Position numbers and translations under genes: made by a program
DNA from: Microthyrium microscopicum
Lineage: Eukaryota; Ascomycota; Dothideomycetes; Microthyriales; Microthyriaceae
DNA: 64,000 nucleotides
Direction: 5' to 3'
NCBI GenBank assembly: GCA_010405405.1
Contig: MU004238.1
Location: 1,440,374-1,504,373 of the forward strand
The notes under the pieces: model-generated
The model's database searches: none
Seen by the model: the letters and a program-made list of their open reading frames with translations, nothing else
Told to the model about the DNA's origin: nothing
Shown: positions 1 through 64,000 of the stretch, in pieces
Numbering within the stretch: position 1 is the stretch's first letter
Layout of the letters: each line of letters starts with the position of its first letter

Positions 1-2827
1 AAGACAGCTGTGGGTAGTCGCAGAGTTGCTTTGCAGAAATCCTCAGCTGGGATTACCTTGACTTTGACATCGGTATTGGTCTCAATCGACAACTTGAAGC
101 GACCATACTGCTTGGCCTCGAAAGTTGATGCAACGATTGTGTATTTGCCCGGCTCAACCATGACGCGACTTTGGACGAAGCTGCTTCCCTTGCGGTATTC
201 TTTCGAATCAAGTATAATATCCTGATTCTTAACAAGATACAGTCGTTTGCCGCCTCCATAGCACAGCTTGACGTTGACATTGCGTTCAGGAGTATAGCAC
301 TCAAGCAATAGGGCCATTGCAGTTGGCTGGTGTACTTCCACGCTCCACTGAGGATTGATTGAGAATGAAGGGCTTGTCGTAGAGCCTCCGGCGTTCCACA
401 TATTCCATTCACCAAGTTCCATGTGGCTGCAAGAATACGTATTTGTAACATGCGAGATCTTGATTGGGTCCAAAGCAAAGGCTGAAAGAGAGAAAGTCTC
501 CATCGTGGCAGGCAGGTTTTGCTCGCCAACAACAACGGTATACCGAGGAGACTTTCCCTTTGGAGTTTGCATCCGAAGTAGTGTTTGCATCGAATCCACA
601 AACCGGCCCTGCTCCATAGCACCGGCTTCGTTGTAGACTCGCTTGCCATCATTGTCGAACACGTACAGATTAATGTGGCCATCGTATTCCGAAGACCCAG
701 TGCTAGCTGCAACTTCACTGATCAGAGACTCAAATGCAGATGCCTCTTTCGAGTCGTCGCTGAGCTTCTTTGTTGGCTTGTCCGCTTCTTCGTCGACTGT
801 ACATCGAGCATCCATTGTTAGATGGCGGCATAAGAGAAGCCAAACCGGGCCACCATTCTCCACCGTTAGTGAGAATTGAGGGTTTCGCGCCAGGGTGTTG
901 GTTGCTCTCGAAGCGGTGGCCATATCCCACTGAAAGTGTATATCCTGCCGATATCTAAACATGGCTGGATTCCAGTTCAGATATATGAATTCGAAATTAT
1001 GAAACATGTCGTTCAGAGTCATCCAAAAAGTTCCCGGAGCAACATGGTTTCCTGCTGGTGGTAATTTGGAGAGTGGTCGCGCCCGTGGTTTTGGTGTAAA
1101 GTTCCCATTCTTGTCTTTCGAAGCCAAATCTTCACTATCCCACAATGTTTCTTCGCACCATGGATTTTTTATCAACACCATCTCTCTACCATTCTCTTCC
1201 CGTAGGTCAAGGATCGCATAATTGTGTTGACTAACGAGTCCCAGCTCCGCTTCGACTTCTGGGGACATCTTTCCGGTTCCTGTGGTCATGAGGAGATTGC
1301 CCTCTTCAAATGAGCCTTTCATTCTCTTCCACAGGTTGTCTGGACTTGCTCTGCTAAATGTCAGCGTCATACCGAACAAACGGATCTGCTTTTCTTACTG
1401 CTGTAGGAACACTATCTCTGGAATCCATCCAGTGATGATCCATAGGTCAGTATTGGAATTACTTCCTGGAAAGTCATAGCCTCCTCGAACTTTGAGATAT
1501 GCCTTTTCTATAAGAGCAGGCCACAGTAAAGTTGGGTTATTTCGATCAATGATATGAAGCATTCTTTTCGTCTTGGATACGGGAAGTGAGTCGTCTATCT
1601 CAACTGCTCGACGGCATCCATTGAAATTGAATCGGAAAAGGTATCGTCCATTCGGGGACATCGCAGGGCAGTTGTTTTTCGAATCCCATGGAAAAATCAC
1701 CGCAGACAGAATCTACCATCCACGTCATTAAAACGATTCATTACCAATCCTGGCTGATAGTACTTACGGATGGATGCCCTTTTTCTGCTCGAGCTCTCTC
1801 AGCACACAAACTCGCTACCACTGAACAATCGAGCGCAGCATCTTGAACCAGATCGATTTGTCTCTCGGATAACATACAAGGTCTCATGCCCGCGGGATTT
1901 GAAAACCATTCTGGCGGAGGCAAAGCTTCGCTTGCCCGATTCCAAGCTCTATAATTAGCACGTTGGTGAGGCGCCAGACTTAGCACGGTCGAATCAGTAA
2001 ATACCCCGGCATCAGTGAATCTCGTAGTATCAAATTGACCGTCCAGGTGCCAGGATGGATCGTCCGACGGGCGCAAGATGAAGTCCTTGAGCTCAGGTGC
2101 TCGAGTCCAAGGTGGGAACTTTTGCCCATTGACACGAGAAGATTGCCATAGAAGCTTCTGCTCTGAGACCGGTATGGGACGGGACGAGCGTGGACCGAGA
2201 TGATCAGTGAGCTCTGGCCTCGAACCTGAGATCGGCAGCAGCGATTGAGCGAGTTCATGCAAGTTGAAAGACCTGAACCTGTTAGTGGAAACTTGTCATA
2301 GAGAGTGTGATGGCCTCCGTAGCACATTATGGACGCCACGATATGAAATCATTTGGATGGTACGCTATTCCCCATAGCGTATCATGACAGCTATGATAAG
2401 CTATGGTTATTACGAAATGCTATATTCGAAACAAGCTAATATGATGGACGTCGCGTGTTATGGAAGCGATAACATACTGTCGAGTCAACAATATGATATG
2501 GCAACCATAAGCCGCTGTGGCGCCCATAGCAGGCTTTGACGATAACATGTTCTGGCGCCCATGGTGCCCGAAGGAAATCCGGACTTACCCAGTGACATTT
2601 GATTTGTGAACGGAAAGAAGCTGTTTCCTAGCTTCTCGGATCCGCTCGATGTCGTTCATCAAGCGGGACGCCTTCAATCTGAGGCGTTTTTGGGTATCTG
2701 CGTCGAATTTGGGATCCTTTAAGAGCGAAAGGCAAGCTTCAGCCGCTTGGAACAGCAAGTTTTCTCTCTCTTTCGAGTTCGATGGAGCATTATCAGCCTT
2801 CCGGAGGAGAGTATTTATGGATTCCAT
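1..2827 (-). CDS. palB: PalB/RIM13 calpain-like cysteine protease (C-terminus beyond left edge)
   Basis: Cysteine protease of the fungal ambient-pH pathway; family knowledge says it acts with ESCRT-III on endosomes to cleave the PacC/Rim101 factor. Four exons are visible: 2827-2589, 2272-1768, 1712-1399 and 1353-1, about 803 residues. The first exon ends in an MIT-like helical segment, which in this family binds ESCRT-III. The protease core follows: the Cys box QDAALDCSVVASL at about 1.80-1.84 kb, then the typical FPWDS and GGYDFPGSNS...DLW...GWIPE strings, then the His box (SQHNYAILDL) and Asn box (IKNPW) at about 1.15-1.25 kb, so Cys, His and Asn are all present. Downstream of about 1.1 kb are the beta-sandwich domains of PalB; the reading frame is still open at base 1. 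Introns are 45 and 55 nt except the first (316 nt). The start at 2827 is the first Met before the MIT helices; an upstream exon cannot be excluded. Confidence 0.88.
2273..2588 (-). other. Long first intron of palB with inverted and direct repeats
   Basis: Minus-strand intron with donor GTAAGT at 2588 and acceptor TTCAG ending at 2273, preceded by an ACTAAC branch-like site. At 316 nt it is much longer than its neighbours. It holds a perfect 8-bp inverted repeat with a 5-nt loop (TACGCTAT at 2361-2368, ATAGCGTA at 2374-2381). It also holds two near copies of TGGCGCCCAT about 35 nt apart around 2518-2565. No coding potential is seen. Confidence 0.6.
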
Positions 2828-3734
2828 TTTCAAGGCAACATTCGATGGGTTGAAGAGTGTAGGATGGTCAGTTGTAGAGTTCTGGTGTTGAAGTAGGATG
2901 TTTTGTATCAGCGCGCATGGTCGAGGAAGGAGCGATCGTGGCCTCAACCTGACCACTTCTCAGCATAATATCTTGAGTAAACCTCAGCTACAGAAATCTG
3001 GAGCAATTCTCAAGTAACATCTGCTTACGGTAGTCAACATTTGCACAGGCAGAAGAGACTTTGGACTGACATAAACTCACCGGGCTCACTAACTCGAGCT
3101 TTATACTTCAAATTTCAGGTGGAAAACGCCGCTGAGATTTTCATAACACGGCTATTGTCTGACACTCATTGAACTAATGATACAATGAGTCGAGTAATAC
3201 AAACCGGTCTAAATACCAGTACTGTTCGTGGCCAAGACAAGAGTCGAACGTTGTAGCTTTGAGTATCTGTGTCAAAACTCGACTTTGCAATTCGATCTCT
3301 ACGCAGAAACTGGGTAAACAATATCTTTCATTCCTCGTAAGCTTGAGTAAGCAAAATTGGCTATTGGAATATCACCGAATGACCTGTTCAGAGTTGGAGG
3401 GTGTTGAAGTCAACTTGAAGGTTGACTTTCCCCACCACCACTGGGGTGGTTGCCCATAGAGAGAGTATTCTGCGTGGTAAGTCTACGTGTTCTCGTACCA
3501 TACTATTTTATACATTCAAAGCTCAGCTTCATCACTCAATATATTGAATAAAAATACAACGCGTAAATATAGCTGGAATATCGATGGGCCTGTGAAATGA
3601 GGTAGAAAATCGCACGGAGTATAAATGTCAGAGCGTGCCTTAAAGCTCTGGCACCAACCTTGATATTCATACATTGAAGCAAAGCGGATGAAGCCGAGAT
3701 CTAAGGCCGCGACAGAAGTAAATCGATCTGGCAA
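2828..3734. other. palB upstream intergenic region
   Basis: No convincing gene. This should hold the palB promoter. A single GCCAAG at 3231-3236 matches the PacC consensus GCCARG, but one hit is at chance level. A small open frame at 3259-3459 has no recognisable features. Confidence 0.4.
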
Positions 3735-3995
3735 TTAAAGCGCCTGCCACGTGTGGTGTTGAAGTCGACGATCCGATGAACCATCATTCAAGAACACAGC
3801 CCCAGTAAAAGCTCTCTCACCAGCAGAATCAACGATCAGCAAACCCAGCAATGCCATCAACAACCATCCAGCAAAAGCCCCACTAAACAGACACCAAATG
3901 AACGACGCAGACTTTGGCCGGGGCAGATGCAAGTAACAAAGCAGATGTGGCGTTGGAAGACCTCGCCCGCAATGCAGCATATTTACCCTCGGCAT
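3735..3995 (-). CDS. Possible small single-pass membrane protein (uncertain)
   Basis: An ATG-initiated 86-codon frame on the minus strand. It contains one clear hydrophobic segment of about 20 residues (core SGAFAGWLLMALLGLLIV) in the middle, followed by a polar tail. I do not recognise it. It sits head-to-head with the peroxisomal carrier gene at 4346. A frame upstream (to about 4065) reads like a mitochondrial presequence, but I found no splice joining the two in phase. It may be a chance open frame. Confidence 0.2.
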   Translation of the reverse strand: MPRVNMLHCGRGLPTPHLLCYLHLPRPKSASFIWCLFSGAFAGWLLMALLGLLIVDSAGERAFTGAVFLNDGSSDRRLQHHTWQAL

Positions 3996-4270
3996 CTCGG
4001 GGCGTGGAAAACAATCTAATGACGGGCCTCATGCCAATTGAGTCCACCAGCTTTTTTAGCCGCACTCCTACATTCTCCGTTCATTGTATCCCTTTTCTGA
4101 AATAACCAGTGCCCTGACTACCTTTCAGACTTCTCGAGAAACTCGTTTGTTACCATGATATAGCGGCGCGTTTGAGTCAAATCCACCATCCGCCCAAAGT
4201 TCCCTTTCCCCGCCAATCGTACCCGGTTTTTGCGTGCCGACGAGGCTTGACTGGCTTTCGTGACCCGAGG
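3987..4270 (+). promoter_or_regulatory. Two CCTCGG motifs upstream of the peroxisomal carrier
   Basis: CCTCGG lies at 3987-3992 and its reverse complement CCGAGG at 4265-4270, about 355 and 76 bases before the carrier ATG. CCTCGG is the known core of the FarA/FarB fatty-acid-responsive Zn2Cys6 regulators of filamentous fungi, which drive peroxisomal and beta-oxidation genes. Control by these factors is inferred from motif and context only. Confidence 0.4.
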
Positions 4271-4345
4271 ACGTCTTATACATATACTTGAACGGGAGAT
4301 TACTGGGGTTCATTTTCGTCAAAACTTTCCAGGCTTTTGTAAAAA

Positions 4346-5513
4346 ATGCCTGTTCAGTCCAAGGAGATGGCGCTTCCCCCGTGGGGAGGTGCGGTAGCTG
4401 GTGCGACTGGTGCTGTTATGGCTAATGCTTTGGTATACCCGCTCGATCTGTAAGAATTTGGACCTGAAAAGCACCTCGCGTGAAAGAACGTAGAGCTAAT
4501 GTGTCTCATAGCATAAAAACGAAGCTGCAAGTCCAAACGAAAAAAGGCGCCATCCTCCCCGAAGGCTCAGTCCACTACGACGGCACCTGGGATGCCATCG
4601 TCCGGATCACACAGACCGAAGGCCTCGCTGGTCTATACGCCGGAATGCCAGGCTGCCTCATGGGAGTCGCTAGCACAAACTTCGCCTACTTCTACTGGTA
4701 TACCCTTGTCCGAGGACTATTCATCTCGCGGTACCCAGGTCAACCAGGAACTGCCGCTGAACTGTCGCTTGGAGCAGTAGCTGGTGCTCTCGCGCAGCTG
4801 TTCACAATCCCAGTTGCGGTCGTAACGACAAGACAGCAGACTGCGGATAAGGCGGATCGCAAGAGCTTGATGGCAACGGCACAAGAGGTTATCAACGGAG
4901 AGGATGGCTGGACTGGTCTGTGGAGAGGGTTGAAGGCTAGCTTAGTGTTGGTTATAAATCCATCCATCACATATGGTGCATACCAAAGATTGCGGGTTCA
5001 GTTGTTCCCCAACAAGAAGAATCTGAGCGCAGGAGAGGCCTTCTGTAAGTTTACATCGTGATTCGCCAAAATTGCCGAAACTAACAGCGAGTAGTACTCG
5101 GTGCAATCTCAAAATCGATTGCAACAGTCGTGACCCAGCCTCTGATCGTCGCAAAGGTTGGTCTACAATCAAAGCCACCACCAGAGCGCAATGGCCGCCC
5201 ATTCAAGACATTTGGGGAAGTGCTCAAGCACATTGTGGACAATGAGGGTATCATGAGACTCTTCAAGGGTATCGGACCTCAAATTCTCAAGGGGCTGCTT
5301 GTTCAGGGTCTTCTGATGATGACTAAGGAGAGGTATGTGAAACTCAGCTCGATTAGCTGTACAAGAGCCATTCTAACATTTCTCGACAGGATCGAACTCG
5401 CATTCATTCTCCTTTTCCGTTACATACGACAAGTACGCAGCGAACAGCTCGCCAAACTCTCTGCCTCGGCGAGCGCAGCCCTCGCGAAAGCCAGCCCGGT
5501 TATCGTCAAATAG
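4346..5513 (+). CDS. ANT1: Peroxisomal adenine nucleotide transporter (Ant1/PMP47-like mitochondrial carrier family)
   Basis: Mitochondrial-carrier-family protein of 332 residues. Its Ant1/PMP47 relatives import ATP into peroxisomes in exchange for AMP, feeding fatty-acyl-CoA activation for beta-oxidation. Exons: 4346-4449, 4512-5044, 5095-5332, 5390-5513; all junctions are GT-AG and keep frame (introns 50-62 nt). The first repeat shows the carrier signature YPLDLIKTKLQVQ, the second the degenerate form IPVAVVTTRQQ, and the third QPLIVAKVGLQSK. Each repeat has the usual pair of transmembrane helices. The N-terminus (GGAVAGATGAVMANALVYPLDL) starts directly at helix 1 with no presequence, as in the peroxisomal members. 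The assignment to the peroxisomal clade rests on overall resemblance and is probable. Two CCTCGG motifs upstream support it. Confidence 0.85.
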
Positions 5514-6488
5514 ATTCTCGGCAGCGAAGACCAGTGTGTGAGCAAGTGACTGTCATAATATTATACCCTCAGTCATCATGATTCGCTTGAAAATAGACAG
5601 CGTATACAACCTTTGACGGCGTCTCTGTGCTGGATCATGGCCAAGGAGAAAGGCACCTCATGACACGTAACATAGAATTTCTTTCCCTGTACATTTTTTT
5701 CGGGTTTATGGAGCGGTTGCATGTTTGGTTTCTGACGTTGGATAGTAACGGGACGCTAGTTTTGGCGAAGTAAATGTCAAAAATATGAAGCTAAATGGCC
5801 AAAAAGTGTTTTGAAGACGTGAAATGTGCCATGAAATAAAATTTGCTCAACCACCGATATGCTCGAGAGCCGGCAAGGTTGAATGGTAAGGTCATGGTTA
5901 TTCGGTCTAGGAACCTGTTGCCGTCGGGTAATCATTTTTACGCAATCGTGAGAGAGCTCAAGCCGACAGGATGAGATCCCATTTCAGTTTTGAGGAGAGA
6001 AGAAGAACGAGGAATTGATTCTGCGAAGTTGGGGTGGTCGATGAGACAGGGGCAATATAGTATTATCATTGGGGCTAGCCATGAGCGGTTTTGATCAAGC
6101 TTGATTAGATTGGACAGTTGGATTAGATAAGATGGATTAGAGGTGACCTTTGGGTTGCTACGCCACGTTTAATATGGGTTGTGCCTGACGACACTCCCAC
6201 CCGCCTTGGATCAACCGGGTCACTTTGGACTACCTGCACCTCTGACTCTATTCCTTACAATCTGCTGTCACTTTGTTGTCTTTTCACTTGCCAAAGCGTG
6301 TTGTCCTCTCTCTGCAGCTATAAAGCCAGCTTGTACTCTCGTGTGATCATCCTTACCCCTCCTCTCCACAATCCAACAACATCTTTTGCCCCACCAACTG
6401 CATTCCCGATCCGCCTTATATACAGTCCATACTGTAGAACGCTTTTCTATACAACACTTACTACCTTTTCCCACACACAAAGTCCAGC
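5514..6488. other. Intergenic region between carrier and PP28 gene
   Basis: No gene seen. The first part is the carrier 3' flank. The 6.1-6.49 kb part should be the PP28 promoter and leader: it carries three GATTAGA copies (6103-6109, 6121-6127, 6135-6141), and CT-rich leader-like sequence follows at 6340-6480. An open frame at 6181-6726 is low-complexity leader read through the start of the next gene and is not a separate CDS. Confidence 0.5.
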
Positions 6489-7367
6489 ATGTCCAGTGGA
6501 GCTGCTAGAGGCGGCCGAGGTCGAGGCGGAAAGTTCTCAAAGCCAAAGCGAGGAGGTCAGTAACTTTGGAGCCCAATATCCGATCTGCTCTCCCATTACT
6601 AACACAGAACTCCAGGCGGCAAACACTTCAGCCGAGATCTCCAACCTCTCAATGCCGATGGCGAGGTCGATAACATGTGGGCTGTACGTTCCTCTCCCTC
6701 TATACAACCCTAAAGTCCTCTACTAACCTCACGCTAGCCCCGCAACAAGAAGATCGACGAAGATGATTCCGAAGAAGACGATGAAGATGACTCCTCCGAG
6801 GAAGACTCCGACTCCGACGGCGGTGACAAGCCAAACATGACCCGCGAAGAGCGCCGCGCCGCCGCCAAAGCCCGCAAATCCGCCGCCATCGCTCGCAAAG
6901 GCGGCCGTCCTCAACCCGGCGACCTACCATCCTCGTCTGAAGAAGAATCCGATGAAGAGGAAGATGAAGGCGATATGCCCGCCAACCCCAACCATAGTGC
7001 CGCCGCCCGCTCACAGGCATCCCAAGCACCTGTTCTCCCTGACGAAGCTGCTGCAGAGGCTGCTGGCGGCAAAGCAAAGCCCAAGGGCGCACTAAGCCGT
7101 CGTGAGAAGGAGGCCTTGGCAGCACAGCAGGCGAAGGAACGTTACGCCAAGCTACATGCTGAGGGCAAGACGGACGAGGCCAAGGCGGATATGGCGCGAT
7201 TGAAGGAGGTTCGTGAGCGTAGAGAGGCAGAAGCTGCGCGGAAGAAGGCGGAGGCAGAGGAGCGGGCTGAGCAGGAGAAGAGTAAGACCGAGCAGTTGGC
7301 GCGCGAGGCGCGGATGCGTGAGGCTGCAGCTGGACGAGGTGGTCGTGGAGGAAAGAAAAAGAAGTAG
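6489..7367 (+). CDS. PP28/PDAP1-family phosphoprotein (28 kDa heat- and acid-stable phosphoprotein-like)
   Basis: A small, highly charged protein of 254 residues in three exons (6489-6555, 6616-6683, 6738-7367). The N-terminus is a short RGG-type stretch ([10 protein letters not shown]). It is followed by [17 protein letters not shown], then an Asp/Glu/Ser tract rich in casein-kinase-2-like sites. The conserved PP28 core comes next: [19 protein letters not shown], then [18 protein letters not shown] and a long Arg/Glu coiled coil. It ends in a second RGG patch and a Lys tail. In animals PDAP1 is a casein-kinase substrate bound to PDGF and linked to mRNA-related functions; the fungal role is not established. 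The start is the first ATG of a CT-rich leader and gives a frame that splices cleanly. Confidence 0.85.
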
Positions 7368-8270
7368 TGGTGTTCTTCCGATCATGATATAGGTAATCAA
7401 GGTCTTGTGCGTGTTGTTGCATTGGGTATATTGCATGGTCCTCGGTTGGGACTTGGTATAGAGTATGCTTAGTGCCTGATTTGTTGAGGCTTGATATACA
7501 TTCTATTGCATACGTACCGTAGTGTTTTGTCTTGGGCTTTGTGACGTTCTATCTACATCAATGAGACCTGTCTCTATCCACAGCTGGTATCGCCCTTCTG
7601 TAAGGTCTCCTACAGGGAACCAAGGTGCAACGCAAAGGATCCATTGCAAAGACCTGAGTCCGACTTGCAAATTATCGAAACATTTCGTAGAGTTACTTGT
7701 GTCTGGATCAAATCTTGTCGCTGCCCATAGAATTATTCGACGACTTCCCCAAGTGCATCTTGTTCTCTGGTGCTGAATGAGATATCCTGTCACCGTCACT
7801 GTCAATCCACGACTTGCTCACCATTATCAAACATTGGCAGGTCACAATCACAAAAGAGCCACATTTTTGGAGACAATATTCATTGAACTATCTATTTTCC
7901 CCCTTCCATCTCTGCCTAGTAACCGTGCAAGGATAGGAACTCACTCAATTCATGAGTATCGTACAAATAAACCCCCTTCTTCCCTTTTTTTTTGTTCATA
8001 TTTTTGGTGTTTCAACGCAAGATCCTTTCGAATGACAGGCCAGGTCCTGTCCGATCAAGCCGTTATGGTTGGTTTCTTTTTTTGTGTCTGGCTTTTCGTG
8101 TTTTCTGACATGCAATCGTGGGTATCGTTTTGGTGGTGCAAAGTTGGGTATTGTACAGTGCAAGTGGGTATGGGCAAATCAATGATGGTAGTAACAAAGC
8201 AAAGGTGAAGCCGGTGATCTCAAAGGAGACATCATGTCGTGCCGGCTCGTGTTTGATGTGTGCCAGTAGT
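7368..8270. other. 3' flanks of the PP28 gene and the Argonaute gene
   Basis: These convergent genes share about 900 bases with no supported gene. Open frames at 7503-7805, 7522-7776, 7777-8208 and 8118-8555 lack domain-like content, and the last runs antisense into the Argonaute CDS. A T-rich tract lies near 7985-8000. Confidence 0.5.
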
Positions 8271-11200
8271 TTAGGCGTACCACATCACATTTTTGAGGGA
8301 GTCGTTGAGAGGCAGCAGATTGATGGTCGCAGGATCTTCGCCGCCGGAGCGAGCATCCGCAAAGACCTTGCGAGAGTCCTCACCTTGGAGAATACGCATC
8401 TCAACGCGCTTAGACTCAGTCAACAACGAGGCCATGTCAGCATGTGGCTTGGCGCGGTAAGCCGCAAGATGGGCATAGTAGACAGCGGGGAACATCGAGA
8501 CTGGTGTAGTCGAGCGGATGTACTGGAAGCTGTTCTCAAAGATGAACTGTTGTAGAAGCTCGACTGGGTAACCCTTCTCATCCAATATCATGCGATAATG
8601 GACTGGGCGAGCAGTACCCTTAAGGGCGACATGAGAGTTTAAGTACCAATCATACTCGTTGGCCAGAGTTACACCTTTCTCAACCAAGGTTCCAGGAATG
8701 GGATTGCCGTTTTGATCGCCTCGATCAGGGAAGAAGCGGACATGATGGCGCTTGGTGGCAATGAGGACTGTGAATTTGGGAGTCAGGGTACCGGTCTTGT
8801 TGAGGGACTTCATGTAATCCTCAAAGGCTTTCTTGAGATCGCGAACCTCTTCGGCGATCACTTTGTATGCTTGCTCATTGGAAACGCCGTCTCGAACATA
8901 GATGATTGTCTGCGGAGCCATTTTGTTGGCAGGGCACCATATTTTGAGGATCTCGCGGAACATCTTCTTGATGGCATTCGTGGAGATCATCTCTACGCGC
9001 TCACCGTTGGATTCCACTTGAGCGTGGAAACGGTTGAACTTGTGGTCAGCACTCGCCACAAGTGCAGCAATGGAAGGATCGTTGGATCCGGGAGACGCAT
9101 GAGTAACATCTGCACCGAGGACAAGAATGCCCTGGCCAGGTTCGTAGAATTTGGTGACATTGGTCAAGGCTGTACCAGCTCGACATGTAGCTCCACCAAG
9201 CTTCGCATTCACTTTCATGCAAATATTTGATATGTACTGTCCGCTCGGCTCTTTACCGTTCTTGAAGTGTTTGGAGGCCATGACTTGTGATGCGGTGCCC
9301 CAGCGTAAGTCACAATGACGCTTGATGCCATTGTAAGTTTCCACGTTGCGGTCAGGAACTACGAAGAAGAGCAGTTCTGGCTTGCTAGTCGCTGTCTTTT
9401 TGATCTCGTTGGCAAACTCGTCGAAAGTAGTAGTTCCGCGAAGGAAGTCACCAGAGAAGATAGCCGGCTTTGGGTTTGCCATTCGACCTCCATGACCAGC
9501 GAAGATCTTTACAAAGGAAGTGGCAAATCCTTGTGCTTGAGCTGTGGTGATGCATGGGCCACGACGGTCCTTTTGAATGGCAATCGCCCAGGTCTTGGGC
9601 TGAACGGAGTTGGTACGGTCGAATTTTTTGCCATCAATACGCCATCTACCAGACTGGGTTTCCTTAGCAAGAATCTTGCCATTTTGAAAGTCGACAGATG
9701 GGCAGTTGAGTAGCCGAGCGTCCTTCAAATGCACAGGGCTCTCCGCGTTTTTCACGACCATACCGTAGTGCTTCAAGTAAGGGTCTTGGGGCCAATTCAT
9801 GCTATGCACAGCTTTCTGAATGGAATCCCAGCGAGCTTTGGGTAGTGTGACTGCAAAGTTCAACATGGCGGAGGTCTGACGCTCGTCCAGTTTGAAGGGA
9901 TAGCGCTGGTCAGGAGAAATGGCAACGACCTCCATTGGAAAGTAATCAATCATTTCCGTGAAGACAGGCTCTCCATCTTTGTCTAGGACCTTTTTGCCAT
10001 CCTTGCCAATCTTCAGTTGTCGCTTTTTTACAGCGACCATGGGGAAGTGACCAACAACAATTCCATACTTCTTTTTGAAATAAGCAGCAACAGAGATTTT
10101 TGTGACCTTGCCGTTCTCCTCTTGTTCAAAGTAGTGTTGATGAGGAGATTTTGGAACAATGTCGGAGATACCCTTTTCAGCTTCGAAGACATTGACATCT
10201 TTGGATTTGAGATGTCGGGGGTTCATTCGAACGCGGCGGAAGCGAGACATGGCCTTTCCGGTGCGGGTGCCGTCGTAATAAGCCTTTTGGGCTTCGCGGT
10301 CATTCTTAGCATTTTTCCAGGCTGTCTCCATGTCGCGCTTGAAGTCGTTCTCAAGAGTCTGGGTGTTGCTCATACCAAGATACGCAGGCAAAAGTGCCTT
10401 TAGCATACCAGGTCTAAAGAAGGCACAATTGGCCACATCAACCACCAAAGAGAGGGTGCGTCGAGGTTTGTTCTGCGAGTCGAACTCCTGGAACGTAGGC
10501 TTGAAAGAAACATAAACCCCTTTGACAGCATCCACACCATAACCGAGATCTGCACGATCATTGATATTTGGCTCCTTGGCAGCCTTTTCGGCTTTGCGGA
10601 AGAAGGACTTTTTGAGAATGACCATGTTTCGACGCGGCGACTGGTGAAGAACGTGCTCAAGGAAGTTGAGAGTCTCGCCCCAGAAAGTCTGATTGCGGTC
10701 CAAATCGGTAGCATCTAAGGTCGAGGCTTTGTTTCGAATCTCGTCCTTGCCTTGAAGCATGTTCGCCATAGACGTGAAGTCGAGTTTCTTGGCGAATTTG
10801 ATCGTCACAGTGACACGGTTTGGGCTGTCAGGCTTTGACTGCTTTTTACCTTCTTGAACATTTAAATCAATCTCTTGGACGATTTCCTTTTCAATATGGG
10901 TGTCTGACCAGCCAATTTTGTTGCCATCGTAGACGAAGGTGTTCGGACTTGGAATGAGTGCTTGTACAGCACGGTCGTTCCAGCAGCGCTCTTTGATTTT
11001 TCGCAAGGTAGGTTCGCGACCTTTGCCATTCTTGAAGTCAATGTCGTACTGGTAGATTTTGGTGCTGCCATTGCACAACTTTGTAGTGTCGACTTCCCAG
11101 CAATTGATTTTGACTGGGATAGGCTTGCCTTGGCCGTTTAGCTTCATACGCTTTGGGATCTTAGTAGCATCGATCTGTGTTTTCTTGTTAGCCAGATTGT

Positions 11201-11291
11201 CATTGACGAGAGACAAGGGGGATTTGAGAGCAGAAGGAGATTTGGGAAGACGTTGGGAGGACATCTTTGGGGATGATTGAGGAGTCGACAT
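8271..11291 (-). CDS. Argonaute (QDE-2-like) small-RNA effector
   Basis: Core protein of RNA silencing: it binds a small guide RNA and slices or silences complementary RNA. A single 1006-codon exon as drawn. Order: unstructured Ser/Pro-rich N-terminus (about 1-50), N and linker-1 regions (about 50-330), PAZ region (about 330-480), linker 2 and MID (about 480-700), PIWI (about 700-960). MID keeps the 5'-phosphate pocket pattern ETYNGIKRHCD...TASQ...VNAKLGG. PIWI carries the first catalytic Asp in LGADVTHASPGSND, the second in YVRDGVSNEQ and the His in LNSHVALKGTARPVHY, so slicer activity is predicted. The C-terminus NVMWYA resembles the usual hydrophobic Argonaute end. The RGG-rich N-terminus of some fungal relatives is absent. 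The ATG at 11291 follows an in-frame TGA 21 bases upstream, but a spliced upstream coding exon remains possible (see 11525-12517). Confidence 0.92.
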   Translation of the reverse strand: MSTPQSSPKMSSQRLPKSPSALKSPLSLVNDNLANKKTQIDATKIPKRMKLNGQGKPIPVKINCWEVDTTKLCNGSTKIYQYDIDFKNGKGREPTLRKIKERCWNDRAVQALIPSPNTFVYDGNKIGWSDTHIEKEIVQEIDLNVQEGKKQSKPDSPNRVTVTIKFAKKLDFTSMANMLQGKDEIRNKASTLDATDLDRNQTFWGETLNFLEHVLHQSPRRNMVILKKSFFRKAEKAAKEPNINDRADLGYGVDAVKGVYVSFKPTFQEFDSQNKPRRTLSLVVDVANCAFFRPGMLKALLPAYLGMSNTQTLENDFKRDMETAWKNAKNDREAQKAYYDGTRTGKAMSRFRRVRMNPRHLKSKDVNVFEAEKGISDIVPKSPHQHYFEQEENGKVTKISVAAYFKKKYGIVVGHFPMVAVKKRQLKIGKDGKKVLDKDGEPVFTEMIDYFPMEVVAISPDQRYPFKLDERQTSAMLNFAVTLPKARWDSIQKAVHSMNWPQDPYLKHYGMVVKNAESPVHLKDARLLNCPSVDFQNGKILAKETQSGRWRIDGKKFDRTNSVQPKTWAIAIQKDRRGPCITTAQAQGFATSFVKIFAGHGGRMANPKPAIFSGDFLRGTTTFDEFANEIKKTATSKPELLFFVVPDRNVETYNGIKRHCDLRWGTASQVMASKHFKNGKEPSGQYISNICMKVNAKLGGATCRAGTALTNVTKFYEPGQGILVLGADVTHASPGSNDPSIAALVASADHKFNRFHAQVESNGERVEMISTNAIKKMFREILKIWCPANKMAPQTIIYVRDGVSNEQAYKVIAEEVRDLKKAFEDYMKSLNKTGTLTPKFTVLIATKRHHVRFFPDRGDQNGNPIPGTLVEKGVTLANEYDWYLNSHVALKGTARPVHYRMILDEKGYPVELLQQFIFENSFQYIRSTTPVSMFPAVYYAHLAAYRAKPHADMASLLTESKRVEMRILQGEDSRKVFADARSGGEDPATINLLPLNDSLKNVMWYA

Positions 11292-11524
11292 GATGAGCCA
11301 CCACTTGATTGTTCAGAGCCAGAAAGTTGTGGACTGCAACGCCCAGAGGACTCTTCATAGCTTTATACCACATCAAGCGGTTCTCGCATTGACCAAGACG
11401 AGGGGAAAACAAGAAAGTGAAGTACACCAGGGGTGTATTTGACCGGCCTCAAATACGTCAAAGCTTGGGAAGGAAACGCCTTTTTGGAAAATAGTGCATG
11501 TTCTGAAATGGTAAAGTAACTTAC

Positions 11525-12517
11525 GTCGGCGCCATTGTATTTGGCCCAGAACTCCCAGTTCTGCTCCACACGCGCCGAAGACTCAGCGAAGTTGGCATGC
11601 AGACGTCGGAATTGCTCGAGAGCACGGTTTGGGGCTTCCATCTTGTAGATGAACTTGCGGTGGCTATTTGAGTTAGTGGTGTTGGGTTGGATTGAGTAGA
11701 GTTTTGTAAGTGGGAGAAGTGTATAAGGCTTTGAAGGTTGTCGAAGCAATGGTTCAAGATGTGGAAGACGTAGAGAAGAGTGGTTTGTAGGAGAGATGGT
11801 TATGAAGAGGGTAGAAGAGGTTAAATAGACGAGGATCTGGAGCAGAGATGCAGTGACGGATCTCGATGTCCCAATGAGGCAGTGAGACTTCTCAACGTCG
11901 ACTGAGCCAACTGAACCAGTGTCTCTCAAGTGTCTGAAGTTTAGGCAGATGCGGTGTAATTGGGCAATTGAGAACGGAGGGGAAGTGCTAGGAATGCTGC
12001 TAGGAAGATTCCTTACCAGTTTGAAGAGCTGAGAAGACGAAGCTTGACGCTGAGTTAGTAGGAGGGTTTTGGAAAGCTTGAAGCTTGAAGGGTAGTAGAG
12101 TGCTTGATTGACGAAGTGTTTTGGGATCAAAGTAGAGTTGGTAGAATGGATGGAACTTGTGTGGATGTAGAAGTGTGTGGTAGAAGGATGATGAAGAAGA
12201 AGTGGAGGATTGGAGCGATGGATCAAAATGCTTTATACCAACGAGATGCAGGATTGGAAGCGGTCGAGTGACTGGGACCGGATGCAAATGGCAATGAGAA
12301 CTTACGCTGACGAAGGTTGAGATACCCGATGGGGTGACCGAGTGCCCTCAGAGCACTGAGGATAGAAAATGGGGCAGCAGCAGTTGTCCGCTGGCCTAGT
12401 GAATGGATTGGATATTGAAGATTTGAATGATGAAGAGGGAAGGGTGAGAGAGGGATGAGAGGGTGGTGAGAGAGATAGACGGTGTTTGTTGATGATTGTT
12501 TTGGCGAGAGGCAGCAT
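11525..12517 (-). other. Probable spliced 5' leader (and possible extra coding exon) of the Argonaute gene
   Basis: Three donor-like sites lie on the minus strand upstream of the Argonaute ATG: GTAAGT at 12305, GTAAGG at 12016 and GTAAGT at 11524. Matching acceptors are CTTCTCAG before 12028 (allowing a 12-nt exon 12028-12017) and ACTAACTCAAATAG before 11663. The exon 11663-11525 contains an ATG at 11641 that opens 39 codons of good protein-like composition (MEAPNRALEQFRRLHANF...) and ends in phase 0 at the donor. In-phase joins to Argonaute are possible at AG sites just before or just inside its CDS. I cannot tell whether this is an N-terminal extension, an upstream ORF or non-coding leader. 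Confidence 0.4.
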
Positions 12518-13105
12518 TCATGATTGGCAACTACTGCCGGTTGCCAATGGCCACACATGCACCAAGGCACGAAGTAGAGCAGGAACCCAGGCCGGTCCAG
12601 ACCAGAGATGAGTCGGGTGCTACCCACGTCTTGGAAGGCGCATACCACTTCCCTGTCTGACGGTATCGTGGGTTTCGTTAGAGTAAAGCCATTTGAAAAG
12701 CAGCAGTAGCAAAAGCGATCAAGAAAAGCGCTGGAGGAGGCGTGACCTGGTTCATGTATGAGTGTTGTGAACCACTGCAGAAATCGTATCAAAGAGTTAT
12801 CGAGTTCACCAGAACCATGCCCAAGAAAAGCACGGATTGTATGATTTCTGATCTTATTCTAGCACCACGCTCAGCTTTTTGATTCATACCAAAGAGAATA
12901 GAAATTGCACTGTTGTCTACCACGAGGCAAGGAATCGAAGGGCACATGGAAGAGTCTTTCTACAGAAGGGAGGAGAGAAGCGGGCGATCAGAGGCAGGAA
13001 ACTTACTTCTAACATGCTACTCTGCTGATCACGCACTTGTCCTGGTACCTGTTACAATGGATGTCCAATTTCTCGAGTGGCATTCAATACAAAAGGAGTG
13101 CGAAT

Positions 13106-13151
13106 GCCCTCGAATGAGATGAGAAGTCGCCCTCGAATGAGATGAGAAATC
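13106..13151. repeat. 23-bp tandem duplication
   Basis: Two adjacent 23-bp units (13106-13128 and 13129-13151, beginning GCCCTCGAATGAGATGAGAA) differ at one position. They lie in the gene-poor stretch upstream of the Argonaute leader. Confidence 0.8.
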
Positions 13152-13534
13152 CAGTCGCGCTCCTTGTTACAAGCCATTGATATTCAAATTTTCGAGTCCA
13201 TTTGTTGTGCCGCAGCTGAGCTCTAGCACTCAGCAGATCCAGATTCAAATAGCAAGTCCTGGAGTTGTTTGGAAAATTATTGTATATGCCTTAGACTCTG
13301 ACAGCGGCAAGAATTGTAGCATTAACCACGCTAACACTGGGCGGCGTATTGACATTCAAGCCTAGCTGCAGTCTCTTTTCCAATGCCTCTTATCAAGTAA
13401 GTAGCCATTAAAGATCCAGACACGGTTCCACGTGCGTTCGATTGACATCTAGTGTTCTCCCAGGACTCCAGAGACAGTGTCGACTCTCCCAACACAAACC
13501 ATGCAGTTCGCCGACGGTACGGGACATGCGCTCC

Positions 13535-13906
13535 TCAAAACCATGCATCCTCACATTCCTTGCTCATATTGCCTTCCCAAGTATTCGTGTCTTCAATGGA
13601 TATCGATATTTGTGCCGGACGATCATGATTGCGCTGTCGCCGCGTGGGAGAGGAGTAGGGGTTCCATCGCGGGACTTCAAAGGTAGCGGATTGCTGCTGG
13701 CCGACTTCCGTCAACGTAGGAAACGAAGAGGTGAGAAGGGGAGACGGATGCTCGTCGCCAACGCGTCTGTATTTGTCGTTGTGCATGTTCCGCTGCAAGT
13801 GATGTTGGATACCGTCGAGGGCTGGGATGATTGATCCGATGGACCGCCAGGAAAAAGCAATTATCAATGCAGGGACCAACCAAATGAGCCTCAGCCTTAT
13901 GAACCC
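13535..13906 (-). CDS. Possible terminal exon of an unrecognised small protein
   Basis: A minus-strand open frame of about 123 codons preceded by a textbook acceptor (GCTGAC branch, TTAATTTCTTCCAG ending at about 13907). It begins with a hydrophobic segment (FIRLRLIWLVPALIIAF), then a polar Ser/Pro/Arg-rich stretch, and stops after KECEDAWF. I could not find a convincing upstream exon; the region 13907-14160 has several short frames that do not join cleanly. It could be a short membrane-anchored protein or chance. Function unknown. Confidence 0.22.
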   Translation of the reverse strand, partial: GFIRLRLIWLVPALIIAFSWRSIGSIIPALDGIQHHLQRNMHNDKYRRVGDEHPSPLLTSSFPTLTEVGQQQSATFEVPRWNPYSSPTRRQRNHDRPAQISISIEDTNTWEGNMSKECEDAWF

Positions 13907-14340
13907 TGGAAGAAATTAAGTCAGCATCAGGCTAATGTCGCTGCTTCGAATCCGATTTGCCATGAAGCTCTCAATTTCTTCCAGAATAGAGTATAGGTAG
14001 GAATTGTTGATGGAGAAGCAGCAAAAGGGGTAAAAATGATCTTTGTTTTGAGCTCCGTGTTGTAAATCCTACAAGCAAGATGCCGATACACAACGCCAAA
14101 ATGCAGCGGTGACACCATATGTTCGCCTCAAATTCCAAGTGCTTTGCCAGAAAAGGTCTACCTACTTCACAGTTTCTAACCAGAAAGCTTGGCGGGCCTA
14201 AAGTGTTGATCCTGTTCGCGTTATACGTTGAGCTTATTCATTCATAGATTCATCATCTCCATTCCAACACCTATCTTTTTCAATCAAAGTCTGTACCTTT
14301 CGTCCACCATTCTCCCCAATCAATATGCCGACCTTCAGAC

Positions 14341-14704
14341 ATGAGTTCTCAATTGGACATGTCCAGCACCATCATCCAAGACTACAACAAGACTTGTCAT
14401 CAGCATACAGCCAGTGCAGACACCCCGACGTTGAAAAAAGGCTCCAGCCTAAGAGAATATTACAAAAGCTGCGACCACGCTGTAAATTACTTTACCGAAA
14501 CAATACACGATTGAAATACAGTCAATGCTGCGACCAAAATGGCTAGACCATCCAGACCACCGCTTTCACTCCTCGACCGTACCACCGGCCTCCTCCTTGA
14601 CCACTTTTCTCGGCCTCACGATCCAATCATACTTCGGCAAAGCCTTATCTGTCCTCGGAGACCGGAGTAGGCGTTTGTCCAATCGAAGAGCCTGGACTCA
14701 GTAA
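14341..14704 (+). CDS. Possible small two-exon protein of unknown function
   Basis: A CT-rich, leader-like stretch (about 14220-14325) precedes two ATGs, at 14325 and 14341. From 14341 an open frame runs 57 codons unspliced. If a 40-nt GTAAAT...ATACAG intron (14482-14521) is removed, it continues to 14704 for 107 residues (start MSSQLDMSSTIIQDY, end SNRRAWTQ). Composition looks protein-like but no domain is recognised. The intron would be shorter than the others here and its branch point is weak. Confidence 0.25.
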
Positions 14705-15498
14705 TTCACATTTGGCGCGGATATTCGACCAGTGGCTTAAGATGGTCTTTGCCCCAGGTCTACGGGCCAAGCATCGCAGCTGGCTACCATCGGCAAGTTT
14801 CATACCAAGGCGACGATAGCCGCCGGGGACCAGGCGCGAAGTGAGAATCAAGGTACTTGCACTGCGTGAGGAGGGCCATATAAACGGTGCAAAGAGCTAC
14901 AAGAACCCAAACTCCAGGCAGGCGATCGCTGGCGACTTCAGGGCGTGAACAGAACGTGCTCACCCGCTTCAGAGTTATGTTTGGGCCCGGAATCAGTATA
15001 TTGCGAGAGAGACAGAGAAAGGTGGAAGTCAGAACTTGACATGGTCAGTGGAGCCATTCTCTAGTGAGTGCGATTCAAGGTCGCTCAAATAAGCCGAAGC
15101 ATTGTGGTCTTGTTGATATCTGTTTACCAAGTTCAACGAACAGCGCTTGACCATGGGATGAAATGACTTCAACTTAGCTTCAACTTCAAAGTCTGAGATA
15201 TGATACCCCACTGCCTATCCTGGATATGGCAAGCGGCTTTGGCAGAGAGAAGAAAGCAGCACACATTGCTGTATTTCCAATAGCCTCAAGTCAAAACAGA
15301 GTAACTTCTCATAGTAGCGGTGCGCCTTCTACTCCAAGTATGGGAGAAACGTTGAGCCGACAGGAAGCATAAAACCATTGCTTCTCGTCACTCTGCACTC
15401 TTCTTCTCTTATTCACCTTCCTTCAACTACTTTTCATGAACATTGTTAAGTCAGATTAATTCAACCTGACACACCTCTTCTCTTCCAAGGTTCATACC
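14705..15498. other. Gene-poor stretch upstream of the DUF2786-like gene
   Basis: No supported gene. A 60-codon minus-strand frame at 15029-15211 has no recognisable feature. From about 15380 the plus strand becomes CT-rich, which suits a leader for the gene starting at 15603. Confidence 0.45.
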
Positions 15499-15593
15499 CT
15501 TCCAACCGCTTCAGCACCTCCCAGCAGCTCTGCTATCTTCCAGCGAGTCTGTTATATCCCAGCAACTCATCTATCTACCAGCAGCTCAGCCAG
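15499..15593 (+). repeat. Imperfect 19-bp tandem repeat in the 5' leader of the DUF2786-like gene
   Basis: Four head-to-tail 19-bp units lie at 15518-15536, 15537-15555, 15556-15574 and 15575-15593. Each contains CCAGC followed by an AGCTC- or ACTC-like block and ends in CTAT, TTAT or CCAG. A weaker fifth unit lies at 15499-15517. The last unit ends nine bases before the ATG at 15603. Confidence 0.75.
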
Positions 15594-15602
15594 ATTTTCA
15601 AG

Positions 15603-17365
15603 ATGCCTTTGAAACGAGCTTATATCAAGAAGCTCGAAGACGAAGTAGACGAGGAGTATGGCTTGAAGGGCAAAGGCAAAAGCTCAGGGGCTCAGAGCAA
15701 GAAACGTCGAGCTCTCAACAGCCTGAAAGCCGAAAAGAAGAAGTCAAAGAAGTCCCGAGTTCGCGGTAAATATCATCCCCTGCACATCGCGAAAGTCTAC
15801 AAGAGTGAAGGCACAGGCATCTTGCAGATCGAAAATGCGAACCCGTCCAAGAAGGTAAAGCTGGACAGAATCATGAAGTGTATTATCAAGGCCGATCATC
15901 CAAACACACCAGAGCAGGAGAAGAAATCCTCACTTTTCCTAGCTCAGCGCGAATGTGAGCGCTTGAAGTTCACAGTCGACAAGGTCCGCCGTTGGATGAA
16001 GTACAAGACAAAGGATGGAATTAGTACGGTTCGGATTGAGCGTTACGCTGAGGACGGTCGCGGCATGACAAACGAGGGATTCGTACCTACCTTAGCTGAT
16101 GCAATCGCAAAGGCATGGGCCCTCATCAAATTCTCGACTCGGGCTCAATATGGAGGCAAGTTCTTCATCGAGTGGAGCTTCTTCGGAGTCGCGAATCGAA
16201 CTACCCAGGCTGCACAGGAGTTTGTCCGATGGCATAGATGTGAGTTTTTATTTTTCCTGGCACCTTCGCTTTGGGTCATTGATTGTTGTGGCTTCCATCG
16301 CACCTGATGGTTTTCATAATACTCTCTGTGCTATAGTAGTCAATGGTTCCCATAAGACTCGATGGATATTTGGGCCGAAAAGGTCTTTCGGCTTTTTCGA
16401 CGGATATTATTGTTGGGAACTCTCTTTCGTGATCTGATACTGACAATTTCCAGGCATCTGGGAGTATTCCATGCTGCGAAAGCAAGATCAAGACGTTCGG
16501 ACTGCAAGAGCCAAACAAAGTGGCAAGAAGATTCCCAAAAAGCTTAACTTAAGAAGCTTGCGGATGGGATGCGCTGCTGGAATAAATGCTGGCGTCATGG
16601 CAAAAGTCAAGGCCATCGAATACCGCGGCAAGATCGCGAAGCAGAAGCTGGTCGAAGCGAATGATCTGCAGCGAAAATTGGAGTCTGATCGTAAGAAGAT
16701 GGAGGGTCGAGCTGCTGGTAGCTCACGAGTGGATAAGAAAGCCATTGAGGCCGAATTCGCAGTCAAACAGGTTGCCGGTGAGCTGGACGAAGCTGAGGAG
16801 GAGGATGACGACGATGAGACTCAAGTTGGCGATGAAGCACCTGTAGACTTTGAAGCAACCGTCCTGGAGACTATCGAGATGGAAGACGATGTGGACGCCA
16901 GTATTGCTCAAGTGGCTCAACGAGCCCGTGAGCTGCAAGATATCCGCGACACAGCATCGCAAGCCATCGCAAAGGTCAATCGACTCCAGACTGAGCTCCA
17001 GCGGGCTGAGGATTTCTTCCACATCTATCGAAGCATGATCACGAAAGTGAAGAAGAATGTTCCACGCCCAGTTCCGCACAAGGACGAGGCCTCGTTCAAA
17101 GATGGCTTCAACTGGGGTCGTATCCAGACAGTCCAGGGTAAGTTTTGCCCCTATGATAGATCACATAGCGCTGGTTGCAGCCTTATACTGATGAACTATA
17201 GGCATTATTGACCAAGAATGGGCAGATGATGACTCCGAGGAGTCAGAAGACGAGAATGACGAGCATGAAGAGGAGGAAGAAAAGGAGGAAGAAGAGAATG
17301 AAGAAGATAATGGAGAAGATGAAGAACAGGAAAACCAGAAAGGCATGGTTAGTGAGGACGAGTAG
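15603..17365 (+). CDS. DUF2786/DUF7168-like coiled-coil protein with acidic tail
   Basis: 494 residues in three exons (15603-16239, 16454-17137, 17202-17365). The N-terminus (about 1-65) is basic with nuclear-localisation-like KKRR and KKKSKK clusters. Residues about 80-130 (KVKLDRIMKCIIKADHP..TPEQE..SLFLAQRECERLKF) resemble the DUF2786 helical module. The stretch around FIEWSFFGVANRTTQAAQEF and the later RMGCAAGINAGV resemble the DUF7168 part that often follows. Then come coiled coil, an Asp/Glu patch, and a C-terminal tail of nearly pure Glu/Asp/Asn. Function is unknown; basic head plus acidic tail suggests a nuclear, chromatin- or RNA-associated protein (inference). Intron 1 is unusually long (214 nt). 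The gene is flanked by a 19-bp repeat in its leader and a 65-bp repeat in its 3' region. Confidence 0.75.
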
Positions 17366-18090
17366 TGTGCTGGCGATTTGATATAACCCGGATGTGGTAA
17401 CTATCATACATCGGACTGGAGTGCCATTCATTATGGTTACTCCACTTTCTCTCGTTTTGACTTTCAGCTGGAAATGCTACGACCTCTGGCTGCGATACTG
17501 AGATTTTTCTCGAAAATTGGCAGAAAATCTGATGGAACACGAGATTGTTTCGACTTTGGTTGCGAGAATGAGAATTTTTCCGAGAATTGACAGACAGTGT
17601 GACAAAACATGGGAGAGCTATTGATCATGTAGTTAGTTGCTTTCATCGAGCGGTGCTTTCGATAATGATGGTTTGCATGAAATGAAATGTCTTTAATTAC
17701 AAGTCGGAACTATTCATCGTGGTATTTGTAAGGGATACTCTAGAGTACAAGTCAGCAGAGAAATAGTGTACAAAGTAATCGGCCTACTAGAACCTATAAT
17801 TATAATAGCCACCCGTTCGTCCACCTGGCATAACGCGAAGATGCTACATAAACACGAATTCCGCCCATACACGCAGATATAGTCAGGCACCCAGCTTCCC
17901 CAAGGAAGAGCACTGTACAAATCCATATCAAGAAAAGGTAAAACAAGAATGATTTCACCACCCATCAGTAGAACATCCAGCTATGCAACGCATCCTTCTC
18001 ACATTTTCTTGGCTCTTCGATCAATCCACATATTTCATCATCGTAGAAAGGTTATATAAAAGCTCTAGGCTGCACCACTTCATAAGAATC
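17366..18090. other. Convergent 3' region with an imperfect direct repeat
   Basis: No gene. Two diverged copies of a segment of about 65 bp lie at about 17477-17541 and 17547-17612, sharing TGCGA, TGAGA, ATTTTT, CGA and AATTG in order. The rest is the 3' flank shared with the FHA-RING gene. Confidence 0.55.
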
Positions 18091-19890
18091 CTAGACTTCT
18101 TCATGGTCATGCGAAGCGTGATGTGTCAAGCTAAGATGACTTTCTGATCGCTGTCTCGTCAATGGTGGAACCGCTTCAGCCTGTCCAGCTCCGCCATCCA
18201 GCACAAAGGGGCCGGCATCATTTCGAGGTGTCATTGGGCCTTCGGTTGGTACCCCGTTACCGTTAGAAAGAAGGTCATACCGCCGGGTGCCTGGTGAGGG
18301 ATTACGATTAGGAATAGGACGAGCGGCAGACATGACTGACCCGTTTGGCGGTGGTGGTGGCGGAGGTGGAGAGGTGGTGACGGCGGGAATTCCATTCAAA
18401 TTACTCTCAGCGCCCGCGGTTGCTGCTATAGGTGCGCTTACAGGCTCAACGGCAGGGGGAGGTGGTGCTGGACGTCCCGGTGCAGGATTTATAGCATCGG
18501 CCATAAGAGAATCACCTTCATCATCGACTTCGTGCTGCGGTTCTTCCATAATCTTGGGATCGAGAGTCGTAGGTGCAATTGCTGGACTTTGTTTACTCTG
18601 CTCGATCGCTTCTTTGAGATCTTCCTCCCAATCGCTCTCTTGCTCCTCCACTTCCGCTTCAAGATCGGCGACAGCGCGGCAGTTTGGACATAAAAACTGC
18701 GGATAGTTTGATCCATTGAGAATTGGGCGAATACATTTATAATGCCAAACATGAGAGCATGGCGCAACAAACAATGACTGACAAGGCTGCTGCAGATTAG
18801 CACATGCTCCCGCGAGGATAAGATTTGACTTACAGCGACCGACATTAGACATATAGCGCATTCTGAAGAGCTTAATGAAGCAGTATCTGAATCTCTTTTT
18901 GGTTTTGGATCAGCCAGCTTTCGCAATTTACGATGTGTTGTTTTGCTGCATGCATTAGCACCTGTTGTGTCAACCTGAAAGGGGGACTTACTTAAAGTTG
19001 TTCAACGCTTTCTGCCAACCACGATTGAGCTCTATCCGTATTTTTACGCAACGGAATATCATCTCCTCGCCCCCTCTGAAGTCTATACCTAGTTGTACAA
19101 CATCACCATCGTTGATTGGCCATGGTCTGCTTTCCACTCCAGGAGGGCTCAAACGTAGATGATTGAGAAAGGTGCCCGAGCTTGATTTGACATCTTTGAT
19201 GAACCACTGAGAGTTCTCGCACCAAAATTCGCAGTGTCGCCGTGAGACGACTTTGGACTTGAAGCCGACTGGAGCAGATGAAGGCGTGTTACGAGGAATG
19301 TCGCCTGGCTGAGCATCTCTCTCAGAGTAACGCCCAACCTTTATCACGGACTCTTGTGTAGGTAGTGTGCGGGAGACGGCTTGGAAAGCTAATGAGGGAC
19401 GGGTGGCTCGTGGATCGTGATGAGGTATAAAGCGGATGGAAGGGAGGTTGTGAGAGTCTTTGGGAGCTTGATCCATCGGAGCGGATGAGTTTCGCGTCAT
19501 GGGTAAAGATGCTGTAGCCTCAGAGAGATCGTTTTGAGGGGAGGCCAGGTCCAGGTTTGTTTCAACAACTTGAGGCGGCGTAGTAGTTGTGTTTGTTCCG
19601 GACACAGTGCCGCGTAAAGTCGGGAACCAACCGCTTGGAGTGTTACTGGAGTTGGCGGATGTAAGGATAGACGCAGGGGCACTGGTACTGGCAAGTGGTG
19701 GTTGTGGTGGGGATGCTGGCACAGCTGGCGAAGGTGGAAGAGGGGGAGAGTGTTCGTCGCGGTTCGGGATCTGCCTGGAATCACTTTGTCTGTGGTGTGT
19801 ATAGTTCCGCAAGTAGCTCAGACCTCTGCCAATGCGAGAAGGCGACTGAGGCGGGCTTGTTGGGGGGTTCTGTTCCGAGGTAGTCAACAT
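18091..19890 (-). CDS. FHA-RING E3 ubiquitin ligase (Dma1/CHFR-like)
   Basis: 569 residues in three exons (19890-18992, 18945-18834, 18789-18091; introns 46 and 44 nt). Relatives (Dma1/Dma2, CHFR) bind phosphothreonine through FHA and ubiquitinate mitotic and septation targets. An N-terminal Ser/Pro-rich disordered half (about 1-165) precedes the FHA domain: VIKVGRYSER, then KVVSRRHCEFW, DVKSSSGTFLNHLRLS and INDGDVVQLGIDF. The RING finger follows (CAICLM...APCSHVWHYKCI...FLCPNCR) with the CxxC, CxH, HxxC and CPxC ligand pattern complete. The tail is acidic, then Pro- and Ser-rich. The second intron splits the RING between SVA and QPCQ. The start is the ATG at 19890; an upstream TTG-initiated reading is rejected. 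Confidence 0.88.
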
Positions 19891-20908
19891 CACCAAAAGA
19901 ATTAAAGGAGGGCTGTAGGCTGTAGGAGGAGTTGAGACGAGGCGACTTGGGCGACAAGCGTGCTTATGGAGACAAGGCGCAAATGTGGCGGCGCTTGAAC
20001 CCTTGAAAAGCTGGAGCTGACCTCGCTGGGGAATCTTGAATGTCTTGAAATGTGCATGCAGCGGGAGTGGGCTTGTAGGCTGTGAGCATCACTTGATTGC
20101 TCAACATCAAGATCAGGCGAACTGCGTCTGCGGTAGTAGACAGTGCACCGCGTGAGTCTCTTGGATCTTGACTCTGCTGTGACCTCAAACTGTCACCGTC
20201 TGAACAAAACAGTGCGTCGCAGCAAATCGGAGGTTTGATGTGTTGCTTGCGGATAGAGAGCTTGTGGTCACGACGCAAATAGGCAGCAGCTAGGCATAGG
20301 AAATAGTCAAATGAAGATGATGAGATGCAGAGAAAGAGCTGAGCAGCAGATGGCAGGAGGTACTCATGATATGGAAAATGTGGATATGATAGGATATCAC
20401 AGGCTTTACAGAATCACAGCAGTATTGAAGGAGTAGAGTACCCTCAGCTATGCTTTTTTATCCAGCTAGGTTCCAACTGAGTCATTTCCCAATGGTATTC
20501 AAATACAGAGATATTGATAGTCTTGTATCAAACCCAGTCGAGTACCTACTAGTAGGTATGTAATGACGATACTCCATACAGAATCAGATCTGATGAATAT
20601 TAGTGATCTGCTTTGGCAGGTAGGTCGCTTTTGGATGGGCATTGGAAGGCCATCCATATAAGCTGTAACGTCTGCACAGTGCAAATATTAAGACAGATGT
20701 TTCGAGAGTTGAGAACAAGAAGCAAAGCTGGTAACAATAATTGCCTGTATGTTGTGCATTTGACGGTATCCGCCATGCGCGTCTGTTGCGTTAAGGGGGT
20801 GCCTTATCCGCCTGTGCTGACTAACCATCTTAGTGAGGTCCTCTGTCAATCTCATGCTCCAGAAAAAAGTTGTTGCCACGACCAGTTGCGCTTTTCACTC
20901 ATACAATA
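19891..20908. other. Divergent promoter region between FHA-RING and MPP alpha genes
   Basis: About 1 kb with no supported gene; short frames at 19964-20278, 20499-20684 and 20613-20909 have no recognisable content. Both flanking genes start outward from here. Confidence 0.45.
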
Positions 20909-22704
20909 ATGCTACGATCAAGGACCGCTCGCGCGGCTTCGTCCATAATACGAAATGTATCGAGGCCGTCCTTACGAACACTGGCCAGCGTAGCTCCTGT
21001 TCAGGGAAAGGTATGCTACGCCATTGATTCACCTGCTGCGGAACTGACTTGCGCATTAGGACCCCGTTGAACTAGATAATATCACAACCCTACCTAACGG
21101 CCTACGAGTTGCAACGGAGGCACTCCCAGGTCACTTCTCAGGCGTCGGAGTTTATATCGATGCAGGCTCGCGCTACGAAAATGCATATCTTTCAGGAGTT
21201 AGCCATATCATCGACAGGCTTGCCTTCAAGTCGACATCAACAAGAACTGCGGATAAAATGCTGGAATCGATGGAGATGCTAGGTGGTAACATTCAATGCG
21301 CTTCCTCACGAGAAGCATTGATGTACCAAGCCGCAACTTTCAATTCCGGCATCCCAGACACCATGGCCATCCTCGCCGAGACCATCCGCGATCCGCTCGT
21401 CACACCCACGGAGATAGAGCAACAATTACAGACGGCGGAATATGAGATTGAAGAGATATGGGCGAAGCCAGAACTGATACTGCCGGAACTGGTTCATGTT
21501 GCGGCTTACAGGAATAATACGTTGGGCAATCCACTGCTGTGTCCCAAGGATCGATTGCCAGCGATAAATCGGGATGTGATCGATGCTTATCGAAGGACGT
21601 TCTATCATCCAGAGCGTATGGTAATTGCTTTTGCCGGAGTAAATCACGAAGAAGCTGTACGGATGACCGAGAAATATTTCGGCGATATGCCAAAAGGAAC
21701 AGGGCCAGCACTACCTTCAGAGGCAGACATTAAATCATCGCTGGAACCTATCTCAGCAGCAACTGGTGGGACCTTATCAAATGGAATCAAAAGTACTTGA
21801 CTAATGCTCTATAGGCTCAACATCGTACGTTGGTACACCACCTCCGCATCAAAAATCTATTCTCTCCAAGCTCCCTTTCATCAAAAACCTCTCCACGTCA
21901 GCTTCTCGCGCTGCTTCCGTATCAGACCAATCTCTTTCATTTGAACCTCCAAACCTCACACTTCCCGCCACATACACTGGAGGCTTCATGTCTCTACCAG
22001 CCGCTCCTATATTAAATCCAAACATCCCTCCTCTTACACACATGCATCTCTGCTTCGAAGCGCCATCTATTACCTCGGACGAGATCTACACAGTCGCCGT
22101 CATGCAAACATTGCTCGGTGGAGGAGGTAGCTTTAGTGCCGGTGGGCCCGGTAAGGGAATGTATTCCCGACTATATACCAACGTGCTGAACCAGCATGGC
22201 TGGATTGAAAGCTGTGTTGCATTTAACCATGGATATTCCGACTCTGGAATCTTTGGCATTGCTGCATCGTGTATCGACCCATCACATACGCCTCACATGC
22301 TAGATGTAATGTGTCGCGAGCTCAAGATGCTCTTTGCCGAGGCTGGACGAGGTGTTCTTACATCACGAGAAGTTGAAAGAGCAAAGAATCAGCTTCGTTC
22401 AAACCTTCTTATGAATCTAGAGAGCCGTATGGTTGAACTGGAAGACTTGGGCCGGCAGGTCCAGACACATGGACGCAAGATTGGCGCCCAAGAGATGTGT
22501 GATAAAATTCAGGGCGTCACTGTCGCTGATATACAGCGAGTCGCGAAGATGATGTTCCAAGGAGGCGTTCAAAGTCCTGGTGGTGGAAGTGGTGCTCCGA
22601 CTGTGATTGTACAGCAACAGGGCCATGAACAGGACACTGGCTTCAAAGGCGGTTGGCAAGAGATCCAAGAGCGCATCAAGAAATGGGGCCTTGGGCGCAT
22701 GTAG
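20909..22704 (+). CDS. MAS2: Mitochondrial processing peptidase alpha subunit
   Basis: The substrate-recognition subunit of the matrix enzyme that removes presequences from imported precursors. 565 residues; exons 20909-21010, 21060-21765 and 21815-22704. The first exon encodes a classical presequence (MLRSRTARAASSIIRNVSR..., Arg/Ser/Ala-rich, no acidic residues). The M16 domain begins at ITTLPNGLRVATE. The zinc site HxxEH of the beta subunit is absent and reads SHIIDRLAFKS, as expected for alpha. The glycine-rich substrate loop (LLGGGGSFSAGGPGKGMYSRLY) confirms alpha. The C-terminal M16 half follows, ending IKKWGLGRM. Intron 2 is best read as 49 nt (donor GTGGGA at 21766); a nearer GTACTT donor would make only 22 nt. 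Confidence 0.93.
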
Positions 22705-22911
22705 TACGTGGAGAAAACGTACTGTTGTGTATATATGGCTGCTTCAAGCCCAAAATCTGTACTATTAGACACGTCACTATTATGATACCATCAGCTCTGC
22801 CATGTGCGTAGGAAGTTAAATCAAAGATTTCTTAGCACCGAATGCCTTTCAAAATTACTTTATCGCCGTCATGGCCTTCAGAACCAATAATTGACCTGAC
22901 GATTACTCAAA

Positions 22912-23452
22912 TCACTTTCCAGTATCCATAGCGCCCTCTGACTCCTTGGCCTGTTCCAGCCATTCCGTCGCTTCCTTCACTAGCTCCTTTTCTTTTCGCA
23001 AGCCAACATCTCGGCTTCGGCTGTTTAGTACAGCGACATCCATGGCTCCCATCCCGCCGTTGCTTTTGGTATCCTCTACGGGTAGAAGAATGCCGGCTTC
23101 TTCAAGCGCATAAGACTGCTGGAGAAGAATCTGCTTAAGGCGAAATAGCGTTTTGAAATAGTCGCGAACATGTGTCTGGATTCCAGCCTTGCGAGCTTCT
23201 AAAGCAGTTCCATCTGCTTCAGCGAGAAGCTCGGCATTGTGTGTAGAGTCTGATAACAGCGCAATGGCAGAGCCAGCAGACTGTAATAAGTTCGGAACGT
23301 CCTAGCTATTTAGTGAGGTATTCGGGCATTTGGATAGCATTACATACTCGGCTTAGGGCTACAAGGACTTTGAGGTTGTCCATGTTCCCATATACTTGAG
23401 GTTCGGATTCGGATCCATTTTCAGAGCCATTGTCGGACCGATCTTCCTCCAT
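22912..23452 (-). CDS. MED11: Mediator complex subunit 11
   Basis: Small head-module subunit of Mediator, which bridges activators to RNA polymerase II and TFIIH. 164 residues in two exons (23452-23348 and 23301-22912; intron 46 nt). After an acidic N-terminus (MEEDRSDNGSENGSESEPQ) comes MDNLKVLVALSR then DVPNLLQSAGSAIALLSD, the recognisable MED11 helix. It is followed by a HVRDYFKTLFRLKQILLQQ helix typical of the four-helix bundle with MED22. The tail is Glu/Lys-rich helix. The ATG at 23452 is preferred over an upstream frame that lacks domain content. It is divergent from TAF5, 552 bases apart. Confidence 0.78.
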
Positions 23453-24004
23453 GATGGAAAGGCTTGGGTAGTAGTTGTGAGAGACTGCAAGAGATGGTGT
23501 TATGTAATTGCCGGAGAATAGGTTTGTCGCCTGGTGATGAGCATTCTGCGCGTTGTGTAAATGTTGAACCAAGTAACACAACCATCTCTTTTTGGGGTGA
23601 GGTTGGAAGTGATAGCATAAGCGCCGGTTTAATGGTTACAATTGGTTGCATAGACGCCGAAGCGTGCCTTAAAAGGCAACTGCGACCCTCTAAGCTCTTT
23701 CCTAGTGTGAACGTTCATCTTCACTCCATGCATGCTTTGTCAAAGCGCCTCACTTCAACCTCCATCAACCACCCATATTCTAGATCTTCAATTGCTCATC
23801 TGTCTACTTCTTGCTGTATTCATCTCTGGCCATCGCATATCGAATCAACATCGAATTACTTTCCAGGGACCTTGTCTTCATCGCCTCTACATTCGCGCTG
23901 CGCGCGGCCAACATCGCGAGCCTCGAGATTTGTAGGATCATCTGCGCCGTTAAGTTATGAACAGTTTACGCTAATGACTGATAGCTTGAAAGAGATCTGC
24001 AGCC
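23453..24004. promoter_or_regulatory. Divergent MED11-TAF5 promoter
   Basis: This 552-bp stretch separates the starts of two RNA polymerase II machinery genes, so it must hold both promoters. It is CT-rich on the plus strand toward TAF5 (about 23700-23900). I saw no confident named element. Confidence 0.55.
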
Positions 24005-27000
24005 ATGTCTAATATCCCAAATGTCCCATCACGGAGTGGTAGTATCGCCAATGGACCACCAAGCGCAGGCATGAACTCGCAACAAGCACCGCCTCCTACC
24101 CCAGGCGCTGCGCCAACACAGCAAAATCTAAACCAAATAGTAAGTCGATAGAGAACCAACTGGAGATGTTTGGATTGAGTTTTTTTTTTATTCTTGCTTG
24201 TCTTGCTTGTGTTTTTGAGAAGCGGGATCAGACAATCTCAGCAGATGTCTGGGCGGTACGCTTGTGGCCTGGCCCTGCACTTGTTTTTCACTTTCTCATT
24301 TTCTTTGCTGTCCTTTCCGTTTGGCGTCCTCTTCCTTTGCGAGATCTGGAGCTGGAGACTATCTGGACTTGACCATGAGCTGCAAAATCGAGGGTCTCAG
24401 CAGACTTACCTTTCTTGACAACTCATGACATCCATCACGAGGAGGATCCACCCTGGAGATGCTTTAACTATGGAATGCCTTCCTATCCAATTTATGGAGG
24501 CCTTTGAGACTCACACCACCAGCAGCACCATAATGCCTCACTCCAAGGACTAGGCAATGCCCCAAATCGAGGACAAAGCAATTCTCCCAGCCAAAGACCA
24601 GGTTTTGCGTCTCCAAATACTGCAAATATGTATCAATTTCATCCTGCTGGCTTCAGCCAAGGACAGGCTTCTAGGCCGTCACAAGGCTCTAATCAATCGC
24701 AAAATGGTGGCCGTTTACCTGCTCATGGCCGCTCATTATCGAATAATGGTGCTCCAACCCCATACCAACCATTATCTAATCAGCGGGTTAACACTCAAGA
24801 TGGTGGACAGCCTCCGGCCAAGAGACAGCAAGTCTCTGGTGGGCTTTTTTACCCTTCTAATTACCCTGCCTCTCCTCGTCAGGGGACCTCTCAGAATTAC
24901 GGACAGTCACAATCAAGTCCCCAAACTATGCCTGGTAACAATATGGCGCCATCTAACCGTTCTGCCTCAGGCCAGCACTGGAATTCTTCAAATCGAGGTC
25001 CTCTGCAGCTACCAGACCAGCATATGTCAACTGAAAATTCAGCACATGCGCAGCATGGTGGCTTTTCCGCCTCTCAGCTAAGCTCCCCTAGTCGAGGACC
25101 ATCGCAGCAACAAATTTCGCAAGCAATGTCTTCATCACAACTGAATTCTCAAGGCCGGGCTCAGACACAGCGACCAACATCGCAGGGAATATCGCCTAAT
25201 CCACAAATGAGCCCGCATAATCAGGCTCCAATGCAGCAACTGTCATTTTCAGGGGCGCCTCCTTCACAGATGAATGCTCAAGGCTGGGAAGCAACACAGC
25301 AACAATCATTTCAAGAGCCTCCATCCGGTCCACAATTTAATATTCCGGGTCGGGCACCGGCGCAGCAACAGTCGTTACAAGCGGCGTCAGCTTCACAAAC
25401 AATTGCTCAAAGTTGGGCTCAAATACAAGAGCAACCATATCAAGGACCCCTTCATCTACCCGCAAACCCCCGCAATCAGGCGCAAGCACAGCAAAACACA
25501 GCTCAAGATCCTCCATATAGTCCACAGGCGCAGGTTACTCAGAATTATCAAGCGGCACAGCTCCCGACATCTCAAGTCACTTCTTTCAGTCCTCAGTTGC
25601 AATCGCCAACTACTCAAAACCAACGACCAGTGCAGCAGTCGTCTCAAGCAAACTTCTCTAGTCCGCGACCAATCTATCGCAATAATCTGCCAGAGAAGCG
25701 GCCGCTGAACCAAGGAGCTCCTTCTCTCCCGAATTTCAAACTTCAGGGTCAGCTATCGACACCGTCCCAACACGCTCCATCTCGTTTGAGCGACGAAAGT
25801 TCACAAAACCGGGCCTCGCCGTCTCCACAACTTCAAGTACCTTCGCCTACATCGAACTTCTTGCAAGAAAATCAGTCGCACCAAAATTCTCCGGGTGGCG
25901 TGCCAGGACAGCAGCGGCAATTTCAGGGACCGGCTTCTGGCTCTCAGCACAACGCTCCCAATCGTAGCCTGGTGACTAGTAATTCTCAAACTCGAGTGTT
26001 CGATCATCATTCAGAAACTCAAGGGCCGGCAGTTTCTGGTTTTCAGCCCAATTCTTCCAATCGCGGCTCTGCACAACAAGCAGCAATTCAAAGTGCTGTC
26101 TCTATTTCACTACCGAAGGTCCACAGTCAGGTAACTGAGCAGCTCAAGTCTCAAGGTAGCGGACCTTCACTGCAAACCCAGGTCCAAGGTTCATCGAGCT
26201 CATCTCCAAACTTGTTGCATCGAGCTGCACAATCGTCGCCTTCTCAAAGTCACGCAACAACACAACAGCCACCAAATCAAATACTTCCTACCCAGCAGCA
26301 ACAGTGCCCCAGCCAAGGACAAGCGCAACTACATTCTGCTGATCCTAATCGACCGTATCCTCACTCTCAGCATCGTGTACCAGCACAGCAGTTGTCATAT
26401 CAGGTAACTCCTAGGTCACGGCCACAGTCTCAGAGCCAAGGACAGGCGCATCCAAATCCCTCAAACCACGGGCAACAAGCAGCATATGCTAGTAGGCAGT
26501 TCAATACCCATCCTGTAATAAACACCCAATCGAAATCTCCGCCGAATCGGCCAGCAAATCCCGCAATGGCGCCTCCTCTACCCTCTTGGAATGCATCATC
26601 CACTTCTCGAACTTATCTCAGCCCAGGTCCTTCCTTTTCGAATCGCCAGCCATACTATGGAACCGGAACTCCCGGCATGCGGCAAATTCAACGACCGCTG
26701 GCCCCAGTCGTGGAATATCAGCTCAATCCCAATACGGTATAATTTGTGTTTGAAGTTTTGTCTTTGAGATTCTTATTTTTTTTTGTCAAAGGAGACGCGA
26801 CGTTCAATATACTCAGTTTGCTAACGTAACTTCAAGGTTCTTGAGTACCTTAATAAAAAAGGGTATGCAAAAACAGAGGCGACACTTCGTAAAGAATCTG
26901 CCAATCTTGAAGCCAATGGTACGCCCTCTGTACGACGAGCTCGAGAAACTGGTGGTCCGGCTTATGATAAAGCTTTTTGTAAGTTGCGGATCCATTTCTA

Positions 27001-28963
27001 CCATTGTGATGAGGTCTAACACGTTGATAGCGATTCTTCTAGGATTCATTGAAGACAGCTTAGAAGCCTATCGCCCTGAGCTTTATCGACTGTTGTGGCC
27101 GATTTTTGTTCATTGCATTCTTGATCTTGCGGCCGATTACTATCCTCGCGAATGCGAGGCCTTCTATAAGAAGCATCATGAACGATTTGATCGCGAGCAT
27201 GTCGATGAGCTTCGACAACTCTCTGTTATCACAAGCCCGGAACACTTGGCAAGCAGCAGCCTTGCTAAACTGTACCGTGAAAACAAATACCGACTCACTC
27301 TGACAAAGATGGTCTATGCCATTCTGGTACAATTCCTGGAGAATAGGGAAGAAGACGGTGGCGACATTCTTACCAAACTTATCAATAGCCATCTTAAGAT
27401 CGTTGAAGTAGAGCGTGCCGCAGTAGGAGAGCGAAGTTTAGCTGCTATGCTTGCACGCAAAGGTGAAGAATACGACCAGCCTGCCGAAGATGAAGGCATC
27501 CCCGGCCATAATCCTGGATCTGCAAACACAGATCCCAACGCTCCTAATGTTCTACCTCGTCTTGCGCTCGGACCTTTACCTATGGACGTGGACCTTGCAG
27601 ATGATGTTCGCGCAGAATTAGCTGAGCAAGATGAAAAAGAGCCGCCAGCCCCTGGCGAGGATTCGCTTGTGGCAGTCTGGGACGAAAAGGTCAAAAAAGA
27701 ACCAACCGAAGACGCGCCTTCACGCGAAACAATTCCCCTCCCACCTCCTCTAGCTAGAGATGTCGCAATGGAAGTCCAGAAGGTTCGTGAGCATCGTGAT
27801 CGATTCAAGATAGATCCTTTCACGGGCGGAACTCCACCAGGCGTTAGTGTTTGTATGTACACATTTCACAACACACACGAAAGGTTAGTGGAGATATCAT
27901 TATTGAAAACATTCGCCTGACATGTTCTAGCTTCAACTGCCTCGATTTCTCTGGAGACTTGTTATTGGTAGCTGGAGGCACGGCTTTAAGCTACATTCAA
28001 GTTTGGTCACTTGACGGATCGCCCTTGATAGATATGAGTAGACCAGACGAAGAGAAGCCACCATCTTCGCGCCGCCTAATAGGTCACTCTGGACCTGTAT
28101 TCGCAGTTTCTTTCCAACCTTCAACAGAAAAGCCGAAAACTGAGACAGATTTCCTGAAGGACACCCATACAGGCCCCCATCTCCTCCTTTCCGCCTCAGC
28201 CGATAAGACTATCCGTCTTTGGAGCTTAGATGCCTGGACATGCCTGACCTATTTCCGCTCACATCTAGCCCCCGTCTTCGATGTTCAATGGGGTCCTTAC
28301 GGGCACTACTTCTTGACATGTGGTGCGGACAAGGTGGCCCGTGTATGGTCGCAGGAATCTATAGCGCCATTGCGCATGTTCGTCGGCCATGAAAACGATG
28401 TCGAATGTGGCGCATGGCATCCCAATGGCGCATACGTCTTCACTGCAGGCGACAAAACCATTCGAATGTGGGATATAATGCGTGGCACCTCACTGCGCAT
28501 GTTTACGGGACATACTGGGAATATTACCGCCCTCGAATGCTCTCGCGATGGCAAGACTCTAGCATCTGCGGATGATCAGGGAAGCATCTTTTTGTGGGAC
28601 CTGGCAACTGGTACACGCATCAAGCGCATGCGTGGGCACGCCAAAGGAGGCATCTGGTCTCTCTCATGGAGCGTCGAATCGAACCTCGTTGTCTCTGGTG
28701 GCGCTGATAACACTGTTCGTGTTTGGGATGTTGCTCCGCGTGCCGAAGGTTCTCGGGCAGCCGATCTTAATAAGACAGATGGCTCCATGAGTGCTCCTCC
28801 GGTTCCGAGCGTGTTACCACCTAAGAAGTCGAAAAAGGATGTTGTGATCACACCTGATCAGATCAGCTGTTTCCCGACCAAAAAGAGTCCTGTCAAGAAG
28901 GTCATGTTTACTCGGGCAAATCTTTGCATTGCTGGGTCTGTCTTCGAACCTGAGCCAGCTTGA
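24005..28963 (+). CDS. TAF5: TFIID subunit TAF5 (LisH, NTD2 and WD40 repeats)
   Basis: Scaffold subunit shared by TFIID and, in fungi, SAGA. The short reading has exons 24005-24139, 26837-26978, 27031-27883 and 27931-28963, giving 720 residues, the expected length. Exon 1 ends QQNLNQI in phase 0 and exon 2 opens VLEYLNKKGYAKTEATL, together rebuilding the LisH motif. The NTD2 domain follows (EAYRPELYRLLWPIFVHC..), then an acidic linker with QKVREHRDRFKI and VCMYTFHNT. The C-terminal WD40 propeller shows LIGHSGPVFAVSF, SASADKTIRLWS, VGHENDVECGAWHPNG, FTGHTGNITAL and GGADNTVRVWD. Intron 1 is 2,697 nt and carries a large Q-rich open frame (24508-26742) with in-phase splice options at both ends; a long form of about 1,458 residues is formally possible. 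Confidence 0.92.
24508..26742 (+). CDS. Glutamine/serine/proline-rich open frame inside TAF5 intron 1 (possible cassette exon)
   Basis: A 744-codon open frame on the TAF5 strand, opened by a TGA at 24505-24507 and closed by TAA at 26740-26742; the first internal ATG is at 24628. It is rich in Gln, Ser, Pro and Asn and built of degenerate units of about 21-22 residues, e.g. SQMNAQGWEATQQQSFQ, PQFNIPGRAPAQQQSLQ and SQTIAQSWAQIQEQPYQ. Used as an exon from 24523 (after CACCAG) to 26736 (before GTATAA), it is 2,214 nt, exactly 738 codons, and joins exon 1 and exon 2 in phase 0. Only 94 nt separate its stop from the TAF5 LisH exon, which is short for an independent 3' end. It could be a cassette exon, a nested gene or a relic. 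No homology can be assigned by eye. Confidence 0.45.
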   Translation, partial: DSHHQQHHNASLQGLGNAPNRGQSNSPSQRPGFASPNTANMYQFHPAGFSQGQASRPSQGSNQSQNGGRLPAHGRSLSNNGAPTPYQPLSNQRVNTQDGGQPPAKRQQVSGGLFYPSNYPASPRQGTSQNYGQSQSSPQTMPGNNMAPSNRSASGQHWNSSNRGPLQLPDQHMSTENSAHAQHGGFSASQLSSPSRGPSQQQISQAMSSSQLNSQGRAQTQRPTSQGISPNPQMSPHNQAPMQQLSFSGAPPSQMNAQGWEATQQQSFQEPPSGPQFNIPGRAPAQQQSLQAASASQTIAQSWAQIQEQPYQGPLHLPANPRNQAQAQQNTAQDPPYSPQAQVTQNYQAAQLPTSQVTSFSPQLQSPTTQNQRPVQQSSQANFSSPRPIYRNNLPEKRPLNQGAPSLPNFKLQGQLSTPSQHAPSRLSDESSQNRASPSPQLQVPSPTSNFLQENQSHQNSPGGVPGQQRQFQGPASGSQHNAPNRSLVTSNSQTRVFDHHSETQGPAVSGFQPNSSNRGSAQQAAIQSAVSISLPKVHSQVTEQLKSQGSGPSLQTQVQGSSSSSPNLLHRAAQSSPSQSHATTQQPPNQILPTQQQQCPSQGQAQLHSADPNRPYPHSQHRVPAQQLSYQVTPRSRPQSQSQGQAHPNPSNHGQQAAYASRQFNTHPVINTQSKSPPNRPANPAMAPPLPSWNASSTSRTYLSPGPSFSNRQPYYGTGTPGMRQIQRPLAPVVEYQLNPNTV

Positions 28964-29374
28964 GTACGGATTGTTATGACCAATATAACTCATTCTATGA
29001 CGTCCTTCGAAAACTATCAACATCTGGCTCGTCGCATAACAATTCGACAATTTCACGAACGAGTAGTCGATTATCAATTCAAGGGCACAGCATAATGCCT
29101 GCTAAAATCTGCCGGCTGAAGGATACATCACGACTCGCTCTCTGACATAAGCACAATATATCCCTATCTTTTGATGCTGAGGTCTTCCGAAGCATGTAAT
29201 ATACTATCCCTATTCATCGTATCGCTCTGTAATCTCCTGCCTGTTGGTATGGGTATACAGCGATGGTTTGCATCTTTGGTAGGAAGAAATTAGTCAAAGA
29301 GCCAAAACAATTATTATTGTGCATCAAAACTCCGTCGCTATGCCACTGATGTGATTTTAAGCCCTTTCAAGACA
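28964..29374. other. Convergent 3' flanks of TAF5 and prefoldin 6
   Basis: About 410 bases with no gene seen. A 61-codon frame at 28960-29145 overlaps the TAF5 stop and is taken as chance. Confidence 0.5.
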
Positions 29375-29810
29375 CTAAGCAGCAGCAGGTACCCCTTGAC
29401 TGGCCTCGAGCTGGCTTTGAAGTTGATAGATCTGCTCATTCGTTAGTCAATCGCCTCTTAGCTAGACACAGTTACTATGATCTCACCTCCATCTTGAGCT
29501 TTTCACTCTTCTGTCTTACTTCTTCAATCTCCTTCTCTATGCGCTCAATTTCTCGGTTGATGAAGCTTAGACGACCTTCCACGGCCAAAACTGCCTCCGT
29601 CTTGTCCTGTTTGAGTAGCACTGGTCCAACGAGTTTGTAGATTCCGGCCTCATCATCCAGAGTAGCAAATTCTTTCTGTACTGCTTTGTTTTCTTGTTGT
29701 TGTGATTCCAGCTTTTGTCTTGCGGCGACTGAGTTGCTGAGTTCGGTTTGAAGTGAGTTGTACTCGTCTGTGAGCGCTTGTAGATGTCCTCCAGGACCAG
29801 GATTTGCCAT
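29375..29810 (-). CDS. YKE2: Prefoldin subunit 6 (beta-type)
   Basis: Subunit of the hexameric prefoldin co-chaperone that hands unfolded actin and tubulin to the CCT chaperonin in the cytosol. 126 residues, two exons (29810-29487 and 29431-29375; intron 55 nt with a GACTAAC branch). The long N- and C-terminal coiled-coil helices flank the beta hairpin YKLVGPVLLKQDKTEAV, typical of beta-class prefoldin 6. Helix 2 runs RLSFINREIERIEKEIEEV. The short second exon encodes IYQLQSQLEASQG and an Ala tail. It is divergent from VPS4, 443 bp apart. Confidence 0.9.
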
Positions 29811-30253
29811 ACTGAAGGTTCGTTGGAAGGTATCTAATAATTCGTAGTTATGATGAGAAAGTTAGACTTACAAGAACTCGTCAAAAAAATAACATTGAAC
29901 CAAAATCACCTCAAGAATCTCTATCACGTGTCCGTGCGTTGCCCCTCGCGATCTGGATTCTGGCCTGGTGTTGCCCGACGGAACTTCAGCTTTCTTTCCA
30001 TTTATACTTGATCAATCTCGCTTATTTTGTCCTTTAATCTGTCTCTGTTTCCTTTTCGATAGCTACTCCTCACCGCCGTCTTAGAAGTCCAACACTTTAC
30101 GCCACTTCGTCCAAGTCACAACCCCGCCAACTGCGCGACTGCCTATATCGTCACATCCGAGTCTCTCGCCTGCGCGCTGCTAAACACCTGAAATCGAAGT
30201 TCTCGAACTTGACGTACTTTTGAAAACGATAATACACTGCGGACATACTCAAA
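29811..30253. promoter_or_regulatory. Divergent prefoldin 6-VPS4 promoter
   Basis: 443 bp between two outward-facing starts, so it contains both promoters. It is T/C-rich on the plus strand at about 30010-30100 toward VPS4. No specific element could be named. Confidence 0.5.
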
Positions 30254-31802
30254 ATGAGCAACACGGACTTTCTCGGGCGGGCGATTGATACAGTGAAGAA
30301 GGCGATTGAGTTCGATACGGCGGGAAACTATAAGGAAGCTTATACGTGGTACATGAATTCTTGTAAGAACTCAGTAACAGTGAATCTTGACGAAGGATAG
30401 TTGCTAATACGAAAGTAGTGGATTTGTTCATGCTTGCCCTCAAGTGTACGTCCAATGATCGCGCAGAACCCAGCTTATGCTAACCTATGCGATAGGGGAG
30501 AAGAATGCCAAATCGAAGGAAGTTGTTCGACAAAAGACCGCCGAGTATATGGACCGAGCAGAGAAGCTGAAAACATACTTGAATGAGGATGGAACGGGGA
30601 AGAAGCCTGCAGCGATGGGATCTAATGGAAAAGCATCTGCTAATGGGTATTGAAACCCATTCTATTTGGTATTAGATTCGCGGCTAACATTGTGGATTTA
30701 GCGGCGGCCCTGAAGAAGAGGATGCGGACTCTAAAAAGCTACGAGGTGCATTAGCCGGTGCCATTCTGACGGACAAGCCTAATATCAAATGGGAGGATGT
30801 GGCTGGTTTGGAACAAGCGAAGGAATCGTTAAAGGAAGCCGTCATATTACCCATCAAATTCCCACATCTCTTCCAAGGCAAGCGACAACCGTGGAAAGGC
30901 ATATTGCTATACGGACCTCCGGGTACGGGTAAATCCTACCTTGCCAAGGCTGTCGCGACAGAGGCAAACAGCACATTCTTCAGTGTCAGCAGTTCGGATC
31001 TAGTATCCAAGTGGATGGGTGAGAGTGAACGGTAAGTTTTCCAACAACCTGTGTCTGGGAGATTATGCTGACTTTCGAAGGCTCGTGAAACAACTATTCA
31101 ACATGGCGCGAGAAAACAAGCCATCTATCATATTCATCGACGAAATCGATGCTCTATGTGGTCCTCGAGGTGAAGGCGAATCAGAAGCATCTCGACGTAT
31201 CAAGACTGAGCTGCTAGTACAAATGGATGGTGTCGGAAAAGATTCTAGAGGTGTGCTCATTCTTGGTGCCACGAACATTCCCTGGCAGCTTGATGCAGCT
31301 ATACGGCGGCGTTTTCAACGTCGAGTCCATATTAGTCTACCGGATCTCAATGCTCGTATGAAGATGTTTGAGCTTGCTATAGGAACGACTCCATGCGAAC
31401 TCAACCAGGCGGACTACAAGAAGCTGGCGGTTTTAACGGAGGGATACTCTGGTAGCGATATCGCCATTGCAGTACAAGATGCACTTATGCAGCCCGTGCG
31501 GAAAATCCAGATGGCAACTCATTACAAAAAGGTATGCTCAAGACCATTATCGAATTTGCCGATTTACTAATACTTTGTAGGTGATGGACGAAGGTGTGGA
31601 GAAACTTACTCCCTGCTCGCCTGGCGACCAAGGAGCAATGGAGATGGACTGGACACAAGTGGACTCAGAGAAGCTCCTGGAGCCACCATTACTACGAAAG
31701 GACTTTGAAAAGGCCATCAAAAGCGCGCGGCCAACAGTCAGTCAAGGCGATTTGGAGCGCAATGCGGAATGGACCAAAGAGTTTGGTAGTGAGGGAGCTT
31801 GA
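30254..31802 (+). CDS. VPS4: Vacuolar protein sorting ATPase VPS4
   Basis: AAA ATPase that disassembles ESCRT-III on endosomes and at abscission sites. 429 residues over six exons: 30254-30362, 30419-30445 (27 nt), 30496-30646, 30702-31031, 31081-31531 and 31581-31802. All junctions keep frame. The N-terminal MIT domain (about 1-75) reads [32 protein letters not shown], ending RAEKLKTYL. The ATPase core has Walker A GPPGTGKS, pore-loop region KWMGESER, Walker [11 protein letters not shown] and second region of homology [19 protein letters not shown]. The C-terminal Vps4 helix ([21 protein letters not shown]) is complete. The palB calpain, which acts on the same ESCRT-III platform, is 27 kb away. 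Confidence 0.97.
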
Positions 31803-32219
31803 TATAGATAAAGGGGGAATTGTAGAAGCAGTCATGATACCAAGACACCTGATTTCATAGCGATGGGCAGATATTTTCCATTAAAAGTGTTAATAGATAT
31901 CTCGTCTCTTAAGTAGCACATTGGCCTGTTATCTTTGCTAATGCTTCCTTGCCAGCTATAATAAGCAGGGGAAATAGCGAGGTGTAAACACAAAACGTAT
32001 GCTAACATCATGTCAGCCGCATATAATGGGCATTTCATGCGGTATCAATCAGGAGGGATCTCAGCCTTGTGCTGAGCCTTGTCATGCAGATGCAGGGATG
32101 ATTCGTCAACCTCCACTTGGTGTGACATCAAGCCATTGCACAACAAACAATCGCATTCCCCCCTCTCCTCCATACTTTTAGATCAACTTATGGCTTCTAC
32201 CTCGTTCTAATAACCAGCA
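31803..32219. other. Intergenic region between VPS4 and prenylcysteine oxidase
   Basis: About 420 bases with no gene. It should hold the VPS4 terminator region and the promoter of the next gene; CT-rich sequence at 32150-32210 fits a short leader. Confidence 0.5.
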
Positions 32220-33947
32220 ATGCGCGTTCTATCGCTGCTAGGCGCTCTATCTCTCGCCCTCGGCGCACACTCCCGCCACCATGCCTCTGATCATCGACAC
32301 ATAAATGACAATCCCAAACGCATCGCCATCATAGGTATGCCTCTTCCCCTCGAATCCTCCACTCCTCACTGACCAAACCTAAAGGCGCCGGTGCCGCCGG
32401 AACTTCCGCAGCTTACCACCTGCGCACCCTCTCTACCGGCGCATTTCCCCTCTCCATCACAATCTTCGACCGCGCTTCTTACATTGGCGGCCGCTCCACC
32501 ACCGTCAACGCCTTCTCCTCGCCCGAGCACCCAATCGAGCTGGGTGCCTCCATCTTCGTACCCGTAAATCAAATTCTCGTAAATGCCACCGCGCGCTACA
32601 ACCTGCCCACCGATTCACACGGCGACCGCAAGCCAGATGGGTGGACGGGCGCAGCGCTGGGTATCTGGGATGGAGAGAGCATTGTGTTTGCGCAAAGTAC
32701 CAGTAGCACTGTGTGGGATGCGATTAAGCTACTTTGGCGGTATGGGTTGGCGCCATTAGCAGCACAAAGGGCCGTGAAGGATATGGTGGAGCGGTTTATG
32801 GGGATGTATGATGGTACCTGGAAGGATATTGGAGAAGAGGCGGGAAGAGTTGGTCTGTCAGCAATGGCGGGCCTGACTGGTGAGCAAGTGCTCAAGGAGA
32901 AAGGGGTTAGTGATCTGTTTGCTAGGGAGGTAGTGCAGGCGGCGTAAGTTTGGATTCTGTGTCGAGAGATGTAGGCTAATGATGTTCAGGACGAGGGTGA
33001 ACTATGCGCAGAACATTGGTGTGATATCTGGATTAGAGACTATGGTATGCCTAGCTCCAGATGGTGCTATGGCCGTGGAGGGTGGGAATTGGCGCATCTT
33101 TGAAGCGATGGCGAAAGATGGCGCAGATGAGGTCCTTCTCAACACAGAGATCAAAAAGGTCATACGGCATGAAAACGGGTCGTATGGGCTCACATTCACC
33201 AAGAGCAAAGTGACGAGACAAGGTGTCAAGGTGTTCAAGGACGAGTCTGCCATTTTCGACGAAGTCATCATCGCTGGACCATATCAATACACCAATCTGA
33301 CTATTCAGCCTCCTTTGGACTACACACCGGATCCGGTTCCATATGTTAGTCTACATGTCACGCTCTTCACGTCACCACTCCTCCTGTCGACGGCTTACTT
33401 CAAACAACCAGCCAATACACCAGTCCCTTTGGTAGTGCTCACTACGCTTCCTGAAGCAGACTATCCACGCGATAGCAATAAGCCAACCAATGCCGGACGG
33501 CCTGGTTTCTTCAGTATAAGCATGCTGCGCACTATCGTCAATCCCAAAACACAACAGACGGAATATTTGTACAAGATCTTCGCTCCGGATCCATTGACAC
33601 CCGGATTTCTTGCCCAAATCCTAGGTATCGCGACACCTGGCTCATTTGAAGGTTTCCCAGAGAACGAAGTGAGCTGGCTACATCGCAAAACCTGGGATAG
33701 CTACCCTGTCGAATGGCCGCGGGTGACTTTTGAAAGATTGAGCTTGGGCCCTGGGTTGTGGTATACAGGTGGCATGGACAGTTTTATCAGTACCATGGAG
33801 ACTAATGCATTGTCGGGCATGAATATTGCAAAATTGATGATCGAAAAATGGACCAAGGCTGCAGGCCGACTGGCGTCGGAATCCACCCTCTCAGAGCAAG
33901 ATATGGCAGATATTGAGCAGAAGATGGAGTTCAAGTTGAAGCGATGA
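32220..33947 (+). CDS. Prenylcysteine oxidase/lyase (FAD flavoprotein)
   Basis: Predicted to cleave farnesyl- or geranylgeranyl-cysteine, released on breakdown of prenylated proteins, into cysteine and the prenyl aldehyde in the vacuolar or secretory lumen. 543 residues, three exons (32220-32334, 32385-32943, 32990-33947; introns 50 and 46 nt). It begins with a signal peptide (MRVLSLLGALSLALGAHS). The FAD Rossmann motif IAIIGAGAAGTSAAYHL spans the first junction, followed by RASYIGGRSTTV and the ELGASIFV segment typical of this amine-oxidase-like family. The C-terminal Prenylcys_lyase domain includes YTPDPVPYVSLHVTLF and a late LWYTGGMDSFISTMETNALSG flavin-contact segment. Confidence 0.9.
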
Positions 33948-34115
33948 TTCTTTATTCAAAGCCTAGAAGATTGTTTGGTGCTGGGGCGTACTCCTCGAGA
34001 AGTTGCTATTGATACAATGTAAAGGAGTAATGTATGATACACAAATGTTGGGGTATTGGCGTTAAGGGCTCTCTGAAAGAGAACGATATGATACAATTCA
34101 TTAGTTTTTATGCTG

Positions 34116-35194
34116 TTATACGTGCTTTCGCAGCGTGGCTCCGCACCATAACACCGGCGCGAGGTGTTTCGCCGCATTAAATCCAAATAGGCTAATTACG
34201 AAGAGTATGGAGAGTATCGGTACAGGCGCAAGTAACAGCTCCGTATGCTGTAGGAATGGCAAAGCTGCAAACTCGTTAACTCCCTCCAACCCCGTCTTTG
34301 CAAGAAACATACCATTGTACCCCAAAAACGTTATGGCAGTATAGTACATCGCCGCCACAAAATACAGCAAGTTCCCAAAGAAATGCGATATCCTATGCCA
34401 TCTATTAGCTTCTTCTCCGCCACTTTCCCGTCAGCATTATAGCTCACCAATAGTCCTTGGCCACCACCGGCATCAGAAGAAACTGCACCACATACAGCAC
34501 CACCCAGACCGGGAGAAACGCTCGTATGCTCACATCGAAGCAATATCCAAACTCGAGCGCTTCCTCCCCGGAGCCTGTCAGACTTGGCGCAAAAAGACCC
34601 TGCCTCCTCCGCCCGCCTGGTAGGCCTGGTACACCTGGTCCCAGCAGCCGGCCTACCAATACATATGCCAGCGTGCTGACGGCTAGCGATGCGAGGAGAA
34701 AGTGTCCGAATATGAAGACGAGTGTTATGCGTAGTGTGGGTAGTACACCGTCAGCGTAGGCAACACCCCATGCGAGCGCAGTGAGTAGGAGAAAAAGGGC
34801 GAGAAGGTATGTGAAAGATGGGTCAGGCCGATGCCATGTATTCTTCGTTTGTTTCTATTGCCTGTCAGCACTGGAAATAGGTAATGAGCAGAGGCCAACG
34901 GACATGATAGTATATACTGCGGAAGACCTTCTTAGGCGCAATCATCAACGAGGTCATTTCCCAGATGGCGAGCTCAAAGTCCATCTGCGGGAACTTGAAC
35001 AGGCGCTTGAAGAAGCGCGGCATGCGGACGGCATCGCTGCGCGAGGAGGAGGGCGCGATGCCGCCGAATGTTGACGAGTGTTGGCGCGGGAGAGATATGT
35101 GTGGGTTCATGCCGGCGGGAGAAGATGGGATGGGGAGGATTTGGGTGGTTTGGTTGCGGCGGTTTGGAGAAGAGGATGTTGGAGTTATGGACAT
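34116..35194 (-). CDS. UNC-50 family Golgi membrane protein (GMH1-like)
   Basis: Multi-pass Golgi/ER protein of 324 residues; yeast Gmh1 interacts with Arf GEFs and worm UNC-50 is needed for acetylcholine-receptor trafficking. Exons 35194-34904, 34854-34448 and 34392-34116. A polar N-terminus precedes the family core FFKRLFKFPQMDFELAIW then SLMIAPKKVFRSIYYHKQT and KNTWHRPDPSF. About five transmembrane helices follow, with DVSIRAFLPVWVVLY and a final PVPILSILFVISLFGFN. The first donor is GT-CCGT, unusual but giving the exact family sequence across the junction (YYH/KQTKNTW). The start chosen (MSITPTSSSP) is an ATG; an upstream in-frame ATG at 35281 would add 29 residues. Confidence 0.9.
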
Positions 35195-35925
35195 GTGGAC
35201 GTTGGGGTTAACTGAACTGACTATCTGATGCAGTCTCGCCCCCTGGTCATTGCTTGATATAAAATTGTGAACAGGAGCCATTCACAACTTCTCAAAATGA
35301 TACTCTTGTATGACAGCTAGGAAAATCATGGATTCTCTGGAATGTATCCTAGCATAAAGATCAACAACATAATTGTCATGCTTCCATAAAATTTGATGTG
35401 TACCATCCGCTAAGCTTTATTAGTAGGTGTGTCAAGTTCCATTGAAAGAGCCAACTCCCATCGAATGCGCTGGGACCTAAAGCAACTTCTTGTCTTCAAT
35501 GCTATGGAAATGCTAGTAGCTAATGGAGGCTCGCCAACCATTGTGACACCCAATTGAAGCCCAGAAAAGAGATTCCGCGCTCCGGATGTAGTATAATACA
35601 ATGATATATTGACATTCTATAAGGTTTTCGTAATACATGGAGAAGAAATGTTTGGTAGAACCGCCATGATTTCCACACACATTCAACTTCGCCTTGACTC
35701 ATACATTCCCCTTCTGGTTTCGAGAACTGGCAGTGTTCGTTGTGGATTCATACTGTCCATCGGATCACATCAACCATAGAAGCATCCAAGGGAGTGAATC
35801 CGAAATGTCTGCGTCTTCGTCGCCTGGCTGAATTTGCCAACCTATCAACTCTGCAGTGACGTTCTCAGCCATCGGCGCGCTTATTGACTTGATGATGCTC
35901 TCTTTCCCGCAGCATTTCATAGTCT
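35195..35925. other. Intergenic region between UNC-50 (start) and COX10 (end)
   Basis: About 730 bases with no supported gene; it should contain the UNC-50 promoter and the COX10 3' flank. Frames at 35410-35702 and 35856-36180 are chance or antisense to COX10. Confidence 0.5.
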
Positions 35926-37554
35926 TCAAGCTTCACGCTGCTTCTGTGGCAGAATCTCACCGGCTTGCTGGCGTTCCTGCTGCAGGACTGGTGCCTCATA
36001 CTCCCACTCATCGTCCTCCTCATCAAACTCTTCGCCTCTCCAGCTCGCAACCACGCGATCCCAAAGACCCTTCTTCCCTACCATTCCCAACACCAACACA
36101 ATCGGCAAATACCATACACTTGCCCAAAACAAGCTCCTTGCCGAGCCCTTGGCACCCTGCAGCTTAACGAATTCCAATGACCGCCAGACCATCCAAAAAC
36201 TGACCGGCCCTGACGCTACTACTGCCCAACTATCCACTACGCCTGCAGTATACAGCTGCACAATGGTAGCCGGAAGAAGCGCAGAACATCCCAGCGCAAA
36301 GAACGCATCAAGTCGCGGTCGGCTACTACATAACATCTTGTAACCAGCTGCCGCATATTCGTGCCGAATGGTCCAGCTGAGCGCTGCAAAATGTGGGATC
36401 TGCCAGAGGAATAGCAAAGCTGCTAACGCCCACCCGCCGCGACTATCTGGACCGAATAGTAGTTCGTGCCAGTCGCCGGATTCACTGGCTGTTTGGCCGG
36501 CTGCTGCGGTCCAGCCCATCAGTGGAGGTATCGCGCCGACGACTGCGCCGACCCATGTGTTGATAGGATGAATGCGCTTCAGAGGTGTGTAGACAAAAGC
36601 GTATAGGCCGATGTTTGCGGCGGCCAAGAAGGCGGTAGTCGGGTTAACACCGAAGTAGAGGCCGGCTGTGCCAAGAGTGCCGGTAAGTATGGCGAAGATG
36701 AGGGCGGCACGTTTAGTTAGTAGACCGCGGACGAGTGGCCGGTTGCGAGTGCGGCTCATAAGAGCGTCGTATTGAGGTTCGAACAGCATGTTCAAGGCGT
36801 TGGCGGAAGCGCATGTGAGAAATGTGCCAGTGGTGAGAAAAAGGAGGGTTATAGGACTTAAGGAGGGAACAGCGGCGGCTGCTGGATCGAGCATGGCGGG
36901 AACCGGGTACATGCCATAGGCTGCGGTGGATGTGAGGATGATGAGGAAAGTAAGGCGCGGTTTGGAGAGGGAGAGGTAGGTTGTGAATTTGCGCTTGAAA
37001 GATTGTTCTGGTAGGGCATGCGAGATCGTGGTTAACCGAGATGACGCATCTTGAGGTCCAATATCGTCCTGAACTGACGATATGGCTTGCTCGCTCGGCC
37101 TTGGTGTCTCTTTACCCTGCGGCGTTCTTATGCTATGTAATGTCTTCGTGTCTGGCGGTACCTGATCCCTAATGTCTTTTTCTTTCCTTATTTTAGACAG
37201 CTCTCTCACACTGTATATAGCCGGTCCCTTCTTCCGCCTCTGCTCTTCTCCTTTCGTCTTGTTCTCAGCACGGAATTGTGCCACCAGCTCCTTCACTCTC
37301 TTCTGCCGCCGCTCATTTGCGGATATATCAGGTGGATCCGCTTTCGTCGACTGTTTTCTCGAGGATGTAAAATTCCATGACCTGTCCGACCTCTTGAGGC
37401 TTTTTGCAAGTCGATTCGATGTCATCAAATGGCCCGCTAGACGTAACGAGGCCGTCGAGGAATAGCTCCGCGTGCTTGGCTGACTTCGAGCAATTTGATG
37501 GAGACAATTCGTACATATTGAATCCAAGGAAGGAAGAAAAGGCCGGACGAGCAT
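35926..37554 (-). CDS. COX10: Protoheme IX farnesyltransferase, mitochondrial
   Basis: Inner-membrane UbiA-family prenyltransferase that converts heme b to heme O for cytochrome c oxidase. Single exon, 542 residues from the ATG at 37554. The first 60 residues form a mitochondrial presequence (QIARSQPSTRSYSSTASLRL). A charged linker to about residue 195 is typical of fungal members. The prenyltransferase core begins YLSLSKPRLTFLIILTSTAAYGMYPV. The Asp-rich substrate motif reads NMLFEPQYDALMSRTRNRPL, the eukaryotic COX10 form. Downstream come TPLKRIHPINTWVGAVVGAIPPLMGW and WQIPHFAALSW. About nine membrane helices are evident. The C-terminus is an acidic, Gln-rich tail. It is tandem with CET1, both on the minus strand. 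Confidence 0.96.
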   Translation of the reverse strand: MLVRPFLPSLDSICTNCLHQIARSQPSTRSYSSTASLRLAGHLMTSNRLAKSLKRSDRSWNFTSSRKQSTKADPPDISANERRQKRVKELVAQFRAENKTKGEEQRRKKGPAIYSVRELSKIRKEKDIRDQVPPDTKTLHSIRTPQGKETPRPSEQAISSVQDDIGPQDASSRLTTISHALPEQSFKRKFTTYLSLSKPRLTFLIILTSTAAYGMYPVPAMLDPAAAAVPSLSPITLLFLTTGTFLTCASANALNMLFEPQYDALMSRTRNRPLVRGLLTKRAALIFAILTGTLGTAGLYFGVNPTTAFLAAANIGLYAFVYTPLKRIHPINTWVGAVVGAIPPLMGWTAAAGQTASESGDWHELLFGPDSRGGWALAALLFLWQIPHFAALSWTIRHEYAAAGYKMLCSSRPRLDAFFALGCSALLPATIVQLYTAGVVDSWAVVASGPVSFWMVWRSLEFVKLQGAKGSARSLFWASVWYLPIVLVLGMVGKKGLWDRVVASWRGEEFDEEDDEWEYEAPVLQQERQQAGEILPQKQREA

Positions 37555-38027
37555 GGTCTGAAGCACCAGTGGCTAGGGTTAAGGATTGAGAGCTCGACGA
37601 AGAAAGTCGAGGTCCGTCGGCGATTGAGATGGTGGTTAACAAAAGTTCGGCAGGTCTTGGCATGGATCTCTTGGCATCAATTCTGGAGTTATGATCTTGA
37701 TATCTGTCAGAACATTTACATAGTGATTGTTATGTGTTCTTTCTTGTTTTCAAGCGTTAAGAGATTGAACTGAAGAAGAGAAGAAAAACACTTTCATTGC
37801 ATAATGAGAACGCCGGGCTGGTACCTGATATGCGTACTTCTACAATCTCCAATCCTCCCTAACATGCTGAATGATCCAATGGTATCCTGCTAAATAATAA
37901 TGAGAATGGTATCAAACACGAGCTCTTTTCTTGCACATAGTACAATCCAAACTAGACGCCAACGCATGGTCAAATCAAAAATCAAATACGCCTCCTTCAT
38001 GATAGAGTCTTGAGCTTGAACAGCTCC
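37555..38027. other. COX10 promoter / CET1 3' flank
   Basis: About 470 bases between tandem minus-strand genes. No gene seen; A/T-rich around 37740-37960. Confidence 0.5.
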
Positions 38028-40094
38028 TCAAACTCCCTGGCTCGCTCGATTAAGAACACGAATATAGTTCGTGAATATGCCCACGATCCCTTCATAATTG
38101 TTCGGCATCCCTTGAGCAGTCTTCTGCCCCTCTCGCACAATCAGATCCGTATCGAGCTCCAGCTCCAGCTCATGCATTTTTTCAGCCTGAGGATCCGGGC
38201 GCCCTCCTGTCAAAGCTCCACTGCTAACTTGTGTCAAATCCATACTAACGAATTGATGTTTGTAGCTCAGACGATCTTTGTAGCGAGAACGGCTTGATCC
38301 GTCTCTTTCCACGACCCGCTTAAGGCCTTCCACTGGGTGGGGGAACTTGATTTCCACCGAGACACTAATCCGCACGTCAAATGCGTCTTTCGGACAAGTG
38401 ATCTCCATATCCGCAATACGGAATTTCATAATGGCGTCCTTGAATTGGCCGGTTTGTGCATTGGTCGTAGCACGAACTTTCGGCTCGTGCTTCTGATTGC
38501 TGCGAATGTGCTGTAGAGAATCCGGTAGACTGTTGAGAAACTCATGGGGAGGCTCAAAAAACGTGTCCATTTCCCGCAGATGTTCGTATTTGATAGGGAC
38601 TCGCTTCGGATCATTTCTGGTCCGCTCTGTCTCCGTATTCAAATATTCGTTGAGTAACCGATGTTGTTTCTAGATATGATTTAGGTTTAGGTCAACAACA
38701 TGTCGCATGGCACTTACAATGGTCATGTCACTCTCAAAGCGGAAGCCCATGTTAGCGGTTAATGCTGCTTCTGTAGTGATGCCAAGATGAACTCTGTCGC
38801 CCAGATTTCCATCTTTGAGTTTACCAAGACGTGCCTCGACTTCAATGACCCCGAACTGCGGATCCATTGGAGGGGCTTGTACAACATTTGAGAACAAGAA
38901 CTCCGCAATCTCACGCGTGATATCATTATATGGAACATGATTATCAAGACTGAGTTCGTAGTCTCCCACCGGACTGACTTCAAAGGCTCGCGAACTTTGA
39001 GCGTGGTTAGATCCATTCGTCTGTGTCGCGGGGGCTGGAGCTGGTGCCGGAGGTGACGCGCCGTTTCTCTCAATATGATGCTGCGAAGGAACGCGCTGAG
39101 GTCTCGATTCTACGGGTCGATCTATTGATTCTCGAGGTGTCACTACCCATTGGTCCATCGTCTTGAGAGGTGCCCATCTTGCCCGTTGAGCCCAAGCCGG
39201 GGTGCCTTCATAGCGTCGGCGTTTTATTGGACGTGCAACCTGTTCCGCTGTTGAGCTCAGGCTTCTCTTCCGCGATTCAGAGTTTCCATCTTGTGGGGTT
39301 CGCATTGCACTCATTGAATGTGAGCTACGAGGGATTTCCGGAGTTACGGGAGAAGGCTGGGTGGGTGTTTGGAATGTGGCGGATTGTGGAGGAAGCGGGC
39401 TCGTTTGTATGAAAGAAGGGTTCGGAGGAATCGGTGGAGGCATCGCTTTCACCTGAATTGGAGACTGAGAAGGTTGCTGAAAGGTTGCCATGGACCGAAT
39501 ATCAACAGGAGATTGTGAGGGATAAGTTGAGTGAAAATCGTGTGCGCGTGCTTGAACTGGTGAGGAAGTTACTGATGCAGCGTGAAGGAATTGCGGAGAG
39601 TGCTCAAACTGGTCTCTGGCACTTATAGGCTCGTGAATGGCAGAAGTTGGGTTTGAGATGATAGAATGGATTGAATGTTCGCGGGTATGGGTTCGACTTG
39701 GAGTATTTAAGGGATGACCATCAGATCGCAGCTGATCATTTTGAAGACTGGGGTGGTGTGAGTGGTATGGATCTTGTGAGGTTATGGAAGTGCCACGAGG
39801 GATCGAATTTGGCATAGTCTTGGGACTGACGCTCAAACTTGGATCGCGAAAGTATTCCTCTCGATGAGGCGCGTACGACGAATGAGGTAACGGCGGTTGA
39901 TTTGGGTACATTTCTGGGGATGAGGGATGCGTATACGCAGGGAATGACTGTTGGCGTGCAAGAGAAGGATGGCCTTGGTGCGCTACGTGCTGTAGTGAAG
40001 GTTGCGCAAGAGAGGCCGAACGAATGGGTGGACGTGAGGTGGTACCGGCGGGCGGTTTGTCCGCCGGCTTATTGAGGATTGATCTGAGATCCAT
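38028..40094 (-). CDS. CET1: mRNA 5'-triphosphatase (capping enzyme beta subunit)
   Basis: Removes the gamma phosphate of nascent mRNA as the first step of cap synthesis, in the nucleus with the guanylyltransferase. 672 residues; exons 40094-38718 and 38669-38028 (intron 48 nt). The N-terminal 370 residues are Ser/Pro/Gln/His-rich and disordered, with a KRRR cluster just before EGTPAWAQRARWAPLK. That segment resembles the WAQ(K)W-type guanylyltransferase-binding peptide of yeast Cet1. The tunnel-fold catalytic domain starts near DITREIAEFLF. It shows the metal-binding strand FGVIEVEARLGKL, then RIADMEITCPKDAFDVRISVSVE, RYKDRLSYKHQF and the second glutamate strand HELELELDTD. These are hallmarks of the metal-dependent fungal class, unlike the animal cysteine phosphatase. 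Confidence 0.92.
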
Positions 40095-41501
40095 TGCTTG
40101 GGTTTTTGGAGGTTGATCGAAATGTTGCTAAAACGGAAGGTGCGCTTGGAACTAGTGGTAATAGTGATGGAATGTCAACCAAAAGCACGACTCCCAGACC
40201 TCTTAGACTCCAGTCTCCCACCACTAAACACCCACACGGTTGCGCCGGATGAACGATCACGAAGAGCTGGCAGGCTTCCAATTGAGGCTGAGATATGACA
40301 AGAACTGATTGGATAGCAAGCAAGGCCTCGGACAGAGACGGCTAGTGAAGAAGGCGTGTAAAGTCAATGGACACAGTCATTTTGCGCGAGTCTGGGGTAG
40401 CGTGCAAAGAATCAACAAACAAAGCGCTGATTGCAGTCGCACATGAGACACATGCACACAGACGAGGGAATGTTTAGCGACCAGGAGGCCGCAAGAGTCC
40501 AGATGAGTACAGGGTGAGAAGGGATGGTGTTGTAGAGATGTTGGAGATGTTGGTTGTGGAAGGATGAAGCCAAGTTGAGCTCTGGCTTTGCGCAGCGCAT
40601 ACCAGACAAGCGACTCTTAGAACCAAGTGGAGGCGCGGGCAGCCGCTGTGCATGAGAAGGGAGAGAATGGATGACTCGATGCTGACACAATGTGTATGTT
40701 GCTCTTGAATGGTTATAGCCTAACAGCAAGAGTGGACACTTGTCTATATTTGGAGATTGATAACTTAGTAATGGCAGCCTGATGCTTCGCTTCTGCCTAC
40801 ATATGTAAGGAGGCAGCATAGTATTGCCAATGTAATGTAGACCAGGCGAAGCTGTAGAAAATCAAAGCGAATGCGCATAGAGTATATTTTTTAAAGAGGA
40901 TACAAGTTGTATTGAATGCGCTACATAGGAGATGCATACATTGCAAGATATCTTGTTGATGGTTTATGGTTCCTGACCAGGAATTAGGCTAGTCCTATTC
41001 AGGATTGGAAGTCACGACCAGTTGCCACATGCATCGTTCCTGCCTTTGAGGCCTAAGGCTCCTTCCTTGCCAGGCCCCAAAGCAGTCGCGTCCTTGAATG
41101 TTGGTGACTGCCATGTGTGTTGGTTGCTCCTGCGCTGCACGGCCAGCTACCACCAGATGCGCCCTGACACTGACACCAGGCATGACCACCCTTACAGTTT
41201 GACATTGTCAAGACTCCAAACCACCATCTCTACAACTCCTTTCATCCATCTCCATCGCCATCGCCATCACTTTGCCTCATTCCAGCCGCCTCAATAATCA
41301 CAATCTCCATTCTGGTCGTGGCTGTTCACTTCGTTCTGTCCTTTCTCAATCACGATTCTCTTGCCTTCCACCACTCTCTCCAAGCTACAGCTCACTCCAT
41401 CGCCCACACTTAATTCCCCGTATCTCTCCATCCTCAACCATCGCCTTCAGATATAACATACATTGCCAGCCTACTCTCCGAGCTCCCCAACACTGACCGT
41501 C
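40095..41501. promoter_or_regulatory. Divergent CET1-RPN2 promoter region
   Basis: About 1.4 kb between outward-facing starts. No supported gene; frames at 40069-40323, 40412-40819 and 41022-41297 lack recognisable content. The RPN2 side (about 41210-41495) is strongly CT-rich with a short CCATCN repeat near 41250, typical of a fungal leader. Confidence 0.5.
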
Positions 41502-44500
41502 ATGGTCCGTCTCACATCTGCCGCCGGACTCGTCGGCTTCTTGTCCGAGCCTGATCCAACTCTCCGGAGCTTCGCCCTTCATTCTTTGAACGAACACGTT
41601 CAGCTGCTTTGGCCCGAGATATCAAATTCAATAGCTGACATGTAAGTTTTGACTTGTTTTGTCTCACATTACTCTTTACTTCGCTTTGTTTGCGCAAGAG
41701 CTGTCGCGCCAAGCTCCTGAGCTATGTCGTAATCATGACTTGAAGCTAATAATACCAAATAGTGAGGCGCTTTGCGAAGATGAATCTTTCTCCGAGAGAG
41801 AGCTTGCAGCCCTGGTGGCCTCAAAAGTTTATTATCAGCTTGGCGAATACAATGAAAGCATGACCTTTGCTCTCAGCGCTGGCAAGCTATTTGATCTCGA
41901 CCATCCCAGCGAGTATGAGGACACTATCATTGGTATATCTGCAATTTCCACTTCAAATGAACTGCATGCTAACAACTATGAAAGCTCGCTGCATTGATAC
42001 ATACATTACACTCTCGGCGATGAAGAACCCCAGCACACCCGCCATTGGCTCATTCTCACCACAACTACCCTCAGCATTCCCTTCTAATTCTAACGGTAGC
42101 GCAAACATCGCTGCAGGATTGACTTCTCCGACCACACCATTCTCTCAATCGGCACTCCCGTCAAAATCGTTACTATCGCGCCAGAATTCTTTGACGTTTG
42201 ATCCGAATCAACCTGCCGAATTAGCTCCGGGCATGCCATCCACTCTCCCTACTCTCACTCCCGTGGTCCAAAAGAACCTCCAGGCGGTTATTCGGAGACT
42301 CTTCGAGAGCTGCTATCGCAGTGGCGCCTACCAGCAAGTGGTTGGCATAGCCATCGAGGCGCGAAATCTCGACGTTCTTCGAGAAGCCATCCTCAAGGCC
42401 AGCCAAACTGATAAGAAGCTCGGAAAGAAACCATCAAGCAGTACACCTGGTAAAGGAGAAGAGTTGATGGAATATGTTTTGGATATCTGCATGAATGTTG
42501 TTCAAGAACGAAGCTTCCGGAACGCAATTCTCCGACTGATCCTCGATCTACTCAACGACATCCCCAACCCTGACTACTTCTCAATCGCTAAATGTGTCGT
42601 CTACCTAGATCAACATTCGATGGCTTCGAGTATGCTCAAGCATCTAGTTGAACGGGGCGATGGGAAATCCCTCGCCACGGCTTATCAAATATCTTTTGAT
42701 CTCTATGATAATGGCTCGCAAGAATTTTTGTCCAAAGTCATTGAAGAGCTGCCTGAGACTGAAGAAACAGATGAGGAGAAGCCAGCCACCAATGGATCGG
42801 CAATTCACCCCGACTCAAAACCAGAAGATGCCGAAAAGGAACCTCTCCTTGCCAACCAAGACTCTGACACGAACGGAGAAGCGACGACAATGGTTTCTAG
42901 ATCGAAACCTCGATCCGAGAACGAACAAGAAGTCAAAGCTTATACCTCTATCCGACAGATTCTTCGCGGTACCAAGAGCATTGAACTCAATCTTGAATTC
43001 TTATATCGCAGCAACCGAACCGACAAGAGTGTTCTCAACAAGCTTCGAGACAGCTTGGAGGCTCGCAATTCCATATTCCACACTGGTATAACATTTGCCA
43101 ATGCGTTTATGAATTCCGGTACCACAAATGATTCCTTCTTCAGAGAAAATTTGGAGTGGCTCAGCAAGGCGGTCAACTGGTCTAAATTCACGGCTACTGC
43201 TGCACTCGGTGTCATCCATCGGGGCAACATCACCCAAGGCCAAAAGCTTCTGGAACCATATCTGCCCAAGGATAGCTCTCTTAGCAACTCGGTATACTCA
43301 CAGGGTGGTTCTCTATACGCGCTTGGTCTCATTTACACAAACCATGGTCATCACGTTTTGGACTATCTTCGGACTCAATTCAACAAAGCAACCGAAGAAG
43401 TTGTCCAACATGGTGGTGCTCTTGGTCTTGGTGTTGCTGGTATGGGCACTGGCTCAGAGGCCATTTATGAGGACTTGAAGCAGGTTCTCTACACCGATTC
43501 TGCTATCAACGGTGAAGCAGTTGGTCTTGCAATGGGCCTGGTCATGCTTGGAACCGGCAACATCAAGGCCCTTGAAGACATGATTTCTTATGCTCACGAC
43601 ACTCAGCATGAAAAGATTGTTCGTGGTCTTGCCTTGGGCATGGCTTTAGTCATGTATGCCCGGCAGGAAGCTGCTGACGAGCTAATTTCTGGTCTTTTGG
43701 ACGACCCAGATCCAACTCTGCGTTACGGTGGTATCATGACAATCGCTCTGGCATATTGCGGCACTGGCAGCAACAAAGCTGTGCGTAAATTACTCCACGT
43801 TGCTGTCAGCGACGTCAGTGATGATGTTCGACGGGAAGCTGTCATGAGCTTGGGCTTTGTACTCTTCCGAAAGCCCAGCAGTGTTCCACGTATGGTTGAA
43901 CTGCTCGCCGAATCATACAATCCTCATGTACGATATGGTGCAACCATGGCTTTGGGTATTGCCTGCGCAGGTACAGGCCTTGATGAGGCCATTGATCTTC
44001 TAGAGCCCATGCTTAAGGACTCGGTCGACTTTGTTCGCCAGGGTGCAAATATTGCCCTTGCCATGATCTTGGTTCAACAAAATGAGGCAATGAACCCAAA
44101 AGTAGCCACCATCCGCAAACAATTCACCAAAACCATAAGTGACCGACACGAGGATGCCATGGCCAAGTTTGGCTGCGCGCTTGCTCTGGGCATCATTGAT
44201 GCCGGCGGGCGAAACTGCACCATCGGACTTCAGACTCAAACTGGCAATCTAAACATGACTGCAATCGTCGGCATGGCAGTATTCACACAATACTGGTACT
44301 GGTTTCCGTTAACACACTTCCTCTCTTTAAGCTTCATGCCTACTGCGGTTATTGGGGTTGACCAAGATCTCGAAATTCCAACCTTTCAATTCCACAGCAA
44401 CACACGCCCAAGCATGTTTGATTACCCACCCGAGGCTGAAGCAAAAGCCGAGGAAGTCATGGAGAAGATCAAAACCGCTGTCTTATCGACGACTGCCCAG

Positions 44501-45196
44501 GCCAAGCGGAGAAGACAGGCCAAAGAGGCCAAGCAACGTGGTGAGAGTATGGGTATGAGTATGGAACTTGACCCACCCAAGTCCGCTGTAGACCGGGAGA
44601 CATCCGCACAACCTGAGGAGGCCAAAAGTGGCGAGGACGAAAAGACCCCCGAAAAAGAAGAGGCTATAACCAAGCGGAAACAAGAAAAGGAGAAGGTTGG
44701 CTATGAACTTGACAACATGTCCCGAGTGCTACCAGCTCAACTCAAATATATCAGCTTCCCTGGCGAGCGGTATGTACCCGTCAAAAAGGTAAAAATCTCC
44801 TACAATTTAGAAACTGTCTGATGCTAACAACGTCTCTAGCCAACCGGTGGTGTGATATTACTCAACGACACTACTCCCTCCGAAAAGAAGTCCCTCCTTG
44901 AACTAAAAGTTAAGAAGACTGCAGTCAAGGCCGCTCCAGAAATGCCAACCAACCGCGGCAACGCACTCTCCAACCTGTTTGGTGACCGTGCCGGTCGACG
45001 TGACATGCCTCTCTCGGCGTTACTCGGCGTAAACGATGACCCACCAGAGTACTCCTCAACTGACCGAGCCACTGAACGACCAACCTCCAGCAGTCAGCCC
45101 CCGCGAAGCGCGGCGGCAGATGAAGATGGCAGTGGTGAAGCTGATCTTCCAGAGGACTTTGAGTACATTAGCGACGATGCCATGGAGGAAGATTAG
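41502..45196 (+). CDS. RPN2: 26S proteasome regulatory subunit RPN2
   Basis: Largest non-ATPase subunit of the 19S base; scaffolds the ATPase ring and docks the ubiquitin receptor Rpn13. 1156 residues; exons 41502-41641, 41763-41932, 41985-44788 and 44840-45196. The N-terminal helical rod starts VRLTSAAGLVGFLSEPDP. The toroid of proteasome/cyclosome repeats lies at about 430-790 with GVIHRGN, GGSLYALGLIYTNHG, GALGLGVAGMGTGSE, AVGLAMGLVMLGTGN, GLALGMALVMYA and GIMTIALAYCGTGS. A charged Lys/Glu insert (about 930-980) precedes the C-terminal beta domain. The extreme C-terminus, LPEDFEYISDDAMEED, resembles the PFEYIDD-type peptide known to bind Rpn13. Splice phases all hold. Introns are about 50 nt except the first (121 nt). 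Confidence 0.96.
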
Positions 45197-45421
45197 TAGG
45201 ATCATTGTCGTCGTCAGCGTGGCTCGCGTCACCACTCCAATCCCTAACCACACAATCCTTCCCATATCCAGTTTTTAGTATTACGGAGCACAGGGTCTAG
45301 TGTAGGCATGGCATTATAGTAGAAATCCGGCAGGCGTAAACGGCCGCGATATCAGTGTAATATATCAGTTTATTCATTTTTGCATCTATACTTTCCCTGC
45401 CTCTTGATTCCTTGCCGTGCC

Positions 45422-46199
45422 TTACAGGTTCGTCGGCGTCCAACCCTTGCCATCTGTAATCCACACCTCCCGCTCCCCCTTTACACCTTCTTCATACACC
45501 TTCCAGTACGTCTTTGCGATATTAGCTGGTGAAAATATCTCGCTCTCGGGCTTCACGAGTCCATGCACGATGATCGCGCATACGTGTATCCCTTCTGGCG
45601 CGAGCTTTTGCGCCAGCGACATGGTTAGATTGTGCTGTGAGGCTTTACTCTGGGCCAGCGAGAAGAAGGGATGGTATGGTGTCTTGTAAAGCCCGCCGCT
45701 CGTTACAATTAGTGCAGGTGAGCGACCTTCTTCCTTGGCTAGACTCGCTAATTGTGGTGCAAGGATTTTAGCAGCTGTATAGAGTCCTAGCGTCGTCACC
45801 TATCGTCCTCTTTATTAGTTCAGCTAGCGAGAGTTGTGAGAATGTGAATTCTACCTTATAATCACTCAACACACGCTCCTCATCAACTTCAAATAGCCCG
45901 CTTTTGCCTGTTCGCGCCGCATTGTAGATGACTACTTCCGGGGCCCCAAAATCGTTCTTGATGGATTCCAGGGCGGTCGTGAGACTGGCTGTGTCTGCGA
46001 GGTCTGCTGGGTAGGCTTTCACGGTTACTTGTTTGCCTGCGTGTTCTGCGGCTGCTTGGACGCTGGAGACGTCGGTTGAGAGACGCGAGGCTGTGCGGGC
46101 TACGAGGGCGATGTGGGTGAATGTGGAGCTGGCGAAGTGGGAGGCGACGCCGACGCCGATGCCGGGTCCGGAGCCGAGGACTATTAGGAGGCGGGTCAT
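45422..46199 (-). CDS. Short-chain dehydrogenase/reductase-like protein lacking the catalytic Tyr
   Basis: 240 residues in two exons (46199-45855 and 45799-45422; intron 55 nt). The Rossmann nucleotide motif is present near the N-terminus (LIVLGSGPGIGVGVASHF), followed by the Arg of ALVARTASRL, which suggests NADP(H). The NAG-like motif reads YNAARTGK. At the active site TSGGLYKTPYHPFFSLAQSKASQ the Ser and Lys are present. The position four residues before Lys is Leu, not Tyr, so standard SDR proton transfer is not expected. The same fungal SDR subgroup seems often to show this. No substrate can be assigned and no biosynthetic cluster surrounds it. Confidence 0.8.
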
Positions 46200-46742
46200 T
46201 GTGGTGGTGAGAGAGATTTGGTGTTGCGGACGTGAGAGGCCAGTTTGGTGTTGAGTGGTGATGATGAAGGTGGATGGAGTTGGTGGTTTGGGACGTTGGG
46301 GAATGGAGGGAGGGGAAGTATACTGAAGAGCTATATCAGATGTAGTATTCTAACCGGTTTACTACTAGTATGATTTATTATCAAAGCTTTCAGAGCTTAT
46401 ATCCAGAGCACGGAGACGGTTTGTTCAAAAGCTCACCCTAGTAAGCTATAGTTGCGAGCTGGAGTTGATATTGAGCTTTCATACCTCGGCTCAGGGGATG
46501 GATGTTTACCCCTGAGTGCAAACATCATTTATAAACATTGTGGATTTGGAGACTAACTACGTTGTGTTTATATCTATACACAGAATAGGTAAAATAGCAC
46601 AAAGAGTGCTCTATACTCTACTATAAATTTCCAAGATACCCAAAACGCCAATGTATGTCCAATCCATGCGATGCTATATTGTACTGACCCTCTGCTACGT
46701 CTCCAAACATAAGAAAACAAGTTGTCGAAGTAAGCTGGCGCT
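46200..46742. other. Intergenic region, SDR promoter and ABC-transporter 3' flank
   Basis: About 540 bases between tandem minus-strand genes; A/T-rich at 46340-46620. No gene seen. Confidence 0.5.
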
Positions 46743-49700
46743 TTAGCGTCTCTCCACAAGCAAGAAATGCATTGCTGCGTAGGCGAGGAGAATGAAGCTG
46801 GCGCAAAAGATACCAAGACTGGTCGCGTCGATGGCTTTGTTATTGTTGTTGAAACCAAAAGAGCTGAGGATAGCGGCGCCAGGAACTTCAATGTCAAGAC
46901 CGTATTTATGGTCAATGAGTCGAAGTGGGCTGACTTCGTTGACGATAAGACCTTCGAAGCCGTAGTGGAAGATTGAAAGCTGAAATGAGATTAGTATGCG
47001 AAATGACAGTATATTTGACTTTGACTTACGTGCTGTAGCCATAAGGCTGCCTTTGGGATGGTATCATGATTGAGTAGGAACCCAGAGAACAGCAAGGAGA
47101 ACAGCATGACCAGACTGCCAATGAGGTTTGCAACTGCGCCGTTGCTGAAGATGATGCCAATAAACAGGCAGATGGCAGCTGCTGCAAGGTTGAAGAGAAC
47201 CAGGAAGAGAATAAAATAGGAAAATTGAGGCCAACTGGGAATAAGGCCAGTCATAGGATAAACGATTGCACCCATGATTAGTGGTGGCATGAGTCGAAGA
47301 GGTATAATGTCAAAGATAACCTTGGCGGCGAAATAGGACACGGGTGAGTAGTATCCCTTGGCTCTTTCTCTCATGAACAAAAGTCTTTCGTTTGCAAACA
47401 CCGTCAACGAGGTTAGCGTACTGAACCCGAAAAGCGCAAGCAGGAAGAAGAACAGTCCAAGTCGGTTCTGGAAACCTTTGATGTCGTCTGTAAGGTTGAA
47501 GAAGAGGAACCCTAGGAAAACGGCGAGAACGATAGCGATAGCGTAATGGGTAAGCATGAGCATAGGATTCCGGTATAAGTTGCGCCACGTTCTTACGGAT
47601 AAGATACGGAATTGGCCAAGCAAGCCAAGTCTGGTGAAGCCCTTGACTTTGGAGTTGTTACCATTAGTAACAATGTCTGGGTTTGGATTGCCATTGGCAG
47701 TATTTGCCGATGTGATGGCGTTTTCCATATCTTCCAGTATAGTGGAGGAGACCTGAGAGCCACGATACTTGGCTATCAAGATGTCGAGATCTGTGCCTGT
47801 GGTATCATCGGCTAATGGTGGAGTAGCATCTGGGTCGTCAAGATTGAAACCTGGAGGAGCTCCACGTTGAGTCTGCAGGCGAAGCCATTGTTGGTGATCA
47901 TCCGGAAGAGAAACTTCGTCATCAGTTCGAGATGCAGTTGATGCTGGTACTCCCGAGTTCTTCCTTCGAGAGAACAACTGTCTTTCTTGTTGTTGTCGTA
48001 CCGAAAGTTTCCGTTTAGTACTAGGTCGCAAAAGCGGTTCTCGATCTGCTGGGCTGCCAATCGAATCACCGTCTATGTTAGAGGCACTGCGTATAGATTT
48101 CACAGCCATGGTACTGCTCGCTCTTGTCATGTGCTCTGCAGGATTGTAAAGCGACCCTGAATCCTCTATCGGATCTCTAGGTGTTCCAGCATGCATAGTT
48201 AAATCGACCAGATAATCGGCAATGTTGAAGCCAGGTGGACATGAGAAGCCGATACTATCGAAATATTGTTGACAGCTGGAAAATGGACCGGAATAAACAA
48301 CATGGCCTTGAGCTAGAAGCACAAGTTGGTCAAATAAGGCGACAATGTTTGATCTTGGCTGATGGATTGTCATGACCACTGTCCGGTTGTAATTCTTGAC
48401 GAGGTTTACGAGACATTCAACCACATTGAATGCGTTGTAAGAATCTAGTCCACTGGTGGGTTCGTCGAGGAAGAGAATGCTAGGGCTTGTGACAAGCTCG
48501 CAGGCAATACCAACACGACGTTTTTCGCCGCCAGATATGCCCCGGCCACTACCTTCCTCGGAGCCTATGAGTTGGTGACGAATATGATGAATGCCAAGTT
48601 GTCTCTCCACGTCGTCAACACGTTGCATCTTGGCTGATATTCCCATATCCTTTGGCAGCCGAAGCATAGCACTATCGACGATCGTTTCGTGAACAGTCAA
48701 TGTTGGGAGCAGAGTGTCGTCCTGATCGACAAATCCAATAACTTTGCGAAAGTCGTCGTCTGCGATCGTCTCTCCGTTAATGAAGAACTCTCCGTACGTA
48801 GTGCCTCGCTTGTTTTTCCTGGCCAATACATCAAGGAAGGTCGTCTTGCCCGCTCCTGATGCTCCCATGATGGCCATAAGCTCTCCAGGATGTACGACAC
48901 CTTGAATATCATGAATAATTTCTTTTCCTTTTAAATTATAGGCAACGTCTCGGAAGGCCAGAGATGCGGGTTTATGATCCAGCATGAGTTTTCCAGCTTC
49001 ATCGTCGTCCTCGTCTGGAAGATGAATAGGTCCCCAGGATTGTCGTCTTGAGAAGTAGTAAACCAGAAGGACTACTGCCACGATGAACAAGGCGCATCCA
49101 GCAATAATTCCTGCTATCAATGGAGTGTTGATTGTCTTGACTGGCCTCTCATGGCCTGGCACTTCTGACTCATGAATGCATTCCCCAGCATTGCACTGCA
49201 GGAATATCTTCTTGTCGCCGAAAACGGATGAGATAAGATCATTCATTGCGGGTTCGGAGAACTCGCTGCCATCATCGCTCGCGCCTCCTTCAGACATTAT
49301 GGTGGTGAAACTGGCAGGTCCCTTGATCTCTTCCTCTAGAAAGTCTCCGAGATCAATGCTTCCATTTTCACCGCATAACATCCTGCCCGGGACACATCGA
49401 CAGTTTATTTTTTCGCATTCATAAGAAGTTTTGTTGCTATAATCGTCCAGGAGTTCGACACCAGCTGTACAGTTGGTCAGTCCACAATAAAAAGATTCCC
49501 TTTGGTCGACCCAGAATTGAAAGTTGCAGGTTTCGTCCATAGCATCACAAGAAAATGTGACCTGGGGCTTCTGGCCTTTGAGCTGGTCCAAGATCTGCTT
49601 GTTCGTGACATCGCATTGCTGGTAGTTTTGACGTACTACCATACCACCAGTATAACACAAGCCGCCTTCGCCACCAGGAACGAGCGCATTGCAGACGTTG

Positions 49701-50071
49701 TTGGATGTGCACATGTTGCAATTAATACCATCCCATCCATCATCGCAGTCGCAACTATCGCCCTTCCTCGGAGGTCTGTCTTTCCCACCGGCTAGGGAGC
49801 CGCAAAGAGGATCTGTGCAATCCTCGCCTCCCCAACCAGCAGGGCAGGAGCACCGTCCAGTGGCGGCGGTACAGTTTGCAAATTGATGGCATCTGAAGTC
49901 GGCAAGATTGCAGTTGAAGCATGGTGGGCAATCGTCCGGCCGTTCGGCGAATATGGAAAGGGCTGGATCGAAGCCGGACGATTGATAGACGTTATGAGAC
50001 TGGTAGGCATCGGCGATAGCAGCAGAAGCTATCACGATAGCTGCTGAGAGCAGCGCTTTGGCGTTCCGCAT
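46743..50071 (-). CDS. ABCG-family half transporter with cysteine-rich lumenal ectodomain (ADP1-like)
   Basis: Large White/ABCG-type half transporter, 1092 residues; exons 50071-47030 and 46979-46743 (intron 50 nt). A signal peptide ([18 protein letters not shown]) leads a Cys-rich EGF-like ectodomain (about 45-190; [24 protein letters not shown]). More paired cysteines and one membrane anchor follow ([23 protein letters not shown]). The ATPase domain has Walker [13 protein letters not shown] signature SGGEKRR and Walker [14 protein letters not shown] long polar linker comes before the C-terminal six-helix ABC2 domain. This architecture matches yeast Adp1, whose substrate is unknown. The start is the ATG at 50071; the longer frame upstream is leader. 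It is divergent from the pseudouridine synthase. Confidence 0.93.
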
Positions 50072-50525
50072 GGTGAGAGGGATAGAACGAATGCAAAGCG
50101 GTCTCAGCACATGGTGAGAAGAGACAAGAGAATGAACAGAAGGAACAAGAAGGAAAACGTGCTCTTCAAGTGCTTGTGTCGTGGTGGTGTTTGGAGCTCT
50201 TGAAGCATGGGAAGCATGGGAGGCCTGGATGTAGGCTTCGTGGCCAATCACAGACTACACGTTCGCATCATCACTACCCGTCGACCAGACGGAAGCTACA
50301 GCGTCAGTGCTCAATGCCAAGACGCTAAGACAAATCTGATCTGTAAATCTACATTTCCAGATGCGATTTTTGGAGGATGCAAGGAAACATCGTCGACCGA
50401 GACTGAACAATTTTTCCACTCGAATTGCGCCGAAGACACTCTACACCAACAGATCCTATCCACTGGCGCCGCTTTCTCGAGTCTTGGGCCCTCTGGCCCG
50501 TCGTGGCCTCCAAACTATTGCAGTC
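50072..50525. promoter_or_regulatory. Divergent promoter: ADP1-like transporter and pseudouridine synthase
   Basis: About 450 bases. The minus strand near 50072-50160 is CT-rich (leader of the transporter). The plus-strand frame of the pseudouridine synthase is open from an upstream ATG at 50361, so part of this stretch may be coding for a mitochondrial presequence. Confidence 0.5.
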
Positions 50526-52097
50526 ATGGAAGTTCAACCCGCGAGACCTGTCGCAAAAATATTCCCACAGTCTGTTGTCAGTGAAAACTCGGAAGAACAG
50601 AAAGAGCTCGCAGTCAAAAAGGCCAGGAGCATAGCGAGATCCAAAGGCGAGATACCTGATGACGATGAAGTTCTCGTAACTCCTGTCAATGATCCATGGC
50701 CACGGCCTTACTACCTCGAGCATGGGCTGCGACGGGTGCGACCTTATTTCTTCACATATAATACATACTGCAAAGGGCGATGGAGAGATAGGCCATTGCT
50801 GGAAATATTTGCAAGTGAGTTCAGGGATCGCTCCATCGACTATTATGTACGTAGTCAAATAAAATCTTTGCTCTTGAAGATGGCTTCCATGAATCTAACC
50901 AAAGGTGTAACATTGTAGAAAAGTGCCATTGAGAGCGGAAACATCACAATCAACGGAAAGCAAGTTGCGCCTAAAGATCTCGTACGAAATGGCGATGTTG
51001 TTACTCATACCATCCATCGTCACGAACCACCTGTAACCCCAAAAGCCATTGGGATAGTTCACGAAGACGAAGACCTTATGATAATCGACAAGCCCGCCGG
51101 AGTCCCGGTTCATCCAGCTGGCAGATACAACTTCAATTCACTTATTGAGATTCTACGCGCTCAAAGAGGCTACCAATTCAATCCACTTCCCTGCCACAGA
51201 CTGGACCGATTGACCAGCGGTATCATGTTTATTGGCAAACATGGCAAAGCTGCAGAGAAAATGGGCAATCAACTGAAGGACAGAACTATCAAGAAGGAAT
51301 ACGTCGCCCGAGTAGTTGGCGAATTTCCAGAAGGCGACATAATATGTGAAAAGCCTGTCCTCCAAATCAGCCCAAAATTAGGCCTCAATGCCGTTCGAGC
51401 AAATGGAAAGGAAGCACGCACAGTGTTCAAGCGCCTGGCATACTATCCTCCAAAAGAAGACCAAAAGGAAGTTTCCAATACCAACGGCGCAACATCCGAC
51501 GACCCAGAGTCATTACTTCAACACGCCGATGGCACCCCCTGGAAACGCTTCAAAGGCTACTCCATAGTCCGCTGCATGCCCCTGACAGGTCGCACCCACC
51601 AAATCCGCGTACATCTACAATTTCTCGGCCACCCTATAGCCAACGATCCTATCTACAGCAACCAGCGTGTCTTTGGACCTGCTCTCGGTCGTGGAACTGA
51701 GGACAGCCAGGATGACGAAACTATCATGCAGCGTCTTGAGCGCATGGGCAAAGATGAAGTGGCTGATGCCGTCGCCTATCATGACGAGATGGTCGATAAG
51801 TACCATGAACGGCGCGCAGAGAAGATGACGGGTGAGACGTGTGACCTGTGCGATACGCCGCTATACAGTGATCCGGGTCCACATGAGCTGGGGATCTATC
51901 TGCATGCGAAGCGGTATGCGTGCGATGAGGATAGTTGGTCGTATGAGACTCAGCTACCGGACTGGGCGCTACCACCAGATGGGTACGACGGGCCGGTCGA
52001 ATGTACGCCGGACACAGATCCGATGGCGGTGGATCTAGCGAAGCTAAGTCTGGAGAAGTCGGAAGAAGTAGCAGAGCCTGTGGCACCAAAAGCATAG
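50526..52097 (+). CDS. RluA-family tRNA pseudouridine synthase (RIB2/PUS9-like)
   Basis: Converts uridine to pseudouridine in tRNA; yeast Rib2 and Pus9 modify U32 in cytoplasmic and mitochondrial tRNA respectively. 499 residues from the ATG at 50526, exons 50526-50846 and 50919-52097. An S4-like RNA-binding segment spans the junction (SAIESGNITINGKQVAP..LVRNGDVV). The catalytic motif is LPCHRLDRLTSGIMF with the nucleophilic Asp. Conserved later are KEYVARVVGEF and LTGRTHQIRVHLQFLGHPIANDPIY. The C-terminus has a small CxxC pair (CDLCDTPLY). An in-frame ATG at 50361 adds 55 residues rich in Arg (RRPRLNNFSTRIAPKTLYTN), resembling a mitochondrial presequence. One gene could thus supply both compartments (inference). 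Confidence 0.9.
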
Positions 52098-52161
52098 GGA
52101 GTTTATATGAAGCTTTTAGACTCCAGAGCTAACCACTGTTACAAACTATCGACTCACAGAC

Positions 52162-53392
52162 TCATTTCACCGTGACAGGAGCACCATTCTGTTCGCCAGA
52201 TTTGAACATAGCCTCCAGTAAAATCAAATCTTTGAGAGCTTCATCTGCCGTTTGTCGCGCATCGAGCTTGCTCGCTTTTAGTCCTGCCGCCCACTCCTTG
52301 ATTTCAGCCGCTACACCGCTAACGCGATCAAATTTCTTCTCCTCAGCAGCAGTAGACCCGGGCTTTCGAAACTTGCAGGAGGCGCCCTCTACGACAATGG
52401 AACCCTTCTCAAAGGCAAGTTGGTAAGTGTTTTCCCGTGGGAAGGTGGTGCCAAAGGAGACGGAAAATGTCCCTGATACACCAGCCTTGGTCTTCAACGT
52501 GGCATTGAGTGTGTCGATAGGTGGAAGGTGTTCTTGAAGCTGCGCTGTGAACGCAGAAGCTGTCGCAACCGTGTTATCCTTCTCGCCCAAAAGAAAGCGG
52601 GTGGCAGCAACATAATGAACACCACCATCTAGCAAGAATCCTCCCTGATAACCCGGGTGCTTGCGCCAAGGTGTGTCTTCAACACAGTCAGCAATCTATG
52701 AAGTCCGCGAGCCGATCGAACGTACTAAAGTATTTGCCATCATCGCCTGTGAAGCTATGGACTCTCACCTGAAACTGAAGTAATCGTCCCAGACTTTTAG
52801 CCAGATCCGCAGCGTAGATGAACTCGGGCCAGAAGCGACCATTCTCTGCCACTCCCCAGGTGACTTTGCTCGAATCGATCTCTTTTCCATACCAGTCGAC
52901 GAGCTCCTGGGCTTCCTTGACGTCTTTCGCAATGGGTTTCTCCGAGAGCACATGTTTCCCAGCTTTTAATGCCTTTCGAATGATCTCGGGCTGTACCAAA
53001 ATTGGCAAGCTAACCTGTCAGTCAGCTTCTTTGACAGACAGTAAAAGGGGTAAGAAACTTACGCGATGACAACTCCATGCACATCACTGCGAGCTAAAAG
53101 ATCATCAAGCCTCTTTCCGGCCCCAGAATCGTCGCTATACAGATCAACGTCGTCACCAGCTTCCAGTGACTTTGCCGACTTGAGGCTTCGAGAGTAAATT
53201 GCAACGAGCTTTAGATCTGAGCCGGCTTTGATGGCTGGCTATTCCGGTTTTAGAATCAACACATTCTTTTCGAAACTAATGTTCGTACCAGGTGCTCTTC
53301 TTTGGCGAAGATTCCTGGGGATGTCAGCCTCAATCATCGGGTCTCGTAAAATTACACTTACCTCCTCCTAGGATTGCAATGCCGAACGTCAT
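52162..53392 (-). CDS. Gfo/Idh/MocA-family NAD(P)-dependent oxidoreductase
   Basis: Sugar- or dihydrodiol-dehydrogenase-like protein of 343 residues in five exons: 53392-53362, 53314-53289 (26 nt), 53238-53063, 53009-52726 and 52676-52162. The Rossmann start MTFGIAILGGGIF is split by the first intron. The family motif GKHVLSEKPIAKDVKEAQEL carries the catalytic-site Lys in EKP. The substrate domain has WGVAENGRFWPEF and PGYQGGFLLDGGVHYVAA, with the conserved D-x-x-x-H pair. It ends GAPVTVK. Substrate unknown. The many small exons are unlike its neighbours but all junctions are GT-AG and in phase. Confidence 0.88.
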
Positions 53393-53873
53393 TTTCGAAA
53401 ATAATCGATAATGTGTCAAATATACCCTCTGAGTACCAAGTTCTACTGATAAATGCAACAGGTAAATCTTTCAGATAGAATTTATGCAAAATGTCGCCAT
53501 CACTTTGCGGCCCCGCTGAGGGGGCAATGGCTACCTCGTTCGCTCACGAACTTGATCCACTGAAAGCTTCTTGCAAAGTCGACCATTCCAACGGCTAGAG
53601 GCGGTGTATCTGTTGAGCTTCCTGATATATCGCCCGAATTATATCGCACTGAACATTAGCGTTGCTGGTTACTGGATGGGTCAACAGCCAGCAATAAGAG
53701 GTTGACGAGAAGTCTCTGTCTATTTTCTTTGCAATTGCTTCTTGGAACATTTCGAAAGGCACATACTCCTGGAAATATCAAAGTCATGATGGGTAGCCAT
53801 CGCGGGCTTATTTTCCCATGACTCCTGTCACCTTCTGGACAGGACAACGCGATCTTCTCGGGATATATTCACA
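53393..53873. promoter_or_regulatory. Divergent promoter: oxidoreductase and F-box-like gene
   Basis: About 480 bases between outward-facing starts. No gene seen; a 63-codon frame at 53656-53847 is taken as chance. Confidence 0.45.
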
Positions 53874-55445
53874 ATGCATCGCCTATTCTCAATCACGGAG
53901 ATGGTTACCGCCATTCTTACGGTCGACAGTTCTAGGAACGACTTACTCCAAAGCTGTCTCCAAGTCAATCGTTTGTTCTCTCACGAAGCCGTCCGGATCT
54001 TGTGGCGCAGATGTGGAGCCGGATTTCCTGTTACTCATTCAGGCAGAGATCCTACGGCCCTTGATCTGGCTAAAATCGCTGCCTACGATATGTTACGTGC
54101 TCAGTACTATGCCGACTGTATTTACGAGCTTCGATTCGCTCCCAATGAAGAGGTCCGGTCATGGCAAGAAGAAGTACGATTCTACAAATTCTTAACGAAC
54201 CTGCGATTCCCTGCTCTCAAATCTTTTGCGATCGAAACCTGCGATGTTTCTTATCTAGAACCGAGAAACGAACTGAATCACTTTCTTCTCCAATGGCTTG
54301 AGCTGTCCTGGGATGTGGAAGATAGCCCGAACCTGAAGGCTTTTCACATGGTTTTAAAGGAAACATTTCCTTCAGATGGCATAGAAAACTCTGTGTGGTT
54401 CGTCAAATTTGCCCCAATCTTGTCGTCACTTTCTGTTGAGCTTTTGAATGACCACTGGTCGCTAGCCTTGCTGAAAGCCTTAGCTGCTCTTCCTGCATTA
54501 CGCAAGCTTCAGGGCGGGAAATTGAGCTCAGAGCTGCTGAGTGATTTGTCCAAGGGATTTCCAGTTCTAGAAGATCTGGCTACAACATACTCAGGCTCAT
54601 TCGAAAGCCTAACGTCATTGTTCCCACAGGTTTCAGTGTTAACGCTAGAACTTTCGGACCCCATTCACACAGGGCTGGAAAAGCTGGGTGGTCTTTCAGT
54701 TCTGACATCCATGTACGATGATTGCTTACCCAACTCCCTGATTCATGCAAGAGCCGAGTGTAGTGGAGAGAAAAGGAGGTAGGCACAATGCGGTCGCATT
54801 GTCGGTCAATCTTCTTCTTCAATCCATCGGCTCTTCAATACCGTATTAAAGCAGGTGCTAACTGACAGTAGAGATCTCACATATGCTATGCGTGGTATCA
54901 TCTCAGGACCAGAATTACTTGCATTGGCCCACGGATGCCCCCATATCAGAACCGTCAACCTACCTTCAGCTGGTATGCTCATGGCAGATGAGCCTTGCCC
55001 TCAGGGCCAATGTATCGATGATACAACAATAGACGAATTCGCACGCGCTTTGCCAAAGATTGAGACATTCTCTTTTGGGCTTGAAAATCGCTCCGCACTT
55101 ACTCATCAGTCCGTCATTTCGCTCGCACGTCATTGTCCAGAGTTGGGCTTCTTCCATATCACGGCCAACATCTGCATACCTGATTTAATTCAAGGTTTAG
55201 AAGAAGTTTCAGAGAAAATTTCGGCTGCACCATTGCCATCCGTCACATTCATGGGCTTCTATCTGATTGACGACAATCCGCACTTATATGGCGACATAGC
55301 CTCACTTGCCCGCCGATTATGCAGACTAGCGCCTATTCTTTGCGAGTTGTCAATCACGGATGGAAGTGAAAATGATGATGAATTCAGGGTGGAGGTTGAG
55401 GCGATAGCCGGCCCATGGAATCAACGTGATGATACTCAGGATTGA
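53874..55445 (+). CDS. F-box/LRR-like protein
   Basis: 493 residues, two exons (53874-54778, 54869-55445; intron 90 nt with a GCTAACTGACAG end). The N-terminus (MHRLFSITEMVTAILTVDSS...DLLQSCLQVNRLFSHEAVRILWRRC) has the helix spacing and terminal ILW-R of fungal F-box domains, although the usual LP pair is not clear. The rest is Leu-rich in loose repeats (ALKSFAIETC, LSSLSVELL, LPALRKLQGG, LEDLATTY, VSVLTLEL, IRTVNLPSAG, IETFSFGL, LGFFHITANI, LCELSITDG). Such proteins often serve as SCF adaptors with unknown targets. Members of this group are numerous and variable in Pezizomycotina. Confidence 0.7.
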
Positions 55446-56363
55446 GATACCAAGCGGAAAGCGAAGTTCGAAGCACATAGAATGCAAGAGAACGGAAGTC
55501 GATGGGAAAAGAAATATATAGACTATTGATTGTGGGGTGGTTGGGCACAAATACTCCCATGGTTCTGTGCATGGTAGAGCTGATAACCTCACAAGCACAA
55601 TAATGGAACACACGAGGTCACTGTTCACTGGAAGAGCAGTCAGTGAATGGGGCTCGTCAAGACCACAATCAGTCTAAAAACAGGCTCCTGGACTTACCAC
55701 AACAATGACGACAACGACTTCAGTCGATCTCAGAGCATTCAGCTGCGAATTGATTGAAAGAAGCATTAGTCTCAGATATTGAAGAGAGAGAACATCATTT
55801 CTCATTCAAAGATCATAGGAATCACAAGTCATTCAGTTTCCCGATTAGATTTCACATCACAGCAAGCACAATATCAAGCACGGAACAGACGGCATCTCCG
55901 TAGGCGCGAGCAGTCTTGATCAACTAGCAAACACCTGGAGAGACCTACTATAGAGAAAGGCTTATAGCTGGAGACATTATCAAAACCTTGGACGTGGCAT
56001 AGCTCGTTGCTAAACCGACATCTCCTGATCATCATCCTTAGGTGTCAAGATGTAATACGATATCGTCAAAAGCTCGCGTGGCTAAAGAAGGCTTCAGACG
56101 ATTTAGTTACTGGTTGTGCTAAATAGTATGAAAGCCTGGAAATCTGGGTGTCTATCTCCGTAAAAGCTCATGTGCCAAATCAATATTCTCGTAACTGCTA
56201 TAAGCGGGTAAATAAAAGCGACGAGTGAGATCATATATGTAATGCTTCTCAAAGCTATCTTTGCGACGATTAACGAATTTAAGCAAATCAAACTTTCTCC
56301 CAACTACCTGTCAAGATTTTTACAAACTATAGCATCTTGACGAGCCTTTATATCTCAGCCAAG
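55446..56363. other. Intergenic region between F-box-like and EthD genes
   Basis: About 920 bases with no supported gene. Minus-strand frames at 55350-55628 and 56103-56303 are hydrophobic but arise in A/T-rich sequence and lack any other support. Confidence 0.45.
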
Positions 56364-56873
56364 ATGTCGAAAACTGGTGACGCTCCTGCTGGTAAACTCC
56401 TGAAATACACTTCTTATCTATTCAAGAACCCCAATATTTCCGAAAAGGAGTTTCATGATCATTGGAGGAATCATCATGCTCGCTATCCCCTGGAGGCATT
56501 CAAAAAGCATGGTGTTGTGAGATATACCCAATACCACTGCACTGAAGCAACACGAAACCTTCTCACACCAATGGTCGAAGGCAGGAAAAACAACCCAGCT
56601 GCTATCCTCAAAATGGAAATCCTACCGGTAGACGCAATCGTCCAGATTTGGTATGATAGCCAGGAAACATGGCAAGCGGTAGCTAAAGAGCCAATCTTCG
56701 GCAACGCCATCTTCGAGGATGAAGCATACTTATTCGATTGCTCTCGCTGTTACGCCACACTGGGATGGGAGGAGGATATGGTCGTAGACACCCAGATTGT
56801 TATGCCGGGAGATAGACTGTCCAGTTGTCAGTGTCAATGTCGGAAGTGCGATGCAGATTGCCCGGCAAAGTGA
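56364..56873 (+). CDS. EthD-domain protein with cysteine-cluster tail
   Basis: Single exon, 169 residues, ATG at 56364. Residues about 12-120 match the EthD dimeric alpha/beta barrel: LKYTSYLFKNPNISEKEFHDHW, RNHHARYPLEAFKKHG, VRYTQYHC, then DAIVQIWYDSQETWQAV and FEDEAYLFDCSRC. EthD proteins in fungi include dehydratases and monooxygenase-like enzymes of polyketide pathways as well as proteins of unknown role. The C-terminus carries a compact cysteine cluster (SSCQCQCRKCDADCPAK, spacing CxCxCxxCxxxC), not part of the usual domain. No other pathway genes are adjacent, so a metabolic assignment is not justified. Confidence 0.82.
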   Translation: MSKTGDAPAGKLLKYTSYLFKNPNISEKEFHDHWRNHHARYPLEAFKKHGVVRYTQYHCTEATRNLLTPMVEGRKNNPAAILKMEILPVDAIVQIWYDSQETWQAVAKEPIFGNAIFEDEAYLFDCSRCYATLGWEEDMVVDTQIVMPGDRLSSCQCQCRKCDADCPAK

Positions 56874-56917
56874 CGGTCACAATAGTTCCTGAAAAATGAT
56901 TTTGAATGCAGTTTTTA

Positions 56918-57861
<944 letters not shown>

Positions 57862-58859
57862 CTTGATGAGGTTTGTTCAGAATTTAGGTTAAGCGTAAGG
57901 CTTTGGTGTCAAGGTTTGTGGAATCTTTTGAAGTTGAGAGCTGTGAAGAGTGATGGAGGTTGAGAAGATCTTTGATACGAAGAGATAGCGGGGGAGGGGA
58001 GCTGTGATGCGGGATTTTTAGGATATAAAGGGGCCAAAATATGCGATAGGGGCTACCATAAACTACCCAAATATGCGCTATTACTCTCAACAGTCCTCTA
58101 GGACTTCTAACTCCATAAACTGGTTTGTGAAACGTGCTGCAAGACACAGGATGAGGGGAGCCATCATCTTCCTTGAAGAACCTGGTGCTCGAAACTCAGA
58201 GGTTAGAACACGTCGTTTGATGAGTTTTCCTATTTACACAAGCCACGATCTTAACCTAAACTGATCAAGCAGATGCTTTAGCGTCCTTGAATGGACCTGG
58301 CATCAGAGGCGATGAAGGTTTCGCTGAAGAGGTTGCTGCTGTTTTTGGTACAAGGCTGAAGAATAGAAGTGGCATGTGGCAGAGAAAGGTACTCTAGTTC
58401 ACTACATCACTGCAACTTTATGATTCCGCTGAATGAATTACAGCGCCGTGCCAGGATCGTATACCATGCTGTGGTCATCATAGAGCTAACTTGAAGTGTG
58501 AAGAGTGATAGAAATGCTGGGACATGCTTTGTGGTGGCTCAACTAGGGGCGGTTAGGATTGAGGTAATTGGTGTATTTTGATACCAGCTGCTAAGGATGC
58601 CCATCATAACACAGTCGTTATGTGAGTTGATATATGCCTTACAAGGTATATTGTTGATTTAACGATACCAGATTGAGGTGTCTTTCCGAACTTAGGAAAG
58701 TCGGTATATGATTTTCGGGACGTTGAAGTAAAAACCGCGGGACAATCTTATCTCCAACAGAATCATTCAACCTATAGCAACCATCTTATGACATGTAATT
58801 GCAATCTCAAAGTAAATCATCTTTCTCCTTGTACGCAGGAGGAGCCTCCCACGAAGAAT
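57862..58859. other. TPI promoter and intergenic region
   Basis: About 1 kb. The minus strand near 57862-58010 is CT-rich, typical of the leader of a highly expressed glycolytic gene. The remainder to 58859 is A/T-rich with no supported gene; a 63-codon plus-strand frame at 58073-58264 is not convincing. Confidence 0.5.
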
Positions 58860-59492
58860 CTAGCCCACAAGAATGACGTGCGGATGAACGTTTAAACAAT
58901 TTCTTGAACCCCTATCACCAGTACCCTTTGACATGTCTTGTTCTTGAGTTCCAGCAGACAATTCCGCAGCTGGGGACACTGCTTCCGGAAGACAGACCGA
59001 GGATGCTGCCAAAGCAGCTTTCTTTATCTCCTTCTCCTTCTCCTTCTCACGCTTCTCCGAAGCTTTCCGCTTTACGATCCACTCCCACAATGCCTGCTCA
59101 GCCATAAGCTTCACACTTGGACTGATTGTCTCCAGGCCACCATCCGAGCCTGAGTATGTTGGTGTATATAGCACAGATAGTTATTCGCGTGTCAAATCCC
59201 TTAGGCCTGCTCCGGATATGTAAATGGACGAAAGCATCTCATGCAACCAGCGGGTGTGTGCTGGCACTAGACCGTAGCGCTTCATGGTAAGCACATTCAT
59301 CATCCAGGATCGTACAGCCAGATAATCGCAACCAGTGATTGGTAAGGGCCTGGGCTTCTCGTCGTGAATCATGTAGTTGATATAGTCGAGGATGTCCTCA
59401 CTTGTTGCATCTGGATTATGAGTAGCCCAGTCATCACAAAGAAACCGGTAATGATTGTACTGGATCCCAGTTGTGGGTGTATTGACGGTCAT
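58860..59492 (-). CDS. Orphan protein with an in-frame TAA at codon 104
   Basis: From ATG at 59492 the frame reads 103 codons (MTVNTPTTGIQYNHYRFLCD...) and meets TAA at 59183-59181. The same frame then stays open for another 106 codons to TAG at 58862-58860. Both halves look protein-like. The first has a helical W/Y-rich segment (VRSWMMNVLTMKRYGLVPAH); the second starts LSVLYTPTYSGSDGG and has a charged helix (WEWIVKRKASEKREKEKEKE). The stop is followed by CTA. Possible readings are a 103-residue protein, readthrough to 210 residues, a nonsense mutation, or a poor-donor intron (GTCCAT to AATCAG) that would skip the stop. No domain is recognised. Confidence 0.5.
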
Positions 59493-60087
59493 GGTGGGTG
59501 GTGTTTTAGTAGATCCCTTCGATACTAATGTGGTGCGAAATTAAGGTTGATGTGACTGCTTTGCCGATAAGGGAACCGACTCTATCAGATATTAATGAAT
59601 TTTAGGCTTTTTGACCAAGCAAGAGGTAGTTCAAGTTCTACTTATGGCGGGCATCAAGTTAAGAGGCCAATGACTGCTCTTTATGATTGGAGGCTGTGCA
59701 ATAAATAATAAGACAGACTGCAGGTTGATTTGGCTGCCGGTTTATGAATGAGCCAAAACTTGTGCTCAGCCTTATTCAGTGACTTGCTCAGCCTGCATGG
59801 CCCTCGAAAGAAACCTATGTCCACTAATCGATGGGGAAAGAATACAGACAGTCACTCGCTCAACGTTGGCCCCCAATATCTCTTGGTTTGCTTGAACCAG
59901 CAACAATGGCCCACGAATTTGTGAGCTTTGATGACTACTCAGATATAACTCTAAAACAACGACGAGAATGGAGATCTACGGTGCTGCCAAGAGAAAGCTG
60001 CAATTGAGTCGTCCTGTGATGCCATGAAATGCACTATTCTCCATCAATTATTCTCTATAACAAATACTCTAACCGCCATCAGAGCTG
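59493..60087. other. Intergenic region, orphan-gene promoter and SPT10-like 3' flank
   Basis: About 600 bases between tandem minus-strand genes; no gene seen. Confidence 0.45.
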
Positions 60088-61743
60088 CTATTTTGACCAC
60101 CCACTGGTATCCATCGAAAGATCACTCAAGAAACCTGCCGCCACTGCATTTTCGTCCAAAAGAATATTTGGGTCAACAGGCATGTTTTCATAACCCATCA
60201 TATCCGGGATTGTTGTAGCAGGCATCGCCGCTGCTGCAGTTACCAAAGGCATCATACTTTGCTCGTCCATTGTAAACTGAGCACTTGTAGGTACTTGTAA
60301 AACACCACCCTCAGGCATGGTCGCTATTAGAATGCCAGGTTGTGAGGGTGTCGCAGTCTGGTTGATGGCTGAAAACTGCGACACCGGCATTTGGGTGAAA
60401 AGGACTGGTATGCCGTTGGCGGTGAGCATGTGCGGTTGTGCCGGGTTGATCATGGGAGCTGCACTTTTGCCTGGCTCGACACAATCCTGGCAGTTTTTGA
60501 TGACCAGTGTTGCCGTTTCTTTGATTCTAACCCAGTGATATCTCTCGGCAACTCGAGCGGTAGTCTTGTTGATACCTTCGTGGGCTAGTTCGTGCATCTC
60601 CCTGGCCACATCATATTGCCTCTGAGGATCTGATATCACTTCCTTATCCTTCAGATATAGCTTTTCCTCCTGCTGCCCTGAGGCATCCAAAGTGTTTTCG
60701 AGAATCAGTCGGTAATGTGTTGCTGCGCTTCTCAATCTCGACTTTTCGGCTCGAGTCGCACCATCTGGGTACTTTGCGTGCTTGAGATAATACTTGATTT
60801 TGTCGAACCGTTCGTCAGTGGCAAAGTCCTCCGGAGTTGTTGCATCAAGCTCCCGCCCGAATATGATGGCATCCACCGGCTCATCATGGCTCTTCAGATG
60901 ACCACATCCCTTGACCCTTCCAATCCTTTTGAACCCCAAAGCATCCCAAATCTTGCACGAGGCCACGTTCGTTTCATACACAAGATTGAAAACAGAATAC
61001 GTGTATCCTAGCTTGGGTGCCCACTCGACGTAAGTTTCTCCCATCAAACGTCCCACGCCACGATTCCTTGCTCCATCAGTGACCAGAAACGTCCCATTGC
61101 ACACATGGCTGCTGCGACCAGGATAATTCGGTTTGATGTAGAAACTGCCAATACACTCCTTTTCCCAGTCTGTCTCGACATAGAGGGTACCGCCAAGTTT
61201 GGTCAGCGCCTCCTCAGTGGTGGCACCCCAATCACCAAGAAGCATGATGGCGACAAAGTTGGAGAACCAGTAGGAGCCAAAGGCAGCCAAAGCCATTGGC
61301 TCTGTCATGGCATACGTATCGCCTTTCTCGATCTCGCGATTCATCTGCTTGCTAAGATACGACAGCAGCGAGAGCGGGATATAGGTGATGGAGTCCACGG
61401 GAATCAGCGTAGCACTGGTGATTCTATCTCGCAGTGTTACGCGCCTAGGTTGGATCTAGTCTGTTAGCATGATTCGGTAATAGAGTAGTAAAATGGCCAG
61501 TGATGCCATAGTGAACAGCATAAACGACACGTTCCCAGCAGGAAGACAGTTTTTTCCAGTTTACATTTGATGGCAGGACGTAACGGATGGCGCCCATCCT
61601 ACTTGAGAGTACTGGATAGGATGGCTTGACATGGGAATACTTACGGCATCAGGCAAGCCAGACGACGGGCCATCATACGGCGGTTCTCCCGAGGTCCGAT
61701 AAATTGGCTGTCGAGCCGGATCGTCAAGAACAGCCTTCAACAT
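60088..61743 (-). CDS. GNAT acetyltransferase with HHCC integrase-type zinc finger (SPT10-like)
   Basis: 488 residues, two exons (61743-61645 and 61455-60088; intron 189 nt with a TGCTAAC branch). The N-terminal GNAT domain (about 30-215) has TLRDRITSATLIPVD, the acetyl-CoA loop RNRGVGRLMG and NVASCKIWDALGFKRIGRV. Residues about 310-350 carry an H-x3-H...C-x2-C finger: MHELAHEGINKTTARVAERYHW then KNCQDC, as in retroelement integrases. Yeast Spt10 combines a GNAT domain with such a finger and binds histone-gene UAS elements, so a histone-gene regulator is likely. The C-terminus is low-complexity (Pro/Gln/Met/Ala) with an acidic end, resembling an activation domain. Confidence 0.82.
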
Positions 61744-62454
61744 AGTTAGTTCTCAGTCCATTATCAAATGATACAGGATTTCTACACTCATGATGATAAT
61801 TTTTGGGTGATTGATGAGCAGATAGCGAAAGTCATGAGTCGTAGACGTCGTTGAGCATAGTCTATAAGTGAAAATGAAATTGCAATTGCATAACAGTCAA
61901 GTAGCGAACGAAACTGGTTATCTTTGCCTGTTAACCATTGGATAAATAGTCAAGAAAGAGTAGGGCGTATGTAGTAGAATCTCAAAGAAGGAGTAAGAGT
62001 AAGGCTCTATGATCTATCTGTGTACAGGGCGGCCTCAGCCTTGTGAATCATGCATAGACCTTCTCGAAAGTGATGAGGCTGCAGGATTTGTAGTGAACAC
62101 CTCTGTACTCCAAAACTGGTCTGATAATTACAGTTGTGATGAGATCGGCGCCTAGATATCGTAGAAAACTCTGTGTTCCGAGTTCCCACATGCATTCAAC
62201 ATTGATACGGCAAGATCACGTGGGGTGCGAATACATTGATTGATTGATTGACTTGATGTGAAGACTTTCGACTAGAATCTGGTGTTTCTCCTAAACCAGT
62301 CGCAAGATCTATTATTTTCGGAGAATCATTTAAAACATATAATTAAAATCAAGTCATGAGGAAGTCCGAAGATTCGTCCTTCTCTTCAACGCATAAGCAT
62401 TTTGTCATTCAGCCGCCACTAGCAATTCTAGTATCCACTTGGACTTATATACTT
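61744..62454. other. Divergence-free intergenic stretch with TGAT microsatellite
   Basis: About 710 bases between two minus-strand genes (SPT10-like promoter, GGA 3' flank). It contains a short tetranucleotide run at 62235-62251 (four ATTG units). No gene seen; frame 62007-62195 is not convincing. Confidence 0.5.
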
Positions 62455-64000
62455 GCTGGCAGTCCATCAACACCTCCAGTATCTTCTTTCCGCTGCCCTC
62501 CCAACGAGTAACCAACTTTCCAGCGCATTCTGACTGTACTTCCTTGACCAGGCTGCACGCCTATAAGTCGGATCATTTGTGTGATACCCTCTTTCTGTGA
62601 TGGAGCAAGATTCAGCGACGACTGAGGCTCGAGCTTCAGTGAGTACGCCTAGTAAATTGTGAGTTCCACTCATGGCATATGATCTGACGACTTACCTTTG
62701 TCACTGCAACTTGAAATGTCAAATCCGAAATTGGATTTGGCGTATTGTTTGATACTTTACTTTTGATTTCTATCATGCCTTGTTGGCCGGCAGGTCGTGA
62801 CATCTCCCATGCTATCGTAATTGCACCAGATGTGAGTGTTAAAGCTGATGGTGCGACTGAAGGCACCGCAGAAGCGAACTCCCACTCGTCATCAGCTGCA
62901 GCTGGCGCAGCAGAACTGGGGGCAGTGGACTGCGGTATTTGTGGTGATTTCGCTGCTAGAACACTGGGTGGTTTGGTTGATTGTTGGAATTGGAAGGGTG
63001 ATGCTGTTCGTGAACCTTGAGATGAAGTTATAATGGCAAATGGATCTGGTTTGGGGACCACTGGAGCTGGCGCTGGAGCGTGCTGTTGCACTAACTGCGG
63101 GGACGATGGAGTGTCGAATAAAAGTTGAGGAGGAGGGCTGAAGACTGGTGGTTGGCTTTGTTGCGGTTGGCCAAAAAGACTGGTGATCTGGGCGTTCGAC
63201 ATGTGGTTCGTTTGGGATTGAGGCATGCCTATAGAATTAGTCCTGAATATAAACAAAAGCGAAAGTGAATCTACCGAATGAACTTGATGCTCCGCTTGTA
63301 ATTGGAAGTGAAATACTTCCACCCACTGGATCTGAAGGCGCATCTAGTGAGAGGCCAAGTAAGTCATCCTCGAGAGCATTTCCAGTGGACGTTGGAGCGC
63401 CGGAAGAGGCTGATGGTGCTGATTGGAATGCTTCATCGTCAGGCCCGCCTAGATCTATTAATGAAAGCTCATTATTAGGTCCTTTTGTGACTCCTGCTCC
63501 ACTGGTTCCTAGCGTTCCCTTGGGGATCCTGTTAGCGGCTTCAACATCTCCCTTCTTGATGAGTTTGTATCTTTCGATCGTCCTGTGGATACTATCATTA
63601 ATCTCCAGTAGCTTGGCGACTGCTTCGTGATCTTCCGATTCTTCTTCGCACATCTTTTGAATTTTTGGGTGAGCACTAATCAGGGAATTGGAAAGTTCCT
63701 ATACACTTGTTAGGCTGGTGGATTGTGACATAAGAATAGTGCTCACCTCGAACACATCGCCTTCTGTTAGCTGATCTCCTGCTTGATGTCTTTGCAGCAT
63801 GTCTTCGAGCAACTTTGCCTTTTGCTGAATTTTGCCAACTTCTTCTGCCGCTTTTGCTCTCCAATTGGTTTTATTCCGCGTGTCATAACCTGCCATGACT
63901 TTCATGAGTTTATTCGCCTCTTGTAGATCTTGAGGACCACCCCTTCTGATCAGCTCTTGAAGTTTTGCAGATTGCGCCTCTCGCTCCTCTTCTTCCATTT
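62455..64000 (-). CDS. GGA clathrin adaptor (N-terminal VHS domain beyond right edge)
   Basis: Arf-dependent clathrin adaptor of the trans-Golgi network that sorts cargo to endosomes. Exons in the window: 64000-63747 (continues beyond the edge), 63698-63275, 63228-62696 and 62648-62455. At the edge the frame reads MEEEEREAQSAKLQELIRRGGPQDLQEA, the linker and first GAT helix after VHS. The GAT domain (about 130 residues) continues KLMKVMAGYDTRN...LLEDMLQRHQ..ELSNSLISAHPKIQKM..LLEINDSIHRTIERYK. A hinge rich in Pro/Gln/Ser follows, with LIDLG and LLGLSLD clathrin-box-like strings. The C-terminal gamma-adaptin ear starts near SALTLTSGAITIAWEM and ends GVDGLPASI. All introns are 47-52 nt and in phase. 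Confidence 0.93.

Follow-up and report, generated by a model that had tools for sequence, protein, structure and literature searches.

A glutamine-rich open frame of 744 codons, very probably coding, within the first intron of TAF5 in Microthyrium microscopicum

The long first intron of the TAF5 gene of Microthyrium microscopicum holds, on the same strand as TAF5, an open frame rich in glutamine, serine, proline, and asparagine (here called the Q frame), and this frame is very probably real coding sequence. Two quite dissimilar proteins, TAF5 and a Q-rich one, may come from this single locus. For the manner of its expression, we tentatively favor a reading in which TAF5 exon 1 would be spliced to a Q-rich terminal exon, with the two outputs mutually exclusive and served by one promoter. 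Positions are those of the window, the whole 64-kb stretch of DNA that was analyzed (C9:1440374-1504373; G+C content, 44.3%); the genome searched comprises 36.9 Mb on 20 contigs. The features that define the locus are as follows.

24005 to 24139, + strand: TAF5 exon 1 (ATG at 24005, 45 codons, ending in phase 0), a candidate shared first exon
26837 to 26978, 27031 to 27883, and 27931 to 28963, + strand: TAF5 exons 2 to 4, with the LisH sequence, N-terminal domain, and WD40 repeats
24140 to 26836, + strand: TAF5 intron 1 under canonical splicing (donor GTAAGT, branch point GCTAAC, acceptor CAAG)
24508 to 26742, + strand: Q/S/P/N-rich open frame of 744 sense codons plus TAA (130 Q, 117 S, and 94 P)

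The TAF5 host gene and its surroundings

Rebuilt from its four exons, TAF5 is a protein of 720 amino acids, and the junction 24139/26837 translates as ...QQNLNQI/VLEYLNKKGYAKTEATLRKES...; the reading through of this join, asserted in the earlier note, is thereby borne out. The best match among PDB chains was 9ynu_D (E=2.1e-195, phmmer), and 6hqa_B and 6t9i_D were also matched, with alignments starting at query residues 14 (9ynu_D), 11 (6hqa_B), and 20 (6t9i_D). The alignment with the solved chains begins within exon 1 and extends almost to the C-terminal end of the protein, with LisH, NTD2, and WD40 collinear, and in this the host gene is like known TAF5. It differs in that its intron 1 holds the 744-codon frame, whereas the PDB chains, in the 3 of 10 matches whose alignments were inspected, have no Q-rich insert where exons 1 and 2 meet. 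Because these alignments continue across the boundary between exons 1 and 2 with no large insertion, exon 1 is assigned to TAF5. The Pfam WD40 match was obtained from the stop-to-stop frame, and LisH and NTD2 were identified through the PDB-chain alignment. Judged by its sequence, with LisH followed by NTD2 and WD40 in the order of solved TAF5, the gene is TAF5, the scaffold of both TFIID and SAGA.

Intron 1 is 2,697 nt long compared with 52 nt for intron 2 and 47 nt for intron 3, as unusual a length as had been claimed. In a survey of about 264 kb of context that covered lengths of up to 110 nt, 28 introns, selected partly by donor likeness, were retained from 65 clusters, and these are 45 to 108 nt long, mostly about 50 nt. 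With its homology-based junction and a GCTAAC branch point about 12 nt before its end, the 2,697-nt intron would nevertheless make sense as a canonical splicing unit. A structured RNA was rejected as the cause of the long intron, there being no Rfam match up to an E value of 1 in 23400-29400. A scan for bacterial promoters and terminators is not meaningful for this DNA.

A Med11 gene (Pfam PF10280, 22912-23301, minus strand) lies upstream of TAF5 in divergent orientation, so that genes for a Mediator subunit and a TFIID/SAGA subunit stand head to head and probably share a promoter region (22912-24005). Downstream of TAF5 is a prefoldin subunit gene. Elsewhere in the window, at 60088-61455 on the minus strand, a 455-codon frame appears by eye to combine acetyltransferase-like and integrase-type zinc-binding-like parts. 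The exon-3 piece of TAF5 matched 34 stretches of bacterial and archaeal genome contigs and 7 stretches of IMG/VR, none of which was confirmed, as expected for a fungal gene.

Coding signal of the Q-rich frame

The same-strand frame reported at 24508-26742 is indeed one of 744 sense codons plus TAA, and the evidence that it is coding comes chiefly from its lack of stop codons. The ratio of CAA/CAG to TAA/TAG is 130:0 in the Q frame. The two remaining frames of this strand have 43:6 and 21:24, which sum to 64:30 (Fisher p=2e-13 against the Q frame), and the noncoding background has 6,420 to 14,432. Calculated from the segment's own composition, the chance of 744 open codons is 1e-8 under a first-order Markov model, 1.4e-13 with overall composition, and 8e-15 with codon-position-specific composition. 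In total, 141 codons (CAA, CAG, and CGA) are one C-to-T change away from a stop, yet the body of the frame contains none. Stops are absent in a frame-specific manner and beyond what composition accounts for, which is the mark of a protein-coding exon and a strong sign of translation-level constraint.

Codon usage is a different matter. The synonymous codon choice of the Q frame lies 4.4 SD above background and 4.5 SD below gene-like sequence, with a synonymous-codon score of -0.4 bits versus +51.7 bits for TAF5. Read in the +1 and +2 frames, this DNA scores higher (+131 and +119 bits), and therefore the synonymous-codon score gives the Q frame no support. Among 80 local open reading frames, its codon usage ranks third lowest and its GC3 lowest. 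Such poor codon usage would suit a gene that is weakly expressed or evolves fast; a young relic is compatible with it too.

The glutamine content of the frame is not a microsatellite; no tandem array was found at score 30. Of the top 60 lags of internal DNA matches, 58 are multiples of three, a further point in favor of coding. Over internal lags 12 to 299, identical residues share codons at a mean rate of 0.351, compared with 0.353 at random, as expected of old sequence. Because codon sharing is about random and tandem arrays are lacking, the frame is not wholly a fresh repeat expansion, an explanation that is mostly rejected. At single lags, codon sharing is above expectation at lag 43 (0.457 versus 0.364), lag 32 (0.423 versus 0.351), and lag 22, and below it at lags 108 and 129; part of the internal array may be a younger duplication. 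Mismatches in the internal matches number 153, 163, and 182 at the three codon positions (450 each), no more than a mild gradient. Windows chosen by protein score favor codon positions 1 and 2 and were left out of account; only two such windows (scores of 57 and 52) reached the top of six shuffle maxima (52). The control with the +1 and +2 frames and the excess at single lags weaken these side arguments and leave the stop-codon test intact.

Neither protein nor DNA searches of the genome (E<=0.001) found a copy of the Q frame other than itself; this search skips simple repeats, and its copy counts are lower bounds. A transposon or multicopy element is not supported by this single-copy result. 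Searches of Pfam (E<=1) and of PDB chains (E<=0.1) gave no match, and among IMG/VR sequences 6 stretches matched a pattern with none confirmed as relatives. The Q/S/P/N-rich product is probably disordered. By eye, it contains the basic patches PPAKRQQV and EKRP, which would fit a nuclear, coactivator-like low-complexity protein.

Entry into the frame, exit from it, and competing readings

The possible routes of expression involve five further features.

24140 to 24522, + strand: candidate 383-nt intron from exon 1 to the Q exon (GTAAGT...ACTCAC...CACCAG)
24523 to 26742, + strand: favored putative alternative terminal exon, 739 codons plus TAA, predicted to give a 784-amino-acid product with exon 1
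24628 to 26742, + strand: Q frame from ATG 24628, giving 704 amino acids if it is an independent nested gene
24262 to 24345, + strand: pyrimidine-rich tract (75% C+T) whose promoter-like character hints at an independent nested gene
26737 to 26836, + strand: candidate 100-nt intron for a cassette form, with the weak donor GTATAA and the acceptor of canonical intron 1

Upstream, the Q frame is shut by TGA 24505-24507, after which the first in-frame ATG is at 24628. Coding-like codons start at about 24511, well before that ATG: the coding score of 24508-24627 is +30.7, a value that none of 821 open noncoding windows attains. Sequence on the other side of the TGA is not coding-like, the scores of 24433-24504 and 24475-24504 being reached by 34% of 1,843 windows and by 18% of windows, respectively. 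An in-frame ATG at 24475, 10 codons upstream of the TGA, encodes MPSYPIYGGL followed by the stop. The TGA itself may have arisen by a recent nonsense mutation, or may be an error in the sequence.

No GT dinucleotide starts between 24395 and 24601, and therefore the donor for an exon that begins with the coding-like stretch must lie at or before 24394. The sole strong donor inside intron 1 in that range is TAF5's own GTAAGT at 24140, which is in the correct phase (phase 0) for splicing from exon 1 to 24523 by way of acceptor 24522. A separate coding first exon in 24140-24394 was considered and rejected: the one other donor listed was GTACGC at 24256 (phase 2, ATG 24245), for which a single YAG in matching phase (exon start 24591) is found, without a listed branch point. 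Before the CACCAG acceptor stands ACTCAC (24509-24514), whose A lies about 9 nt before the end of the intron; no CTRAY or TTRAY branch point was found within the scanned 7 to 35 nt. The CTCAC type is not the common form among local intron candidates: 52 donor-first candidates, many of them probably chance pairs, comprise 27 with CTRAY, 7 with TTRAY, 7 with YTYAY, and 11 with none. A nearby 47-nt intron-like stretch with GTAAGT likewise has ACTCAC before its acceptor. The phase-0 match of the acceptor carries little weight because in-frame CAGs supply phase-0 YAGs in a CAG-rich frame (58 of 93 YAG sites in the Q frame are in phase 0, and for 8 of these 58 a relaxed branch point lies within range). 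Acceptor 24522 is therefore credible and not distinctive.

At the 3' side, the last codon of the Q frame is GTA, followed by TAA 26740-26742; read as a donor at 26737, this is GTATAA. It is a poor donor, without the +5 G that is present in 28 of 28 retained local introns (themselves chosen partly by donor likeness). Because the TAA sits inside GTATAA, the frame can end as a terminal exon. As the earlier note had it, 94 nt (26743-26836) separate this stop from the LisH exon; the interval is T-rich, and no clear poly(A) signal was seen in it by eye.

Under the favored reading, one promoter would serve TAF5 exon 1, whose GTAAGT donor would face two competing acceptors, 24522 and 26836. Splicing to 26837 would yield the 720-amino-acid scaffold of TFIID/SAGA, and splicing to 24523 would yield a 784-amino-acid Q/S/P/N-rich protein that shares the first 45 residues of TAF5 and stops at TAA 26740-26742, with its 3' end presumably formed within the 94 T-rich nucleotides that precede the LisH exon. 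As the two outputs would be in competition for one first exon, the Q form would in addition determine the amount of TAF5. Against this reading, 383 nt is long for a genome in which retained introns, surveyed up to 110 nt, measure 45 to 108 nt.

A strong rival, though the less likely of the two, is a nested gene independent of TAF5: it would lie on the same strand, have a promoter within 24140-24507, and be translated from ATG 24628 into 704 amino acids, with TAF5 spliced over it. A T-rich tract at 24178-24222 (60% T) and the C+T-rich tract at 24262-24345, whose strand skew is matched by 0.16% of 16,098 noncoding windows, resemble fungal promoter sequence, and ATG 24628 has an A at -3. However, the 40 codons upstream of that ATG are strongly coding-like, so that the frame has no start codon of its own where coding begins and ATG 24628 lies about 39 codons inside. 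Ten other intron ATGs also lie upstream (24166 to 24557), including the in-frame 24475 that runs into TGA 24505. Space for a 3' end is scant, although the use of the 94 nt as an argument against a nested gene was not well founded, as a short 3' end could fit.

It is unlikely that the frame is a relic, in which case a Q-rich gene caught in the intron would have lost its 5' end to decay and would no longer yield protein. The TGA at 24505 and the weak codon usage agree with decay, as do two 10-codon Q-protein-like stretches that lie in a different frame, that of TAF5 exon 1 (24233-24262 and 24383-24412). Of 48,294 background windows, 0.06% and 0.24% score as high as these two stretches (11.6 and 8.5, respectively), which are 2 of 36 listed windows of 24142-24503. 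They may be what is left of a Q gene that once extended further 5', or may be fortuitous, and no donor allows 24383-24412 to be spliced to the Q exon. The body of the frame argues the other way, having no stop despite its 141 codons at risk, and on average over lags its synonymous codons look randomized, which implies that time has elapsed without nonsense.

The earlier note had raised a long Q-rich isoform of TAF5, made by a cassette exon at 24523-26736. The arithmetic stands: the segment is 2,214 nt, and exon 1 plus the segment plus the rest of TAF5 reads as 1,458 amino acids with a terminal stop only, in phase at both ends. The 5' half of the proposal is also plausible, exon 1 having GTAAGT and the Q frame CACCAG with ACTCAC. 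The downstream acceptor has the good GCTAAC branch point, and a giant Q-rich tail placed N-terminal to LisH should leave the folded domains intact. The earlier statement that TAF5 does not normally contain Q-rich sequence has to be softened, since 6t9i_D (from budding yeast SAGA) carries a short Q-rich stretch, sqgqsqqqgrsngpfs, at the equivalent place just before LisH. The 3' side of the cassette is weak, however, the donor GTATAA including an in-frame TAA. Because this donor is weak and the phase match of the acceptor is cheap, a terminal exon ending at the TAA is ranked above the cassette, which we consider quite improbable. Also improbable would be three products from one promoter, namely, TAF5, a free Q-rich protein with the first 45 residues of TAF5, and the 1,458-amino-acid TAF5. 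The remaining weight falls on other starts, an error in the sequence at TGA 24505, and an assembly fault.

Relation to known systems and biological meaning

Nested coding sequences and loci with a shared first exon are known kinds. Q-rich regions occur in other TFIID subunits, e.g., animal TAF4, and the likeness lies in a low-complexity Q-rich sequence tied to a TFIID gene; compared with such regions, the Q frame is without a Pfam or PDB match at the thresholds given above. At the cholinergic locus unc-17/cha-1, the shared first exon is noncoding and one gene has an intronic position. It is described as an operon-like locus that gives two proteins (PMC4769160). The likeness extends to the favored model only, in which one promoter and alternative splicing would lead to two unrelated proteins; here, in contrast, 45 coding codons would be shared and the organism is a fungus rather than an animal, and no homology is claimed. 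Protein-coding genes nested in introns, a known kind, have been the subject of comparative work in vertebrates, flies, and nematodes (PMC3488318) and have in common with our locus a long frame inside a host intron. The Q frame differs in lying on the same strand, without an in-frame ATG at its coding start, and in its possible dependence on the first exon of the host. A narrow literature search, over titles and abstract openings, met neither a coding exon in a fungal TAF5 intron nor a 744-codon Q-rich exon in the gene for a TFIID/SAGA scaffold in a fungus with short introns.

Automatic annotation could readily merge TAF5 and the Q frame or overlook the latter. If three products were made, splicing would add or remove a 738-residue Q-rich tail before LisH on TFIID/SAGA, and such a tail would be a giant low-complexity activator-contact domain. 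Should exon 1 serve a competing Q-rich terminal exon as well, or should TAF5 be able to incorporate the Q exon, splicing would tune a general transcription factor, and this control would sit in a compact fungal genome. The locus would then furthermore illustrate how a long intron can be retained because of what it encodes.
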